The translations under genes were made by a program, and so were the position numbers. Under the pieces are notes generated by a model. That model saw nothing but the letters and a program-made list of their open reading frames with translations, was not told where the DNA came from and made no database searches. This document shows, piece by piece, positions 1 to 64,000 of a stretch of 64,000 bases of DNA. Numbering within the stretch: position 1 is the stretch's first letter; each line of letters opens with the position of its first letter. Source of the stretch: Pyrococcus furiosus DSM 3638 (GTDB lineage: Archaea > Methanobacteriota_B > Thermococci > Thermococcales > Thermococcaceae); the NCBI RefSeq assembly GCF_000007305.1, contig NC_003413.1:310001-374000 (forward strand), read 5' to 3'.

Positions 1-393
1 AATATGGAAAAGCAATGTCATGCATCCAGCTATAAATCCTCCAATTGCATCGTCCAGAAATGGAGGCAGTTCCCTTAATATCCCAGGCTTCTTCGTGTCA
101 TAGTAGAAGAAATTGAAGAGAGCCATTTTTCCTCCTATGTATTCAGCTATATCAATCCCAATTAGCTCATCTGCAACTAGGTTCACTGGATCTCCTTCAA
201 CGTTGAACTTCTCCTCCAGCATTAATGCGGCCATTAGAAGAGCTTGAACGTTGATATCCTCTAGATAGTGGAGCATCAATTCCCTTACCTTTTCTTTTAT
301 GGCATCCCTCTTCTCCCCAATGTAAAGCTCTAGGGCCGTCTCAACCATCCTTTCGAGAGTTATGCCCCTTGACTCTAACATTTTTAATATCAT
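1..393 (-). CDS. cobZ: alpha-ribazole phosphatase CobZ-like protein, 3' part beyond window edge
   Basis: The reading frame is open from the ATG at 393 to base 1, so the C-terminus is missing. It encodes a helical N-terminus (MLESRGITLERMVETAL...) followed by a PgpA-like stretch with LVADELIGIDIAEYIGG and FLDDAIGGFIAGC. That is the fold of the archaeal CobZ phosphatase, which removes the phosphate from alpha-ribazole or cobalamin phosphate in cobamide assembly. The start at 393 is preferred because GGTGGTG lies about 5 nt upstream; an in-frame ATG at 381 is the alternative. The start overlaps the end of the upstream PP-loop gene by about 50 bp. Assignment to CobZ rather than to a lipid phosphatase of the same family rests on the cobamide neighbours. 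Confidence 0.75.
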   Translation of the reverse strand, partial: MILKMLESRGITLERMVETALELYIGEKRDAIKEKVRELMLHYLEDINVQALLMAALMLEEKFNVEGDPVNLVADELIGIDIAEYIGGKMALFNFFYYDTKKPGILRELPPFLDDAIGGFIAGCMTLLFHI

Positions 394-1036
394 TCCCCAC
401 CACCCTAAACCTCATCCACCAGTACCTTTCACTCTCTTCTACGGAGATTTTTTCCAAAGTGAACTCATCCTTAAAGAGAGGACTTGAAAGTGTTATAGTG
501 TGGAACTCTCCCCCTTCTCCTAGTGGATCAATTGTGGGGTTTTCATAAATAAAAATTTCAATATCCCTCGTTGAGGAAAAAGTGTAACCCAACCACGTCT
601 TTTCCAGCTTATTCTTGTCCACGGCAATAATAGAATATTTAAACCCAGCATTTAGCATTTCCTTGGCGAGCTCAAGCGTATTTTTACCCCAGAGAGGCTC
701 AAAACTCTTTATCCCAGCTTTTTCAGCGAGGAGGTTTATCCACTTTAGATGATCTTCCAGAAACACATCTCCAGCTATTATATAATCAACGTCAAGAGAA
801 CTTATAAACTCTGCCAGAGCTTTGCTTCCATATTTCATGTCAAAAGTTAGGAGTTTCTTCCCCATGTTCTCCGCAAGAGCCTTTAAACTGCTTAAGTTCT
901 CCCAGTGGGGAGAGAGGCCTATGCTAGTCTTGAGAGTGAGTAAATAGGGAACTTCAATTCCTTCCTTCTCTGCAAGATATAAAGCGTAGAGCCCATCTTT
1001 TCCACCTGAGAAAAAGGCTACTCCTCTTTCCCTCAT
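341..1036 (-). CDS. PP-loop ATP pyrophosphatase, Dph6/MJ0570-like
   Basis: A 231-residue protein with an N-terminal PP-loop (FFSGGKDG, residues 8-15) and the later EGGEFHT motif typical of the Dph6/MJ0570 family. Dph6 itself uses ATP and ammonia to finish diphthamide on elongation factor 2. This copy lies between cobZ and cbiB with 3 bp and overlapping junctions, so a role linked to cobamide metabolism is possible but is inference. The ATG start has a strong GGAGGG site 7 nt upstream. The family is clear; the substrate is not. Confidence 0.75.
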   Translation of the reverse strand: MRERGVAFFSGGKDGLYALYLAEKEGIEVPYLLTLKTSIGLSPHWENLSSLKALAENMGKKLLTFDMKYGSKALAEFISSLDVDYIIAGDVFLEDHLKWINLLAEKAGIKSFEPLWGKNTLELAKEMLNAGFKYSIIAVDKNKLEKTWLGYTFSSTRDIEIFIYENPTIDPLGEGGEFHTITLSSPLFKDEFTLEKISVEESERYWWMRFRVVGNDIKNVRVKGHNSRKDG

Positions 1037-1039
1037 TTT

Positions 1040-1897
1040 CTACCCTCCATAAAGTATGATGGCCACAATCAGGAGGAATTCCACCACAATAATCCAGTAC
1101 ACCTTTAGAGCCCTCTTTATGTCTTCGTTTTCTGGCCTTCTCCCAGGGAACTTATAATAGTTGGGCTTTTCGAGCCAAACTCCGAGCACGGCGCTCATGG
1201 CTGCTATTGGTTTATCAGAATTTATCTTGTACTTTGCCATCCTATAGTATCTGATAACTTTTCTTCCACCCAGGGAGAGGAAGAGAAGCACCGTTATTCG
1301 GGCTGGAACGAAGTTCAGGAGATCATCGAGCCTAGCCGCGAACTTTCCAAAGTACTCGTACTTCTCGTTCCTATACCCTATCATGGCATCCAACGTGTTT
1401 ACGGCCCTATACACAACGGCCCCAGGGAGGCCAAAGATTAGGTAGTAGAAGAGAGGAGCTATCACCGAATCGTTTATGTTCTCTGATAAGCTCTCTATTG
1501 CTGCAGAATTCAAGTGAGGCTCGTCAAGAGACTTTGTATCTCTGCTCACTATCATTGAAACCGCTCTTCTTTTCTCTTCTAGATCGGGAGTTATTGTTCT
1601 TTTTACGTGGTCGTGGAGGCTTCTTATTGCAAAGGAAGACTTTAGGAGGTATATTGAGAGAATTAAGTTGAAAGGATTTGGAAGAAAGTTGGGAAGGTGG
1701 GAGAGGATAAAGGCCAATCCGATAACAACTAAAGAAGAAATAGCCCCAACCAGAAAATCAAGATAAGGGGATCTTCTTCTATATTTATTATCGAAGAACT
1801 CTATAACTTTACCGAATCCCACAACTGGGTGGATTATGGCTGGAGGCTCTCCAAACATTAGGTCGATTAAGAGGGCTATTGGAAGGGTCATGTCCAT
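1040..1897 (-). CDS. cbiB: adenosylcobinamide-phosphate synthase (CbiB/CobD)
   Basis: Integral membrane enzyme that attaches the aminopropanol (phosphate) arm to adenosylcobyric acid in cobamide synthesis and salvage. The sequence has the family N-terminus ([19 protein letters not shown]), the loop [19 protein letters not shown] and the [19 protein letters not shown] segment, with about five hydrophobic helices. The longest frame begins at a TTG at 1918. I prefer the ATG at 1897 ([12 protein letters not shown] 1891 is also possible), because a TATA-like TTTATAA lies just upstream at about 1920-1927, which would place transcription start close to this ATG. The gene is first in a minus-strand unit with the PP-loop protein and cobZ. 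Confidence 0.9.
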
Positions 1898-1918
1898 AGT
1901 TGGATATTTTATCCGCAA

Positions 1919-1928
1919 GTTATAAAAG
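1919..1928 (-). promoter_or_regulatory. TATA box for the cbiB unit
   Basis: The minus strand reads CTTTTATAACTTG about 25-30 bp upstream of the ATG at 1897, which suits an archaeal TATA element and a nearly leaderless transcript. The CRISPR leader starts immediately beyond it in the opposite direction. Confidence 0.5.
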
Positions 1929-1929
1929 T

Positions 1930-2404
1930 TTGCGCAAAAATTTTCGGTACACGGTTTTTGGGTTTCTTTTTGGATTTTTAGGTTTCTAAGGGCGTAATTT
2001 TTGAATTGGGGGTTTTTGGGGAGTTAGGGTTTAATTTAGTAACTTAAAGTTATTATTTGCTTTGTGTTACAATCTTATTGTTAAATTGTAACGAAAGTTT
2101 TTCGATGAGTTTTTAAAAAGATTTTGAAGTGTTGTTTTTTGAATTGGCTTGAGGTTTTTTGTTGGATTCTTGTAAAAAGGCAGGAATTAGCTCAATTCAA
2201 TCATTGAAGCTTGTTCGTTGAATAGGGTTTGGTAAGGGGTATTTATAATCAGCTAGTTTTTTGGTTTGTTTTTGGTTTAAAGGGTTATAATGGTTTGTTT
2301 TGTTTATAAATGGGGGGTTGTGGGGGAAGGTGGATGTCCCGTAAGGCTTATAAATTCGAGTGATGTAATTACCCCAATGGGGAATTGGGGCAAAAAAGCC
2401 CCCT
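1930..2404 (+). promoter_or_regulatory. CRISPR leader with promoter
   Basis: About 475 bp without a credible gene, AT- and GT-rich, rich in runs of T and G, directly upstream of the first CRISPR repeat. Near its end a good archaeal TATA box (CTTATAAATTC, 2347-2356) lies about 50 bp before the array, preceded by a purine-rich BRE-like AAGG. A C/G-rich hairpin-prone stretch (CCCCAATGGGG, then GGGGC and GCCCC) fills the last 35 bp. Length and position match the leaders known in Pyrococcus, which drive pre-crRNA transcription and direct new spacer integration at the leader end. A 63-residue ORF inside it is not believable as a gene. Confidence 0.8.
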
Positions 2405-3931
2405 GTTCCAATAAGACTACAAAAGAATTGAAAGGAATGTTGCTCAATGCAAAGGGCTCACCGCTGCTGGTGTTCCAATAAGACTACAAAAGAATTGAAA
2501 GTTGAGTTGAAGCGCCACTCTTTGAAGCCTATCAGAGTTCCAATAAGACTACAAAAGAATTGAAAGGCTTCAGGTCTTCAATATTCAATCCCGGTCCCTT
2601 TCAGTTCCAATAAGACTACAAAAGAATTGAAAGTCGGGTCCCTTGGAGTTCCGAACGGGCTCCCGAGGCTGTTCCAATAAGACTACAAAAGAATTGAAAG
2701 TTGATTCCCTTATAGATGTTCGTTTTCCACACAACTAAGTTCCAATAAGACTACAAAAGAATTGAAAGCTGTATATCCTTTCGTTTGTCTTCCACACTTT
2801 CAACTCTGTTCCAATAAGACTACAAAAGAATTGAAAGTATGTTCGTTCTCGTTCACTGTTATTCTCTTTTGTTCAGTTCCAATAAGACTACAAAAGAATT
2901 GAAAGAAAAACTAAAAAAAGAAGAGGTGGTGGTGAAGAATGTGTTCCAATAAGACTACAAAAGAATTGAAAGCTTTTCCTGCTCCTGCTTAACAAAAGAA
3001 TTGTTGGCTTGTTCCAATAAGACTACAAAAGAATTGAAAGGGAACCACAGACCCAATCGCAGTAATTTGGGTTGACGTTCCAATAAGACTACAAAAGAAT
3101 TGAAAGTCATGTATTTTTCTTCTCCCAAATCCAGGGGCTCCCAGTTCCAATAAGACTACAAAAGAATTGAAAGTCTCAATTGGGGAGTTGCTTTAATGGC
3201 TTTTGGAGTGGTTCCAATAAGACTACAAAAGAATTGAAAGAAGATAATCGCTCAACAGTTTCAATGCTATACTTGTCAAGTTCCAATAAGACTACAAAAG
3301 AATTGAAAGTAATCTCAATAACTTTGGCTTCTTTTCTGTGTTTGTTTGTTCCAATAAGACTACAAAAGAATTGAAAGGATTTCAGAGAACAACGGTGAAT
3401 TTAAGAATTTCCTGACTTTCAATTGTTCCAATAAGACTACAAAAGAATTGAAAGTTGCTGATTACGAAGGCATATCCTTCAATTGTTGCTCGTGTTCCAA
3501 TAAGACTACAAAAGAATTGAAAGATAGACTTCCCTTGTGTACTTTAGTAGTTCTGCAAGTAAGTTCCAATAAGACTACAAAAGAATTGAAAGGAAGGATA
3601 GCAGGATCTAATGTAATTCTCGCGACATCTTTAAAGTTCCAATAAGACTACAAAAGAATTGAAAGGATGAGGAGTGAAAGTTCTTGCAAAGCCCTTTCCA
3701 AAAGGTTCCAATAAGACTACAAAAGAATTGAAAGAGTATCGCTACTGTTTTCATGCACCACTGCACCCATGTTCCAATAAGACTGCAAAAGAATTGAAAG
3801 AATCAATCCGAGAATCGAATTTTCCTATACGCTTTTGTTCCAATAAGACTACAAAAGAATTGAAAGTTTGTTTTTGCTCCTGTGTCTTGTGGTGATAAAA
3901 TGTTACAATAAGACTACAAAAGAATTGAAAG
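2405..3931 (+). CRISPR. CRISPR array, 23 repeats of 30 bp and 22 spacers
   Basis: The repeat is 30 bp, begins GTTCCAATAAGACTA and ends GAATTGAAAG. Repeats start at 2405, 2472, 2537, 2604, 2671, 2739, 2808, 2876, 2943, 3011, 3077, 3144, 3211, 3280, 3348, 3425, 3494, 3563, 3636, 3705, 3771, 3837 and 3902. The last eight bases (ATTGAAAG) are the familiar 5' handle left on crRNAs after Cas6 cleavage. Spacers are 35-39 nt except number 15 (47 nt) and number 18 (43 nt). Repeat 21 carries an A-to-G change (GACTGC) and the last repeat starts GTTACAATA, so decay is at the leader-distal end. The leader at 1930-2404 sets transcription left to right. No cas genes adjoin the array. Short ORFs reading SNKTTKELK through the repeats are artefacts. 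Confidence 0.98.
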
Positions 3932-3946
3932 CAAAAGAATTGAAAG
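3932..3946 (+). repeat. 15-bp partial CRISPR repeat after the terminal repeat
   Basis: CAAAAGAATTGAAAG, the 3' half of the repeat, follows the degenerate last repeat with no spacer between them. It is a tandem remnant at the trailing end of the array. Confidence 0.9.
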
Positions 3947-4194
3947 AAAGTAGCATCGGTAAAAGAGACATTGTAATTATATATATGCTCCTAATACCGC
4001 TCCTTCTACTTTTTTGGAACTTTTGCAAGTATTAAGAACATTAGATAATAGAGGAGAGGTAGACTCTATAGAAGAATGTCATCTTCACACTATTCCTGCT
4101 CTCCACTCTTCTTCTAGGTTTGTTTGTAGGAAATATAAATTTGTGATCACTGCTGACCACAACTCTAAAAACTATTGAAACCCTAGATTTTACC
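3947..4194. other. intergenic stretch between CRISPR array and helix-turn-helix gene
   Basis: 248 bp with no convincing ORF. It contains AT-rich sequence such as ATTATATATATGC just after the array, and a TATA-like ATATAAATTTG near 4132-4142 that probably serves the gene starting at 4195. I see no RNA gene or repeat in it. Confidence 0.5.
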
Positions 4195-4617
4195 ATGCCT
4201 AATGATCTTAAGAAAGAGCTCAGAGAACTTAAGGAAACTCTTGAATACCTGAAGAAGAGTTTTGAGGTAATTTCACAGTTGGCTCAAGCTTACATAAGGC
4301 TTCTAAACGTTTACGCCGAATATGGGGATTTGGGAATAGATGTTGTTATTCCTGAGATAAAGCATGACCCTATTGCTAGAGATATAGTGAAGATACTTTT
4401 TGACCTTAGGCGCGCTAACGTTAGTCAAATAGCTAGAGAGCTAAAGGGGAGAAGAGGCAAAGCTTCTCGCAACACTGTTAGGAAAAAGCTGAAGGAGTTA
4501 GAAAAGTTGGGAGTTGTTAAAGAGGTCCCAGGTGAGAGGGGGAGTGTATATACTCTTTCACGTGAAGTTGTGAAGAAGTGGTTAGATTTAATTGGCATTC
4601 CCATAAATCTGCTCTAA
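4195..4617 (+). CDS. winged-helix DNA-binding protein
   Basis: 140 residues. The first third (residues about 3-45) is a charged helix likely to form a coiled coil. Residues about 60-130 form a winged helix (DIVKILFDLRRANVSQIAREL, then KASRNTVRKKLKELEKLGVVKEV and a short wing GSVYTLS). This is a putative transcription regulator of unknown target. It begins about 55 bp downstream of a TATA-like sequence and is followed 56 bp later by a small coiled-coil gene, so the two may be expressed together. No known family name comes to mind with certainty. Confidence 0.75.
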   Translation: MPNDLKKELRELKETLEYLKKSFEVISQLAQAYIRLLNVYAEYGDLGIDVVIPEIKHDPIARDIVKILFDLRRANVSQIARELKGRRGKASRNTVRKKLKELEKLGVVKEVPGERGSVYTLSREVVKKWLDLIGIPINLL

Positions 4618-4673
4618 TTTGATCAGAATTGAAATTAGGTGTGAGCACACTAATTAGTATTGAGGTGGTTGAT

Positions 4674-5144
4674 ATGGTAGAAGTTGAGAAGATTGAAAAA
4701 CTTATTGAGGAGATATCTGAAGAAATAAAGAAAGCAAAGACACCAGAAGAGGTAGAAGTGCTGGAAAGGAAAGTTAAAAGTCTGAAAAGCTTAATAGAGG
4801 CCATTGAAGGAGACAAGGCTTTGGATGAGGTTGCAATGTTGATGGATAAGCTTGGCCCAATGATTGAAGATGTCTTGGGACCAATAAAAGAGTTGATATC
4901 TGAACTCTACAATCCAGAACGAATGGCAGCACTTGGAAAGAGTGTCGCTCAGTTCTACAAAGATTTAGTGGAGGCAGGGATGGACAAGGAGGCAGCTCTT
5001 GAGTTAACAAAGGAGTACATGGCGAGTATAAACCTCTTTAAGTCCCTAATGGAAAGCCTGACAAAAGTAGTAAGCATGAAGGGAAATATTCCTTTTGGAG
5101 GGCCGAAAATAGAGATTGAGAAGGAGGAAGAGGGAAGAGAATGA
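4674..5144 (+). CDS. hypothetical coiled-coil protein
   Basis: 156 residues. The longest frame starts at a TTG at 4629, but the ATG at 4674 has GAGGTGGTTG immediately upstream and is preferred. The N-terminus (EKIEKLIEEISEEIKKAKTPEEVEVLERKVKSL) is strongly helical and charged. The centre (MLMDKLGPMIEDVLGPIKELISEL) and C-terminal helices look like a small helical bundle ending in an acidic tail. I do not recognise the family. Its stop overlaps the next start (ATGA), so it is translated together with the small membrane-associated protein that follows. Confidence 0.65.
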   Translation: MVEVEKIEKLIEEISEEIKKAKTPEEVEVLERKVKSLKSLIEAIEGDKALDEVAMLMDKLGPMIEDVLGPIKELISELYNPERMAALGKSVAQFYKDLVEAGMDKEAALELTKEYMASINLFKSLMESLTKVVSMKGNIPFGGPKIEIEKEEEGRE

Positions 5145-5401
5145 AGGCTCTAATTGTTTCTCTCTTCCGCTTTCTTCTTTATGTGCCTAGGGTTTTATTC
5201 TATATAGCAGGTATTATTAGGCACTACAATAGGGGGAAAAGAGCCTTTAAGAAGGCTTTGAAGGAGGAAGCTCTGCCTCCTGATGTCGTGGAAATACTCA
5301 GCAGAGAAGTTGAAATAAATTTGGGTTGGATATTTAAACTCTTCAGGCATATCCCTAATCATGAAGAATTTAATACAATTTATGACGAGGGTTCCGATTA
5401 A
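5141..5401 (+). CDS. small protein with N-terminal hydrophobic helix
   Basis: 86 residues: a hydrophobic segment at residues about 3-25 ([23 protein letters not shown]) and then a basic, helical soluble part. It overlaps the preceding gene by 4 bp and the cobS start by 41 bp, so it is embedded in one operon. Function is unknown; a membrane-tethered partner of the coiled-coil protein upstream is one guess. Confidence 0.6.
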
Positions 5402-6047
5402 AGGTGATTTCGAGAAGGCTAGAGAAGAGGTCTGGATGCTTCCCTTGTTAACACCCCTCACAGCTTTTATTCCGTCGTTGATCCTTTATCTTAACATTCC
5501 TCTGAAAAATGTTCTCTCGATTCTCTCCCTTTATTGGGTCATTGGTCTACTTCATTTAGATGGGCTTGCTGATTGGGCTGATGGGATTATGGTTAAGGGG
5601 GATAGGGAGAAAAAGGTTAGGGCTATGAAAGACGTCAATACTGGTATTGCTGGAACTTTTGCAGTTGTGATGATCCTCTTGATTCAGGTTTACTCTCTCT
5701 TCTCTGCGCCATTTTACTCCATTTATCTTGCTGAGTTAAATTCTAAGATGGCCATGCTCTTAGCCTTAGCAACTAAGAAGCCTCTTGGAGAAGGATTGGG
5801 AAAGTACTTTATGGATAAGTTGACAACAAAAAGGGTCTTCCTAGGAGGGGTTCTATACGCTCTCCTCTTGATTCCAATTTTGCTCTATGATCCGCAATCA
5901 ATATTTGCCCTCCTGGGCTTAGTAGGGGGAATTTATGCAGTAAAGATAAGCTTGGACAACTTTGGAGGACTAAATGGTGATTGCATAGGGGCCGTGGGGG
6001 AGATAACTAGGGGCGCAACGCTCTTAATCCTGGGGGTTTGGGCATGA
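5361..6047 (+). CDS. cobS: adenosylcobinamide-GDP ribazoletransferase (cobalamin synthase)
   Basis: Membrane enzyme joining adenosylcobinamide-GDP to alpha-ribazole(-phosphate), the step that attaches the lower ligand. The 228-residue protein has the family start ([14 protein letters not shown]), the metal-binding signature [11 protein letters not shown] (about residues 62-72) and several hydrophobic helices, with the conserved [15 protein letters not shown] near the C-terminus. The start lies inside the upstream small gene. The stop overlaps cobY by 4 bp (ATGA), which points to translational coupling. Confidence 0.92.
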
Positions 6048-6595
6048 TAATCATCATGGCTGGCGGGAAGTCCAGTAGGATGGGAAGGGAAAAGCCCGTT
6101 CTTAAGATAGCTGGAAAGGAGATGCTTCTCTGGGTTTATGAGCAGGCTGAGGCCGTTGGAGAAGTTTTGGTTGCCCTGTCAAGGCACACTCCCAGGACGA
6201 GAGAGCTCTGTCTAAGGGAAGGGATTGAATTCGTCGATACCCCAGGGAGGGGGTATGTGAAGGATGTTCAATGGTTGCTAAGGGAGTTTGGCCCCTTCAT
6301 AAGCTTATCCTCAGATATACCCTTTGTCAAGTCCTCCGATATATATTCTCTACTTAAGGAATTTGACGGAAAGGTGAGCTTAACTGGGGTTTTGCCTCTG
6401 GAGGTTGTCCCCAAAGACCTGACGCCATACTCTTACATGGGTTACGCGATAGTTGGAATTAATGGTGTTGCCAAGGAAGGAGAGAAATTCTTCGTTTTTT
6501 CAAACCCTCTCCTAGCCCTCAATGTGAACACTCCCAGGGAGCTAGAGCTTGCAAAGAGAGTAGCGGAAATAATTAGAGTCCGAGGAATTCGATGA
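6044..6595 (+). CDS. cobY: GTP:adenosylcobinamide-phosphate guanylyltransferase CobY
   Basis: The archaeal non-homologous replacement for the CobU guanylyltransferase; it makes adenosylcobinamide-GDP for CobS. 183 residues with the nucleotidyltransferase signature [21 protein letters not shown] at the extreme N-terminus, as in MobA/GlmU-like enzymes. The frame extends 6 bp upstream to a TTG, but the ATG at 6044, which overlaps the cobS stop, is the natural start. The last 23 bp overlap the convergent cobQ gene. Confidence 0.9.
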
Positions 6596-8024
6596 TGTAA
6601 TCTACGTCTATGCTCTCCCGAACGATCTTTGCAAATCTATTTATCTCATCCTCAATGCTCCACTCCCGAATTTTTATTGGTTCGAGCCCCTTCTCTCTCC
6701 TTATCAGATTTAGGAATGCCTCCGTAAACTCAAAGTTGTGGAATATTCCGTGGAGGTAAGTCCCAAAGGTTCTCTCTCCTACCGCACCTTCAAACTCTTC
6801 CACTCTTCTTCCGTTTACCCACTTAATTACTGAAAACGGCCTTCTCGTGGTTGACCTTCCAAACCTAATTTCGTACCCCTCAACTCTCATTCCTCTGGCT
6901 GGTTCCCATAAAACTTCGGCCTTCAGATGATTTGTTCTCTTTTCCCTTGCAAAGATTGTCTTTGCTGGTAAAAGGCCAATTCCTTTTACTTCTCCCCGCT
7001 TGGACTCTACGTTATCAATAATTTTCTCTCCGAGCATTTGAAATCCTCCGCAAATTCCAACGATGAAAGAACCCTCACGGTGGGCTTCAATAATTGCATC
7101 CTCAATCCCATTCTCTCTCATCCAAATCAAATCCTCCACAGTATTCTTGCTCCCTGGGATGATTATTATGTCACCTTTAATTTCCTCGGCCTTCGTCACG
7201 TAGTCGACTCCATTGGCCCAGTGCAAAGGCTCAAAGTCCGTAAAGTTGCTTATGTGGGGAAGTTTTATTATCTGAATGTGAACTTCCCCTTTCGCCCTGG
7301 GAAACTCGGCCAGTGAATCTTCTTCTGGAAGCCTGTGGTCAATGTAGGGAACAACCCCTAAGACTGGCTTTCCATACTTTTTCTCCAAGAATTTGAAACC
7401 TGGATAAAGTAGGCTGGGATCTCCTCTGAACTTATTGAATACGAATCCCATCACGAGGTTTCTTTCCTCTTCACTTAACAACTCCATTGTTCCCACTATT
7501 TGGGCAAAGCTTCCTCCCCTATCAATGTCTGCAACCAAAATAACTGGGGCATTGACTTCCCTTGCAACCCTCATGTTGGCTATGTCATAGTCCTTCAGGT
7601 TAATTTCCACGGGGCTTCCAGCTCCTTCTATTATAACTAGGTCATGCCTCTTCATGAGACTTTTCAGGACCTCCATTGACTTTCTAAACAACTCTATTTT
7701 CTTTGAAAGCATGTAGTCCCTAGCAGAGACACTTCCAATAGGTTCCCCAAGGAATACAACTTGACTTCTCATATTACCTTCGGGCTTGAGCAGAATTGGG
7801 TTAAACTTTATGCTTGGCTTCTTTCTACACGCTATGGCCTGAAGGTATTGAGCCCTGCTTATTTCTCCTCCTTCTATGCTGGGAGCTGAGTTTAGGCTCA
7901 TGTTTTGGCTTTTAAATGGAACAACATCATAGCCCAAGTCCGAGAATATGCGGCAGAGCGCCGTTGCTATTAGGGATTTTCCTACTCCCGACATCGTTCC
8001 TTGAATCATTAAAGCTTTCCCCAT
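6573..8024 (-). CDS. cobQ: cobyric acid synthase CobQ/CbiP
   Basis: Glutamine- and ATP-dependent amidation of adenosylcobyrinic acid side chains. 483 residues with two expected halves: an N-terminal dethiobiotin-synthetase-like P-loop domain ([18 protein letters not shown], residues 6-23) and a C-terminal class I glutamine amidotransferase with the nucleophile motif [10 protein letters not shown] and the catalytic His in [10 protein letters not shown]. Length is normal for the family. It sits in a minus-strand pair with the radical SAM gene, 3 bp apart. In an organism without corrin-ring synthesis it would act on salvaged precursors. Confidence 0.95.
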
Positions 8025-8027
8025 CCC

Positions 8028-8747
8028 TCACACCACCGGGTAGAGAAGTTTGGGTGGTTTTACTTCTCCCTTTACCTTTATCCTGTATGCATTAAGAACA
8101 TTCTTTACCTTCTCTATGCATTTATCAACTTCCTCCAAATCCGCGCCTTGAACTAGTGGGTCTATCCTTAAGGCAATGTTTGGGTTTATTGAGGCTATGA
8201 ATTCCGCTATCTTCATGATCTCTTCGCATTCAACTAATCCTGGAACATATACGGTCTCAGCAACTATCTTTCCACTTTTTGCGTACCTCCTAAAATTTTC
8301 CAAAACCTTTGAGTTGGATACTCCCGTTATTCTCTTGTGTAGCTCCTCGTCGAGAGCCTTTATGCTAAAGGTGATCCCATAGGCAATATCAACAATCTCA
8401 TCATCTAATCCTTCTCCATTCGTCACAAGCCAGACCTTTATCCCTCTCTTGGCAAGTGCTTTCATTAGGGGTTTTAATTCTGGATCGAGCGTGGGCTCTC
8501 CCCCTCCAAGGAATGCAATCTTTACTCTTTCCTTCTCTAAAATTCTTTCCACCTCCTCAACAGTTAAATATCTAACCTTTCTTTCCTTCCACAGGTAATC
8601 TAGTTGTTGTCTTGTCTTCTCTGGCAGGCAGAGGCTCCATCGCGTGACTTCCCTCCATACGCAGTACTTACATCTCCAGTTGCATCCATCAAAGAGGAGG
8701 TATGCATTCCCATCTTGGAACTTAACTATGTGATACACTCTTGTCAT
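8028..8747 (-). CDS. radical SAM protein in cobamide cluster
   Basis: 239 residues from the ATG at 8747 (MTRVYHIVKFQDGN). The longer frame to 8882 lacks upstream support and would overlap cobT. The [4Fe-4S]-AdoMet motif is C22-N-W-R-C26-K-Y-C29, followed by the GGE-type motif FLGGGEPTLDPELK and a TIM-barrel-like C-terminus. It resembles stand-alone archaeal radical SAM proteins related to pyruvate-formate-lyase activating enzymes. The stop is 3 bp before cobQ and the start is divergent from cobT, so a role in cobamide precursor handling is suggested by context only. Confidence 0.8.
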   Translation of the reverse strand: MTRVYHIVKFQDGNAYLLFDGCNWRCKYCVWREVTRWSLCLPEKTRQQLDYLWKERKVRYLTVEEVERILEKERVKIAFLGGGEPTLDPELKPLMKALAKRGIKVWLVTNGEGLDDEIVDIAYGITFSIKALDEELHKRITGVSNSKVLENFRRYAKSGKIVAETVYVPGLVECEEIMKIAEFIASINPNIALRIDPLVQGADLEEVDKCIEKVKNVLNAYRIKVKGEVKPPKLLYPVV

Positions 8748-8793
8748 CACAACAATTTTAAAATGAATGGATAAAAAATCCATCGGTGGTTTG
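8748..8793. promoter_or_regulatory. divergent promoter between the radical SAM gene and cobT
   Basis: A 46-bp gap holds a symmetric TATA-like TTTTAAAAT (about 8756-8764) that could serve either direction, then GGTGGTTTG as the ribosome site of cobT. The short distance implies nearly leaderless transcripts. Confidence 0.45.
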
Positions 8794-9789
8794 ATGAAGT
8801 CGCTGTTTCTTTTAGTTCTCGGAAATACTGAAGTTAGCCTAATCCCAGGAATTAGCGTGGCTGGAGCTACACCTGAGCTCACAAAGTATACGCCTCCTGC
8901 TGATGCGGAATACCTCTTTTATGATAAGCCCAAGATAATAGATGCAATCCCAGTTACTCCAGAAGGACATCCCACACCAGCGATAATAACTAAAGCCGCG
9001 AGGGAGCTGGCAAATTTCCCCATTTTGGTAGTTAGGGGAGGGACTTATTTAGCCCCAAAGGTTCCTCACGTTCACATTAGTTCCATAGTTGGTAGGGATT
9101 TTAGGCGAGAGCCTGCTCTTCCCGAAGCTGGTGAGATAATTGAAAGGGCAAAACTTCTCGGGCAAGAATTGGAGAGAAGTGGAATTGAAGAGCTTGTCAT
9201 TGGAGAATCCACGCCTGGAGGAACCACAACAGCCCAGGCAATCCTTTGGGCCCTAGGGTACGAGGGGAAGACGAGTTCAGCCTCCCCCAATAATCCTCAG
9301 GAGTTGAAGAGAAGAGTCATTGAAGAAGGATTTAGAAGGGCTGGAATAGAGTTTGGTGGGCTTAAGGGGAATTCCTTGGAAGCTCTTCGCCAGTTCGGTG
9401 ATCCAATGATGGCAACTGTCGTTGGGTTGTCCTTGGGATTTAAGGGTGATGTGGTGTTGGCGGGAGGAACTCAAATGCTTGCAGTAGCTGCAATATTGAA
9501 AGGACTTGGAGAGGACTTGAGTAGGTTCATGATAGCCACTACTAGATGGGTTGTTGAGGACAAGAGTGCGACCTTCATTAAAACCGCTAGGGAAATTGGA
9601 ATAATAAGTTATGCAGCGGACTTGGACTTTTCAAAGAGTGAGTTTAAGGGCCTAAGAGATTATGAAAAGGGATACGTGAAGGAGGGAGTTGGTGCAGGAG
9701 GAGCTACTTGGCTTGCAGTTAAGGCCGGCTTCTCTCCAGAAGATGTTGTTAGGAAAGTTGAAGAGCTCTACAGAAAGCTAATCTCTTAA
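8794..9789 (+). CDS. cobT: nicotinate mononucleotide:base phosphoribosyltransferase-like protein CobT (UPF0284 type)
   Basis: 331 residues from the ATG at 8794, chosen because GGTGGT lies 3-8 nt upstream; an ATG 27 bp earlier is in frame. The sequence carries the glycine-rich phosphate-binding region ([22 protein letters not shown]), the [15 protein letters not shown] segment and the [13 protein letters not shown] segment typical of archaeal CobT-like proteins. The bacterial enzyme activates the lower-ligand base to alpha-ribazole phosphate; the archaeal form is assumed to do the same. Context with cobS, cobY, cobQ and cobZ supports this. Confidence 0.85.
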
Positions 9790-9822
9790 TTTTCCATTTT
9801 AGTGGCTTAAAGAAATAAAAGC

Positions 9823-11163
9823 TCACAAGTTTCTTATCACCTTTTCCAAATCTTCTAAGTCAAGCATTCCTTCTTCCTTGTCTTCAATTCTCTTGGCTAT
9901 AAGTAGAAACTCTTTCTCTCCCTCAAAGCGCTCGGACTTTCTTTTGAGGTCTTTGAGGATTTTCCTGGCCTCTCTTCTGTTGAGATCCTTCCACTTGACC
10001 TCAACGAAGAGCAGTTTGTCTTTGAGTTCAGCTATAGCATCTATCTCCTCCCCCCTATGCCACCACCTTGAGACGCCTTTCTGTCCAAAATCAAGGATTC
10101 TAAGCCTAAGCATCTCCCTCACAAGTCTCTCGAACATCTTTCCGTAGTAGGCGTTGATTTCTCCACTAATCCTTTCCCAGACCTCATTAACGAGACCCAA
10201 CTCGAGGTCGGCTAAGTTTGGATAGACAAAGCGGAACCAGAAGTTGAAGAAGTTGTCTCTAATGTAGTATTGCCCTCTTTTTCTCTTCCCGTAGGGGAGT
10301 TCATAACCAACGAGCTCAAGCCTTTCGAGAGTGTCGAGGTACTTCGACAGGTTGCCACGGTCGAGACCCGTAAAGTTGATCAGTTCTCCAAGGCTTTCAT
10401 AACCAAGCGCTAGCCCCTTGAGGATCAGTTTATAGACCCTTGGCTCTCTTAGCTCCTCCCGAAGGAGAAACTCTGGCTCCTCGTAGAGGATTTCGCCCTT
10501 TTTCAATATCCTCTCCTTTATCGCGTTCTCGACGCTTAGGTTTCGGATAAGATCAAGGTAGAAGGGAACACCACCAAAGACAGCATAGATCTTCACAAGC
10601 TCCTCCATGCTTCTCTCTGGAAACATCTCGGCTATGCCTCGGATGTCAAAGGGTTTCACTTTCCAAGCCCCAGTTCTTCTGCCATAGAGGGGGCTTTTGT
10701 ATTCAAGGGTTCTTTCCATCATTCCAATCGAGGATCCACAGAGAATGAGGAATATACCTGTATCTTTTAAGTATTCGTCCCATATCTTCTGAAGGACACT
10801 TAGTATTCCAGGATCAAGGGAAATTAAGTATTGAAATTCATCGAGAACTACTGCAACTCTCTCCTTTCCCATCTCTTCAGCTAGGTAGCGGAAGAGTCTT
10901 CTAAAGTCTCTTACTTCCATGAAGTATTCTCTTCTAGTTAGTTTGGTAAACTTCTCAGCTAATCCCCTGATGTTCTCTGCCATTGAATCAGCTGTGGCTA
11001 GGAAGTAAATTCCTCTTTTCCCCTTTAAGAACTCCTTTAGAAGCATTGTTTTACCGATTCTCCTCCTCCCGTAAATAATTATGAGTTGGGCACCTTCCTC
11101 TCTCCACTTTCTTTCAAGGAACTCCAGCTCTTCCTTTCTGTTAACGAACACTACTTTCACCAC
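9823..11163 (-). CDS. archaeal AAA ATPase with C-terminal DUF234-type nuclease-like domain
   Basis: About 446 residues. The N-terminus reads [16 protein letters not shown], then Walker [17 protein letters not shown] and the Walker B-like [11 protein letters not shown]: the ATPase_2 family that is expanded in Thermococcales. A winged helix follows ([22 protein letters not shown]). The C-terminal domain ([26 protein letters not shown]) has the E-x-D-(x)-ExK-like pattern of PD-(D/E)XK nucleases. The track frame runs to 11226, but a TATA-like TTATTATAC near 11190 argues for a GTG start at about 11163, 11160 or 11151. Its job is unknown; members often flank mobile or defence regions. Confidence 0.8.
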
Positions 11164-11322
11164 TAAAATGATGTTGGCAAAGTATAATAATCTTTCTACA
11201 TCATTTTTCTTTGAAAGCAAGAGCAACTCTAATCGCCTTTCCTGGGCTTAAAGACTCCTATATCGGAAACTGTCACACTATAAAACTGTTCAAAAATTCG
11301 GAAAAAGACTTTTATGACAGCC

Positions 11323-11904
11323 CTAAAGACTTTTTATCTTCTCCCACTTCTTTATGCTTTCCTCTAATGCCTCTCTCACAGCCTTTCCGATTTCAAATCC
11401 TAACCTTGTTGCAGTCCCTGCCCACTCCACATTTCCCTGCCTGGCAAAGACTCCAATCCCATCACTAGTTGTTCCCGTAGCATTGTATCCCAGCTTGAGG
11501 AGCGTGTAAGTTTTCGCTTCAGTAGCAGTCATTATTGCATTGGCCATGGCCCCTATTGTCAGTCCCTCATCAATGACAATGGCCATGTTTATCGTCCCAG
11601 GTTCCCAAGGTTTTGGCTCTTCCCCAGCTATTGCAGGGTTCGAAATTCCTGCAGTTAGGTAAACTTCAACATTTCCAAGGCTTTTTATTGCCATAACTTT
11701 CTCTATATCCACAGCTGTCATAAAGCCTACAAAACTTCTCAGCCCGTTTTTTCTTTCAAATTCTAAGCAATCTTTCTTGTAGTCTCCTCTGTAGTTCTTC
11801 TCAACTTTCATGAAGAAGAAGCCCCTTGCTTTGGTAAGGCCTCCCCTATGGGGAGCGTTGCTTAGAGCAATTAGCTCCTCTTCAAAATGTTTGATGAAGT
11901 GCAT
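11323..11904 (-). CDS. cbiZ: adenosylcobinamide amidohydrolase CbiZ
   Basis: 193 residues. CbiZ removes the aminopropanol arm of salvaged cobinamide to give cobyric acid, so that it can re-enter the archaeal pathway through CbiB. Recognisable blocks are the LTAGISNPAIAGEEP region, GTINMAIVIDEGLTIGAMANAIMTATEAKTYTL and GTTSDGIGVF. It is 1 bp downstream of the sua5 gene on the same strand, so it is probably at the end of the glycosyltransferase-sua5-cbiZ unit, separate from the main cobamide cluster. Confidence 0.92.
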   Translation of the reverse strand: MHFIKHFEEELIALSNAPHRGGLTKARGFFFMKVEKNYRGDYKKDCLEFERKNGLRSFVGFMTAVDIEKVMAIKSLGNVEVYLTAGISNPAIAGEEPKPWEPGTINMAIVIDEGLTIGAMANAIMTATEAKTYTLLKLGYNATGTTSDGIGVFARQGNVEWAGTATRLGFEIGKAVREALEESIKKWEKIKSL

Positions 11905-11905
11905 C

Positions 11906-12931
11906 TCAATCAGCCTTGATGATCTTATACCCAGCAGCTTTCCTCAATCTATTCATTACAGCTAGTCCAAGCCCCTTCTCCTCGACTCCCTCCGCTAGGA
12001 CTATGTCAACCTTTGCCTTGTCCATGTACCTTAGTGCCTTGAAGAGATTTCTCGCCACTTCCTCTACTGTCTCTCCCAGGTAGAAGAATTCGTCGGCGTT
12101 ATAGCTTTCAGATCCAATAACACCAACTCTCTTTCCTTTCTCCTTGAACTCTTTAACCAGCTCGGCAATTTTTCTTTTAACTTTCTCTTTGGGCCCTTCC
12201 ACGACTATTACTTCTGCATCGGGGGCATAGTGTTTGTACTTCATTCCTGGGGACTTTGCTACGTCAACCTTCTTTCCAAATACTGCGGGGTGAATTCTAA
12301 CTTCTCCAATAACTTTCTCGATTTCCTCTAAGGGTAAGCCTCCAGGCCTTAAAAGCACAGGGGGCCATTCCGTTAAATCTATAACGGTCGACTCAACTCC
12401 TATCTTGGTCTCACCCCCGTCTATTATGCACTCTATCTTTCCATAGAAGTCATCTGCCACGTGCTCTGCTGTAGTTGGGCTGGGCTTTCCACTAATATTT
12501 GCTGAGGGAGCTGCAATTGGCCTTCCACTGAGCTTTATCAGCTTTAAAGCAATTTCATTTGCAGGCATTCTTATTGCAACTGTATCCAAGCCTCCCGTGG
12601 TTACATCGGGCACTATTTCCCTTCTGGGAAGAACTATGGTTAGTGGGCCAGGCCAGAACTTTTTGGCGAGCATTTTAGCCTCTTCTGGAACTTCTCTTGC
12701 TAGCTCGTAAACCTGGGAGAATTCAGCAATATGAACTATCAAAGGATTGTCCGCTGGTCTTCCCTTAGCTTCAAATATTCTTCTTGCAGCTTTTTCATTC
12801 AGTGCATCGGCTCCTAGACCATAGACAGTTTCCGTGGGAAAGGCGACGAGCTTCCCTTCTCTTATTAGTCTAGCCGCAACCCTTAGCTTTCTTTCATCTA
12901 TCCTGTCTCGCATGTTTATTACTATCGTCAT
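11906..12931 (-). CDS. sua5: threonylcarbamoyl-AMP synthase Sua5
   Basis: Makes threonylcarbamoyl-adenylate from threonine, bicarbonate and ATP for the t6A modification at position 37 of ANN-decoding tRNAs. 341 residues: an N-terminal YrdC domain (KLVAFPTETVYGLGADA, later KFWPGPLTIVLPR and GRPIAAPSANISGKPSPT) and a C-terminal Sua5 domain joined by the lid segment SPGMKYKHYAPDAEV. The ATG overlaps the glycosyltransferase stop by 4 bp, so the two are coupled. Confidence 0.95.
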   Translation of the reverse strand: MTIVINMRDRIDERKLRVAARLIREGKLVAFPTETVYGLGADALNEKAARRIFEAKGRPADNPLIVHIAEFSQVYELAREVPEEAKMLAKKFWPGPLTIVLPRREIVPDVTTGGLDTVAIRMPANEIALKLIKLSGRPIAAPSANISGKPSPTTAEHVADDFYGKIECIIDGGETKIGVESTVIDLTEWPPVLLRPGGLPLEEIEKVIGEVRIHPAVFGKKVDVAKSPGMKYKHYAPDAEVIVVEGPKEKVKRKIAELVKEFKEKGKRVGVIGSESYNADEFFYLGETVEEVARNLFKALRYMDKAKVDIVLAEGVEEKGLGLAVMNRLRKAAGYKIIKAD

Positions 12932-13938
12932 GAAATCACCTCTCTGTATATTTCTTCAACTCTTTCGCACATCTTTTCCTGGGAATGCCCTTTGGAAATC
13001 CTTTTTCCTATAGACCCCAACTTTACGTTTGTCTTTGGTACTAGAAGTGTCTTTAAATATGTGATAGCATCTTCAATGTCCTCAAAGAGATAGCCGTTCT
13101 TTGAAAATCTGATAAGCTCTCTAATTCCACCTACATTCCTTCCTAATACTGGGACTTTAAATGAGTTTGCCTCAATTACAACCAATCCAAATCCCTCTCT
13201 CTTTGAAGGAAGCACTAAGACCTTTGCTTTCTTAAGCACATCTTCCGCTGGAACGTAGCCTAAAAACTTAACATTGGGTGGGCTTTTCGCTCTAAGTTTT
13301 TTAAGGAGTGGGCCCTCTCCCGCAACGACGAATTCTTCTCCTGGGAATCTCTTAGCGAGTTCAATGAAATCTTCAATACCTTTGTAACTTGCAACTCTCC
13401 CAAGAAAAAGTATGTACTTTCTCTCACTCTCTCCACTTAACTCAGTCCAGTTTGGAATTACTGAAATTCTAGACGCTCCAAGCTCTAAAGCTTTTTTTGC
13501 TAAGTAGTGGCTCACGGCAATTACGTAATCTGCTTCCATTATGGATGTTTTAACGAAGTACCCTCCCAGGGGAAGTCGGGACATGAATTCTAAATCGCTT
13601 CCATGGGCCGTAATCACTAATGGAACTCCAGTCTTCCTCTTTGCAAGAACCCCAGCAAAGCTCGTGGTTCCCACGTAGTGAGCGTGAACCAAATCAAAGT
13701 TATATTTCTCATGAAGCTTAACAATCTTCTTTGATGCTAACAAGGCAAAGGAAGTCCCCCTTATGCCAAAGATATTTGGAACCTTAACAGAATATACATT
13801 CTCTTCCTCAACGGCCACGGTACCATATGTGAGCACGTACACTTCGTGTCTCTTTTCTAGGCACTCCTTCAACTGCTTAACATGCCTGGCTACACCACCT
13901 TTGTGAGGAGGGTAATGACCCACCAAGAGAATTCTCAT
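12928..13938 (-). CDS. GT4-family glycosyltransferase
   Basis: 336 residues with the GT-B arrangement. The N-terminal domain begins MRILLVGHYPPHKGGVARHV and contains HAHYVGTTSFAGVLA and TAHGSDLEF. The C-terminal domain contains ILFLGRVASYKGIEDFIEL and the donor-binding EX7E region SKREGFGLVVIEANSFKVPVLG. It transfers a nucleotide-sugar-derived residue to an unknown acceptor, perhaps a lipid or glycan. It heads the operon with sua5 and cbiZ; a TATA-like ATTTATAAC lies about 30 bp upstream. Confidence 0.88.
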   Translation of the reverse strand: MRILLVGHYPPHKGGVARHVKQLKECLEKRHEVYVLTYGTVAVEEENVYSVKVPNIFGIRGTSFALLASKKIVKLHEKYNFDLVHAHYVGTTSFAGVLAKRKTGVPLVITAHGSDLEFMSRLPLGGYFVKTSIMEADYVIAVSHYLAKKALELGASRISVIPNWTELSGESERKYILFLGRVASYKGIEDFIELAKRFPGEEFVVAGEGPLLKKLRAKSPPNVKFLGYVPAEDVLKKAKVLVLPSKREGFGLVVIEANSFKVPVLGRNVGGIRELIRFSKNGYLFEDIEDAITYLKTLLVPKTNVKLGSIGKRISKGHSQEKMCERVEEIYREVIS

Positions 13939-14064
13939 ACTCTTCCCTTCTAATTCTTCATAAGTTTAGTTATAAATGATTGGTGGTCATCATTTATTTG
14001 ACGTAAAAATGTTTATTCCGTAAGTGTTTTAAGGGGGTTATTGACTTAGCTTTGGGTAAGAGCG

Positions 14065-15084
14065 ATGCCAAGTGTAATTGTTGTTGGTGGACAGTGGGGA
14101 GATGAGGGAAAGGGTTCAATAATAGCATATCTCGCACTCCACGACGAGCCAGAGATCATAGCAAGAGGTGGCGTTGGAACAAATGCTGGGCACAGCGTGG
14201 TTATAAACGGGAAGAAGTACGCTGTGAGGCAGTTGCCCACTGGGTTTATGCAGACCAAGGCTAGGCTTCTTGTAGGGGCTGGAGTTTTAGTTGATCCTGA
14301 GGTCTTCTTTTATGAGCTCGAGCACTTAAAGGATTTCAATGTTGCTGAGAGGGTTGGAATAGACTACAGGTGTGCAATAATCGAGCCAAAGCACAAGGAG
14401 ATGGACAGAAAAAATGACTATCTTCACGGTACCATAGGAACAACTGGAAGTGGATGTGGACCTGCCAATGCTGATAGGGTCATGAGGGTGGCAAAGCAGG
14501 CAAAAGACATTAAAGAGTTGGAGCCTTATCTTACGGATGTTGCTGCAGAGGTTAACGATGCCCTGGATGAGGGGGCACTCGTCTTAGTTGAGGGAACCCA
14601 GGGGTTTGGCTTAAGCCTTTATTACGGTACTTATCCCTACGTTACCTCAAAAGACACCACAGCCTCTGCAGTTGCGAGTGACGTTGGAATAGGGCCTACG
14701 AGGGTAGATGATGTGATAGTGGTCTTCAAGAGTTTCCCAACGAGGGTAGGTGCTGGTCCATTCCCCACGGAGATGCCAATGGAAGAAGCAGATAGGCTTG
14801 GATTGATCGAGTATGGAACAGTTACTGGAAGGAGGAGAAGGGTAGGATGGTTTGACTTTGAGATGGCTAGATACGCTGCTAGAATTAACGGTGCCACAAT
14901 GCTCGCTGTTACAATGCTGGATAAGTACGATAAGGAAGCTTTTGGAATTACTGATTACGATAAGCTTCCCAGGAAGGCAAAGGAGTTTATTGAGGAGATT
15001 GAAGAGAGAGTTGGAGTTCCAGTAGGTTTAATAAAGACGGGTCCAGAACTGGAGCACATTATAGATTTGAGGGAGAACATCTAG
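14065..15084 (+). CDS. purA: adenylosuccinate synthetase
   Basis: GTP-dependent joining of IMP and aspartate, the first step from IMP to AMP. 339 residues, the short archaeal form that lacks the internal insertions of the roughly 430-residue bacterial enzyme. The N-terminal GTP and catalytic loop is [12 protein letters not shown], the IMP loop is [12 protein letters not shown], and [13 protein letters not shown] and [11 protein letters not shown] are further signatures. It stands alone with its own upstream AT-rich region and is followed by a T-rich stretch. Confidence 0.96.
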
Positions 15085-15120
15085 CTTTTCTTTTTATTTG
15101 GTTTATCCTTTTGTTTTAAG
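15085..15120 (+). terminator. T-rich transcription terminator after purA
   Basis: The bases just after the purA stop contain repeated T runs (CTTTTCTTTTTATTTGG, then CCTTTTGTTTT). Oligo-T tracts without a stem are the usual intrinsic terminator form in Thermococcales. Confidence 0.45.
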
Positions 15121-15144
15121 TTTTAAGAAAGAATAGTAAACTTC

Positions 15145-15222
15145 TGGTGCCCCGGCCGGGATTTGAACCCGGGGCGCGGGCTCGAAAGGCCCGCATGTTT
15201 GACCGGGCTACACCACCGGGGC
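15145..15222 (-). tRNA. tRNA-Glu (UUC)
   Basis: A cloverleaf folds with acceptor GCCCCGG/CCGGGGC, anticodon loop CTTTCGA (anticodon TTC) between GCGGGC and GCCCGC, and T arm CCGGG-TTCAAAT-CCCGG. The discriminator is A and CCA is encoded (15145-15147). Confidence 0.95.
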
Positions 15223-15273
15223 AACCCATTAGCATTCCTAAAAAATGAATTTAAAAACTTTTCGTCATAATAG

Positions 15274-16551
15274 TTACTCTTTCTTCCTCATGAACCTAAG
15301 CTTTGCTGTGAGAAGCTTTTCTGTGGTAAAGAATTTTGCCGTTACAAATAGCGTCACTGCCGACAATATTCCTAGATATACAGCACTCACGTACATCGTG
15401 GAGTATTCCTCCATGAGCATTGCTCTAGACGCAAGTATCGGGTGGCTGAAGGGAATTCCGAGGAGGAGATATTTGAGAACAGTGGGTAGTGTATTTACGT
15501 CTGCAAACATTAGTATGAACGTTGGAAAGGCTAGAGGCATTATTCCTGCGGTAACTACAGTATTTGCAGTCTTTGTATCCTCCGCAAAGACAGCTAAAAG
15601 CATTGCAAAGCTTAGTGTGAATACCATTGTCAGAAAGATTATAATTAAGAATAGTGTTGCGCCGAGAGGAGTTATTTTAAGGCCGAGCTCTTCAAGTGTA
15701 ATGCTAACTTGAGCTGAAGAGGTTAACTTCCCTAGGTAATTCCTCATTCCGATCATGTAGGAGATAGCCGCTATAATTCCAATTATCGCCGTACCCACCA
15801 TTTTTCCCGCTACAATGGTTATCCTTTTTACGGGCAACGTTAATAGGGTTTCCAATGTCTTGTTTTCCTTTTCCATGGCCATGCTCCCAGCGGACATTTG
15901 AGCAACTAGCATGATCATGATGAATATCACTAGGGGCATGGAGAATGATTGAGAGGCTATTATATTTGATACAACAGATGGAGGGATTTCAACGATGCGC
16001 CCCTTGATTACTGTATAGCTCTTTGCATCAATAGGCTTTAAAATTGCCTCTGGATCTCCTTCAATTCTTCTCTCTATCTTTAACTTTGCGAGATATTCGT
16101 TGAGAATTGAAATTACTGCATTTATCCTCCCCTCGCTTATAGCTTCTCTCATACTTCCGCTTATCCCCTTTACTATTCCGTAAATTTCAACGCTGGCCTT
16201 TTGATTGCTCTCTATCGCCTGGGAAAAGTTCTTGGGAATTATGACAATCATATTGTACTCTTCTTCCTGGGCCTTTTTGAGAGCCTCATCAAGGGTTTTG
16301 GCCTCTATTTTTGTTACAGTTACGTTGGGTGCGCTTTCTAAGGCTTTGATAAGTAAATTACCATATCTTCCCTCATCAAAGTTAACAAGAACGACTTTAG
16401 TTTCTTCTTGAGCCTGCTCAAATCCCACCTGTAGCATTTGTCCCAGGGCGGGATATATGATGAGAGGAACTATTATGATTCCAAAAATCAATCCTTTATC
16501 CCTCAGAAGATCTTTAAGCTCTTTCGTTACGAGAACCCAAAAGTCACTCAA
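15274..16551 (-). CDS. ABC-2 type exporter permease (NatB-like)
   Basis: 425 residues with the ABC-2 permease plan. One N-terminal helix (GLIFGIIIVPLIIYPALG, about residues 20-37) is followed by a large extracytoplasmic domain of about 160 residues with Gln/Glu-rich and charged sequence, then five or six helices (MPLVIFIMIMLVAQMSAGSM, VAGKMVGTAIIGIIAAI, and others). The ENKTLETLLTLPVKR motif is typical of this family. It overlaps the ATPase gene by 8 bp; together they form an exporter of unknown substrate. Confidence 0.88.
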   Translation of the reverse strand: MSDFWVLVTKELKDLLRDKGLIFGIIIVPLIIYPALGQMLQVGFEQAQEETKVVLVNFDEGRYGNLLIKALESAPNVTVTKIEAKTLDEALKKAQEEEYNMIVIIPKNFSQAIESNQKASVEIYGIVKGISGSMREAISEGRINAVISILNEYLAKLKIERRIEGDPEAILKPIDAKSYTVIKGRIVEIPPSVVSNIIASQSFSMPLVIFIMIMLVAQMSAGSMAMEKENKTLETLLTLPVKRITIVAGKMVGTAIIGIIAAISYMIGMRNYLGKLTSSAQVSITLEELGLKITPLGATLFLIIIFLTMVFTLSFAMLLAVFAEDTKTANTVVTAGIMPLAFPTFILMFADVNTLPTVLKYLLLGIPFSHPILASRAMLMEEYSTMYVSAVYLGILSAVTLFVTAKFFTTEKLLTAKLRFMRKKE

Positions 16552-17281
16552 CTTTCTTCCCTCCTACAATTGACATGAAAACCTCTTCCAAGTTTTCTGC
16601 ATTGTACTTTTCCTTCAATTCTTTGGGAGTTCCGATCTCCACGATTCTACCCTTGTTTATCAAGGCCACTCTATCACAGAGGAACTCGACCTCAAGCATG
16701 TTGTGGCTTGAGAGTAGGAAAGTTATCCCTTTCTCCCTTGCGAACTGTTTTATTGTCTGTCTTATGGAGTATGCGTTGATTATGTCTAGCCCACTTGCAG
16801 GTTCATCCAATATGGCAAGCTTTGGTTCGACCATTAAAGCCCTTGCAAGCAAAAGCTTTCTCGTCATACCTTTGGAGTATGTAGATATCCTATCCTTTAA
16901 CCTCTCTCCAAGCCCGCTGAGCTCTACACCTGTCTCAAGCATCTTTTTATAATCTTTTCCAGTTTTTGCGTAAAGTTTGGCCATGAATTCTAGATATTCG
17001 TACCCAGTCAAGTTTTTATATGCCCCCGCCTCCTCTGGAAGGTAGCTTATTAACTTTCTAACTTCTTCAGCCTCTTCCACAACGTCATATCCAAATATCT
17101 CTGCCCTACCTCCAGTTGGGACGAGTAGGGTGGCTAGAATTTTGAGGGTGGTGCTTTTCCCAGCTCCATTAGGGCCGATAAGCCCAAAAATTTCTCCTTC
17201 TTTGACTTCAAAAGATATGCCTTTCAAGGCTTTAACTTTACCGTAGTCTTTCTCAAGATCTTCAACAACAATGGCCTTCAT
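16544..17281 (-). CDS. ABC transporter ATP-binding protein (exporter)
   Basis: 245 residues from the ATG at 17281 (MKAIVVEDLEKDYGKVKAL). The longer frame to 17413 runs into the upstream gene and is not used. Walker A is GLIGPNGAGKST, the signature is STYSKGMTRKLLLARAL and Walker B is LAILDEPASGLD, with the H-loop in LLSSHNM. The start overlaps the stop of the small membrane protein by 4 bp and the stop overlaps the permease start by 8 bp, so all three are coupled. Confidence 0.93.
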   Translation of the reverse strand: MKAIVVEDLEKDYGKVKALKGISFEVKEGEIFGLIGPNGAGKSTTLKILATLLVPTGGRAEIFGYDVVEEAEEVRKLISYLPEEAGAYKNLTGYEYLEFMAKLYAKTGKDYKKMLETGVELSGLGERLKDRISTYSKGMTRKLLLARALMVEPKLAILDEPASGLDIINAYSIRQTIKQFAREKGITFLLSSHNMLEVEFLCDRVALINKGRIVEIGTPKELKEKYNAENLEEVFMSIVGGKKVE

Positions 17282-17619
17282 TTTCTCACCTCCATGACAC
17301 CAAGAGTTACGAGCATAGCTCCAAAAAGTGCTACTTCTAAAATCCTTGAGTATCCTCCAATGAACCCTATTCCTAATCCACCCGCAAGAAAAATCCACCC
17401 TCTCTCCTTGCATTTGCTCTTGAAGTTGTGACCGAGGGTTATTAAGGTAGCCCCTACTAGTACAATTCCAGTTTCAAGGAGTAAGAAGAACATATTAATT
17501 CCTTCGCAAACTTCTCCCCCTGGGAGGGTCATGCAGGCAACTCTATCTACTGGGGGCCTAATGACGGTTAGAATGAAACCGAGCGTATAGATAATTCCTC
17601 CTATAAGCTTTTTAATCAT
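17278..17619 (-). CDS. small four-helix membrane protein in ABC exporter operon
   Basis: About 113 residues with hydrophobic segments LIGGIIYTLGFILTVI, MFFLLLETGIVLVGATLITL, WIFLAGGLGIGFIGG and LEVALFGAMLVTLGV. The longest frame begins at 17628, but GAGG in CAGAGGATG is about 9 nt from the ATG at 17619, so that start (MIKKLIGG) is preferred. It is the first gene of the exporter operon. The family is unknown; it is a likely accessory subunit. Confidence 0.65.
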   Translation of the reverse strand: MIKKLIGGIIYTLGFILTVIRPPVDRVACMTLPGGEVCEGINMFFLLLETGIVLVGATLITLGHNFKSKCKERGWIFLAGGLGIGFIGGYSRILEVALFGAMLVTLGVMEVRK

Positions 17620-17694
17620 TTTCATCATCCTCTGTAGATGTTACTATCTGTATTTGAAAATTAATGTATTAGATTTGCCATTAAAAAAGAAAAG

Positions 17695-19095
<1,401 letters not shown>

Positions 19096-19113
19096 TTAAA
19101 CTTTTCGTTATGC

Positions 19114-19172
19114 GGTGTCAGGGGCCGATTAGATCATCACCGCTCAGCTACCTACCCTTTCTTCATCCACCT
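19114..19172 (-). ncRNA. candidate C/D-box guide RNA at the 3' end of the signal peptidase gene
   Basis: On the minus strand the order is a weak C box (GGATGAA at 19162-19168), D' CTGA (19144-19147), C' GTGATGA (19134-19140) and D CTGA (19118-19121), framed by GGTG and CACC that can pair as a terminal stem. Spacing of 12-15 nt between boxes fits archaeal 2'-O-methylation guides. The C box is imperfect, so this is less certain than the example at 24010. The TGA stop of the upstream gene lies inside the C box. Confidence 0.55.
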
Positions 19173-19627
19173 ATTCCCAGGAACTCTCTAACCTTTATGG
19201 AAATTATTCCTATCCTGGGAAATACAACAAGTGCCTTGGCCTTTATAGCTTCCCCTGGGACACAATCGAGCATCCCATAGGGAGTTGGATAGACATCAGG
19301 AACTGGATTATTATCTCCCCAGGTTACGAAGCATAACTCCTCCCTGCCTTCAATTGATATAGTTTTTATCTCCCTAACCCTATGAATTATTGGGTATTTG
19401 TAAAGGGGATTTTCATACACGACCACATCTCCCGCTTTGATTTCTTCTGGAGAGACCCTTTAAGCAAGACTACATCACCTCTGTAAAAGACAGGTTTCAT
19501 GGACCAGCTGGATCACTACAACGAGAGGTGTGTCTGTATGGAGAGCTATCCTCATCCCATAATATATGGAAAACGTTAGTAAAAAGACTAGGACTGTTGA
19601 AAGTATTTCCTTTACGGCTTTTTCCAT
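19163..19627 (-). pseudogene. SEC11-type signal peptidase, broken by two one-base shifts
   Basis: Starts at the ATG at 19627 (GGAGGCG upstream): MEKAVKEILSTVLVFLLTFSIYYG is the N-terminal membrane helix. After HTDTPLVVV the frame is lost. The nucleophile region SWSMKPVFYRGDVVLLK reads only in a second frame (a base gained near 19509-19513). From SPEEIKAGDVVVYENPLYKYPIIHRV to the end at 19163 it reads in a third frame (a G lost in the CCC at 19456-19458). As written, translation stops at 19475. All family parts are present, including the Ser-Met nucleophile and the catalytic His-Arg (IIHRV), so either it decayed recently or the sequence has errors. The start overlaps the upstream gene by 16 bp. 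Confidence 0.75.
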
Positions 19628-20157
19628 TTTAACGCCTCCATTAATGTTTTTATCCTCGCGGGAATTATTCCAATTGCCGTGCACGTTTCCAAGCTAATTT
19701 CTCTTCCATCAGTTATGTCTAAATGGTACTTCGAAATTTCAAAAACTTCTTTGGGCAATCCATGCCTACCGAGACCAATTATTAACATTAGGCTTTTTCC
19801 CCTTAGGGCCATCTCAGCGACTTCCCTACTACCAATAACTTTTTCTTTAGAGGGTTTTGAAGTAGTTGCTATAACTTCGCCAAATTGGGGTGGAAAACCT
19901 CTTTTTGGAAAATCTAGAAGGTGGAACTTGTTTGACTTTGCAAGCTCTAGGAGATACTTTCCCCCTTCTCCTATTGTGGTTGTGGAAGCTACTCTTTCAG
20001 CTACTTCTTTAGGATCATCCGAATCAAAGGGAAAACCAATAAGGGCTAAGTGGAATTCATAAGCGTAAGCAACTGGGGCAGCTCTAGCTATGGCTCTGAT
20101 ATGTGCCTCGTGAAGTTTTTTGGTATCGTATGTATTGTAGAGGCCAATCGTTAGCAT
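19612..20157 (-). CDS. DUF531-type, SPOUT-like archaeal protein
   Basis: 181 residues from the ATG at 20157 (MLTIGLYNTYDTKKLHEAHIRAIARA). A GTG at 20190 extends the frame, but a TATA-like TTTTAAACTT near 20178-20188 places transcription start close to 20157. The C-terminus (SLMLIIGLGRHGLPKEV, then ISLETCTAIGII) looks like the knot of SPOUT RNA methyltransferases. I think it is the archaeal DUF531 family, activity unknown. The stop lies inside the signal peptidase gene, so the two are an operon. Confidence 0.65.
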   Translation of the reverse strand: MLTIGLYNTYDTKKLHEAHIRAIARAAPVAYAYEFHLALIGFPFDSDDPKEVAERVASTTTIGEGGKYLLELAKSNKFHLLDFPKRGFPPQFGEVIATTSKPSKEKVIGSREVAEMALRGKSLMLIIGLGRHGLPKEVFEISKYHLDITDGREISLETCTAIGIIPARIKTLMEALKWKKP

Positions 20158-20224
20158 CAAATTTAGAAGGTCTGGAAAGTTTAAAAGCACTATCCTTTAA
20201 TACTATGAATGTAATTTTAATTAC

Positions 20225-21277
20225 ATGAAAGATGACATCGTTGAAAGTGTGGAAACTTTGGTTAGGAAAGGAATGATTGAAGAGGCAATTAAGATAGTTG
20301 AAAACTTGCAGGAGAACTTTGATAAAGTAATTGCTCTCTGTAAAATAGCTGAATTAACCAGGGACGAGAGTTTTCTCGAAGATGCGATTTACTTCTTAAA
20401 AAAGATCAAAGATCATGACAACAAAGCCATAGGGTATGGAGAAGTAGCTAAAGTTTATGCTCTTCTTGGATATGAAGAAGAGAGCCTAGAACTCTTTGAA
20501 GAAGCAGTTAAGTTAACAAAAAATCTGAATCCCGTGGATAAGGCAATAACTTTAACAATCTTGGCGAACAGATTAGCTTTAGCAGGTTTTGTAGACTTAT
20601 CTCTTGAGATGTTTCAGAATGCATTTGCTGAGATTATTGAACTTAATATTGAGTTAACGAAAAAGACAGACTTAATAATTCAATTGGCTGAAATATTGGA
20701 AGCCAGTGGAGATGCTTTGGACTCAGAAAATGCACTTAAGTTCTATGAAATGGCTCAAGACATATATAAAAACCTGAAACTGGGCCAAAGGGAAGGGATC
20801 ATTGAGAAAAAGATTGAACTTACAAGAACTTTAATGCATACAAGCTATCCAGACATTAGGAAGCTTGCGTACGAAGGGAGGTTTATTCAAGCTTTACACG
20901 AAATAGAGAAAAGATTTGGTGGAAATAATGTAATTCCCCTTTTGGAGTTGACAGCGTGGGCATATAAGACCAATGTATTTGAAAGATTAAAGCTAAAAGA
21001 AATTACAATGGAGAAGTTATCAGCAAGTAAACTCTCTGATGAAGAAAAATTTAAGGTAGTTCAGCTTTTACTTGAAATCGATGATACTTTAAAGGCCTAC
21101 GAGATAGCAATAACCTTAGAGTCTCAAGAGTTAAGGGAAAAAGCTTTAGTCCTTATTGGCCTAAAGATGATTGATGAAGGAGAAGTAAGGTTTGTGGAAG
21201 AGAAAATTTTTCCATTACTCAGCGATGAGAAGAGAGAAGAATTTATTAATTTCCTCAAAAATCTACCCATAGCATGA
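20225..21277 (+). CDS. helical-repeat (TPR-like) protein
   Basis: 350 residues of paired amphipathic helices with TPR-like spacing, for example GMIEEAIKIVENLQENFDKVIALCKIAEL, then AIGYGEVAKVYALLGYEEESLELFEEAVKL and LANRLALAGFVDLSLEMFQNAF. There are no catalytic motifs, so a scaffold role is likely. The start is an ATG just after AT-rich promoter sequence shared with the divergent gene at 20157, so the mRNA may be leaderless. The stop overlaps the transporter start by 4 bp. Confidence 0.7.
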   Translation: MKDDIVESVETLVRKGMIEEAIKIVENLQENFDKVIALCKIAELTRDESFLEDAIYFLKKIKDHDNKAIGYGEVAKVYALLGYEEESLELFEEAVKLTKNLNPVDKAITLTILANRLALAGFVDLSLEMFQNAFAEIIELNIELTKKTDLIIQLAEILEASGDALDSENALKFYEMAQDIYKNLKLGQREGIIEKKIELTRTLMHTSYPDIRKLAYEGRFIQALHEIEKRFGGNNVIPLLELTAWAYKTNVFERLKLKEITMEKLSASKLSDEEKFKVVQLLLEIDDTLKAYEIAITLESQELREKALVLIGLKMIDEGEVRFVEEKIFPLLSDEKREEFINFLKNLPIA

Positions 21278-22116
21278 ACGAAAGAAGAAAGGCAGAGCTG
21301 GTCCTTCTAGGGGCCACCTTTATCTGGGGATCAACCTTTCCGGTTATGAAGATAGGGGTAGAAGACTTTCCCCCGATTACTTTCATAGCCCTTAGATTTG
21401 GCATCGCCTCTTTTGTTCTCTTTTTAGCCCTAAGGAAGCACATTAGAAAAGATGCTCTCTTTCCAGGGTTAATTCTTGGTTTCACGCTTTTTCTTGGTCA
21501 CGGCTTTCAAATTGTTGGATTGAAGTACACAACACCCTCCAACTCCGCATTTATTACTTCCCTTTATGTTGTCTTCACGCCTTTCATAGCGTTCTTATTC
21601 TTCCGTAAGGGGCTTAAGATGTTTGACGCTTTTTCCCTGTCTTTGGCCGTTATTGGGCTTTACCTAATATCGAATGCAGAGTTGAGATTGAATTATGGTG
21701 ATGCATTGACAGTTGTCGCTGCCCTAAGCTTTGCATTCCAGATAGTTCTTGTAGAATACTTTGGAAACCTGGGAGTTGGACTTGCATTTTGGCAAATATT
21801 TTGGAATTTCATTCTCTCTACAGTTTATGCCGGGATTTTTGAGGGAATTTCTCTTCCAAGCGATCCAAAAGTTCTGGGTGGGATAATTTACACAGGAATA
21901 TTTGCCACGGCATTATCTTTTACGCTTCAGGTAAAATATCAGCCAAAGGTGGAGTCTTATAAGGCGGCAATTATCTACTCATCAGAACCAATTTTTGCCC
22001 ATCTCCTTGCTCTCGCATTTCTCAATGATAGGTTGCCTCCTAAAGGCTATCTAGGGGCGTTTTTAATTCTCTTAGCTGTGTGGTTGGAACTTTATCAGGA
22101 AAGGAAAAACTATTAA
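21274..22116 (+). CDS. EamA/DMT-family transporter
   Basis: 280 residues with about ten transmembrane helices and two EamA repeats. The first repeat shows LVLLGATFIWGSTFPVMKIGVEDFPPITFIALRF and GLKYTTPSNSAFITSLYVVFTP. The second ends YKAAIIYSSEPIFAHLLALAFLNDRLPPKGYLGAFLI. This is a drug/metabolite permease with unknown substrate. It is translationally coupled (ATGA) to the TPR-like protein. Confidence 0.88.
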   Translation: MNERRKAELVLLGATFIWGSTFPVMKIGVEDFPPITFIALRFGIASFVLFLALRKHIRKDALFPGLILGFTLFLGHGFQIVGLKYTTPSNSAFITSLYVVFTPFIAFLFFRKGLKMFDAFSLSLAVIGLYLISNAELRLNYGDALTVVAALSFAFQIVLVEYFGNLGVGLAFWQIFWNFILSTVYAGIFEGISLPSDPKVLGGIIYTGIFATALSFTLQVKYQPKVESYKAAIIYSSEPIFAHLLALAFLNDRLPPKGYLGAFLILLAVWLELYQERKNY

Positions 22117-22149
22117 ACTTTACTTTCAATTAATTTTGGTGATAACGTT

Positions 22150-24012
22150 ATGAGTTCAATCGAATGGAACGAAAAAACGTTTGCAAAGTTTGCATACTTG
22201 AGTGATCCCAGGACAAAGGGAGAATTGGTGGCCTATGTATTAACAAAGGCCAACCTAAAGGACAACAAATATGAAAACACAATTGTTATTGAGAACCTCA
22301 AGAACAATGCAAGAAGGTTTATTGAAAATGCCACAATGCCAAGAATTTCCCCCGATGGTAAAAAGATAGCTTTTATGAGGGCTAATGAAGAAAAGAAGGT
22401 AAGTGAGATATGGGTGGCAGATTTAGAAACTTTAAGTAGCAAGAAAATCCTTGAAGCTAAGAACATAAGATCTTTGGAATGGAACGAAGACTCAAGAAAA
22501 CTTCTCATTGTTGGCTTTAAGAGGAGGGAAGATGAAGACTTTATATTCGAGGATGATGTTCCAGCGTGGTTTGATGATCTTGGATTCTTTGATGGAGAGA
22601 AGACAACATTCTGGATTTTTGACACGGAGAGTGAAGAAGTTATAGAGGAGTTCGAAAAGCCGCGCTTTTCTTCAGGAATTTGGCATAGAGACAAAATTGT
22701 TGTGAATGTTCCCCATAGAGAGATAATCCCACAATACTTTAAGTTCTGGGACATCTATATCTGGGAAGACGGAAAAGAAGAAAAGATGTTTGAAAAAGTA
22801 TCGTTCTACGCAGTTGATTCGGATGGAGAAAGAATTTTGCTCTATGGAAAGCCCGAGAAGAAGTACATGAGCGAGCACAATAAGCTTTACATCTACGATG
22901 GGAAAGAAGTGATGGGCATTCTTGATGAAGTTGACAGAGGAGTTGGCCAAGCCAAGATAAAAGATGGGAAAGTGTACTTTACACTCTTTGAAGAGGGAAG
23001 CGTAAACCTATACATTTGGGATGGGGAAATTAAACCCATAGCCAAGGGAAGGCATTGGATAATGGGATTTGACGTTGATGAGATCGTTGTTTACCTTAAA
23101 GAGACGGCGACTAGATTAAGGGAGCTCTTTACCTGGGACGGTGAAGAGAAACAACTCACTGACTATAATGATCCAATCTTCGCTAAGCTGAAAACTTTCG
23201 AACCAGTTCACTTCCGTTATAAAAGCCTAGACTTAGAGATTGATGGTTGGTATATGAAGCCCGAGCTCAAGGAGGGAGAAAAAGCCCCCGTGATAGTATT
23301 TGTCCATGGTGGGCCCAAGGGAATGTACGGTTATTACTTCAAGTATGAAATGCAATTAATGGCGGCCAAGGGGTACTATATAGTTTACGTTAATCCCAGG
23401 GGGAGCAATGGATATAGTGAAGACTTTGCACTAAGAGTATTAACCAGAACTGGACTGGAGGACTTCCAAGATATATTAAACGGTATTGAGGAATTCCTGA
23501 AGCTTGAACCTCAGGCGGACAGGGAGAGAATTGGTATCACGGGAATAAGCTATGGAGGATACATGACAAACTGGGCGTTAACACAAAGTGATCTCTTCAA
23601 AGCTGGAATAAGTGAGAATGGGATAAGTTACTGGTTAACCAGCTATGCATTTTCGGACATTGGCTTGTGGTTCGATAAGGAGGTGATAGGGGAGAACCCA
23701 CTTGAGAATGAAAACTTCAGAAGGCTGAGTCCTCTCTTCTATGCGAAAAATGTTAAGGCCCCAATTTTATTAATTCACAGTCTAGAAGACTATCGCTGTC
23801 CCTTAGATCAAAGTTTGATGTTTTATCACGTGCTTAAGGATCTAGGAAAGGAAGCTTACATAGCTATATTCAAGAGGGGAGCTCATGGACACAGCATAAG
23901 AGGTCAGCCTAGGCATAGGATGAAGAGGTACAAGCTCTTTGTGGAGTTTTTTGAGAGAAAGCTGAAGAAGTACGAAGAAGGTTTTCCAATTGAAAAAATT
24001 TTAAAGGAGTAG
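22150..24012 (+). CDS. S9-family acylaminoacyl/prolyl-oligopeptidase-like peptidase
   Basis: 620 residues. The first 350 or so form a beta-propeller with repeated WxxD-like blades (ISPDGKKIAFMRANEEKKVSEIWVADLET, LEWNEDSRKLLIVG). The C-terminal alpha/beta-hydrolase carries the nucleophile GISYGGYM, the acid in HSLEDYRCP and the His in KRGAHGHS. Such enzymes remove N-terminal acyl-amino acids or short peptides from oligopeptides. GGTGATAACGTT precedes the ATG. It is followed directly by a C/D-box RNA on the other strand. Confidence 0.9.
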   Translation: MSSIEWNEKTFAKFAYLSDPRTKGELVAYVLTKANLKDNKYENTIVIENLKNNARRFIENATMPRISPDGKKIAFMRANEEKKVSEIWVADLETLSSKKILEAKNIRSLEWNEDSRKLLIVGFKRREDEDFIFEDDVPAWFDDLGFFDGEKTTFWIFDTESEEVIEEFEKPRFSSGIWHRDKIVVNVPHREIIPQYFKFWDIYIWEDGKEEKMFEKVSFYAVDSDGERILLYGKPEKKYMSEHNKLYIYDGKEVMGILDEVDRGVGQAKIKDGKVYFTLFEEGSVNLYIWDGEIKPIAKGRHWIMGFDVDEIVVYLKETATRLRELFTWDGEEKQLTDYNDPIFAKLKTFEPVHFRYKSLDLEIDGWYMKPELKEGEKAPVIVFVHGGPKGMYGYYFKYEMQLMAAKGYYIVYVNPRGSNGYSEDFALRVLTRTGLEDFQDILNGIEEFLKLEPQADRERIGITGISYGGYMTNWALTQSDLFKAGISENGISYWLTSYAFSDIGLWFDKEVIGENPLENENFRRLSPLFYAKNVKAPILLIHSLEDYRCPLDQSLMFYHVLKDLGKEAYIAIFKRGAHGHSIRGQPRHRMKRYKLFVEFFERKLKKYEEGFPIEKILKE

Positions 24013-24068
24013 CTCAGCGCGCGCTACAGTCATCATGGGTCAGATAGGGATAGAGCTCATCATTGCTC
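24010..24068 (-). ncRNA. C/D-box guide sRNA
   Basis: The minus strand has textbook boxes: C ATGATGA (24057-24063), D' CTGA (24040-24043), C' ATGATGA (24030-24036) and D CTGA (24014-24017). Guide stretches of about 12-13 nt lie before each D box (GCTCTATCCCTAT before D' and CTGTAGCGCGCG before D). Short complementary flanks (GAGC and GCTC) can pair. Such RNAs direct 2'-O-methylation of rRNA or tRNA with L7Ae, Nop5 and fibrillarin. The TGA stop of the glyoxylate reductase gene lies inside the C box, so the RNA may be processed from that mRNA. Confidence 0.88.
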
Positions 24069-25070
24069 ATTGAACCCTGGTTTTCTTATTTTTATAACTT
24101 CTTTGTTCACTAGGGTTGGTGGAATTTCTCCTCTCTTGAAAGCTATTAGATTCCTTGCTACGAGTTCTGCCATAGCCTCTCTTGCCTCAAATGTTGCACT
24201 TCCTATGTGTGGAGTTAAAACTACGTTATCTAAGGAGAACAGCTCTTCGTTATAGTATGGTTCCTCCTCAAACACATCCAATCCTGCCCCAGCTATCCAA
24301 CCTTCCTTTAATGCCTTGATTAGGGCCTTTGTATCAACAACTTTACCTCTAGCTATGTTAACGAGTATTGCTGTTGGCTTCATTAGCTTTAGCCTTTCTT
24401 CGTTTATCATGTACATAGTTTCCTTTGTTAGGGGAACCGCTAGGATTACAAAATCACTCTCTTTAAGTACCTCTTCTAGGGGTCTATACTCTGCCCCAAG
24501 CTCTTTCTCTGCCTGGGACTTCCTTGTTCTTGAATAGTAGAGAATTCTCATATTGAATCCTTTGGCTCTTCTAGCTATTGCTTGGCCAATTCTTCCAAAA
24601 CCTACAATTCCTATAGTTTTTCCATAGAGCTCATATCCCAGGAACCATTTGGGATGCCAAGCTATCCCTTTTCTCTTCCATTCTCCACTTCTAACAAACT
24701 TGTCTCCCTTCACTACATGCCTAGCTGTGGCCAATAGAAGGGCAAAAGCGTGATCTGCTGTAGCGTTGGTTAGAACGTCGGGAGTGTTGGTGACGTATAT
24801 ACCTCTTCTTGTCGCTTCCTCAACGTCAATGTTGTCGTATCCGACAGCGTAGTTAGCTACTATTCTTAATCGGGGAGCATTCTCAAAAACCTCTTGGTCA
24901 ATTCTCTCACTTAGCATCGTTACTAGAGCATCAACATCCTTTACTTTTTCTAACAGCTTTTCCCTGGGAATTTCTCTTTCCTCTTCCCACACTTCAACTT
25001 CAAATTCCTCTTCTAGCATATTTATTCCGTTTTCGGGGATGGCTCTCGTTATGAATACCTTGGGTTTCAT
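24060..25070 (-). CDS. gyaR: glyoxylate/hydroxypyruvate reductase (D-2-hydroxyacid dehydrogenase)
   Basis: NAD(P)H-dependent reduction of glyoxylate to glycolate. 336 residues from the ATG at 25070 ([15 protein letters not shown]), chosen for the GGTGG site upstream rather than the frame start at 25082. The dinucleotide loop is [16 protein letters not shown]. The catalytic residues are Arg in NIARGKVVD, Glu in the DVFEEEP region and His in LTPHIGSAT. Length is normal. The gene's stop codon is inside the C box of the sRNA downstream. Confidence 0.93.
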
Positions 25071-25117
25071 TTTAACCACCAAAAGAATTATTAGAATTGA
25101 GTTTTAAAGGTATAAGG

Positions 25118-26095
25118 ATGATAAAGGATTTATTCTATGTAAGGGATGCACTAAACAGGGGAGACTTTGAGAATGCTGTAAAGATCGCAGAAAAAATAAA
25201 GGATAGCTATTGGAGATCTTATGCTTTTAAGTGGATTGCCCAGGAAATTGTTAAAATAAATTCCGAAAGAGCTAGGAAAATTGCCTCTCAGATTTTGATT
25301 TCTTCTTTGAGGAATGATACCCTACTCTACCTTTCATACGAACTTGCTAATGAGGAGAAATTTAAGGAGGCTATAGAAACAGCAAAGTTGATTGAGGACA
25401 AATATTCGAGAAAGAAAGCTCTTAGAAAAATAACTAATGCTTTGGCAAATACCTTAAAAAAGAAAAACGTTACAGAGGTAAAATTGGGAGAATTAAGCCT
25501 GAGTGAAGAAGATGTTGAACTTCTCAAACCTCTGCCTCCAGGAATTAAATATGAGAACGGCAAATTCTTAATCGATGCTGAAATAGTTAAAGGAGTTGGA
25601 GAATTGAGAAACGAAGTAGTTGAGGTAACGGAAACTAAACTTGAAGTTAAAGATGTAAGAGAAAGCCTTCAGGAGGACTTTTTGGACTTAACTAATCTTT
25701 CAGAACCATTTAAATCAGCATTTTTGGAAAAATTGGGCTTAGAATATTTAGAGAATGGCAATTTGGAAGAAGCAGAAAGTATTATGAAAAAAATAAAGCG
25801 AGGAGGAACACTTCCAAGATTACTATTCTTTCTTGGGAGAAATGATGATGTAAAAACTGTTGTACGGCCAATTGATAAGGTACTCCTTGCCTATAGGATT
25901 GCAGTAACTTATAGCAATGAAGAAGCTCTGAAGCTTATTCTGGAGATATTTAGACAAGAAGAAAAACTAAAGGATGTGTTAAGATTTCTATCATTTGAGC
26001 TTCTTGAAGAAGGGAAAAGAAGAAATAATAAAAGGATTCTAGAGCTTTCGAGGAAACTTTTTGAGATCAGCGCCAAAGTTCAAGCTTCTCAATGA
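25118..26095 (+). CDS. helical-repeat protein of unknown function
   Basis: 325 residues from the ATG at 25118; the frame extends to a TTG at 25097 with no better signal. The N-terminus (VRDALNRGDFENAVKIAEKIKDSYWRSYAFKWIAQEI) resembles the helical pairs of the gene at 20225. A central segment (VTEVKLGELSLSEEDVELLKPLPPGIKYENG) is not repetitive. The C-terminus returns to helix pairs. No motif suggests catalysis. It overlaps the convergent CBS gene by 29 bp. A TATA-like TTTTAAAGG about 15 bp upstream hints at a leaderless mRNA. Confidence 0.65.
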   Translation: MIKDLFYVRDALNRGDFENAVKIAEKIKDSYWRSYAFKWIAQEIVKINSERARKIASQILISSLRNDTLLYLSYELANEEKFKEAIETAKLIEDKYSRKKALRKITNALANTLKKKNVTEVKLGELSLSEEDVELLKPLPPGIKYENGKFLIDAEIVKGVGELRNEVVEVTETKLEVKDVRESLQEDFLDLTNLSEPFKSAFLEKLGLEYLENGNLEEAESIMKKIKRGGTLPRLLFFLGRNDDVKTVVRPIDKVLLAYRIAVTYSNEEALKLILEIFRQEEKLKDVLRFLSFELLEEGKRRNNKRILELSRKLFEISAKVQASQ

Positions 26096-27245
26096 ACCGC
26101 TTTGCATATCTTATATCTCTTTCTAGCTCTGCCTTCTGGAGGAGCTGTCTTTCTATAGCTCTTAATGCGTCGTGAACTGCCTGAATTGCTCCCCAAGTCT
26201 CTCCTGTTGCAACGTACACCCCCCTGTCTGTGACCACTCTCATTCTTGCCTGATATAGGTGAACTCCTCTGAACTTTTCGTTGAATCTTCTTATGTATAA
26301 GTATATTATTCCTTCATTTCCTAGCAGGTCTGAATAACCATCCACGAACTTCTTAATGTCGTTTATTATTCTCTCTCTTGTAAAGTCGCTTAATGCAGCG
26401 GCGTCTCCTCCGAGCTGTAAGTAGAACTTTGCCTCCTTTTCAACCATTCTGGAGATTGGAAGCAGTAGATCCTTAACTGTTAATATTCCAACGACTTTGT
26501 TGTTTTCGTCAACTACAACTAATCCATCTATATTGTTGTCCTTCATAGTAGCGACAGCTTCCCTTATGGTTGCATCTGGAAGAATTGTTATAACTCCTCT
26601 TATCATTGCCTCTCTGAGCTTCATGCTGAAGGGAGGTATCTTTTCTCCTGCAAGCTCCCCAGCTTGCGCTCTAAATCTAGGCTTGATGAACCTTATTATT
26701 AGGTCGTGAAGTGTTACTAGCCCCTCTAATTTTCCTTCTTCGTCCACAACAGGGATTCTTGAGATACCATGATCTCTCATTGTGGCTAATGCCTTTGCAA
26801 CTGTATCGTCTGGAGTTAGAGTAATCACGTCTTTTGTCATAAACTCTTCTACTTTTCTCTTTCCAAATTCTTCAGCAACAACTCTCTCCAACAGTGCTAA
26901 ATCACTAATAACTCCTATTATTTCGGCTTTATTTTCTCCAACTGGGAGTGATCTTAAATCTGTCTCGAGCATTAACTTTGCTGCGTGGCTTAGGTCATCA
27001 GTAGGCTTAACAACGGGAGCTGGCTTATACACATCTCTAACCTTTGCTTTAGTTGGATCCCACTTTAAGTGAGACTTTATAATTAAATCCTGAGTGAGAA
27101 CTCCTTTGTAAACATTCCCATCAAACACGAGAATTAGATCGGGATCTTCCTTCTCAAATATTCCAATTGCCTCAGAAAGTGGGGCATTTATATCAATTTT
27201 TGCATACTTATCTGTAATAACTTCTTGGACTTGTATTCCTACCAT
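26067..27245 (-). CDS. protein with four CBS domains (IMPDH-related)
   Basis: 392 residues from the ATG at 27245 (MVGIQVQEVITDKYAKID), which has GGAGGTGG about 7 nt upstream; the frame to 27290 is not needed. Two pairs of CBS domains are visible: VQEVITD...LVFDGNVYKGVLTQDLI, VRDVYKPAPVV...IGVISDLALL, VEEFMTKDVITLTPDD...ISRIPVVDEEGKLEGLVTL and REAMIRGVITILPDA...DGLVVVDENNKVVGILTVKDLL. The C-terminal ~120 residues (RRFNEKFRGVHLYQARMRVVTDRG) are a separate domain. CBS pairs usually sense adenosyl nucleotides. Older annotation called such proteins IMP dehydrogenase homologues, but no IMPDH catalytic domain is present. Confidence 0.88.
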   Translation of the reverse strand: MVGIQVQEVITDKYAKIDINAPLSEAIGIFEKEDPDLILVFDGNVYKGVLTQDLIIKSHLKWDPTKAKVRDVYKPAPVVKPTDDLSHAAKLMLETDLRSLPVGENKAEIIGVISDLALLERVVAEEFGKRKVEEFMTKDVITLTPDDTVAKALATMRDHGISRIPVVDEEGKLEGLVTLHDLIIRFIKPRFRAQAGELAGEKIPPFSMKLREAMIRGVITILPDATIREAVATMKDNNIDGLVVVDENNKVVGILTVKDLLLPISRMVEKEAKFYLQLGGDAAALSDFTRERIINDIKKFVDGYSDLLGNEGIIYLYIRRFNEKFRGVHLYQARMRVVTDRGVYVATGETWGAIQAVHDALRAIERQLLQKAELERDIRYAKRFIEKLELWR

Positions 27246-27345
27246 TTTCAACCACCTCCATTTCAATATTAATTTTTGTTTTTCTTCCATTTAAACCTAT
27301 TGACTCCAGAGATAATTTAGTAAACTTTGGTTAATAAAAGTTTCG

Positions 27346-27762
27346 CTAGACTATGTCCCTACCGGTAGTTGTCATCACAAGCTTCCCATGCTTAACCCCT
27401 TTTAAGCTCAAAAGCCTGTCAGCGATTTTCTTAATTTTTTTGGCTCTTCCCTTAACTACTATGACTTCCAAACAATTATGTTCATCCATGTGAACGTGTA
27501 AACTTGAAACTATTTCGTTAAGATATTCATGTTGCAAGTCAAGAAGTTCTCTAACGACGTCAGCTTCGTCGTGGTTATACACTATAGTTATTGTTCCAGC
27601 AACTTCTTCATCTCCAAGTTGCCATTCATGCCTCACGACCATATCCCTTATCAAATCCCTGATAGCTTCACTTCTATTCGTGTATCCCATTTCCTCTATT
27701 ATACCATCAAACTTTTCGAGCAATTCCTTTGGGATAGAAACCCCAAACCTTACAATTCCCAT
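27346..27762 (-). CDS. nikR: NikR-type metal-responsive regulator
   Basis: 138 residues. The N-terminal ribbon-helix-helix ([40 protein letters not shown]) binds DNA. The C-terminal ACT-like domain has the nickel ligands His in YNHDEAD and the [12 protein letters not shown] cluster. It is expected to repress nickel-uptake genes when nickel is abundant. It stands alone between the CBS protein and tRNA-Leu; a target operon is not visible here. Confidence 0.9.
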
Positions 27763-27811
27763 TTATGCCACCTAGAAAAGATGAGCTATTAAGAGATAAA
27801 AACGTTAAGTT

Positions 27812-27898
27812 GGTGCGGGGGCGGGGATTTGAACCCCGGAACCCCTACGGGAGGGGATCTTGAGTCCCCCGCCTTTGACCAGGCTCGGCAACCCCCGC
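27812..27898 (-). tRNA. tRNA-Leu (CAA)
   Basis: Class II tRNA with acceptor GCGGGGG/CCCCCGC, anticodon loop CTCAAGA (CAA, reading UUG), long variable arm (about TCCCGTAGGGG) and T arm CGGGG-TTCAAAT-CCCCG. CCA is encoded at 27812-27814. Confidence 0.95.
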
Positions 27899-27962
27899 AC
27901 TCCAAGTGGTAAATAAAAGTGATAGGTTTTAAAATCTTATGGTTAGAAGAAATTCAAGAAAA

Positions 27963-28038
27963 TGGTAGCCCCGCGGGGATTCGAACCCCGGTCGCGGGAT
28001 CCAGAGTCCCGCATGCTTGGCCGCTACACCACGGGGCT
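27963..28038 (-). tRNA. tRNA-Gln (CUG)
   Basis: Acceptor AGCCCCG/CGGGGCT, anticodon loop CTCTGGA (CTG) between GCGGGA and TCCCGC, T arm CGGGG-TTCGAAT-CCCCG. CCA is encoded at 27963-27965. Confidence 0.95.
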
Positions 28039-28237
28039 ACTTCCGAATTTTACTCTTATAAACCAATTTTTAAGCTTTATGGTTTTTCAAAAAGTTTTGG
28101 AAAACATTCCAAGGTCAAAAAAGGCAAAAAGCTCTTCCAATCCAGAGGATCTATGTTAGATGTTTGTCAATTAAAACATTACAAAACCTTAATATAGTTT
28201 AAATCATATCTCCTTTAACATTTGGAGATGAGTTAAA

Positions 28238-28678
28238 GTGACAAGTCAAAAAGCTGAATTAAGTTCATCCACTGTGCTTGGGAATGAGAGGCGAATGATG
28301 ATAATTGAGTATCTAATGAAGAGTGATACAAAAACCGCAAAAATATCTGATTTAGTTGATTATATCTGTCAAAAAGAAGGAAATGAAAGTAAAAGGCACC
28401 GCAAGAGTGTGTATGTAAGCTTAATTCAAACCCATATTCCAAGACTTAAAAGGGAAGGGTTCATAACTACTGAGAGAGATGAAATTTACCTCAAGAATGT
28501 TCCTAGTGACGTTGAAAAGTACATATCCTCAGAAGAAGTTATTTTATGGCCTCACATATATGTAACGGTTTCTTTTCTGTTCCTTCTAGCATCTCTAGTT
28601 TTAAATAATGGGTTGGGGGTTGTAATGTCTCTTGTTCTTCTTGGTCTAGCCATATTCCAATGGGTCACAAAAAAGTAA
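28238..28678 (+). CDS. membrane-anchored winged-helix regulator of the secretion operon
   Basis: 146 residues from a GTG at 28238 with GGAGATGAG upstream. A winged-helix region (VLGNERRMMIIEYLMKS, KISDLVDYICQKE, HRKSVYVSLIQTHIPRLKREGFI) is followed by two C-terminal hydrophobic helices (IYVTVSFLFLLASLVL and GVVMSLVLLGLAIFQWV). This matches small archaeal DNA-binding proteins tied to the membrane. It lies 100 bp upstream of the TasA-like genes on the same strand, so it is a natural candidate for their regulator. Confidence 0.75.
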   Translation: MTSQKAELSSSTVLGNERRMMIIEYLMKSDTKTAKISDLVDYICQKEGNESKRHRKSVYVSLIQTHIPRLKREGFITTERDEIYLKNVPSDVEKYISSEEVILWPHIYVTVSFLFLLASLVLNNGLGVVMSLVLLGLAIFQWVTKK

Positions 28679-28705
28679 GCATCTATTACTTCAAGAAACT
28701 TGCAA

Positions 28706-28718
28706 TTACCTATATACC
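28706..28718 (+). promoter_or_regulatory. possible TATA box for the TasA-like operon
   Basis: TACCTATATACC lies about 65 bp upstream of the first TasA-like start, in an otherwise featureless 100-bp gap after the regulator gene. It suits a separate promoter for the secreted proteins. Confidence 0.4.
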
Positions 28719-28781
28719 TGGAGGCTTCTACTCACTATTAGGTCTCAACACTGAGGCCTAAAAAGTTTGGAGATGGAAAAA

Positions 28782-29378
28782 GTGAATAAATTTGGAATGG
28801 CAATGTTGGCTTTGTTGGCAGCATTTGGCCTTATTCTTGGGGCCGGAGCCAACTTTAGAGACTACAACGCAAGCAGAAGCGCCCATTGGGACATAGTTAC
28901 TGACGATACAGAGCTAATAGATCTTGTACCAATACAACCGTACTCATACATAAACGCAACCACCGGAAAATTGGTAATTGACTTTTCAGAAAACAACCCG
29001 AACTACCCAGGATATGGGGACGGAATTAGTCCTGCAAGTGAATACAACTTTGACGAGGTTTTTGGAGTTAGCAACCATCTTTGGGAAGACCTAGACATAG
29101 TAGTGGAAATCTATTCCACAAACTCGCACATAGAGCTTTATGGAGCAGATGGTGAAGTTTATTCAGTTGACGACGGACAAAAGGCAAACGACAGTGATTC
29201 CGCAAGACAACATGTATGTTTTGTGGTTCCACACACTGGACAAGTAAACATTGGCATGGATCTTTCAGCAAATGGAGACTCACCTGGAGATGTTTGGACA
29301 GGAGAAATACAGATCAAAGCATATAGACTTGGGACTGAACCTGCTTACCTGCAAGGTAAGTGTGGGCAGAGCCCATGA
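28782..29378 (+). CDS. TasA/camelysin-like secreted protein (DUF1102 type), paralogue 1
   Basis: 198 residues from the GTG at 28782, which lines up with the start of the next paralogue and has GGAG 9 nt upstream; ATG 28773 is the alternative. The signal peptide is NKFGMAMLALLAAFGLILGAGA. The family signature NFRDYNASR follows at once, then WDIVTDDTELIDLVPIQPYSY and NPNYPGYGDGISPASEY. The body is beta-rich, with a C-terminal Cys pair. Related archaeal proteins build bundling pili by donor-strand exchange and resemble bacterial TasA matrix fibres. That role is inferred here from sequence and from the adjoining SipW-like peptidase. Confidence 0.75.
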   Translation: MNKFGMAMLALLAAFGLILGAGANFRDYNASRSAHWDIVTDDTELIDLVPIQPYSYINATTGKLVIDFSENNPNYPGYGDGISPASEYNFDEVFGVSNHLWEDLDIVVEIYSTNSHIELYGADGEVYSVDDGQKANDSDSARQHVCFVVPHTGQVNIGMDLSANGDSPGDVWTGEIQIKAYRLGTEPAYLQGKCGQSP

Positions 29379-29394
29379 ATTGGAGGTTTGAAGA

Positions 29395-29928
29395 ATGAAT
29401 AAATTGTTTGGAATTGCCCTGTTTCTAGCAGGGCTTATGCTGGCAGTTGGCACTGGAGCCAACTTTAGGTATTTTGAGGCAGATAGGGATGTAAGCGTCG
29501 CCATAGTAGCGGACGATAACGAGCTAATAGACTTAACCCCAGTACAACCCTATGCATATTTGAGCAATGGCAAGTTGACGATAAAGATAAGCCCTGACAA
29601 CACGAACCAATACCCAGGATATGGAGACGGACTTAGCCCAGACTCACTATACGTATTTGAGGAAATGTTTAATGTGAGCAACGAGTTATGGGAGAACGAA
29701 GAGAGCAACTATCCAATCTGTGTTACCATCCAGTCAGAAAACTCACATGTTACCCTATTTGCAGGAACTTATGACTCCCCAATTGCGGGGCCAGGAACAA
29801 GCATAACCTTTACTGTTGAACATGGAAACCCCGTGCCTATAGGCATGATATTTGATATGACTGGAGAAGGCCTCGGATCAGACCAAGGACAGCTTAGCAT
29901 TAGTGCACAAGCTGGAGCATGCGACTGA
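29395..29928 (+). CDS. TasA/camelysin-like secreted protein (DUF1102 type), paralogue 2
   Basis: 177 residues. The signal peptide is NKLFGIALFLAGLMLAVGTGA. The same signature appears as NFRYFEADRDVSVAIVADD, ELIDLTPVQPYAYL, and QYPGYGDGLSPDSLYVFEEMFNVSNELWE. It aligns with paralogue 1 over the whole length, so the pair arose by tandem duplication. The start has GGAGGTTTGAAGA upstream and lies 16 bp after the first copy. It is the probable second fibre subunit. Confidence 0.78.
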   Translation: MNKLFGIALFLAGLMLAVGTGANFRYFEADRDVSVAIVADDNELIDLTPVQPYAYLSNGKLTIKISPDNTNQYPGYGDGLSPDSLYVFEEMFNVSNELWENEESNYPICVTIQSENSHVTLFAGTYDSPIAGPGTSITFTVEHGNPVPIGMIFDMTGEGLGSDQGQLSISAQAGACD

Positions 29929-29944
29929 TAGTTAGGTGCTGAAA

Positions 29945-30940
29945 ATGAGACTAAGGGCCTCCGACGTATTAATGCTACTGGTCCTGGGAGGAGTTGTATT
30001 CCCCTCAGTGGCTGGGTATGTCATGGGGAGGCCCATTTTTGTCTCCTATGTTTACTCAAACAGCATGTATCCAACTCTAAAAAAGTGGGATGTATTTTTC
30101 ATAAACCCCCTCTCTAAGGGAAATGTTGGAGATATAGTTGTGTTTAACCTTTCGGGAAGTTGGACGGTTCACAGAGTCTATGCTATAACAAGTGAAGGTT
30201 ACATAACCAAGGGAGACAATAATGTTGCAACAGATCAGCAGGGAGGAAAGGGATCGCCTATACCAGAGAACCAAGTAATAGGAAAAGTTATAACATTAGG
30301 TGAAAAACCGCTAAAAATACCGAAACTAGGGAAATATCTAGCCTCTAGCAAGAGCAAACTTCCAATTGTCTTCTTAGGCCTAGGTGCGTTACTTCTACTT
30401 CCTGAAAAAAACAGACGAAAAAGAAGGCGAAGGGGAGTAACAATAAGTACAACTGCAACTTATCTGATTGTTATCTCTATATTGACAGCGGGATTTTTTA
30501 TCGTTGGAACGACTAACTGGAGGATTATCAATATCAGCTACGCCTCTACTCTTGGAGGAGGAGAAAGGGAAAATTGGTATCTACCTGGGAGCGTTGTTGA
30601 AAAAAACATAACAGTCCAAAATTTCGCAAAGTATAGAATGATTGGAGTTGTTGAAGGGAAAATAATAAACAAAACTACATTTGCCCTGAATGGCGGAGAT
30701 AAAGTAATGCTACCTGCAACTATAATCGTTCCGAATGAGACTAGGATTTATACCGAGAAAATTAGAGTCTACATGTACTATCCCCTGCTTCCAACCGGAG
30801 TTGTAGAAAGGATGTTTGAAAAATCTCCTTATCTTCCCTTGGCCGTAGAAGCAATGATTGTTTTTCTAGGACTACTAGTGCTTAAACCCTTGCTCATTGG
30901 AGATGAAGAAGAAATAATTATTGGGAGATTTCGAAGATGA
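29945..30940 (+). CDS. SipW-like signal peptidase with C-terminal membrane domain
   Basis: 331 residues from the ATG at 29945; a GTG 9 bp upstream is also in frame. The S26 peptidase half has an N-terminal helix, the nucleophile in YSNSMYPTL, GDIVVFNL, the catalytic His in SWTVHRVYAIT and the GDNN motif, so it is the Ser-His (ER/SipW) type rather than the bacterial Ser-Lys type. A basic linker (NRRKRRRRG) leads to a further helix, a beta-rich extracellular domain of about 100 residues and a last helix. In Bacillus, SipW processes TasA; here the gene follows two TasA-like genes directly. Confidence 0.82.
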   Translation: MRLRASDVLMLLVLGGVVFPSVAGYVMGRPIFVSYVYSNSMYPTLKKWDVFFINPLSKGNVGDIVVFNLSGSWTVHRVYAITSEGYITKGDNNVATDQQGGKGSPIPENQVIGKVITLGEKPLKIPKLGKYLASSKSKLPIVFLGLGALLLLPEKNRRKRRRRGVTISTTATYLIVISILTAGFFIVGTTNWRIINISYASTLGGGERENWYLPGSVVEKNITVQNFAKYRMIGVVEGKIINKTTFALNGGDKVMLPATIIVPNETRIYTEKIRVYMYYPLLPTGVVERMFEKSPYLPLAVEAMIVFLGLLVLKPLLIGDEEEIIIGRFRR

Positions 30941-31320
30941 AGAAATTTATTGGAATATTGCTCATTGCACTCGCCCTTGTGCTTGTCATAAGCTCTTCAG
31001 CCAATTTTAGAGAGTACCAAGCAACTAGGCAAGTAAGAGTTTCGGTAGGGGAAGATCCTTATATTGACGTTTCATGTAAGGCTCCCTTGTTGATAGTGGA
31101 GAATAATCTCGACGAAATTGTATATATAAAGGTTGTAAGGGATGGTTGCTCTTTCTCCTGTCCTAGATGGTGGAAGGTCTACCCAGGGGAAATAGTGCCT
31201 TTTTTCGTATTCCCAGGAGATTACACAGTTTACGCTACCTGGGACGGTGGAGGAGCAAGAATCCATGTGAAGTGTAAATCAAGATGCTGGATTGGAGAGG
31301 AAGAACATGAAAAGGATTGA
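30937..31320 (+). CDS. small Cys-rich secreted protein sharing the TasA-like leader
   Basis: 127 residues. The signal peptide MKKFIGILLIALALVLVISSSA runs into NFREYQATR, the same motif seen in the two larger paralogues, but the body differs. It is short and has six cysteines (VSCKAPL, DGCSFSCPRWW, VKCKSRCW) likely to form disulfides. It overlaps the peptidase by 4 bp (ATGA). A minor, capping or anchoring subunit is plausible but unproven. Confidence 0.7.
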   Translation: MKKFIGILLIALALVLVISSSANFREYQATRQVRVSVGEDPYIDVSCKAPLLIVENNLDEIVYIKVVRDGCSFSCPRWWKVYPGEIVPFFVFPGDYTVYATWDGGGARIHVKCKSRCWIGEEEHEKD

Positions 31321-32230
31321 TAAGAGGGTGTTCTATCTTTCGGTTGGAGCATTTATAGTACTAACTATGCTATCTACTATCGCATATTTAGCTGAACCTA
31401 CCTATAAGAGAAGTGAAGTCACGGCAGTTGTCGTTCAGAAGGGAACGTTGTTCCATAAAGGTCATTTTCTAAACTCGACTATCTTTGGAGAAGAGGCCGC
31501 TTTGTCACACTATCCAACGAAAATTACAGATGCAATCTTTGGCCACTATTCTTACTCGATAACACCTCCTAGCAATGGAAGCTATACCTTAATTGGAGAG
31601 GCTGGGTACTATGTTTCCGCGGGGAAGGAAAAGGTATACCTAGTTAATCAAACAATATTCAACTATTCGGGAAACTTTGAGGGAAGCTTTGATAGGCAAT
31701 TTACTATAAACTTTACGAAAATTCAGCAGGAAAATAACAGGCTCGGCGAGGGCTTAAAGTTGCCTAGGATGTCATATGATATCAAGATAATTGCCAAGGT
31801 TTCAACACCGAGGGGAGAGTTCTCCCAGGTGATGCCGGTAGTTGAAGGTGTCAGCGGATTAACGAGCATAGAAAACACTGAGGTTGTAAAGAGAGAGACG
31901 GAGACTAATGAAGTAACTTTCGATAACTTCATAATTGGTGGATTAAAGGTTTCGACGGCTCGAGTAATATTTCCATTGGGAGCTTTTGTGTTTGGGTTAT
32001 TGGCCTTTGCAACCTGGGAACCAAAGAGAAAACTTAAGATAAGCTCAATAGAAGGAATTCCAAGCGGAATAAAGTCTAGAGTGATACTAAAAGATATCAA
32101 AAGTCTTAAGAAGGTCTCAAGTATCGTGGGGAGTCCAATAATTCATTACTCAATAGATGGGACAGAGATTTATGGGGTTATCGACGGCGCCGTGATCTAC
32201 GAGTTCTGGAAACCTGCTGGCGGTAGTTAA
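31307..32230 (+). CDS. DUF5305-like membrane protein
   Basis: 307 residues from the ATG at 31307 with GGAGAGG upstream. It has an N-terminal helix (VFYLSVGAFIVLTMLSTIAYL), a beta-rich extracellular domain with many N-glycosylation sequons (HFLNSTIF, FNYSGNF, INFTKI), a second helix (VIFPLGAFVFGLLAFATW) and a soluble C-terminal domain of about 75 residues (IIHYSIDGTEIYGVIDGAVIYEFW). This resembles proteins paired with SipW-like peptidases in archaea. It closes the operon and overlaps the convergent surface-protein gene by 53 bp. Confidence 0.65.
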   Translation: MKRIDKRVFYLSVGAFIVLTMLSTIAYLAEPTYKRSEVTAVVVQKGTLFHKGHFLNSTIFGEEAALSHYPTKITDAIFGHYSYSITPPSNGSYTLIGEAGYYVSAGKEKVYLVNQTIFNYSGNFEGSFDRQFTINFTKIQQENNRLGEGLKLPRMSYDIKIIAKVSTPRGEFSQVMPVVEGVSGLTSIENTEVVKRETETNEVTFDNFIIGGLKVSTARVIFPLGAFVFGLLAFATWEPKRKLKISSIEGIPSGIKSRVILKDIKSLKKVSSIVGSPIIHYSIDGTEIYGVIDGAVIYEFWKPAGGS

Positions 32231-34142
32231 ACCATGCTATCAGGAGGATTAGCATAATTCCCGTTATAACCCCCACTGCCCATGAAATTATCGTTGGAAG
32301 CATTCCAGGTGGCTGGGTTTCAGTTAAGGTGACGGTAGTTGCCACCGTTCTAACTTCACTTTTAGTTTCAGTCTTAGTTATTGTTTCCTGGGTAAGAGTT
32401 GTTGTTTCAGTAAGTGTTTCGGTAAGGGTAATCATTGATGTCTCAGTTTTTGTTATCGTAACATAGTTCTCTTCTCCCTCTCTTGCTGTGGTCTCAAAGG
32501 TTGCCTCTGCTTGAGATATCTCCTTTGAATCAATTGTTAGGAGGGCTTTAATTTTATGGAAACCTGGATTGAGAGAGACTAATGTTAGGGTGGTATTTTT
32601 AGGCGGAAGGATTACCTCCTTTCCTACTAATCTTCCATTGTACAACACTCCAATTCCTTCAGGCAGTATGAGAGTAATGTTTCCAGCAACATTTTTGTTT
32701 AGGCTAATAGTTACATTGAAGGGTTTTCCTAACTCTACAGTTTTTGGTACGTCTATAGAGAGCATTGGAGTAAACGACTCGACAAAAGCATTTGGCGAGT
32801 TGGAGGAGAATTCAATGACGTCAAGACCTCCGCATGCAAGTGGATAAGGAATGGGAGCTCTGATAACTGCATTGCCTAGATTGACAGTTCCATTTACTAG
32901 AGGCACAATCTCTATCGAATATTCAACCTCTTTCCCAGGCTCAAGCTTTTCTATGTAGAATGCAGAATCCCCCGAGATCTTTATCCCATCTCCTGGGAAA
33001 AACGTTAAAAAGGCACCAATGACTCTGCTATTCCCCTCGTTTATTACCTTTATCTTAAGAGCGGAGGGTTTATACTGAATAAGCTTTTCTGGAGGTATTA
33101 TAGTCACATTTAGGTATGCTAAATATCTGGGCTTTTCTTCTTGGTTGTAAGTGTAAAGTACTATTGCCTTTTTTCCGCTGGAGTCGCTCTCACTTCCAAC
33201 TATTCCAATGGTTAAGCCATCATAAGTTATGCCTTGAATGATATTATCCCTAACAAAAGATTTTCCAAAGAAGATTTCATCTCCACAATTATTCATTATG
33301 CTGAAATAAGCTGTATCTCCAGATATTCCTACAGGCCTAACCAGGAATTCTCCTATCTTATAATCCTTCTTTTCGTACATCTCGATTTTAGTGAAGGGGG
33401 TGTAGGAAATCGAGACTTCAGCCCCCCTTAAGTACACTTCAAGCGATATTCGCGGGTCGCATAAGTTGTTTACCATTTCGCACCTAAATCCGTTGTACTT
33501 CACTATAAACGGTCCTATAGATTTGCTTTCGTCCTCTTTTACTTCATAAGTCTTGTCGTCATATCTAAGTGTAACCACGCTTACCGTTTTGTTATTTACA
33601 ATACTCATGTTGAGGCTTTCTATTGTTAGCTTATAGGAAGAGTATGTAATATTGTCTCCAATCTTGACTTCTCCAGAGAATATTTTTGGATGGGGTTTTA
33701 GGGAAACTTTATATCCTTCATGTTCAAAAGTAGTGCTTGTATAAGTTTTGTTCCCAACTTGCACTTTTATAGAGTCTAAAGTTACATTTACCAATGAGAG
33801 GGTAAATTTTCCAACTTTAACTCTTCCCCCCACTAAGACTGGCTCAAAGGTGGCGTTAATGTAGGTTAAATTTGTGCCCGAGAGGAATATCTTTTCAACT
33901 TTCACTTTAATTCCTAAGACTTCAGAACTTCCCCCAATCTTTAAGGTGGTGTAAGTAACTTCATTCCCCCTACTAACTTCTACTAAAATATTGCCATCAA
34001 CTGAAATATCCACGATTCTTATGGAATAATCACCATAATTTATGCTCTCTCCTACTTCTATCCATCCTGTGTAGCTTGATCCTTCGACATAAGGAATGAA
34101 GAGCACCCAAATGAGTGCTATAACTGTTACTAGTCTTTTCAT
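32178..34142 (-). CDS. large surface protein with Thr-rich stalk, last gene of the archaellum operon
   Basis: 654 residues from the ATG at 34142 (MKRLVTVIALIWVLFIPYVEGSS), which has GAGGTG 6 nt upstream; starts at 34148 and 34151 are possible. The signal peptide is followed by three or four related beta-sandwich-like repeats, each opening with a phrase such as VGESINYGDYSIRIVDIS, VGGRVKVGKFTLSLVNV or GEVKIGDNITYSSYKLTIES. A CARDB-like domain (GNSRVIGAFLTFFPGDG) and a Thr/Glu-rich stalk (TLTETLTETTTLTQETIT) come next, then one C-terminal helix and a basic tail. It immediately follows flaJ. It may be a cell-envelope partner of the motor, but it has no known function. Confidence 0.75.
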   Translation of the reverse strand: MKRLVTVIALIWVLFIPYVEGSSYTGWIEVGESINYGDYSIRIVDISVDGNILVEVSRGNEVTYTTLKIGGSSEVLGIKVKVEKIFLSGTNLTYINATFEPVLVGGRVKVGKFTLSLVNVTLDSIKVQVGNKTYTSTTFEHEGYKVSLKPHPKIFSGEVKIGDNITYSSYKLTIESLNMSIVNNKTVSVVTLRYDDKTYEVKEDESKSIGPFIVKYNGFRCEMVNNLCDPRISLEVYLRGAEVSISYTPFTKIEMYEKKDYKIGEFLVRPVGISGDTAYFSIMNNCGDEIFFGKSFVRDNIIQGITYDGLTIGIVGSESDSSGKKAIVLYTYNQEEKPRYLAYLNVTIIPPEKLIQYKPSALKIKVINEGNSRVIGAFLTFFPGDGIKISGDSAFYIEKLEPGKEVEYSIEIVPLVNGTVNLGNAVIRAPIPYPLACGGLDVIEFSSNSPNAFVESFTPMLSIDVPKTVELGKPFNVTISLNKNVAGNITLILPEGIGVLYNGRLVGKEVILPPKNTTLTLVSLNPGFHKIKALLTIDSKEISQAEATFETTAREGEENYVTITKTETSMITLTETLTETTTLTQETITKTETKSEVRTVATTVTLTETQPPGMLPTIISWAVGVITGIMLILLIAWFNYRQQVSRTRRSRRRR

Positions 34143-34147
34143 CTTCA

Positions 34148-35854
34148 TCACCTCACTAAAAGCAAGATCATTTCAGTAGTGCCAAAGTTCATGAACCTCG
34201 CCATTAGGAGTTGACCGACATACATTCCTGCGGCAAATACCCAGAGCAAAATTACGAAATAGTACAATGAGACTAGCAAATGCCCGCCATCAGCAACCTT
34301 TATTGCCACAGCTGAAAGGAAGGAGTGAAGGATCATTAGCGTAAGCATTGAGATTGTTAGGAGTTGCATTCCTGAGGGTGGAATGATGTGAATTATTTCT
34401 CCTATGTATTCAGTTGGAACTTGAAGTTGACTAAAGAGGTTGTTAATCGAAACAGCTACTTGGAAGGATGCAGCTAGGGAAAATGCAAATGCTCCCGTTA
34501 GTCCAAGAATTATTCCAATGAAGTTGGATATGCTCTGCTGCCTCTTTCTCCTGAGACGAACTATCCTCTCGAAATTCCTACTAATTACCTTACCTACATA
34601 GTCGGGCTCTGCTCCTAGCCTTAAGCTTTCTCTAAATATCTCAGAGAACATTCCAACAAGCCAGCTTCCAGTTTCGGCAATAAAGTAATCCCAGGCTCTA
34701 TCTTGATCAACTCTTATGGCTAATCTCCTGTATAGGGCTTTTATATCCTCTGTGAGAGTTCCAAAATCGTGGGCACTTAAGTACTTCAAAACTAGAAGTA
34801 GAGAAGCACCGCTCGCTGCCAGTGATGAGGATAAACTTCTAATGAATGCTGGAAAATTCTCATCTTTCCTAAATATAACCCCTTCTTCTTTTCTGACAAC
34901 ATTTCCTACATATGCAAGAGGAGTGAGTATTATAGCCACCACAAAGGGTGTCGGGATTGAAAATCTCGGTCTAATAAAGAGGAAATACACTAATCCAACA
35001 ATTGGAACTAAGAGAATTGATAAGATAAGAGCCTTCCTAATCTTCACCATTCTTGGAGTTCTGACCTTAGCCTCAGCCCATATTGGATCTTCTGGCATTC
35101 TATACTTAATGACAAGAAGTGCTCCAACTTCAGCTGCCAAGATCATAAATATTAAGTACAAGGCCAGCCTACCTATATCCTGACCAGTAATCAAGGGTCC
35201 AATTATTATGAATGCACCAGCAAAAACTACCGAGATTATTATTGACTCATATATCTCTTTAAATATGTCAAGGTCATACAGTGCCCCCTCGTAGAATGTC
35301 TGATAATCATCCATAACAGTTTGTTGCTCTTGGAATAGGTATTCTTTCAGCTCAACACCACTATCAAGTGAATATGCTAATCTGTCAAGAAAATCTGCAA
35401 ATACTCTGCTTGGTGTTCTTCTAGCCAAAAATCTAAATGCCTCTGGAAGAGAGCGGTGGAACTTATCTACCAATACATACACCTTTTTCAGTTCCTTTGC
35501 TATGGCCCCAAGCTTTGGATCTTGGGCCATTACCTTTAGTAGATCGCTTCTTCCAATTTCACTTGTAGAAAGGACTGCAAAGTATGTGATAAAGTAGGGG
35601 ATCTTGGAGTTTATGGCAATTTTCTTGGAATCAGCAATTAGATATGGATAAGCAGTAGTGTAAAACATCAGAATAATGGGGATTAAGTACATGAAGACCT
35701 TTAATCCAGTTGGTAGGGTAAATATTCTTGTAAATATCATAATAGCCAACAACGTAGCGAAAGATCCAACTATCCCAGGGATAAGAATTTTCTTCATATA
35801 TTCTTTGGGGTCTATGTCTGCCTTTACAAATATACTGGCCTTTTCCTCTGGCAT
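34148..35854 (-). CDS. flaJ: archaellum assembly membrane protein FlaJ/ArlJ
   Basis: About 568 residues from the ATG at 35854 (GGTGGTGAAG upstream). It is the polytopic platform protein of the archaellum, which anchors the filament and couples to FlaI. The sequence shows the two T2SF-like blocks (LPEAFRFLARRTPSRVFADFLDRLAY and DRAWDYFIAETGSWLVGMFSEIFRESLRLG) and about nine membrane helices. It is 11 bp downstream of flaI. Confidence 0.93.
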   Translation of the reverse strand: MPEEKASIFVKADIDPKEYMKKILIPGIVGSFATLLAIMIFTRIFTLPTGLKVFMYLIPIILMFYTTAYPYLIADSKKIAINSKIPYFITYFAVLSTSEIGRSDLLKVMAQDPKLGAIAKELKKVYVLVDKFHRSLPEAFRFLARRTPSRVFADFLDRLAYSLDSGVELKEYLFQEQQTVMDDYQTFYEGALYDLDIFKEIYESIIISVVFAGAFIIIGPLITGQDIGRLALYLIFMILAAEVGALLVIKYRMPEDPIWAEAKVRTPRMVKIRKALILSILLVPIVGLVYFLFIRPRFSIPTPFVVAIILTPLAYVGNVVRKEEGVIFRKDENFPAFIRSLSSSLAASGASLLLVLKYLSAHDFGTLTEDIKALYRRLAIRVDQDRAWDYFIAETGSWLVGMFSEIFRESLRLGAEPDYVGKVISRNFERIVRLRRKRQQSISNFIGIILGLTGAFAFSLAASFQVAVSINNLFSQLQVPTEYIGEIIHIIPPSGMQLLTISMLTLMILHSFLSAVAIKVADGGHLLVSLYYFVILLWVFAAGMYVGQLLMARFMNFGTTEMILLLVR

Positions 35855-35865
35855 CTTCACCACCG

Positions 35866-37479
35866 TCAGATTCTGAAGCTTAGTCCTTCCAGCCCCCTCT
35901 GGTAAAATGCTTTAATCTCCCTGTAAACGTCCCAGTAGTTGAAAATCTTCAATTCAACCATTTTCTCAATTATTCTAGCTCTCAAGAACAGTTCATCGTA
36001 TATGTCCTTGGGATCCTCATAACCCGCTATCTCGGCTATCTTCTTTTCGAGAATGTAGGAGTTGTTCATACCTCTAAATATGTGCTTGTCGCTTACAGGA
36101 TCCCATTCGAAGACATTTCTAGTTGCTACACCACCCAGCTCTTCATAATATCCTTCAATCTCCACGACATTAATGACTCTCCTTAGGAACTTCCCCTTAA
36201 CGTAAACTGCTTGCTGGAATATAGCTATGTTGAGGTTGTCTATGAAGGTTATTGGGACGTTTATAGGAGAACCTGTGAAACGCTGGATCATCTTCTTTAC
36301 ATCTCCTGCGTGGAAGGTACTCATAACGGGATGTCCAGTCTGCATGGCCTGGAATGCTATTGCACCTTCCGCACCTCTAATCTCACCGACGATAATGTAG
36401 TTTGGCCTCGACCTTAAGGCTGCTTTTAGCAAGTCAAATAGTGTAACTCTGCTCTCTTCTGGCCCTCTCTCTCTAGTAACTAGTCTCTGCCATGTTGGAT
36501 GTGGAACTTGAACTTCCGGAGTATCTTCGGCAGTATAAACCTTTGATCCGGGCTTTATGAATGGGATTATTGCATTTAGAGTTGTCGTCTTACCAGATGC
36601 AGTCTCACCACATACGAATATACTCATTCCATATTCAATGGCGAGCCAAAGGTAAGCGGCTATCTCTGCACTCATTGTCCCCCATGCAACTAACTGAGTT
36701 ATGCTGAGTGGAGTTGCAGCGAACTTTCTTATTGTTGCACTAGGCCCTTTAAGTGAGATGTCTGGGGAGTAGATTATGTTGATACGAGAACCATCTGGAA
36801 GTGATCCATCAACAATAGGATTCCTATCACTAACTGGCCTTCCAATTCTTTCAGATAAGTTCTTGAAGTAATCGGCTAATTCCACGTTGTCTTTCCACTT
36901 TATGTTCGTTGGAAGATGTTCGAATATCTTATGAACTAGGGATACGTAGTGAGCTCCTATGATGTGGATATCTTCAATGTACGGATCTCTAGCTATTGGT
37001 TCTAATGGTCCTATACCAATTATATCTCTCTTTATCAAGTACCTAAACTTCTCCATCTCTTCCTTTGTTATTGTTATTCCTTTCCTTCCTTTTACTAGAG
37101 AAAGAACTGCTTCCTCAAATAGGGAGTCTAGAAATCTCTCAAACTCTTCTTGCTCTTCGGGTATGTCTTTGTTTGGGGCCAATTCTAACATTCTATCTCT
37201 AATTAACTTATACTTCTCCTCTTCTTCTTTAGTTTCAATTCTTGGCTCTATCACTATGTATTGCTTTTCTGTGTTTGGATCACCATAGATGTGAATGAAT
37301 ATTGGATCTCCCACTGGGTATATTATGTTTGGATAGGGAATTTCCTTCATGTCCCTACTCAACTGTACGTGAAATTCCGGGATTTTACCGTACTTCCTCC
37401 TAAACTCTTCAACGTATTTCCTTAGATGAGGATTTCTTCTCATGGCATCTTCAAGTGTTTGTGACATAACTTCCGCCAT
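35866..37479 (-). CDS. flaI: archaellum motor ATPase FlaI/ArlI
   Basis: 538 residues from the ATG at 37479 (MAEVMSQTLEDAM), preferred over the frame start at 37503 because GGGGGTGA lies 5-8 nt upstream. Hexameric secretion-type ATPase driving both assembly and rotation. Walker A is CGETASGKTTTLNAI, the Asp-box is PGSKVYTAEDTPEVQ, Walker B is NYIIVGEIRGAE and the His-box is MQTGHPVMSTFHAG. The N-terminal ~200 residues are the regulatory domain. Confidence 0.96.
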   Translation of the reverse strand: MAEVMSQTLEDAMRRNPHLRKYVEEFRRKYGKIPEFHVQLSRDMKEIPYPNIIYPVGDPIFIHIYGDPNTEKQYIVIEPRIETKEEEEKYKLIRDRMLELAPNKDIPEEQEEFERFLDSLFEEAVLSLVKGRKGITITKEEMEKFRYLIKRDIIGIGPLEPIARDPYIEDIHIIGAHYVSLVHKIFEHLPTNIKWKDNVELADYFKNLSERIGRPVSDRNPIVDGSLPDGSRINIIYSPDISLKGPSATIRKFAATPLSITQLVAWGTMSAEIAAYLWLAIEYGMSIFVCGETASGKTTTLNAIIPFIKPGSKVYTAEDTPEVQVPHPTWQRLVTRERGPEESRVTLFDLLKAALRSRPNYIIVGEIRGAEGAIAFQAMQTGHPVMSTFHAGDVKKMIQRFTGSPINVPITFIDNLNIAIFQQAVYVKGKFLRRVINVVEIEGYYEELGGVATRNVFEWDPVSDKHIFRGMNNSYILEKKIAEIAGYEDPKDIYDELFLRARIIEKMVELKIFNYWDVYREIKAFYQRGLEGLSFRI

Positions 37480-37499
37480 CTCGCTCACCCCCTCTCGCA

Positions 37500-38198
37500 T
37501 CACACGACTGCAGCAATCTCTACTACTAATCCCACCTTGGGTTCGACTCTAAATGGTATTATCTTCTGAAATACACCCTTTGCATTGTTATACTTGACTA
37601 TAGTTGCTGAATTCTTTAAATCTCCGCCAAAAACCCTAACGTTGAGCCTCATTAACAGCGTTGATGCTTCTTCAAGCAAAAAGAGCGTGTCTCTGGGAAT
37701 CTCATCAGGATTCGCTGTTAATATTATAACTTTTCCCAGGCTCGAGAGTCTCTTTAGATACATTAGAAAATTTCTCACGCTTTTCAACTCTTCCTCTCGC
37801 GATAGCACGGATGAAAATGAATCAATGATTACAACATCGGGCTCCCACAACCTGGGCTCTCCCAATAACCTGCTTAGGAACCTTCTTTCCTCACTAACAC
37901 CGCTAAGTAAAGGGTAGAGGGATACAAAAACAAGCTTCTTTCTTATTAAAAATGGCATTATGTCATAACCTATTGATACCATCTGCTTAACATATTCAAC
38001 TGTAGTATATTGGCTTGAAACATAGCTTGCGGTGTAGCCGTTCATCAAGAAACCATAGAGGAGTCTCTGGGATATTATGGACTTCCCAGTACCCCTGTCT
38101 CCTTCAATGAGCATAATAGTTCCTGCAGGGATGCCACCGCCCAACCTTCTGTGAAGCTCATCGCCCTTTAGCTCAATCCTTAAGAGTTCCTCGACCAA
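37500..38198 (-). CDS. flaH: archaellum protein FlaH/ArlH, RecA-like
   Basis: 232 residues. KaiC/RecA-like ATP-binding protein that forms a ring and controls FlaI. Walker A is IEGDRGTGKSIISQ and Walker B is PDVVIIDSFSSVLS. The only start consistent with the upstream stop is a TTG at 38198, 7 nt from a strong GGAGGTGAT site. Its stop overlaps the longest flaI frame but not the preferred flaI start. Confidence 0.93.
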   Translation of the reverse strand: MVEELLRIELKGDELHRRLGGGIPAGTIMLIEGDRGTGKSIISQRLLYGFLMNGYTASYVSSQYTTVEYVKQMVSIGYDIMPFLIRKKLVFVSLYPLLSGVSEERRFLSRLLGEPRLWEPDVVIIDSFSSVLSREEELKSVRNFLMYLKRLSSLGKVIILTANPDEIPRDTLFLLEEASTLLMRLNVRVFGGDLKNSATIVKYNNAKGVFQKIIPFRVEPKVGLVVEIAAVV

Positions 38199-38224
38199 TG
38201 ATGATCACCTCCTGGCTACTGATT

Positions 38225-38707
38225 TTAACTTTTCACTCTAAATACGAGAGATCTCTTCTTCCCATTTTCTAGAACAACGACGATTCTGTGTGTAGTTGTT
38301 GTGTCTAATGGATTTCCCAGGGTAACTTCTAGGACTCCAACCTCGTAGGGCTTAAGGGAAGTTATTTGATTTCCATTAACGTCTTTGAACGTTAAGTTTG
38401 ATGGGGGAATTAAGTTTCCATCTATGAAGACTTGAACTGAACTTGAGGTAAACGGTATTGTCTCTTTTCCTATATTTTTGATGTAAAATGTATAGGTATA
38501 TGGGCCAGTTCCTGTTACACGAACACTCTGAGGATCATTTATTATTGCAAATTCTACCCTAAGTTGATTAGCAAGTAGTTTTCCCCTATCTTTCATGCCA
38601 TTGGCTATATCTGTTGTAACATAGGCCAATGCTCCAGCAACCGTACTTGCAACTATAACGGCAACTATGAATAATATTAGCTCGCTTGCGGGCTCTCCTG
38701 CGGCCAT
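38225..38707 (-). CDS. flaG: archaellum stator protein FlaG/ArlG
   Basis: 160 residues. The N-terminal helix (SELILFIVAVIVASTVAGALAYVTT) is archaellin-like and is followed by an extracytoplasmic beta-sandwich (YTYTFYIKNIGKETIPF, VQVFIDGNLIPPSNL). FlaG and FlaF together bind the S-layer and act as stator. The start overlaps the flaF stop by one base. Confidence 0.9.
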   Translation of the reverse strand: MAAGEPASELILFIVAVIVASTVAGALAYVTTDIANGMKDRGKLLANQLRVEFAIINDPQSVRVTGTGPYTYTFYIKNIGKETIPFTSSSVQVFIDGNLIPPSNLTFKDVNGNQITSLKPYEVGVLEVTLGNPLDTTTTHRIVVVLENGKKRSLVFRVKS

Positions 38708-39264
38708 CAGTCCACCTCCGTTGGGCAGCCTCTCTGGATGGGTAACACCAATACCGTGGTTCCGTCATAATACCAGCTCAATCTAAACCAGCATCCGTTT
38801 TCCACTGTGATTGTTAGGTTGTGTGTTGTTGTATCTCGGGGAATGTTTGCAATGGTAATTTGGAAGTAGTCCCCAGGTAATATGTAGGTGTAATTTTCCG
38901 AGAAACCTACATTGTCATCGCTGACATTGTAGAGGGTTATATACCTTCCATCATACACTCCACTCCAATATGGAGCATACAATGTTCTTCCAGTATTAAT
39001 TAACACGAGGGTTATACTATAGGTAGTTGGAGAAAAATAAACATGCCCAGGGGTTTCATTATAAGTAAAATCTGTTGACATTTGGGAAATCTTTAAATCA
39101 TACCAAAACTCCTGGGCAGATTTAACGTCAGCGTAAGCACTGTCCCATGCTGCATACAATGTTATCGCTGCACCTAAAAAAGAAATAAAGATTATTTGGC
39201 TGCACTTGCTGAAACGCTGAACCCCAATGGGAATCCCTCCTACTTCAGACTCCATAGAACTCAT
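38707..39264 (-). CDS. flaF: archaellum stator protein FlaF/ArlF
   Basis: 185 residues (182 if the second ATG at 39255 is used). It has one N-terminal helix (CSQIIFISFLGAAITLYAAW) and a beta-rich outer domain with several N-glycosylation sequons (YNETPG, YNVSDD, ENYTYI, HNLTIT). The position between flaD and flaG identifies it. The start overlaps the flaD end by 20 bp. Confidence 0.88.
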   Translation of the reverse strand: MSSMESEVGGIPIGVQRFSKCSQIIFISFLGAAITLYAAWDSAYADVKSAQEFWYDLKISQMSTDFTYNETPGHVYFSPTTYSITLVLINTGRTLYAPYWSGVYDGRYITLYNVSDDNVGFSENYTYILPGDYFQITIANIPRDTTTHNLTITVENGCWFRLSWYYDGTTVLVLPIQRGCPTEVD

Positions 39265-40453
39265 CGAGAGTCTTCTCCAGCATCTTTATTTCTCTCTCGA
39301 GCTTATCTAGAACATCTCTAGTTATTCTCAATCCCCTAAGTCTCTCGATGAAGAGTAAGCTTATTAGGTGGTCTTGAACTGTGAGCTTCTCGGCGGGCTT
39401 CCATTCGGGATCCCTGTGGTGTGGCCTGGTTCCCTTTGCAAACCTTAGGAGTTGGTTAAATACCTTCTCACTAATCCATCCTATGTCATAGTAGAACTCG
39501 AGGACCTTCTCAAGGTTTTGAATGCCCACTCTGTCTATTAGGAAGCCTAACCACTTTAGAGCTATCATAATTGACACTACATCGTCGGGAATTTCCTCTA
39601 ATCTTGCCTTTCTGGGTTCTTCCTCGAAGAGTAAGCTTGCAATATCCTCAGGTATTTTCATTTTTTCGGCCATTTCCCTACCACCTTCCTCCTCTACTTT
39701 TTCTTCTTCAACAACATGAGAGGGAACCTTTTCCTCCTCAACAACTTCTTCAACGGGTACCTCTTCAATAACTTCCTCTTTCTTTTCTTCTACAACGGGA
39801 ACTTCTTCAACAGGTTCAGGTGGCTTTTCTTCCTCTACAACAATTTCCTCAACAGGAGCTTCCTCAAATTCACCTAATTCTTCAACTTCTTCTTCAATCT
39901 CTTTAATTTCTTCAGGCTTGATTTCCTCTCCCTTGGCTATTTTTTCTTCGAGCTCTTCAATCCTGGCTTTGGTTTCTTCTACCTTTTCTTTGGCAACTCT
40001 TTCACTTAACTCCTCGATCTTTCTGTGCAATTCCTCTAATTTTTTCTCAATTTCTGACTTTCTAGGTTTTTCTTCCAGCATCTCCTCTATCTTCTCTATC
40101 TTTTCACTCACTTCGGCCGCCTTTTCAGCTACAGCCTCAGCTTTCTTTTCGTGGACGGCAAACTTTTTCTCTTCTAGAGCTTCAACTAATCTGGCCAGTT
40201 GAGAGCTTAAATCGCTTAACTTCTTTCCTAGCTCGTCAACTCTCTTACTAATCTGCTCATATTTTGCTGCTTGACTCCCATAGGCTTCTAGAACCCTCTT
40301 TACTATTTCATCTAGTTGTCTAGGGGTTAAGGAATCCTTCTTGGCCATCAGTTTTTCCCTGAGCTCATTTATGACAACGCTGGGTACTTTGCCCTTAAGT
40401 TCTGCTAGCTTTGCATTTATTTCTGCATCAGTGACATAGCCAAGCTCTTCCAT
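39245..40453 (-). CDS. flaD: archaellum cytosolic protein FlaD/E (ArlD/E)
   Basis: 402 residues. The N-terminal third and centre are long coiled coil and Glu/Val-rich repeats (VEKIEEML, EVPVVEEKKEEVIEEVPVEEVVEEE). The C-terminal ~120 residues are the FlaD/E domain (PDDVVSIMIALKWLGFLIDRVG, YYDIGWISEKVFNQLLRF, KLTVQDHLISLLFIERLRG). These proteins join the motor to the chemotaxis adaptor CheF. GGAGGTG precedes the ATG, which lies 3 bp after flaC. Confidence 0.9.
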   Translation of the reverse strand: MEELGYVTDAEINAKLAELKGKVPSVVINELREKLMAKKDSLTPRQLDEIVKRVLEAYGSQAAKYEQISKRVDELGKKLSDLSSQLARLVEALEEKKFAVHEKKAEAVAEKAAEVSEKIEKIEEMLEEKPRKSEIEKKLEELHRKIEELSERVAKEKVEETKARIEELEEKIAKGEEIKPEEIKEIEEEVEELGEFEEAPVEEIVVEEEKPPEPVEEVPVVEEKKEEVIEEVPVEEVVEEEKVPSHVVEEEKVEEEGGREMAEKMKIPEDIASLLFEEEPRKARLEEIPDDVVSIMIALKWLGFLIDRVGIQNLEKVLEFYYDIGWISEKVFNQLLRFAKGTRPHHRDPEWKPAEKLTVQDHLISLLFIERLRGLRITRDVLDKLEREIKMLEKTLDEFYGV

Positions 40454-40456
40454 GCT

Positions 40457-40933
40457 TCACACCTCCGCAAGAACTTCATACAATATTGAGTCTATATCAA
40501 CCCCATAACCAGCCAGGACCTTAATGTCGTTTTTAACTTGAGCAAGTTCCATCCTTATCTCTTCAATCTGCTTCTTGAGTTCCTGTATCTCACTGCTAAG
40601 TGACGTCTCTTGGCTTAATTGTTCTTTGAAGGGATTTATCTCTTGAGATACAACCTCGTAAAGCATCATGACATCCTTTATTGTTTTGTCAAGCCTTTCT
40701 ATTTCTTCTCTGAGCTCTTGTATCTGCTTCTTTATGTTGTCAATGCTTATCTTTATCCTTGGAATATCATTTTCAATTTCGTTTATCCTCTCCATTATCT
40801 GATTGAGTTGCTCGTTCTCCTCTCTGTTTTCTACTCTCTCCTCAAGTTCCTCAACATTGATTTCTTCCTGCTCTCCTTCCACCTCCTCTTCCTTCTTTCT
40901 CTTGAATAAAGATGAAAGGAAGTCGAGTGGCAT
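40457..40933 (-). CDS. flaC: archaellum cytosolic protein FlaC (ArlC)
   Basis: 158 residues from the ATG at 40933 (MPLDFLSSLFKRKK) with GAGGTGG 5 nt upstream. It is nearly all coiled coil (INEIENDIPRIKISIDNIKKQIQELREEIERLD) with the short FlaC block IKVLAGYGVDIDSILYEVLAE at the end. It is part of the cytosolic ring with FlaD/E and lies between flaB2 and flaD. Confidence 0.87.
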   Translation of the reverse strand: MPLDFLSSLFKRKKEEEVEGEQEEINVEELEERVENREENEQLNQIMERINEIENDIPRIKISIDNIKKQIQELREEIERLDKTIKDVMMLYEVVSQEINPFKEQLSQETSLSSEIQELKKQIEEIRMELAQVKNDIKVLAGYGVDIDSILYEVLAEV

Positions 40934-40943
40934 AACAACCACC

Positions 40944-41738
40944 TCATTGAAGTTCCATTAAGTTTTGGGTATATGTAGAGGGAGTTGTGAAGTCGATAAC
41001 ACCAGCAGCTCCGCTCTCTGGAATTACCTTTCCTATAATCTTTGTTCCTGGTCTTAGCCCGAAACCGTTGGAGATATTATTGTCATCGTCGAATGGGAAA
41101 GTCCATATCATTAGGGCTGCTAAGTCTCCCCAGCTTAATGTTGGATGTTGTGGATCGCTAAGGCTGTTGTCCCCATCTTGAACTACCGCAATCCCGAAGA
41201 GTAGCTTGCTTGAGTTGTTGTAGGCACTGTAGAGGTTCCACCAAACTGCACTTACGTTAATATTATCGGTGATGTATTCTCCAGATATCTGTGGCTTCTT
41301 GTTTTTGTAGTAGGGTTCCCACTCTCCATAAGCAAATATGTTAGGTATATCTCCTTTGTAGTGAATGTATTCTGGCTTTAGGTCTGAGCTTCCATCCTCC
41401 TTTGGATCGTAATACCTGTACACTGCCATTCTTTTCCCATCGCTTAACACTATTTTTACATATCTTAAGTCAATTCCACTACTCCCTGCATTTGGAGCAA
41501 CATATATGACAATCCTGCTTATGTTTGAGGCTCCAGGGGGAGTGCCATTGATATAGCCGAACACACCAGTAACCTTGATTCCACTTGCAACCTCCTGGGT
41601 TGTCTGTCTACCTGTGGCCATGGCCTTCTGCTGCAAATATCCACTTGTTGCTATTAGCACACCTGCTGCTACTGCCGCAACAAGCACCATTGCGATGAAG
41701 ACGATGAGCGTTCCGATACCAATTGCTCCTTTCTTCAT
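40944..41738 (-). CDS. flaB2: archaellin FlaB (second copy in the operon)
   Basis: 264 residues. The class III leader MKKG is cut before [23 protein letters not shown] by the prepilin peptidase. This hydrophobic helix packs in the filament core. The globular part carries NSS and NVS sequons for N-glycosylation and ends with [22 protein letters not shown], shared with the neighbouring copy. A clear GAGGTGAGAAA site precedes the ATG. Confidence 0.95.
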
Positions 41739-41747
41739 TTTCTCACC

Positions 41748-42389
41748 TCACTGCAGTTCTATCACATTATACTCAAATGTTGGGGGCGTTGTGAAATCTA
41801 TAACTCCGGCCGCCCCAGCATCTGGAATTACCTTACCTATTATCCTCGTTGATGGTCCTATTCCATTCTTGCTCTTATAATTAAAGACATCATCCGTTCT
41901 AAGAAGCAGTGCAACAGTGTCGCCCCACTCGAGGGTTGGATGTGTATCCTCCATCTTTGAGCCTACGTCGTTAACCACAGCTATGCTGAATGTTCCATTC
42001 TTGGTATTGTTCCAAACTGGTAGGTTGAACAGATCAAGTATCTTTCCAGTGTACAGTTCTCCACTGTAGTTGTATACGACTAATTTTTTCCCATCACTGA
42101 GCACTACTTTGACATTACTTAGGTCTATTCCACTGCTCCCTGCGTTTGGTGTCACGAATATTGCCATCTTAACTATGGTCCCATTGCTTGGAGGGGTGGC
42201 GTTTATATAGCCAAACACGTTGACAATTTTTATTCCACTTGCAACTTCTTGGGTTGTCTGTCTTCCAGCTGCTTGAGCTTTCTGTTGTAGATATCCTGCT
42301 GTTCCTATGATTACCCCTGCTGCTACTGCCGCAACAAGCACCATTGCAATGAAGACAATCAATGTACCAATGCCTATTGCTCCCTTTTT
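41748..42389 (-). CDS. flaB1: archaellin FlaB (first copy) lacking a start codon
   Basis: Mature-like sequence [27 protein letters not shown] is complete and the C-terminus ([22 protein letters not shown]) matches the other archaellin. However, the codon where ATG should stand is ACA, and no ribosome site precedes it. In frame upstream the sequence reads to a TAA near 42443 without ATG, GTG or TTG. The first usable codon, a TTG or ATG inside the helix, would remove the leader needed for processing. The gene is thus 5'-truncated or hybrid as written. P. furiosus is reported to have an additional archaellin gene, flaB0, exactly here that was absent from the first genome sequence, which would explain the join. 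Confidence 0.85.
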
Positions 42390-42419
42390 TGTCTGTGGAA
42401 ATGTTTGTAGAAGTTCAAG

Positions 42420-42441
42420 TACATATGTAGCTACACATGTA
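42420..42441 (-). promoter_or_regulatory. twin palindromes matching the EarA archaellum activator motif
   Basis: TACATATGTA (42420-42429, a perfect palindrome) and TACACATGTA (42432-42441) are separated by GC, about 30-50 bp upstream of the first archaellin. The euryarchaeal activator EarA is known to bind TACATA-type hexamers upstream of archaellum operons, and an EarA homologue is encoded 1 kb away. Confidence 0.7.
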
Positions 42442-42469
42442 GGTTAATACTAAAAAGAATAAGAAAGAA

Positions 42470-43420
42470 TTACAACTTTTCAATGAGAAGAATTGCCTTT
42501 CCATAATCCCCGAATTTAACTTCGAATCCCTCATCTAATATTACTTCTTTGATATATTTCTTGGACGGATATTCGCGAAATGCTGAGTTTAATCCTTCAA
42601 AGAATTCTAACGCCTCAACATTTCTAAATTCATCTTTAAATGCATCAACAATTATTAGCTTTCCTCCACTCTCTAAGCTATCTAGGGCATTTCTAAGAGC
42701 AGATCTTCTGTTTTCGATGTATTCTAGAACAAAGCTCATTATTGCAACATCATATTTATTCTTTGGCTTAATTAAACTGGCGTCCATTTCCTTAAGCTTT
42801 ACAGGCAGTCCTTCTGTTCTATTCTTGGCAATCTCTAACAGTGCTGGGGAATAATCTACTCCCACGTATTCTCCTTCCTCTCCCACTAACTTTCCGAAGT
42901 ACGCTGGTGAAGCTGAGCCACAGCCTATGTCTAAAACTCTACTTCCTTCTCCTATTTCTCCTAGTTTTGCTATTAAAATTCTATACGCTTCATGGAATGT
43001 AGAAGACAACCTGAGATCCCAGAAGTCAGCGTCTTTATCAAAATCCATTAGAACATGGGGATGATTGGGAGTTATCAAGGCAAAGTCTACCATCCTATAT
43101 ATCTCTTCGAAAGATGGAATCCAGTCGGGTAGGAGGTACATGTGCTCCTCTTTTGGAAATCTAATTTCATATGAGAAGCTATTGAGAAGTAAGTGGGTTG
43201 GGGTTTCCTCTATTATCCCAAGCAACTTTAAATGGTCGATTAGTTTCTTAAGCAGGGGCTTATTAGGGACATCAACTTGATTTAGGAGATCAATGTACGA
43301 TATCTTCTTTGACACAGCTTTGAAAATTCCATACTTTAGGCCAAGCTTAACTAGTTCAAGTACACTAAGGTTTATCATCTGTTGAATGTTCATGTCAACG
43401 GTCTTCTCTAGTTTTTCCAT
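42470..43420 (-). CDS. SAM-dependent methyltransferase of the archaellum locus
   Basis: 316 residues. An N-terminal winged-helix dimerisation part (LVKLGLKYGIFKAVSKK, PLLKKLIDHLKLLGIIEE) resembles small-molecule O-methyltransferases. The Rossmann domain follows with motif I VLDIGCGSASPAYFG, the acidic residue in YVGVDYSPALLEIA, and MDASLIKPKNKYDVAIMSFVLEYI. The substrate is unknown. It lies 12 bp downstream of earA with GGTGA before the ATG, and modification of an archaellum or glycan component is a guess. Confidence 0.82.
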   Translation of the reverse strand: MEKLEKTVDMNIQQMINLSVLELVKLGLKYGIFKAVSKKISYIDLLNQVDVPNKPLLKKLIDHLKLLGIIEETPTHLLLNSFSYEIRFPKEEHMYLLPDWIPSFEEIYRMVDFALITPNHPHVLMDFDKDADFWDLRLSSTFHEAYRILIAKLGEIGEGSRVLDIGCGSASPAYFGKLVGEEGEYVGVDYSPALLEIAKNRTEGLPVKLKEMDASLIKPKNKYDVAIMSFVLEYIENRRSALRNALDSLESGGKLIIVDAFKDEFRNVEALEFFEGLNSAFREYPSKKYIKEVILDEGFEVKFGDYGKAILLIEKL

Positions 43421-43432
43421 TTTTCTTTCACC

Positions 43433-43759
43433 TCACATAAATTTCCTGTAGTACGTTTGGTAGTCTTTTAGCATCTCAACAACTTTCTTTCCATATTCAG
43501 TGAGTCTATAATATTTGAATCCGTTATTAACGATCTCCTCTACAAGCCCCAGATAAACAAGGGAACTCTCACTATTGTATCTATTTCCTAAACCCACTAA
43601 GGCTCCCCTCACATTAGAGGGATCAGAACTAACAACCCTCGCTATCTCGCTAAGGTAAGTGGCAGAAGGATAAATCTCGTAAAGATAATGAAGTATCCTT
43701 CTCCTTAGCTCGCTTCGGTGTAATGACCGTAAGATGTGTGGGTCGATTATTGGTGGCAC
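43433..43759 (-). CDS. earA: archaellum transcription activator EarA
   Basis: 108-residue winged helix (SELRRRILHYLYEIYPSATYLSEIARVVSSDPSNVRGALVGLG, then YNSESSLVYLGLVEEI and FKYYRLTEYGKKVVEML). Length, sequence and location match the euryarchaeal archaellum regulator described in Methanococcus and found in Thermococcales. The start is a GTG at 43759 preceded by GGAGGG. It heads the minus-strand archaellum unit and probably acts at the TACATA palindromes before flaB. Confidence 0.85.
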   Translation of the reverse strand: MPPIIDPHILRSLHRSELRRRILHYLYEIYPSATYLSEIARVVSSDPSNVRGALVGLGNRYNSESSLVYLGLVEEIVNNGFKYYRLTEYGKKVVEMLKDYQTYYRKFM

Positions 43760-43953
43760 TGGAGCATCCCTCCATTATTGGCATTGAATTTTATCCCACC
43801 TATATTATAATTGTTTGGATAATTAATAAATGTTTCGGAAATGTAATTGGGAATCATCTAATTGAAATTTATGCAAACCCCTCTCGAATTTCTTGAAGAG
43901 AGAAGCAAGCCTTATATAGATCAACTGCAATATTTTCTAAGAGTTGAGGGGGA

Positions 43954-44922
43954 ATGTTTGGGGGAAAGAAGAAGAGTGAGGGAATTACATGGGCATTCTT
44001 TCAGAAGCACTATCCTGAGGTTGTTGAGGAGCTTAAAGCGTTAAGGGAATGGGAGAGGGTAAAGAGCTCTCTGGCAGATTCAGAGAGGTTGGGTGAGTAC
44101 TCAATTCTAGCTTTAACTGCTCTCGTTGCTTTGAGGAGGGAAATAATGCAGGAGATTGAAAGTATCAGAGAAGAGTTGTTTTCTCTGAACTCAAAGCTAG
44201 ATAGCTACAAGGTAGAGAACGAAAAAAGCTTCAAAAGAATTGAAAAGGAAATAGAAAAGCTAAAAGAGAATATAGATGAGCTCGATAGGAGAACACTTGT
44301 TGTCTCAAATTTGGAAAAGTTTTTACCCAGGTTGAGTGAGATAGAAGAAAAGCTCTATTCTTACCCGTTGGAAGTGGCAGAGAGCATGGAGAAGAGGATT
44401 CTAGAAAGTCTAGAAAAAAAGGTGGAAAATATCGTGAACTCAAAGTTGAAAGAGATAGAAAGCATGACCCCGGGAGTCATTAAGGATATAATGGAGAAAT
44501 ATGAGAAGGCAATCAGGGAAAACTTGGAACTCAAGAGTAAGCTTGAAGAAAGGGAGAAAATAATAAAGAAGCTAAAGGAGCAGTTAAAAGGCTTTGAAGA
44601 GGGAGCAAAGAAAGTTCAGGAGATCGAGAAAAAGATTGGAGAGTATGAAAAGGTTGCTAGAGAATTAAGGGAAATAAAAGCTAGGTTAATTAAGATAACA
44701 GGTGTTTATGATGTAGAAGAAGCCCTAAACATAATTGAGAGAAGCTACATACCAAAGAGTAAGGTAGAGGAGCTGGCTAAAAATATAAAAGAACTCATGA
44801 GGGAAAATGAGGAGCTAAGAGAAGAAAATGAGAGGCTCAGAAAGGAAATCGAGAAGATAACAAAGTTAATAAAAACTATAATGGAAGAAGGGATTACTGA
44901 GAGCCCCTCTCAAGAAGAGTGA
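43954..44922 (+). CDS. long coiled-coil protein
   Basis: 322 residues. A short non-coiled head ([27 protein letters not shown]) and a helix ([16 protein letters not shown]) lead into nearly continuous heptads ([23 protein letters not shown], and [21 protein letters not shown] near the end). There is no enzymatic motif. A structural or scaffolding role is likely, perhaps linked to the archaellum or cell division. It reads away from earA and overlaps the convergent HEAT-repeat gene by 29 bp. Confidence 0.75.
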
Positions 44923-45643
44923 GAAGGGAAAGGCCTTCTCTTACTGCCTTCATGACTAAACTACTGTTATCTTCAAATTCTTCAAGCTTTCTGATCACGA
45001 CTTTTCTAAGCTTTTCGTTTGTTCTTGCTAAGTGAACTAGGGCCTCAACGACGCTAGCTCTAACAACTTCATCTCTATCGTGAAGTAGAGCTATTAGCCT
45101 GGGCAAATATGGGGCAACGTATCTGAATTGATTTTCACCCATAGCTTCGATGAAATTTAACGCGGCAAGTTTCTCCTCTCTATTTTTTGATGATAACATC
45201 GAGAAGATGTCTCTAGCGATATCTCTCATAAGCTCGGGATTTGCCCTCGCTATCTCTTCTAGAGCATAGCTGAGGTTTATCTTGATCTTTGCGTCTCCTA
45301 TCCTGTAGTTTGCGAACAATATTGGGACTAGGGATCTAATTAGTTGGGGTCTTTCTTTTGCTATTTGTCCTAGTGCCCTGGCAACCTCTTGGGTTAGTGG
45401 TATTGATTCACTCTTTTTAAGCATAACAAAAAGCTTCTTAACCAGAGGTTCATACAACTCTTTCCTTGTTTTAGCCAATGTTACAAGAATTGTCAGCGAG
45501 TTCTTTGCAACGGTCCAGAGATCATCATCTAACAATTTTATTAATTCTTCCAGAATTCTTTCATCATATTTTGCCATAACTAAAATCTTCTCCAAATCCT
45601 CACCATTAGCTAAAGACTCTCTGATGTCAATTTCTTCCTCCAT
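44894..45643 (-). CDS. HEAT-repeat protein
   Basis: 249 residues built of about six helix-turn-helix HEAT units, for example [44 protein letters not shown] and [24 protein letters not shown]. Such proteins bind partner proteins; the partner is not known. It overlaps the end of the coiled-coil gene by 29 bp in convergent orientation. Confidence 0.82.
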
Positions 45644-45680
45644 GATAAAAAATTATGAAAGCAAGGTAATAACTTTTTTG

Positions 45681-46946
45681 CTAGGTTCCATGTTCCCAAC
45701 TTTCAAGGTACTTTTTCTGCTCTTCTGTGAGCTCCTCAATTTTTATACCCATTGACTCCAGCTTTATTCTTGCCACCATTTCATCGATTTCCCTGGGAAG
45801 AATGTAAACTTTTGGCTCGAGCCTTTCGTGATTGTCCTTTATATACTCAGCTGCCTTTGCTTGAAGGGCAAAGCTCATGTCCATTATCTCCGCTGGATGG
45901 CCATCAGCTGCAACAAGGTTTACAAGCCTTCCATCTGCCAGCAAATATAACCTTCTTCCATCCTTGAGCTTGTACTCGGTAACATTAGGCCTTGGATTAT
46001 TAATTTCGACAGCAAGTTTTTCCAAATCTGGCTTCCATATCTCTACATCGAAATGCCCTGCATTTGCCATAATTGCTCCATCTTTCATTAACTCGAAGTG
46101 TTCTCTCCTGATGCACTTAATATTCCCAGTGGCTGTAACAAAGATATCCCCAATCTTTGCTGCTTCCTTCATATCCATAACTAAGAATCCATCCATCCTC
46201 GCTTCCAGGGCCTTTATTGGATCAACTTCAACCACTATTACGGTAGCCCCAAGCCCCCTAGCTCTCATAGCTATTCCTCTACCACACCACCCGTACCCTA
46301 CAACGACAACGTTCTTCCCAGCTATTAAGAGGTTTGTAGCTCTCATTATTCCGTCCCAGGTGGACTGGCCAGTTCCATAACGGTTATCAAAGAGGTACTT
46401 CATGTAAGAATCGTTCACCGCTATAACTGGGAACTTGAGAATTCCAGCCTTTTCCATGGCTCTTAGCCTTATGACCCCCGTGGTCGTTTCTTCACTTCCT
46501 CCCCATATTTCATCCAGCATTTCCTGCCTCTCCTTGTGGACTAGGCTTATCATGTCGGCTCCGTCGTCTATTATTATGTTTGGCCTTATATCCAGGGCCT
46601 TGTGCATGAACTCATAGTATTGCTCTCTGCTTTCCCCTCTTATGGCGTAAACTTTAACTCCGGCCTTTGCCAGGGCGGCGACTACGTCATCTTGAGTGCT
46701 CAGTGGATTGCTTGCGGCTGCAGAAACTTCAGCACCGCCAGCTTTTAGAGTAAGAAGGAGAAATGCAGTCTTCATTTCCAAGTGGAGAGTTGCTGCTATT
46801 CTTACGCCTTTAAAGGGTTTCTTTTCTTCAAATTCTCTCTTTATGTATTGAAGAACGGGCATAAACCTAGAAACCCAATCAATTTTCTTCCAACCTTCCT
46901 CTGCAAGGGACAAATCCTTAACACAATAGTCCTTTCCACAGTCCAT
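45681..46946 (-). CDS. ahcY: S-adenosylhomocysteine hydrolase
   Basis: Splits S-adenosylhomocysteine into adenosine and homocysteine, clearing the product of methyltransfer. 421 residues from the ATG at 46946 ([21 protein letters not shown]); the frame runs on to 47003 but this start fits the family length. Substrate-side motifs are [17 protein letters not shown] and [12 protein letters not shown]. The NAD-binding loop is [20 protein letters not shown], and [11 protein letters not shown] and [23 protein letters not shown] close the active site. Confidence 0.96.
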
Positions 46947-46986
46947 AGGGTTCACCACTTTAATAAAGGCCGCTCCTTTTATAAGG

Positions 46987-48132
46987 CTAGAGGAACTTTC
47001 CAAAGTTGTACTGGGGTATTGGGCACATGACTATTCTCCTTGACCAGAGGCAATCGGCACAGCTTGGCTCATTACCCCAGCAGTCAATGTCGGTTGTCTT
47101 CACGAAGTCGCACGCATCTCTTAGAGAGCAATCGGTACAGGAGGGGTATAGATAGTTCTTCGTTATGAACCTGAACCATGTGTACCTTTCGCTCGTCCAT
47201 ATGTCAGCCAAGCTCTTCTCTCTTACATTGCCGAAGGAGTAAGTATTCACTTTCTTCTCCCTTCCAAATATGTATTCCCTGTACGTGTGCAAGAACCTAT
47301 AGCAAGGGACAACTTCACCATCCCATCTAATTACAGCCACTTTATTTTCATCGAAGTCGCAAACCCTCTCAGTTTTCAACTCGAAGTATGGTAGTTTGAT
47401 GTAGAGGCCATTGTGAGCTATTTTGTAGAGCTCATTAACTATGGGAGTCATATCAATGCTCCCGTCGTATACTATGTCGTTCACCTGCTCTGGGGTTAAG
47501 GGAAGGAGGTTTGAAACTAACATTGCATCAACGCCAAGGTTTAGAAGGTACCTAGCGAGCTCTGGCAACTGCTTGTAATTTTCCTTTGTAACCACAACTT
47601 CAACACCTATGCTTGGCTTGTGGGTTCCCACTTCTTCCCTATACTTTACGAGTTTCTTTATTTTCTCCGCAGTAACTCCCGCTAGAATGTGCCCGAGAGT
47701 TACCACATTTTGAGCTGTGGGTAAAACGTCCATGGAGAAATAAACTAAATCAACGCCAAGCTCTGCAAGCTCCTTGAGCATTTCATCCGTTAAAAGGGTT
47801 CCATTGGTGCTAATTCCCAGGGCAAAGCCTCTCTTCTTTACTTCTCTCACCATATCCATGAACCTTGGGTGAACTGTAGGTTCACCTATGCCTCCGAAGT
47901 ATATCATCTTTAGCTCGGGAAACTTCTCTGCATCGTCAAGAATTTTGAGGAAGAGATCGTAGTCCATATCTCCCTCTTCATCTTCCCAGTGCTGCTTAAA
48001 GCACATCTCGCATCTCAAGTTGCACCTGCTAGTTATCTCTAGGTAGAGGTACTTCATGTCGAGCTTCGGTTTTATTACAACTTTCCCATCCCAGAGTGTA
48101 AATGTATACTCCTTTTCCACTTCATCCACCAC
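46987..48132 (-). CDS. cmo: radical SAM maturase for tungsten oxidoreductase (Cmo-like)
   Basis: 381 residues. The radical SAM motif CNLRCEMC is near residue 37, then [16 protein letters not shown]-terminal SPASM-like region carries at least nine cysteines ([30 protein letters not shown]). It belongs to the maturases found beside tungstopterin aldehyde oxidoreductases, so it is expected to act on cofactor or protein of AOR. It overlaps the MoaD-like gene by 11 bp. Confidence 0.85.
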
Positions 48133-48370
48133 CAGCTGGAGGGAAAATGCTCACTGTGTCATCATCTGAAAGTGGAGTGTCGAGGCCCTGAAGATGCTCT
48201 ATGTTCTTTCCATTGACTAAAATCATGTATCCCTGCTCTAGCTCTTTTTTGAACCCTGGGAACATCTCTTCAAGCTTATCTAAAAGCTCTCTCACGGTCT
48301 TTGGGCCGTGAATCTCAAGTTTTCTCTTTCCAGTGAACTCTATAAGGGTTGCAAATAATTTCACCTGCAT
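48122..48370 (-). CDS. moaD: MoaD/ThiS-family sulfur carrier
   Basis: 82 residues of ubiquitin-like fold (MQVKLFATLIEFTGKRKLEI, then TVRELLDKLEEMFPGFKKEL) ending in PPAGGG. The C-terminal Gly-Gly is the thiocarboxylate site. It supplies sulfur for the tungstopterin dithiolene. The gene is sandwiched between aor and the radical SAM maturase, so it is probably dedicated to this enzyme. Confidence 0.9.
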   Translation of the reverse strand: MQVKLFATLIEFTGKRKLEIHGPKTVRELLDKLEEMFPGFKKELEQGYMILVNGKNIEHLQGLDTPLSDDDTVSIFPPAGGG

Positions 48371-48418
48371 ATTACAAATCCCCCAGAAGGAAATAAAAAG
48401 TTAATTGAAAAGAAGAGT

Positions 48419-50236
48419 TCAATAGAACTCAGCGATTCCAAGCTCCTCAAGCTTCTCTTTTGGAATCTTCCCGTCTTCAGTCCATCCTCTAAGCTTGTAG
48501 TATCTTGGCAACATCTCTTTAAGTCTAACTGTGTGTCCCTTGTTTGGACCTTCTGGCATTGGCTCCTCGAGGAACCTCTTTGGTAGAGTGTCATCTCTTG
48601 CTGGGTCTAGGCCTGCCTTAAGGTTGAACAGTCTTTCAGCATTCCATATCCTCTCTCCTATCTTGAGGTAGTCTTCGGTTGTGAAGTCCCATCCTAGAGC
48701 GGCATTGAGGAGGTCACGGTAATCGTCAGCTCCAAGGCCGAATGTTGTGAAGAGACATAGGCCTGCTGAGTCTATCAATGCCGTGAGGTCTTGGAATAGG
48801 ATTAACATCTTGATCTTATCGTCACTAACATCATGTGGATCCATCTTGTATGGGTATCCGAGGATCTCAGGGCTAATCATGTAGTTCTTAATGTGACATC
48901 CACCACGGTTGTTTGTTGCATAACCTAAACCATGCCCCTCTGCTCCCCTTGGGTCATAAGCTGGTAGCTCCAACTTCTTAACGGTCATGGAAAGTTCTGG
49001 GTGTCCATAGCTCTCAGCCAGTCTATAGCTTCCCTCAGCGAGCTTATCACCAAAGCCTTCCCTCTTTGCTATCTTTTCTATGTAGTAGTGGAGAACCTCG
49101 GTGTTGCCCCACCTGAAGGGTGGAGCATCTCCGAGCTCTTCATCCTTTATGTGGCCTTTTTCATAAAGTTCCATTGCAGTGGCCAGAGTTCCACCAGTTG
49201 ATATTGTATCAAGTCCAAGCTCGTCACACATGTGGTTTGCCTCTATTATTGATGCGAGATCGTTAATTCCCAGATTAGCTCCCAGGGCCCAAACGCTCTC
49301 GTATTCTGGACCTTCTGTCTCTCCAACTGTTGGTAATCTATTTACTCTACCACATCCAATTGGACAAGCGTAACATGGCTTATTTCTAACTAGATACTTG
49401 GCAGCCATTGCTTCACCGCTTTGCTCGTAGGCATATGGATAAACACCAGTCTGGAAGTTCTTGACTGGATATAGCCCGTTTTCGTTAATTATATTCACTA
49501 GAACAGCTGTTCCGTACTTTGGAAGTCCTCCTCCAGCAACGGGGTCATTCCTAAGCTTGTTTACCTTTTCTCTAACAACAAGCATGAACTTCTGCTTGTC
49601 AGCTATTGGGACGGTTTTGCTTCCCTCAACTGCTATTGCCTTAAGGTTTTTGCTTCCCATTACAGCTCCCACTCCACCTCTTCCAGCCGCTCTGTGTCCA
49701 TCATTCATTATTGCCGCGAACTTGACCAAATTCTCACCGGCAGGGCCGATGGATGCTATCTTTACTTTCTCGCTTCCAACTTCCTTCCTTATTGTGGCTT
49801 CAGTCTCGCTAACCTTCTTGCCCCATATGTGGGAAGCATCTCTAATCTCAATGTGCTCGTCTTTGATGTAAATATAAACGGGCTTCTCCGCCTTACCCTC
49901 AACAACAATGGCGTCGTAACCTGCAAACTTCAGCTCAGCTCCAAAGTACCCACCGGAATTTGCCATAGTTATGAATCCAGTTAGGGGACTCTTTGTTACG
50001 ACATTGTACCTTCCACCGGTTGGTGCGCTTGTTCCAGTTAGAGGACCAGCGGCGATGATAAGCTTGTTTTCGGGGCTTAAGGGATCTACAGTTGGATCCA
50101 TTTCCTTTAGAAGAAGGTATATGGCCAAACCTCTACTTCCAAGCCACTTCTTAGCCAATTCTTCGTCGTATTCTTCTACCTTAATATCTCCGGTAGAAAG
50201 GTTTACACGTATAAATCTACCCCAGTTGCCATACAT
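48419..50236 (-). CDS. aor: tungsten-containing aldehyde:ferredoxin oxidoreductase
   Basis: Oxidises aldehydes from peptide fermentation to acids and reduces ferredoxin. 605 residues from the ATG at 50236 (MYGNWGRFIRVNLSTGDIKVEEYDEE), preceded by GGTGACC; the 18 upstream codons of the open frame have no support. The [4Fe-4S] ligands are the CYACPIGC cluster and the Cys in DSAGLCLFTTFG. The bis-pterin is bound by DPRGAEGHG and DSAGLC. Length and sequence match the structurally known P. furiosus AOR. It heads the operon with moaD and the radical SAM gene. Confidence 0.98.
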   Translation of the reverse strand: MYGNWGRFIRVNLSTGDIKVEEYDEELAKKWLGSRGLAIYLLLKEMDPTVDPLSPENKLIIAAGPLTGTSAPTGGRYNVVTKSPLTGFITMANSGGYFGAELKFAGYDAIVVEGKAEKPVYIYIKDEHIEIRDASHIWGKKVSETEATIRKEVGSEKVKIASIGPAGENLVKFAAIMNDGHRAAGRGGVGAVMGSKNLKAIAVEGSKTVPIADKQKFMLVVREKVNKLRNDPVAGGGLPKYGTAVLVNIINENGLYPVKNFQTGVYPYAYEQSGEAMAAKYLVRNKPCYACPIGCGRVNRLPTVGETEGPEYESVWALGANLGINDLASIIEANHMCDELGLDTISTGGTLATAMELYEKGHIKDEELGDAPPFRWGNTEVLHYYIEKIAKREGFGDKLAEGSYRLAESYGHPELSMTVKKLELPAYDPRGAEGHGLGYATNNRGGCHIKNYMISPEILGYPYKMDPHDVSDDKIKMLILFQDLTALIDSAGLCLFTTFGLGADDYRDLLNAALGWDFTTEDYLKIGERIWNAERLFNLKAGLDPARDDTLPKRFLEEPMPEGPNKGHTVRLKEMLPRYYKLRGWTEDGKIPKEKLEELGIAEFY

Positions 50237-50430
50237 AGAGGTCACCAACATATTTATTGTTTTAGTTCTATTAAATGTTGACGAAAGCAAAAATATTTTA
50301 CAACATTAGTAGAGTTTAGTATATTTGTTAATTGGCCAATATCTCCTAGGAATAATAAGAAGTACAAAAATTTGTAGGCATCAAAATACTTAAAAAACTT
50401 AATAGCAAAAACAATGCTCGGTGATTTTCG

Positions 50431-51408
50431 ATGTTTATCAAGAAGGATAATAAGGTTGAGCTAATTCAGGGTATACCTCATGGAAGTCACTTAGACACAG
50501 TTTTAGGATACGCAGAAAGATTATCAGAAATACTATCAATGAAAGGAGAGCAAGTGGGAAGTGTTGTTTTTGAAAAAGGTAGAATAATAAAGAAGAAACT
50601 AAAATTAAAGATATACGATGTTCCTTTAGGTGTTATAACCTTCAGAGTTGTCACGGATGAAAAGAATGTTCTATTGACAACTTATCCCATGCTTGAAGAT
50701 CTAGTTGAAGTTGAAGCGAGAATACTGAAAGTTCTAGAATGGAAAGAGTGGCCGGAAGGGGATATTGTTTGTGAAGTTTCGAACGAATATGGTCCGCAAA
50801 TAACGTTTTTTGCGGTGGATTACCTCATGAAAAAAGATGAATATGTAAGGAGAGAAAATGCTAAAGTTGGTGTGGGCCTTCTTTTATACTTTTTAAAGGT
50901 AGGTGTTGACGCTCGGAAAGAAGTTCAGGGGCCTGGTGGGGAAAACATCGTTATTGATTTGAGTGAAGCAGAAGTGTTGCTCCCAGGAACATTGAATGGT
51001 GGTTTTATTGACGATTACATCTTTACTGGACATGTAAAAGAATTTAGGGAGGTCAATGTTTTAGGAAAAGATGGGTATCTCTTAAAAATCTCCATAGAAC
51101 CTCTAGGATTAGTTCCAGCCTTCGTTCTTAAAGAACGCGTAAAAGGAGAAATTGAAAAAGATGCAGCAGTTTATGGAATGGGATGGCTTCAAGGAAAGGT
51201 AATTGGCGCCCGGCGGGGATTTGAACCCCGGACCTCGAGGTCCGCAGCCTCGCGCCCTATCCAGGCTAGGCCACCGGGGCACCCGAAAAGATATCATCAG
51301 AAAGTTGTTTATAAAAACTTCGGAACCCACGAGGCCTCATCATCATTCAGCCAAGGGTGGGTTCCACATCAAGAAGAGAAAGATTGTGGTGCGGTGGCCG
51401 GGATTTGA
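50431..51408 (+). CDS. hypothetical protein whose frame runs into antisense tRNA genes
   Basis: The convincing part is residues 1 to about 255: alpha/beta sequence with MLEDLVEVEARILKVLEWKEWPEGDIVCEV, a Gly/Pro loop (EVQGPGGENIVID) and LVPAFVLKERVKGEIEKDAA. GGTGAT lies before the ATG and a TATA-like ACTTAAAAA near 50390. I do not recognise a family. From about 51203 the frame continues through the reverse strand of tRNA-Arg and into tRNA-Gly, giving a tail (RRGFEPRTSRSAASRP) that is just tRNA sequence. The natural stop seems to have been lost or shifted. Confidence 0.6.
   Translation: MFIKKDNKVELIQGIPHGSHLDTVLGYAERLSEILSMKGEQVGSVVFEKGRIIKKKLKLKIYDVPLGVITFRVVTDEKNVLLTTYPMLEDLVEVEARILKVLEWKEWPEGDIVCEVSNEYGPQITFFAVDYLMKKDEYVRRENAKVGVGLLLYFLKVGVDARKEVQGPGGENIVIDLSEAEVLLPGTLNGGFIDDYIFTGHVKEFREVNVLGKDGYLLKISIEPLGLVPAFVLKERVKGEIEKDAAVYGMGWLQGKVIGARRGFEPRTSRSAASRPIQARPPGHPKRYHQKVVYKNFGTHEASSSFSQGWVPHQEEKDCGAVAGI
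51204..51280 (-). tRNA. tRNA-Arg (GCG) with one base missing in the acceptor stem
   Basis: Anticodon loop CTGCGGA (GCG) sits between CGAGG and CCTCG; the T arm is CGGGG-TTCAAAT-CCCCG; discriminator G and CCA are encoded (51204-51206). The 5' acceptor strand is the normal seven bases GCCCCGG, but the 3' strand has only six, CCGGGC, where CCGGGGC is needed. This leaves a bulged C. Confidence 0.85.
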
Positions 51409-51464
51409 ACCCGGGTCTCCACCTTGGCAGGGTGGCGTCCTAGACCAGGCTAGACTACCACCGC
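51387..51464 (-). tRNA. tRNA-Gly (GCC)
   Basis: Acceptor GCGGTGG/CCACCGC, anticodon loop CTGCCAA (GCC) between CCACC and GGTGG, T arm CCGGG-TTCAAAT-CCCGG, discriminator A, CCA encoded at 51387-51389. Confidence 0.95.
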
Positions 51465-51520
51465 ACAGGTCGTTATTTACTCATTTAAAGAGGGTTTATA
51501 AGGATTTCGTCATCGTTACC

Positions 51521-52302
51521 GATACTGTCAGGATAACTGGGGCATCACCTCTTGAAGCCACTCAGTCACATCACCAGGCGGACAACCAAACCGAGAATGA
51601 AACCTAACAAAATTATACCAGAACGCAAACAGAAAAACAAACCTGTGAACCCTCCTCCAGTCTCTAGCCCTGAAATTATTCCAGAAACGCTTTGTTCTTT
51701 CTTTTAAAGTCCTGAACCAGCGTTCAATACAGTTCCTCGGCCCGAAGGTTACGTGAACAAAATCCAGTCCAAGGGATTTAAAAGCAGACTTGTACCACTT
51801 CCCACCATCAACCAGAAAAACAGGCTGTCCTTTGCAGGATTTCAAAACAACCAGAATGAAGTCTCTAGCAATCCACCAGTTTCTGGTTGTTGTAATCCAG
51901 ACTGCGAGAACTTCCCTGCTCTCAACGTCAAGTGCAGCCCAGAGAAATCTCTTCTCCCCGTTGATTTTTACGACAGTCTCATCAACTGCGATAAAATTCC
52001 TCTGTTTTCTTACTGCGAGGAGTGTTGGCTGGTAAACTGCTTCTGCTAGTTTTTGAACTGCCTCCCAGACTGTTGTGTGGCTGATTTTGAGGATTTTTCC
52101 GACTTGTCTGTAGCTGAGGCCTCGCAGGTATAGTTCTACTGCTCTGATTTTCTTTTCTGGTGGGATTTTGTTGCGGCGAAAAGGTTTTAAGACTGAAATC
52201 AGTGAGTATAGAATGCTCTCAGCCTTCATTTCTCTCCCTTCTTTTTCTGAAAAATTATCAGAAACTTAAACCTAACGCCCTACCGCTTATCCTAACAGTA
52301 TC
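51521..52302 (-). mobile_element. IS6-family insertion sequence (ISPfu type), 782 bp
   Basis: Terminal inverted repeats of 16 bp with one mismatch, GATACTGTCAGGATAA (51521-51536) and the complement of GATACTGTTAGGATAA (52287-52302), enclose a single transposase gene. Length and structure match the P. furiosus IS6-type elements. The flanking 8-mers, TCGTTACC on the left and CAAAAGAA on the right, are not a target duplication. It landed 57 bp downstream of tRNA-Gly. Confidence 0.92.
51528..52229 (-). CDS. IS6-family DDE transposase
   Basis: 233 residues, full length for archaeal IS6 enzymes. An N-terminal helix-turn-helix (RAVELYLRGLSYRQVGKILKISHTTVWEAVQKL) is followed by the DDE core: Asp in FIAVDETVVKINGEKRF, Asp in VFLVDGGKWY and Glu in NCIERWFRTLKERTKRF. 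The TGA stop lies inside the left inverted repeat. The gene is intact and the element could still be active. Confidence 0.95.
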   Translation of the reverse strand: MKAESILYSLISVLKPFRRNKIPPEKKIRAVELYLRGLSYRQVGKILKISHTTVWEAVQKLAEAVYQPTLLAVRKQRNFIAVDETVVKINGEKRFLWAALDVESREVLAVWITTTRNWWIARDFILVVLKSCKGQPVFLVDGGKWYKSAFKSLGLDFVHVTFGPRNCIERWFRTLKERTKRFWNNFRARDWRRVHRFVFLFAFWYNFVRFHSRFGCPPGDVTEWLQEVMPQLS

Positions 52303-52399
52303 CAAAAGAAGCTCAATAATAGCCCACTAGTCTTCAAAACACTTCAAAAAGGCTCCACACGTTCAAAGGCTTCTTAAGTTCTCATTTTATTTTGGAAGA

Positions 52400-53074
52400 T
52401 CAAAAAGAGAACTCCTCAACAGTGAACCTTTCTATTACTTCCTCGAGACCCTCTTCTGGAGTGTGAATAAACCCACATCTATCACAGACAAGCGCACTAC
52501 CCTCTCTTCTTAAGGGAGAAAAGCATACTGGACATCTGTACTCCTCTCTTAAAAGGCTATCAAATATCTCATCTTTCATTACAAGAATTTTCAAGTCGTT
52601 TTCCCAATCTTCATGCACCATACCCCAATAGGGGAGAGTTAGGATTTCACTATCCCCTACTATCAAAGGATTAATTCCTATACTCCTTATTCCATGAGGA
52701 AGCTTTTGTGCTGGCTCAATTGAAACAACATGTTGATTGTAAAATTCCAGATATTCTGCCCTAATTGTTATTCCTTTTGATAATCTTGTCTTCAGTGGAA
52801 ATACTTGAAGAATTAACTTTTCGTTTTCTAAATCCCAAGTTGCGGTTACTCCCGTCGATTTTCTCTGATAAAAGAGCAAAAATGCGTCTTCTTCCCAATT
52901 TTCAGAAAAGTGAGAGAAGCCAAGCTTCGAAAGTGCTTTTCGGATGAAGTTTGGCTTTGGTAATGAACCATAATTCAAAATATACTCCCCTATCCATCCA
53001 GCTAATGCCATTGAATATCCTAAATAGACCTGCCTCTGAACTCTCAGGTATGCTATACTCGGGAGTATCTTCAT
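52400..53074 (-). CDS. hypothetical protein with C-terminal zinc ribbon
   Basis: 224 residues. The first 170 have no motif that I recognise (mixed alpha/beta, with VTATWDLENEKLILQVFPLKTR). The C-terminus has a four-cysteine zinc ribbon, YRCPVCFSPLRREGSALVCDRCGFI. It is close to the IS element and 15 bp from the broken exchanger gene on the same strand. Confidence 0.65.
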   Translation of the reverse strand: MKILPSIAYLRVQRQVYLGYSMALAGWIGEYILNYGSLPKPNFIRKALSKLGFSHFSENWEEDAFLLFYQRKSTGVTATWDLENEKLILQVFPLKTRLSKGITIRAEYLEFYNQHVVSIEPAQKLPHGIRSIGINPLIVGDSEILTLPYWGMVHEDWENDLKILVMKDEIFDSLLREEYRCPVCFSPLRREGSALVCDRCGFIHTPEEGLEEVIERFTVEEFSF

Positions 53075-53089
53075 TTCAAAGAAAATTTG

Positions 53090-54033
53090 TCATTGAGGTA
53101 TATACACTTTTCCCTGGACGAGGAGATATAGGAAATACATATAGATTGCCAAAAGTACTGTGGCAGTTTTCCTGCCAACTTTGTGATTTCTATATAAGGA
53201 CACTGTTAATATTGCCATGACGAGAAGGGTTATCGGCATGACTATACTCCTTATAGAGTCATCCACGACAATTGGCCTTATCAATGAAGCAATCCCGATT
53301 ACCATAAGAATGTCCAGAATATTTGCCCCAATTATGTTTCCGACGCTTATGTTGGGGATCTTTTTAAGCGTTGCAGTGAGGGAGTTTGCAAATTCGGGAA
53401 GAGAGGTTCCAATGGAAACTAGAGTAACTCCTATGATAACCTTAGGAACTCCCAGGGAAGTTGCTATCTCAACGGCACTATCAACCACAAGGTTTGCACC
53501 AAATATAACAAGCCCCGCCGACAAAAACAGAATCACAACATTCTTTATAACATTCCCCCTTTCCTGGGCGCTCAACTCTTCAAGGCTAATGTGCTTTTTA
53601 TAGAGGTAGTACAAGAATGCGAAATATAGAAGAATTAATGTCAAGCCATCAATTCTGCTTATCACACCATCAAACATCAAAAGCCACGCGTAAATTGTGA
53701 TTCCAAGCATTATGAGAGAATTCTTTGGTGCTATTTTGTCCACATTTAAAGGCATAATCATAGCAGAGACCGCAAGTATCAAAGCTATGTTAGCGAGAGC
53801 ACTCCCCACAGCATTTCCAAGAGCTATGCTACTTTCACCCTTAAATGAGGAAATTGCTGAAACTGTAACTTCTGGAAGGGTTGTCGCTATACTGGCAAGA
53901 ACAAGGGCAATCAAAAACTCACTAACACCAAATGATTTGGCGATTTTCGTGGCTGATTCAACAAATATATCACTACCTTAACTAAAAGCATTAGGCCTAC
54001 AACAAAGAGTAGAACCTCCACCAACATGTTCAT
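53090..54033 (-). pseudogene. CaCA-family Ca2+/cation:H+ or Na+ exchanger with 5' frameshift
   Basis: The open part from 53914 holds both alpha repeats of the family (IALVLASIATTLPEVTVSAIS and VIIGVTLVSIGTSLPEFANSL) and about nine helices. The missing N-terminus lies upstream in another frame: from the ATG at 54033, MNMLVEVLLFVVGLMLLVK, then GSDIFVESATKIAKSFGVSEF continues in the frame of the main ORF. The shift is explained by one G too few at the CC of 53976-53977 (AAGGTAGTG in place of AAGGGTAGTG). Either the gene is broken or the base was misread. Confidence 0.78.
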
Positions 54034-54250
54034 TGTCCTACCCGTGAGAATGTTAGGAGAGGATTTTAAAAATATTGTTGCAAACTGTAGTCTACATATC
54101 CTTTGATTGCTCTATTTTGTACTTCTCTTCCTTTCTTAAAACTATAGAAACCAGCGTGTTTACTTAAGTCGCTCTTTTCGGGAGTTCTCTAAAAAGTTGT
54201 TAAGAAGAGATGTTTTTATTAAACTGTTGCTTGTAGTGCTCCTTCCGTTA

Positions 54251-54273
54251 ATTACTGAGCTTAACTCAGTAAT
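54251..54273 (-). terminator. perfect 9-bp inverted repeat directly after the Cmr1 stop
   Basis: ATTACTGAG (54251-54259) and CTCAGTAAT (54265-54273) flank a 5-nt loop immediately downstream of the Cmr1 TAG. It may be a terminator or processing hairpin; no long U tract follows. Confidence 0.4.
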
Positions 54274-55601
54274 CTAGCTCTTTTTTGGCCAGAGAACTAC
54301 GAATTTTCCCTTGTCACTATTTTGAACTATATTTTCAATCCACCTTTTGTAAAAGAGATATGCCGAATAGTTATCTTCATAAATGTATATTAAGCCTCTG
54401 GCTTTTGTTTTGTTGTCTTGTTTCTCAAAATAAAAGGCTCCCCTATAGTTGGGATAAAACTGATAAGCAAACACTGTGACTGTTGGGTATATTGTTCCAT
54501 TTATATCAATAAGACTCAGCCAATATCCAGAGGCTCTTCTATGCACAATGTTATCTTTTTTTAGTTTTTTATTCTCTAGTGGTAAATCTCCTGACCAACC
54601 AGACACTGTCGTTCCGTAGTTTGCATATCTTATTGGCAACCCAAGATAGTAACGTTTTTCTTTTAGAGGCTCAGAGTTGACTGTCTTAATTATACTGTCC
54701 TCTTTGACTTTCTCAAGGGCATGAGACAGAGTGTAGTCAGCAAACTTGAATCTGAATCCGTCAATGAATTTTCTACCCCTTCTTCTACCCAAATACCAGC
54801 GACCAAAATTATCAAGAGCTTTTATCCACGTTTCTTTTTTACCAGAAGCAGCCCACTCTTCATTTGTGAATACTAATGAATTTTCTTGATCAAACGTTGG
54901 ATAGTTCGGATAATGCTCCTTTTCCCTACCACTCTGCTCAAATTTAATATCCAACTCTCTAATAGCTTTATTAAACTGGGAAACAACATTAGAAAGTTCC
55001 TGGGAGAATTTTTTCAGGGAATCGAATTTAGTGAAATTTAAAGTAACATCTCCCTCAGCATTTGTACTTTCAAACTTCCTGCCCCTCGTCTTGCTCGAAA
55101 ACCAAAACCTCCGAGGTTTATTGTCATCCATAGAGAAGCTTCCGCTAGACGGAAATATCTTTCATCAGTAGAAGATAAGGAAATACTAAACTTTGAGCCT
55201 ACATCAAAGTATTCGAAACGAGTTTTTATATCTATTTTTTTAGTTTTTCTATTTCTGCGTTTGTCTAACACTGAAAAGAAGAAATAATCAACATATTCTG
55301 ACCATACTATAATGGTTTTATCTGCCCAACTAGAAGCTTGTCGGTATATATTTCCTTTCTTAACATCTTCAACTTCAGCTCGAACAAAAACTCTGCTTTT
55401 GTTTCTAGTAGAGCCAAAAATCTTTTCCTCTACTTCTTTGAGAGCTTCTATATTATTCCCAAAGTATCCTCCAGCCAAAGCCCTGAACCACCACCTCATA
55501 ACCCCTTTAACACTAGCAGAGCTAAACTCAGGACTTCTAGCATCAGCACCTCGCATGAAGAGTGGGGTAATTGCTTCAAGATCAAAAATTGCCTCATACA
55601 T
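54274..55601 (-). pseudogene. cmr1: Cmr1-type RAMP protein (type III-B CRISPR), single frameshift
   Basis: The N-terminal ORF from the ATG at 55601 (MYEAIFDLEAITPLFMRGADARSPEF, GGAGGG upstream) carries the Cmr1 start and the ASVKGVMRWWFRALAGGYFG block, then GGFGFRARRGAGSL. It ends at 55038. The rest (VTLNFTKFDSLKKFSQELSNVV to LWPKKS at 54274) is in another frame. One extra G in the GGG at 55052-55054 would join them seamlessly as ...GSLKVQMLRGDVTLNFTKF..., giving about 443 residues, normal for Cmr1. Cmr1 caps the Cmr complex at the 3' end of the crRNA. This copy is orphan, with no other cmr genes near. P. furiosus is known to have a second Cmr1 besides the one in its cas cluster. Confidence 0.82.
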
Positions 55602-55786
55602 TGGCATCCCTCCATGAGAGCAGAGCAATGAAATGTGTACTACTACAATTAAGTTAAAATTATACTATAAAAATCTTCCGGCAAATGTTCCACTATTTAG
55701 GAATATATTATAATCCATCAATAGAATTCCATCACAATATAATCACAGAGTAATTAAAAAAAAATTTAATAATTAAGGAAGGCACA
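55602..55786. other. AT-rich intergenic region with Cmr1 promoter
   Basis: 185 bp, very AT-rich, no ORF. On the minus strand TATAGTATAATTTTAAC (about 55653-55669) is a reasonable TATA region for the Cmr1 gene. Confidence 0.4.
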
Positions 55787-56926
55787 TTAATCAACGAATG
55801 CCTTCCCCCCTATGAGGTCTCTTATTTCTCTTGTAGCTTCAGGATAAACTCTCTTGAATGTAACTCTCCATCCTCCCTCTATCTCCTCAATATCCTCTAT
55901 CTCTATTTCCAACCCTAGTTTTTCAAAGTGTGTTACCATCTTATATGCTGTCTCAATTTTTCTAACTCTAACTCTGAATCTCTCTGCAATTACATCTCCC
56001 TGGGTAACGTCGTGAATGGCCTCAACAAGAGGTTGAAGCAGAGCTTTCCCAAGTTGCAATGCCAAGTTATGGAGTTCTTCCCCCCTAATTTTCTTTTCCG
56101 CTATGTAGAAGGCTAACCTCGAAATTCTGCTCGTGAAGTACCCCCCAGGAAGCTCGTAAAATACTCTTGCCCCTATTTTTATATCGTTAATATTCGCATA
56201 AGGTGTCACGTACTTTACAATTTTCTTCATGTCTGGACTTTTCATAACTATTCCTTCTCTTCCTTCCCTGCTGAGCCTCTCAATTAGCTCATAAAGATCA
56301 TCTATGTCCTTATAGGAATACCTCCCAAAGACTTCCACGTGATTTATTCCATACTCCTCGGCGAGCTTGAGCCTCTCCTCTACAGGCAAACTACTACCTG
56401 TTTTGATGTCCTGTATATCAAATAGGAAGAATTGTATGTCCTCTTTTACATATGGAGGTCCTTCCACCAAATAGGGACTTTCAGGGCCTGCCATTTCCCC
56501 AACTAATACCAAATCCTTATGATCTTTAAAGAATTCTTCTGGAACGAATTCAGCAATTCTTTCGGTAGTGTAAGGACAAATAAATCCTCCCCTAGTTATT
56601 CCGAGAATCCTATCTTTGAACTTCACAACTCTAACATTGTACCCATCAACTTTCTCCTCAACGTAGAACTCAGAGGACTTAAAGATTTTTCTAACTCCAG
56701 CTGAAAGGTTTACAATCCTCTTGATGTGAGGAAAGCCAAAAACAGTTGTCCCGTCTTCAAAAAGTACAGTTCCCCTCCTCAGTTTTCCAACTGAATTCTT
56801 AAACCTAAGATATCTAATGCCTTCAAACTCATCCTCCATAATTCCGCCCCTAGCTTCAAGAATCTCTACTTTATCTTCGGGAATTCCCAGGGTATAAAGG
56901 AGCTCCTTAAACTTCGAGCTTACCAT
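55787..56926 (-). CDS. ATP-dependent RNA ligase (archaeal Rnl3/Pab1020 family)
   Basis: 379 residues from the ATG at 56926 (GGTGG upstream); the in-frame GTG at 56935 is less likely. The nucleotidyltransferase motif I is EEKVDGYNVRVVKF with the adenylated Lys, followed by GITRGGFICPYTTER, LVGEMAGPES (motif III/IIIa) and EGIVMKSPDMKKIVKYV (motifs IV and V). An all-helical C-terminal domain mediates dimerisation in the related Pyrococcus abyssi enzyme. Family members circularise or join RNA, including box C/D RNAs. Confidence 0.92.
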   Translation of the reverse strand: MVSSKFKELLYTLGIPEDKVEILEARGGIMEDEFEGIRYLRFKNSVGKLRRGTVLFEDGTTVFGFPHIKRIVNLSAGVRKIFKSSEFYVEEKVDGYNVRVVKFKDRILGITRGGFICPYTTERIAEFVPEEFFKDHKDLVLVGEMAGPESPYLVEGPPYVKEDIQFFLFDIQDIKTGSSLPVEERLKLAEEYGINHVEVFGRYSYKDIDDLYELIERLSREGREGIVMKSPDMKKIVKYVTPYANINDIKIGARVFYELPGGYFTSRISRLAFYIAEKKIRGEELHNLALQLGKALLQPLVEAIHDVTQGDVIAERFRVRVRKIETAYKMVTHFEKLGLEIEIEDIEEIEGGWRVTFKRVYPEATREIRDLIGGKAFVD

Positions 56927-57051
56927 ATTTTCCACCCTAATTTAGAGTTCTCGAAGAAGATTTAATAATGTTCCCTATAATAGTCAATATTGTTATGAAA
57001 TATGAAAGATTTATAAAGATATGAAAAATTATATTGTAGTGGTGGCTTGCT

Positions 57052-57855
57052 ATGTTTGAGAATGTAAGTACATTCGAGGAGGCATTTAATAAGCTACTTA
57101 AAGAAGTGCTGGAATTTAACCTGGAGAATCCCTTTGAAGATGCTAAAAAAGTTATCTGCATTGAGCCACATCCCGATGACTGCGCCATAGGAATGGGTGG
57201 AACTATAAAAAAACTTTCAGATGAGGGAGTTGAGGTAATCTACATCTGCATGACTGATGGATACATGGGAACTACTGATGAGAAGTTATCTGGGCACGAA
57301 TTAGCCCTTATAAGAAGAAGAGAAGAGGAAGAAAGTGCAAAACTTCTGGGAGTTAGAAAGATATACTGGCTAAATTATAGGGATACCGAACTCCCATACT
57401 CCAGAGAAGTTAGAAAGGATCTTGTAAAGATAATAAGAAAAGAGAAGCCAGATGGTGTCTTTGCTCCTGACCCTTGGTTACCATACGAATCTCATCCAGA
57501 TCATAGGAGAACAGGATTCCTTGCAATAGAATCTGTAGCATTTTCACAACTTCCGAACTTCTCAAATATCGATATAGACATCGGCCTAAAGCCGCACTCA
57601 GTGTCCTTTATAGCTCTCTATTACACTCACAAGCCGAATTACATCGTAGATATAACTGACCTCATGGAGTTAAAGCTGAAAGCAATAAGAGCTCATAGGA
57701 GTCAATTTACAGACGATATTTGGGAAACGTGGGAACCTTTCTTGAGAACCGTGACCATGTTCTATGGAGAGAAGATAGGAGTAAGATATGGAGAGGGATT
57801 TAGAGTAATGCCTGGGTTGTTCTATCACATAACGCCATTTGCTGATCTCATATGA
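57052..57855 (+). CDS. dac: diacetylchitobiose deacetylase (PIG-L/LmbE family)
   Basis: 267 residues. Removes the acetyl group from the non-reducing GlcNAc of diacetylchitobiose and related sugars. The zinc site is [17 protein letters not shown] (His40, Asp42/43) together with [29 protein letters not shown] is also conserved. It matches the characterised P. furiosus Dac. GTGGTGGC precedes the ATG; a TATA-like ATTTATAAAG lies about 40 bp upstream. It overlaps the convergent vapC by 8 bp. Confidence 0.95.
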
Positions 57856-58297
57856 GTTCTTTCTCCACCATTAATTCTACTTCTTTTACAAATTTGTCCA
57901 AGGGCATTGTGTCTAGACCAAATCTCCTCATAGGCTCGTATCTTTTTGAATCATCGGTTATTAGTAAACTCTTTGTATATATCGCCGTTGCTGCTGTCAG
58001 TACATCTTCTATATCGGGCATCATGCCCTTTCTCATTAAATCTGCTTCAATCTGAGCGGCTTTTATGGCTATCTCCTCGTTAAGAGGAACTATGTTGTAG
58101 ATATCCTTTAACACATCTAGCTCAAGTTCAATGTTCTTCTTTAGGTATGCCCTTACAGTGAGGTAGCGGTATACAGTAACTATTGACAAATTTACGGTAA
58201 ACTTTGCTAACGTTATCTCCAGTATCTTCTTCATGCTTTGAGAGTGCATTTTTATCAAAGCTAGACTATCAAAAGTTATATCTGGTGGAAGGGGCAT
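57848..58297 (-). CDS. vapC: PIN-domain toxin VapC
   Basis: 149 residues from the ATG at 58297 (GGGGAG 6 nt upstream; the TTG at 58303 is not needed). It is a PIN-like ribonuclease: first Asp in [11 protein letters not shown], acidic residues in [23 protein letters not shown] near residue 110, and a C-terminal helix. It follows vapB by 2 bp. The target RNA is unknown. The third PIN block is a little divergent, so activity is not assured. Confidence 0.8.
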
Positions 58298-58299
58298 TT

Positions 58300-58509
58300 T
58301 CAACTCCCCTTCTTTTTCTTTAACATGCTGATTAGGGTTTCTGCCTCTTCGTCATTGAGTATTATTCTATCCACCTTTTTGTCCAATTCAACGAGATGCC
58401 AAGTCTCTATTAGTCTCTGCAGAACTTCATCGTATGATCTAGCTTCCATTTTATCCTTAAGCATCTTAATCTTTTTCCACGTAGTTTCATCGACCGCTAT
58501 TGTCTTCAT
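58300..58509 (-). CDS. vapB: antitoxin VapB-like
   Basis: 69 residues: [42 protein letters not shown] and a helical C-terminal tail rich in Lys. This is the short AbrB/RHH-like antitoxin that occurs beside archaeal VapC. Its start overlaps the stop of the GH1 gene by 4 bp (ATGA), so translation is coupled to that enzyme. Confidence 0.8.
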
Positions 58510-59957
58510 TCAATCCCCTCCGCTACAATCATTTTATATGTTTCAACACTTTTCCTTCTTGGAATTCTTTCTTTAGTTATTAGATCTACTTCATATAACC
58601 CAAACCTAATTTTAAATCCCATTGCCCATTCATAGTTGTCAGTCAGTGCCCAGTGGAAGTATCCTCCCACCTTTATTCCATTTTCTATCAACCTTTTAAC
58701 TTCTCTAACGTGGTCAACAATGTATCTTGGCCTTAGTATATCTTTTGAATCAGCAATACCATTTTCTGTTATGAAGATATCCTTTTTATATTCTGCAGCT
58801 TCCAGAGTAGAATCATAGAGACCTTGGGGAAATACCTCCCAACCAAAATCGCTTGTTGGATTATTATCTGGTGATATGCTGTTTGGATTTCCAGAGTATC
58901 CGTACCCTTCAACTCCAACAAATGTAACTAATGGCAACTCTTCATATTTTGGTTCGATGTGCTTAACAACTTCTCTGGTGTAATAGTTGTTTCCAATCCA
59001 ATCATTTCTCTTTAAGTGTGGGATTTTGGTGTATTCACCTGTAACTTCTAGGTCAACATTTCCTCTATTTACCGCCTCTAAGAACAACCTATTGTGGAAA
59101 AGATCATAGTTCTCTGCGGCTTTTACATGCTTGGGATCATTTGGATCAAATGGATACGCCGGAATTATGTTGAGGATTATTCCAACAGGTTTGGATGAAT
59201 ATTCTTTTATTGCATCATATGCCTTAGCATGAGCCACTATCTGATTAATTATCGCTCTTTTGGCTGCAGATGGATTAAGGATCCCCGGAGGCCAGCCAAC
59301 GTACGGTGCCAAATACCCGAGCTCAACTGTTACCATCGGCTCATCAAATGTTGCCCAATAATCAACGTATTGATCAAACTTCCAAGCTACATAGGCAACA
59401 TATTTTACAAATTCCACTATTGTTTTCTCATCTACCCATCCCCTTGCCCTAGCCTTCTGAAAATTTGCTCTAACTGCTATTGGATCGTGGATCCATATTG
59501 GATTAGTCTGATGATTTAATGTAACGAATGTTGTGAATCCAAGCTTTTTTAAGTTTCTTAAGACATTTAGGTAGTGTTCTACTTCCCTATGATTAGCGAG
59601 TTGGTCAAGTTCCTCCAGGTTTTCTTTTTTTATCTTTATCCTTTTTATCAGCCCATACCCATCCCTCTCAACCTTAACATCTACGCTAAAAGTAGGGCAT
59701 GGAAAAATTCTGCTCCATTCTATCGTTAATTGGTAAGCGTTTAAACCTAGATCTTTGGCCAATCTGTGGTCTATCTCATAAAGGTCATAGTTGTTTATTC
59801 CTTCTTCAGGTAAATCTCCACTGACGAGCTCATTTTTAATGTTGTATGGGTCTCTGACCCAATGCCACCAATCACTTCTAGTGTCTATGTTTTTTCTATA
59901 GGGATCTCCCATTTCAAACTGGAATGCCGATTGAACGACTCCCCAGTAAAATTCCAT
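58506..59957 (-). CDS. glycoside hydrolase family 1 beta-glycosidase with altered TFDEP motif
   Basis: 483 residues, full length for archaeal GH1 (N-terminus FYWGVVQSAFQFEMGD). The nucleophile motif is FITENGIAD and the acid/base motif is ATFDEPMVTVELGYLAPY. Most GH1 enzymes have N in place of the D just before the acid/base Glu; that Asn contacts the sugar C2-OH. The gene sits beside Dac and a sugar/peptide ABC importer, so a role on GlcN-containing sugars is suggested. It reads away from the transporter from a shared intergenic region and overlaps vapB by 4 bp. Confidence 0.9.
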   Translation of the reverse strand: MEFYWGVVQSAFQFEMGDPYRKNIDTRSDWWHWVRDPYNIKNELVSGDLPEEGINNYDLYEIDHRLAKDLGLNAYQLTIEWSRIFPCPTFSVDVKVERDGYGLIKRIKIKKENLEELDQLANHREVEHYLNVLRNLKKLGFTTFVTLNHQTNPIWIHDPIAVRANFQKARARGWVDEKTIVEFVKYVAYVAWKFDQYVDYWATFDEPMVTVELGYLAPYVGWPPGILNPSAAKRAIINQIVAHAKAYDAIKEYSSKPVGIILNIIPAYPFDPNDPKHVKAAENYDLFHNRLFLEAVNRGNVDLEVTGEYTKIPHLKRNDWIGNNYYTREVVKHIEPKYEELPLVTFVGVEGYGYSGNPNSISPDNNPTSDFGWEVFPQGLYDSTLEAAEYKKDIFITENGIADSKDILRPRYIVDHVREVKRLIENGIKVGGYFHWALTDNYEWAMGFKIRFGLYEVDLITKERIPRRKSVETYKMIVAEGIE

Positions 59958-60075
59958 AAACTTCCCCTTACAGAATTATATGTTTCAGTGTTTTTATAAT
60001 TTTGCATCTTCCACCATATTAAATCTAGCTATAGGACTTGGCACGTTCAATCCTTACCTAGTTATAACCAAAAAG

Positions 60076-60132
60076 TTTATATAGGATCTCAATTTTTTAT
60101 AAATCTGACTAAATTATAATGAGGTGACATGC
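60076..60132 (+). promoter_or_regulatory. promoter and ribosome site of the ABC importer operon
   Basis: TTTATATA at 60076-60083 is a strong TATA element about 55 bp before the ATG. GAGGTGACATGCT gives the ribosome binding site. The other half of the 175-bp divergent region serves the GH1 gene. Confidence 0.6.
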
Positions 60133-60133
60133 T

Positions 60134-62029
60134 ATGAAGAAATACCTTGCTACAGTTTTAGTTGCTGCCCTAGTTTTGAGCAATCTTGGAGTAGTTCTTG
60201 CAGCAGAAGAACTTCCAAGAGAAGAAACACTGTATACCGCCAATAGCTCCCCGCCAACCAATGCAAATCCCCTTCAGGGGAGTAACATAATACCAATAGC
60301 CGGGTTGGTGTTTGAACCACTGTTTATGTTGAACTTCATGAAAACAGAACTCATTCCTTGGCTTGCAGACTATGGAAAGTGGGTAAACAACAATGTATTT
60401 GAAGTTAAGCTAAGAGAAGGAACTAAATGGCAAGATGGCAAGTCTTTAACAGCTAATGATGTTAAGTTCTCATTTGAATACTACGAGAAAGTCGGACTTA
60501 AGGACTGGTCAAGGTATGGACTTACTGAGATTAAAGTTGTAGACGACAGAACAGTACAATTTGTTTTTAGTGGGACTCCAAACGTCTGGGCATGGAGAAA
60601 CGAGCTTTATAGTGTTTTAATTCTTCCAGAACACATCTTCAAAGATCTCGATCCCCAACAGGTCACCCAGATGACATTCTTGGGAGCTGAGCAAAAATAC
60701 TTGGTTGGTTCAGGGGCATATAAACTTTACAAAGTTGTCGAACAACAAAAGGCAATATTCGTGAGAAACGACGATTGGTGGGGTGCGAAGTACTTTGGAC
60801 TACCAAGTCCCAAGTACATAGTCCAGCTTTACGTTGGTTCAAATGATCAAGCAGCAAACATGTTCCTTAAGGGGGATCTTGATGTAGGTACTTATTACGT
60901 GGATATAGTTGAACTCAAGAAGCAGAACCCCTACATAGTCAGCTGGCTCGATAGGCCACCCTACTTCCCACCCGTTGTTCCTGTTATCATGTACTTCAAC
61001 GTTAAGCACAAGCCTCTCGACAACCTACTTGTAAGAAAGGCTATAGCTGAGGCAATTTGTCCCTCTCAAATAGTCAAACAAGGTCCAATCAGTGACCTCC
61101 CAGACCAAACTCCACTGGGTAACGTCATGAAGCCATGGAAGGAGAAGATAGGGGTTAGCCAGCTAATTGAGAAGTATGGATGGAAGTACTGTAACCCAAG
61201 TGAAGCCGCTGAACTATTAGACCAAGCTGGAATCAAAGACATTGATGGAGATGGAATAAGGGAGTATAATGGACAGGATCTTGTTCTAACATTTGCCGCA
61301 TGTGGAGTATGTAGTGACTGGATGCAGGCTGTAGAAATTGTAGTTAACCAGCTAAAAGCAGTGGGAATAAAGGTTGACGTCAAGAAGTACGATTGGGGAA
61401 CAATGGTTAGCAAGCAACAAGCAGGTGAATTTGATTTAACAATGCACTGGGCTGGAACGTTTAAGCCCGATCCATACAGCGTCTATTACGACCTCCTCTA
61501 CTACTACAAGAGTGACCAAGAGAAGGGTGGAGCAAACTTTGGCAACTACTACAATTCAAAGGCAAATGAGTTGCTCGATGAACTTGCAAAGACACCAGAT
61601 GAAGCAAAGCAAGTTCAACTTCTTGCCGAGCTGACAAAGATATGGCTCCAAGACATTCCAGCAGTCCCACTCTACATGGGTACATTATTCTATGAAGCAA
61701 ACACCCAATACTGGGCCAACTGGCCAAATGAAGACAATCCGTATGGTGTACCCATCTTCTGGCCAGGCTTTGGTACCTGGGGTACAGCTCTAGCCTTCCT
61801 GGGAGTTAGACCAGCAAAAGCAGTAAGCCCAACTACTTCCACAGTTATCCAGGAGAAGACCGAGACAGTTACCCAGGAGAAAACTAAAACAGTAGTTCAA
61901 ACCGTTACAGTAACTCAAACTCCAACAGAGACTGCAACGTCACCAACAGAAACTGAAGGAATTTGTGGGCCCGCAATTTTAGTAGGTCTAGCTGTAGTCC
62001 CACTCCTTCTAAGAAGGAGGAGGCGTTGA
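60134..62029 (+). CDS. ABC solute-binding protein, family 5, with CGP-CTERM anchor
   Basis: 631 residues. The signal peptide MKKYLATVLVAALVLSNLGVVLA is followed by the oligopeptide/cellobiose-type binding fold (GTKWQDGKSLTANDVKFSFEYY, DGDGIREYNGQDLVL, AGTFKPDPYSVYYDLLYYY). A Thr-rich linker (EKTETVTQEKTKTVVQTVTV) ends in CGPAILVGLAVVPLLLRRRRR, which is the Thermococcales CGP-CTERM sorting signal: Cys-Gly-Pro, helix, Arg cluster. Archaeal members bind oligosaccharides as well as peptides; chitooligosaccharides are likely from context. Confidence 0.92.
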   Translation: MKKYLATVLVAALVLSNLGVVLAAEELPREETLYTANSSPPTNANPLQGSNIIPIAGLVFEPLFMLNFMKTELIPWLADYGKWVNNNVFEVKLREGTKWQDGKSLTANDVKFSFEYYEKVGLKDWSRYGLTEIKVVDDRTVQFVFSGTPNVWAWRNELYSVLILPEHIFKDLDPQQVTQMTFLGAEQKYLVGSGAYKLYKVVEQQKAIFVRNDDWWGAKYFGLPSPKYIVQLYVGSNDQAANMFLKGDLDVGTYYVDIVELKKQNPYIVSWLDRPPYFPPVVPVIMYFNVKHKPLDNLLVRKAIAEAICPSQIVKQGPISDLPDQTPLGNVMKPWKEKIGVSQLIEKYGWKYCNPSEAAELLDQAGIKDIDGDGIREYNGQDLVLTFAACGVCSDWMQAVEIVVNQLKAVGIKVDVKKYDWGTMVSKQQAGEFDLTMHWAGTFKPDPYSVYYDLLYYYKSDQEKGGANFGNYYNSKANELLDELAKTPDEAKQVQLLAELTKIWLQDIPAVPLYMGTLFYEANTQYWANWPNEDNPYGVPIFWPGFGTWGTALAFLGVRPAKAVSPTTSTVIQEKTETVTQEKTKTVVQTVTVTQTPTETATSPTETEGICGPAILVGLAVVPLLLRRRRR

Positions 62030-62067
62030 GTTTCTTCTTTTTCTAAATTTTTCTAGGGGGGAGTGTT

Positions 62068-63060
62068 ATGGGGTTTAAAGAATATCTAAAGAGGAAAATT
62101 ATTGTTTACCTCCTGACGTTTATTTTTGCTGTAACTTTAAACTGGTTACTTCCCAGGCTCATGCCCGGGGATCCAATTCAAATTATGATTAATTCTGCCT
62201 TAGGATTATCTCCCCAAGAGAGGGAAATATTATTGAGATTTTATGAAGAATTATATGGATTAAATAAGCCCCTTTACGCTCAGTTTGTTAGCTTCTGGGT
62301 GGCCCTCTTCAAAGGGGATTTGGGATACAGCATACTTTATAGAGCTCCCGTTTCAAGGTTACTTAAGAATGCCCTCCCATATGACATTGCAATTTTGTTC
62401 CCAGCTATAGTATTAAGCTGGGTGATAGGAAACTGGTTGGGGGCACTAGCAGGCAAGAACAAAAGATACGACACATATATGATGCCCCTATTTTATTTCC
62501 TAGCCAGCATGCCATACTTCTGGTTTGCAATGCTCCTCGTATACTTCGTTGGTGTAAAGGCAGGAATCCTTCCTTATCAAGGGGCCTACAGCCCTAACCT
62601 AGTTCCAAGCCTTTCTCTAAGATTCATCGTGGATTTCCTCAAACACTGGATAATGCCATTTCTCAGCTTATTTGTCGTAATGATTGGCAGCTGGGCAATT
62701 GGTATGAGAAATATGATAATATACGAGTTAGAAGCAGATTACGTAAGATACTTGGAGGCCCTTGGAGCAAGTGAAAAGCTAATGACAAAACATGCATACA
62801 AGAATGCAATTCTGCCTCAAATTACAGGACTTGCGCTCCAGCTCGGTTTAATGGTAGCAGGAGCGATAGCTACTGAGATCGTCTTTAACTATCCAGGAGT
62901 GGGGGTCCTTTTAATGAGAGCTGCAATGAGCCAAGACTATTTTCTTCTCCAAGGGGGTTTTCTAATGATCGTAATCTCAGTTCTCGTCGCCAACTTCCTG
63001 ATAGATATCGCCTATGCCTTCATTGATCCACGTGTTAGGGCTAGCTATACGGAGGGATGA
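62068..63060 (+). CDS. ABC importer permease, DppB/OppB type
   Basis: 330 residues with six helices. The N-terminus has the DppB signature (LTFIFAVTLNWLLPRLMPGDP). The EAA loop is RYLEALGASEKLMTKHAYKNAILPQITGLA. GGGGGGAGTG precedes the ATG, 38 bp after the binding-protein gene, and 3 bp separate it from the second permease. Confidence 0.93.
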   Translation: MGFKEYLKRKIIVYLLTFIFAVTLNWLLPRLMPGDPIQIMINSALGLSPQEREILLRFYEELYGLNKPLYAQFVSFWVALFKGDLGYSILYRAPVSRLLKNALPYDIAILFPAIVLSWVIGNWLGALAGKNKRYDTYMMPLFYFLASMPYFWFAMLLVYFVGVKAGILPYQGAYSPNLVPSLSLRFIVDFLKHWIMPFLSLFVVMIGSWAIGMRNMIIYELEADYVRYLEALGASEKLMTKHAYKNAILPQITGLALQLGLMVAGAIATEIVFNYPGVGVLLMRAAMSQDYFLLQGGFLMIVISVLVANFLIDIAYAFIDPRVRASYTEG

Positions 63061-63063
63061 TAA

Positions 63064-63978
63064 ATGAAAACAATAAAGCTCGCATTCAAAAATAACAAAT
63101 TTAAATTTGGATTTGGAATATTAGTAGCTTTTATAATCTTTGGGCTAATTGGCCCGCTTTTTACTCCCTTTGCAAATGATGGATTGTATTATGAACAAGT
63201 AGGTAGAATCAAGATTGCATCATACTCAACCAAAACTCTTCCTCCAATGACCAGGGAAAACATAACCACGTACACAGGAAAAAGCATCGAAGTCCTACAC
63301 ATCCTCGGAACAGACAAGGAAGGAAAAGACCTCTACACCCAGCTTGTCTATGGCCTCAGAACATCTCTGTGGATAGCGTTTTTGGCCGCAATAATAGGAA
63401 CTCTAATGGGAATAACAATAGGGTTTGTCTCAGGCTACAAGGGAGGAATAGTAGACGAAATCTTAATGATGCTTGTCAACATAATGCTGGTAATCCCCTC
63501 AATAGTACTTTTAATCCTAGTGGCTGCTTATCTTGAGGCCAGAAGTCCTGAGATTCAAGCTATTATAATAGGATTAACAAACTGGCCATGGGTTGCCAGG
63601 TCAGTTAGAGCACAAACGCTCTCGCTAAAGAATAGGGAGTTTGTCTACCTCTCTAAGATAATGGGGCTTGAAGACCTTAGGATAATAATAGAAGACATTC
63701 TTCCAAACATGATATCTTACATCTTCATGGCCGGAATTCTCCAAGTTAGTGGGGCAGTCTTAGCTTCAGCAACTCTAGATTTCATAGGACTAGGACCAAC
63801 TACTATGGTTTCCCTGGGGGTAATCCTTCAGAAAGCAATTATGCACAATGCCCTTCAGTTCGGCTGGTGGTGGTGGTTCATTCCACCAGGATTGTTTATA
63901 ACTCTCATAATCACAGCGTTGTTCTTTGTGAATCTCGGTCTTGAGGAGGTTTTTAATCCGAGGTTGAGGAGGGAGTGA
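63064..63978 (+). CDS. ABC importer permease, DppC/OppC type
   Basis: 304 residues with the DppC layout: an N-terminal helix (FGFGILVAFIIFGLIGPLFTPF), an outer loop with HILGTDKEGKDLYTQLVYGLRTSL, and the EAA loop REFVYLSKIMGLEDLRIIIEDILPNMI. It pairs with the preceding permease. Confidence 0.93.
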   Translation: MKTIKLAFKNNKFKFGFGILVAFIIFGLIGPLFTPFANDGLYYEQVGRIKIASYSTKTLPPMTRENITTYTGKSIEVLHILGTDKEGKDLYTQLVYGLRTSLWIAFLAAIIGTLMGITIGFVSGYKGGIVDEILMMLVNIMLVIPSIVLLILVAAYLEARSPEIQAIIIGLTNWPWVARSVRAQTLSLKNREFVYLSKIMGLEDLRIIIEDILPNMISYIFMAGILQVSGAVLASATLDFIGLGPTTMVSLGVILQKAIMHNALQFGWWWWFIPPGLFITLIITALFFVNLGLEEVFNPRLRRE

Positions 63979-63980
63979 TT

Positions 63981-64000
63981 GTGCTTGAGGTGAGGAATCT
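63981..64000 (+). CDS. start of ABC importer ATP-binding subunit (DppD-like), cut by window end
   Basis: A GTG at 63981 opens VLEVRNL, the usual beginning of a DppD ATPase, 2 bp after the dppC stop and with GGGAG upstream. Only seven codons are visible. Confidence 0.6.

Follow-up and report, generated by a model that had tools for sequence, protein, structure and literature searches.

The genome of Pyrococcus furiosus DSM 3638 carries a tight run of genes for two similar secreted proteins, a signal peptidase and membrane-bound partners, and this raises the question of what these genes build together at the cell surface. We analysed the 64,000 nucleotides of contig NC_003413.1 between positions 310,001 and 374,000 (hereafter the window), for which a first-pass annotation, made from the sequence alone, had proposed an operon for a TasA-like fibre processed by a SipW-type peptidase. 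Our data suggest, with a probability of roughly 80%, that the operon encodes a thin fimbria outside the cell, assembled by donor-strand exchange, and that such an operon is general to Thermococcales. In hand are the gene set, its order and conservation, the leader pattern, and the predicted pilin fold with its solved relatives. New here are the assignment of DUF1102 to such a fibre, a third pilin that is nearly strandless, an end slot of variable content and the Taf-type link via peptidase and regulator; no account of this system, DUF1102 included, was found in the CC-licensed PMC literature, a scope outside which most subscription journals lie.

Table 1. Features of the candidate fimbrial operon and its upstream region, in window coordinates (position 1 is the first nucleotide of the window).
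Feature	Position	Strand	Evidence and remarks
DUF7344 winged-helix regulator gene	28238..28678	+	GTG start; PF24035 61 bits, cut-off 27.8
TATA-like promoter element CTATATA	28710..28716	+	sequence; upstream of the pilin genes
Hairpin TTAGGTCTCA-ACAC-TGAGGCCTAA	28738..28761	+	10-bp stem, z -3.2
Pilin 1 (DUF1102)	28773..29378	+	leader GAGA|NFRDYNASR; PF06510 197 bits, E 2e-58; alternative start TTG 28767
Pilin 2 (DUF1102)	29395..29928	+	leader GTGA|NFRYFEADR; PF06510 211 bits, E 1e-62
Archaeal/ER-type signal peptidase	29936..30940	+	TIGR02228 65.6 bits, cut-off 51.85; alternative start ATG 29945
Peptidase extra domain, Ig-like beta-sandwich	30515..30778	+	model residues 192-279
Small five-cysteine end/tip protein (candidate)	30937..31320	+	leader SSSA|NFREYQATR
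DUF5305-like membrane protein	31307..32230	+	PF17231 weak in the window protein, over cut-off in three orthologues; alternative start TTG 31292

The genes follow the winged-helix gene on one strand and are closely spaced, as first described, with gaps of 16 and 7 nt from pilin 1 onwards and then overlaps of 4 and 14 nt (Table 1). The order pilin 1, pilin 2, optional pilin 3, peptidase, end protein (recognised in this count by its position) and DUF5305, all on one strand, was repeated in 56 of the 63 fetched loci, which is far above chance; the loci are partly non-independent and span 4-17 kb each. Four of the remaining seven were cut by contig ends, one was empty, one was broken (L096, a fragmented locus) and one held a pilin remnant (L097); a cluster was absent from L095, a sub-cut-off match. 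At L097:6623-10173 regulator, peptidase, end protein and DUF5305 are present, and only a C-terminal piece of a pilin lies between regulator and peptidase.

Within the order to which G001 (Thermococcus by title) belongs, profile searches detected DUF1102 in 87 of 94 genomes, and within its phylum in 88 of 115 (one below the curated cut-off). Sampling of the phylum of G002 (Archaeoglobus by title) gave 31 genomes with DUF1102 out of 196, and the system was also seen on contigs titled Archaeoglobus, Geoglobus and Archaeoglobi. We conclude that it is order-wide in Thermococcales, with a diverged form in probable haloarchaea (see below). One genome of the G002 phylum holds a second cluster (L133:6532-13488); it has four pilin-like genes, including one of more than 520 aa, and its end-protein homologue precedes the peptidase.

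The two tandem secreted paralogues with a common leader, already recognised in the first-pass annotation, are confirmed as DUF1102 proteins by their PF06510 matches and are 46% identical. The leader signature NFR(D/Y/E)(Y/F)xAxR is present in all three secreted proteins of the operon, and the leader regular expression, run over the 154 window ORFs of at least 60 aa, returned these three and one other ORF. The pilin leaders are hydrophobic and end in A|NF at a predicted cleavage site, with a signal peptidase I gene adjoining. Our collection of 151 pilin-like ORFs comprises 120 with the leader pattern, 29 third pilins and two other fragments; the 120 have Ala before the predicted cut followed by NF (80), TF (32), HF (6) or SF (2), and they were picked by a leader pattern that itself demands Ala and the x-F form. 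Phe at P2' is, according to PMC10269814, the feature of TasA that requires SipW.

Comparison of the pilins with the PDB by sequence, both single and as profiles, gave no credible match. The first-pass annotation had named an unrelated predicted fold as evidence against a fibre; none was found, and the AF2 model of pilin 2 (mad19d552b71a) is a beta sandwich that matches solved donor-strand pilins with moderate scores. Among the matches listed, the closest solved folds were those of FimA, the Pyrobaculum bundling pilus, the Tafi pilus and the Sulfolobus thread. In all 120 pilins 1 and 2, 30 residues precede a conserved Tyr. A third DUF1102 paralogue, absent from the window and present in 29 loci (e.g. 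L055:7008-7526), has a different leader (no A|NF), the end of which we could only guess, and only 13-18 residues before the same Tyr in 29 of 29 cases; because these are 13-18 rather than 30, the third pilin lacks most of the first strand. Judged from its sequence, it could be a strand acceptor and not a donor, and is a candidate end cap. Together with the ranges covered by the structural alignments, its short N-terminus is an indirect sign that an N-terminal strand may pass to the next subunit.

The signal peptidase is of the archaeal type with a C-terminal extension, as the initial reading of an added domain had it, and S41, H77, D92 and D98 are invariant in an alignment of 49 sequences. In its model (mb2b97aba8cce) the C-terminal extra domain has hydrophobic helices on both sides; profile comparison found the peptidase unrelated to DUF5305 (probability 2), and a weak match of its extra domain to the end protein (probability 35). 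All seven genomes that have a window-like cluster encode a stronger and shorter canonical peptidase elsewhere (160-181 aa and 132-163 bits vs 326-343 aa and 59-72 bits for the operon enzyme), and the latter therefore looks like a dedicated second peptidase. It may work as SipW does, with Ser, His and Asp and as second to the canonical enzyme, and scores 24 bits with the SipW model (NF046067, cut-off 190). The earlier proposal of an extracellular fibre with a dedicated SipW-like peptidase is thus supported by the predicted folds, the leaders with Phe at P2' and the second peptidase in seven of seven genomes.

For the small Cys-rich protein the first description needs correction: six cysteines had been stated, and we count five; the shared leader holds, but the supposedly different body is probably pilin-related by profile-profile comparison. 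The N-terminal domain of the end proteins matched the pilins with a probability of 97.9 and, with the first 20 residues taken off both, with 86 over 24 columns (five shuffles, at most 1.1; reversed, 4.7). Of the 58 loci, 11 (the L096 fragment included) fill the slot with a protein of 123-163 aa, 39 with one of 272-349 aa and eight with one of 423-481 aa, and an alignment of 41 proteins showed that short and long forms have the N-terminal domain in common. DUF11 was above cut-off in two of three long end proteins scanned and reached 21.6 of 24.6 bits in the third. The Ala and x-F leader pattern occurs in 48 of the 58 end proteins; by eye, x-F also stands at this place in seven of the remaining ten. 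What had been seen as a dedicated part is not a separate invention: the Cys protein is a short version of an end protein that varies between loci and is probably related to the pilins. We take this end protein, by analogy, as a tip, a starter or an anchor; PMC10903470 offers TapA as a precedent for such roles, and a comparable end role is suggested for AbpA in PMC9715654. The DUF5305 assignment of the last gene was below the Pfam cut-off for the window copy (15.4 vs 29 bits) and above it in the three orthologues scanned; by eye, the protein has an N-terminal anchor, an extracellular domain, a C-terminal membrane helix and a cytosolic tail.

Donor-strand filaments are formed by the Sulfolobus thread (Saci_0406, PDB 7pnb) and the type 1 pilus (FimA), both alike to the DUF1102 pilins in predicted fold, and the Pyrobaculum calidifontis bundling pilus (PDB 7ueg), compared by its subunit alone, has a solved fold similar to the predicted pilin fold, with no sequence match; its subunits are, we presume, those named AbpX/AbpA. 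The predicted cut of the thread leader is at LVA/DV, without Phe at P2', according to PMC9715654. The Natrinema Tafi pilus (PDB 9p0a, which from its name we infer to be TafA; NCBIfam TafA, TafE) shares both a related fold and related neighbours with the operon, but by profile TafA shows no match to DUF1102. The TafA model (NF052520, cut-off 190 bits) gave 18.2 bits in the operon, over the leader region only, matched in 23 of 196 sampled genomes and was without a match in 61 of 61 sampled Thermococcales genomes; the comparison of TafA and DUF1102 profiles was not significant. All four TafA loci (three above cut-off, one below) have the peptidase, whose profile spans the extra domain wholly or partly, and a DUF7344-type regulator, and one of the four has DUF5305. 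Given the shared peptidase and regulator and the unalignable pilins, these are therefore loci of the same kind in which the pilins have diverged or been exchanged. A paper on the Taf/Tafi pilus was not found in the CC-licensed PMC literature.

In probable haloarchaea, ten loci from eight genomes were chosen around weak DUF1102 matches, with the regulator in eight, the peptidase in seven and DUF5305 in six; at L128, DUF7344, DUF1102, TIGR02228 and DUF5305 were all above their cut-offs. If our reading is right, the Thermococcales cluster is joined with these loci through a common peptidase and regulator. Four loci, probably haloarchaeal (L124, L125, L129 and L130), have clusters with DUF1102-like proteins, some longer than 500 aa; L124 and L125 have several DUF1102-like genes in a row, and L124 and L130 have the same peptidase type.

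Could the DUF1102 proteins instead be secreted or S-layer-associated monomers, e.g. in ligand binding or in the envelope, that combine a beta sandwich with a SipW-like leader without forming a polymer? We regard this as quite unlikely, since four kinds of donor-strand pilus are among the top structural matches, the spacing of the N-terminal segment is strict and shortened in one paralogue, and the gene neighbourhood is common to the TafA loci. An archaellum lies directly downstream in the window, and the operon might be its accessory: ArlJ (34148-35863, NF004704 775.7 bits) and the adjacent surface protein are convergent to the operon, the last gene of which meets the surface protein gene tail to tail. 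ArlJ is, however, present in only seven of the 63 fetched loci (4-17 kb each), all of them window-like, and the leaders are not class III-like by eye; we consider an accessory role highly improbable and have set it aside. The surface protein itself (32178-34151, minus strand) is large and ends in a Thr-rich linker and a hydrophobic helix, and its homologues adjoin ArlJ in seven fetched loci.

Descent from the true TasA/camelysin family, which would make the operon an archaeal tapA-sipW-tasA, is a reading that we judge unlikely, although there are points of resemblance to the Bacillus subtilis TasA-TapA-SipW system: both have Phe at P2' of the leader, an apparently dedicated archaeal-like peptidase, here of the ER type and with a weak SipW match, and a pilin beside a minor, possibly related end or starter subunit. 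Against this, the pilins have no Pfam or NCBIfam match to TasA or camelysin (Peptidase_M73) at E up to 1, the peptidase here has an Ig-like domain, the partners include DUF5305 and DUF7344 proteins, and among the matches listed archaeal pili and FimA come closest in fold. Of the TasA-like fibre first proposed, the donor-strand fibre is supported; TasA is absent among the structural matches listed, and the pilins are therefore not shown to belong to the TasA/camelysin family.

For the donor-strand fimbria, we infer cleavage, polymerisation, regulation and the roles of end protein, DUF5305 and extra domain along the following lines. Both pilins and the small Cys protein would be exported with a leader carrying Phe at P2' and cut after the Ala of A|NF by the Ser/His/Asp peptidase of the operon. 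The cut would free an N-terminal strand that in the monomer may fold back onto its own subunit and in the fibre would move to the groove of the next one. One end of the fibre would be occupied by the end protein, which in the window is the Cys protein and in most other loci a longer one, serving as its tip, its starter or its anchor. DUF5305 and the peptidase's Ig-like domain, both attached to the membrane, may hold or feed the growing base, and the membrane-bound DUF7344 protein would control the operon. A bolder version, which we hold to be doubtful, makes the peptidase an assembly platform: its Ig-like domain would act as a donor-strand chaperone that holds the pilin during the leader cut and passes it on to the base of the fibre. 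Cleavage and polymerisation would then be one coupled step, and the strandless third pilin (in other species) and the variable DUF11-bearing or Cys-rich end protein would cap the two ends. FimA assembly requires a chaperone and an outer-membrane usher. If we are right, DUF1102 gains a function, as does a cluster of nearly all sampled Thermococcales, and chaperone-usher-free donor-strand assembly becomes testable in a hyperthermophile group with genetic tools, where a near-strandless pilin, an end protein of about 120-480 residues and a peptidase with an Ig-like domain are ready as test parts.

Inspection by eye shows two hydrophobic segments at the C-terminus of the DUF7344 protein. In 53 of the 63 loci a winged-helix homologue on the strand of pilin 1 lies no more than 1 kb upstream of it, and in one locus it is 5 kb off. 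Of 61 upstream regions (the window and 60 loci), 53 contain a match to the TATA pattern, and the eight loci without a pattern-defined TATA were left out of the hairpin tests. In the window a hairpin begins 28 nt past CTATATA, close to where the pilin mRNA should have its 5' end. An Rfam search over 28100-32300 gave one match, at 18.6 bits vs a gathering score of 86, which we took as chance, and none at the hairpin. Over the 53 regions the mean hairpin z was -2.1, with 26 below -2; a stem search was significant (p <0.05 vs mononucleotide shuffles) in 23 regions and not in the other 30; in 19 of the 23 the stem starts at +24 to +33 relative to the TATA element. The consensus fold of an unselected set of 22 upstream hairpins, in a visibly poor alignment, had zero pairs, and ten of these hairpins gave seven consensus pairs, three of them changed on both sides (G-U pairs tolerated), a selected result since this set was hand-picked and hand-trimmed. 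The covariation in the chosen ten favours, at the sequence level, an RNA element over a DNA operator, and a stabilising 5' end of an abundant mRNA is our guess at what the hairpin may be. Hairpins with other stem sequences, similarly spaced from the TATA element, occur in a fair share of the related loci.
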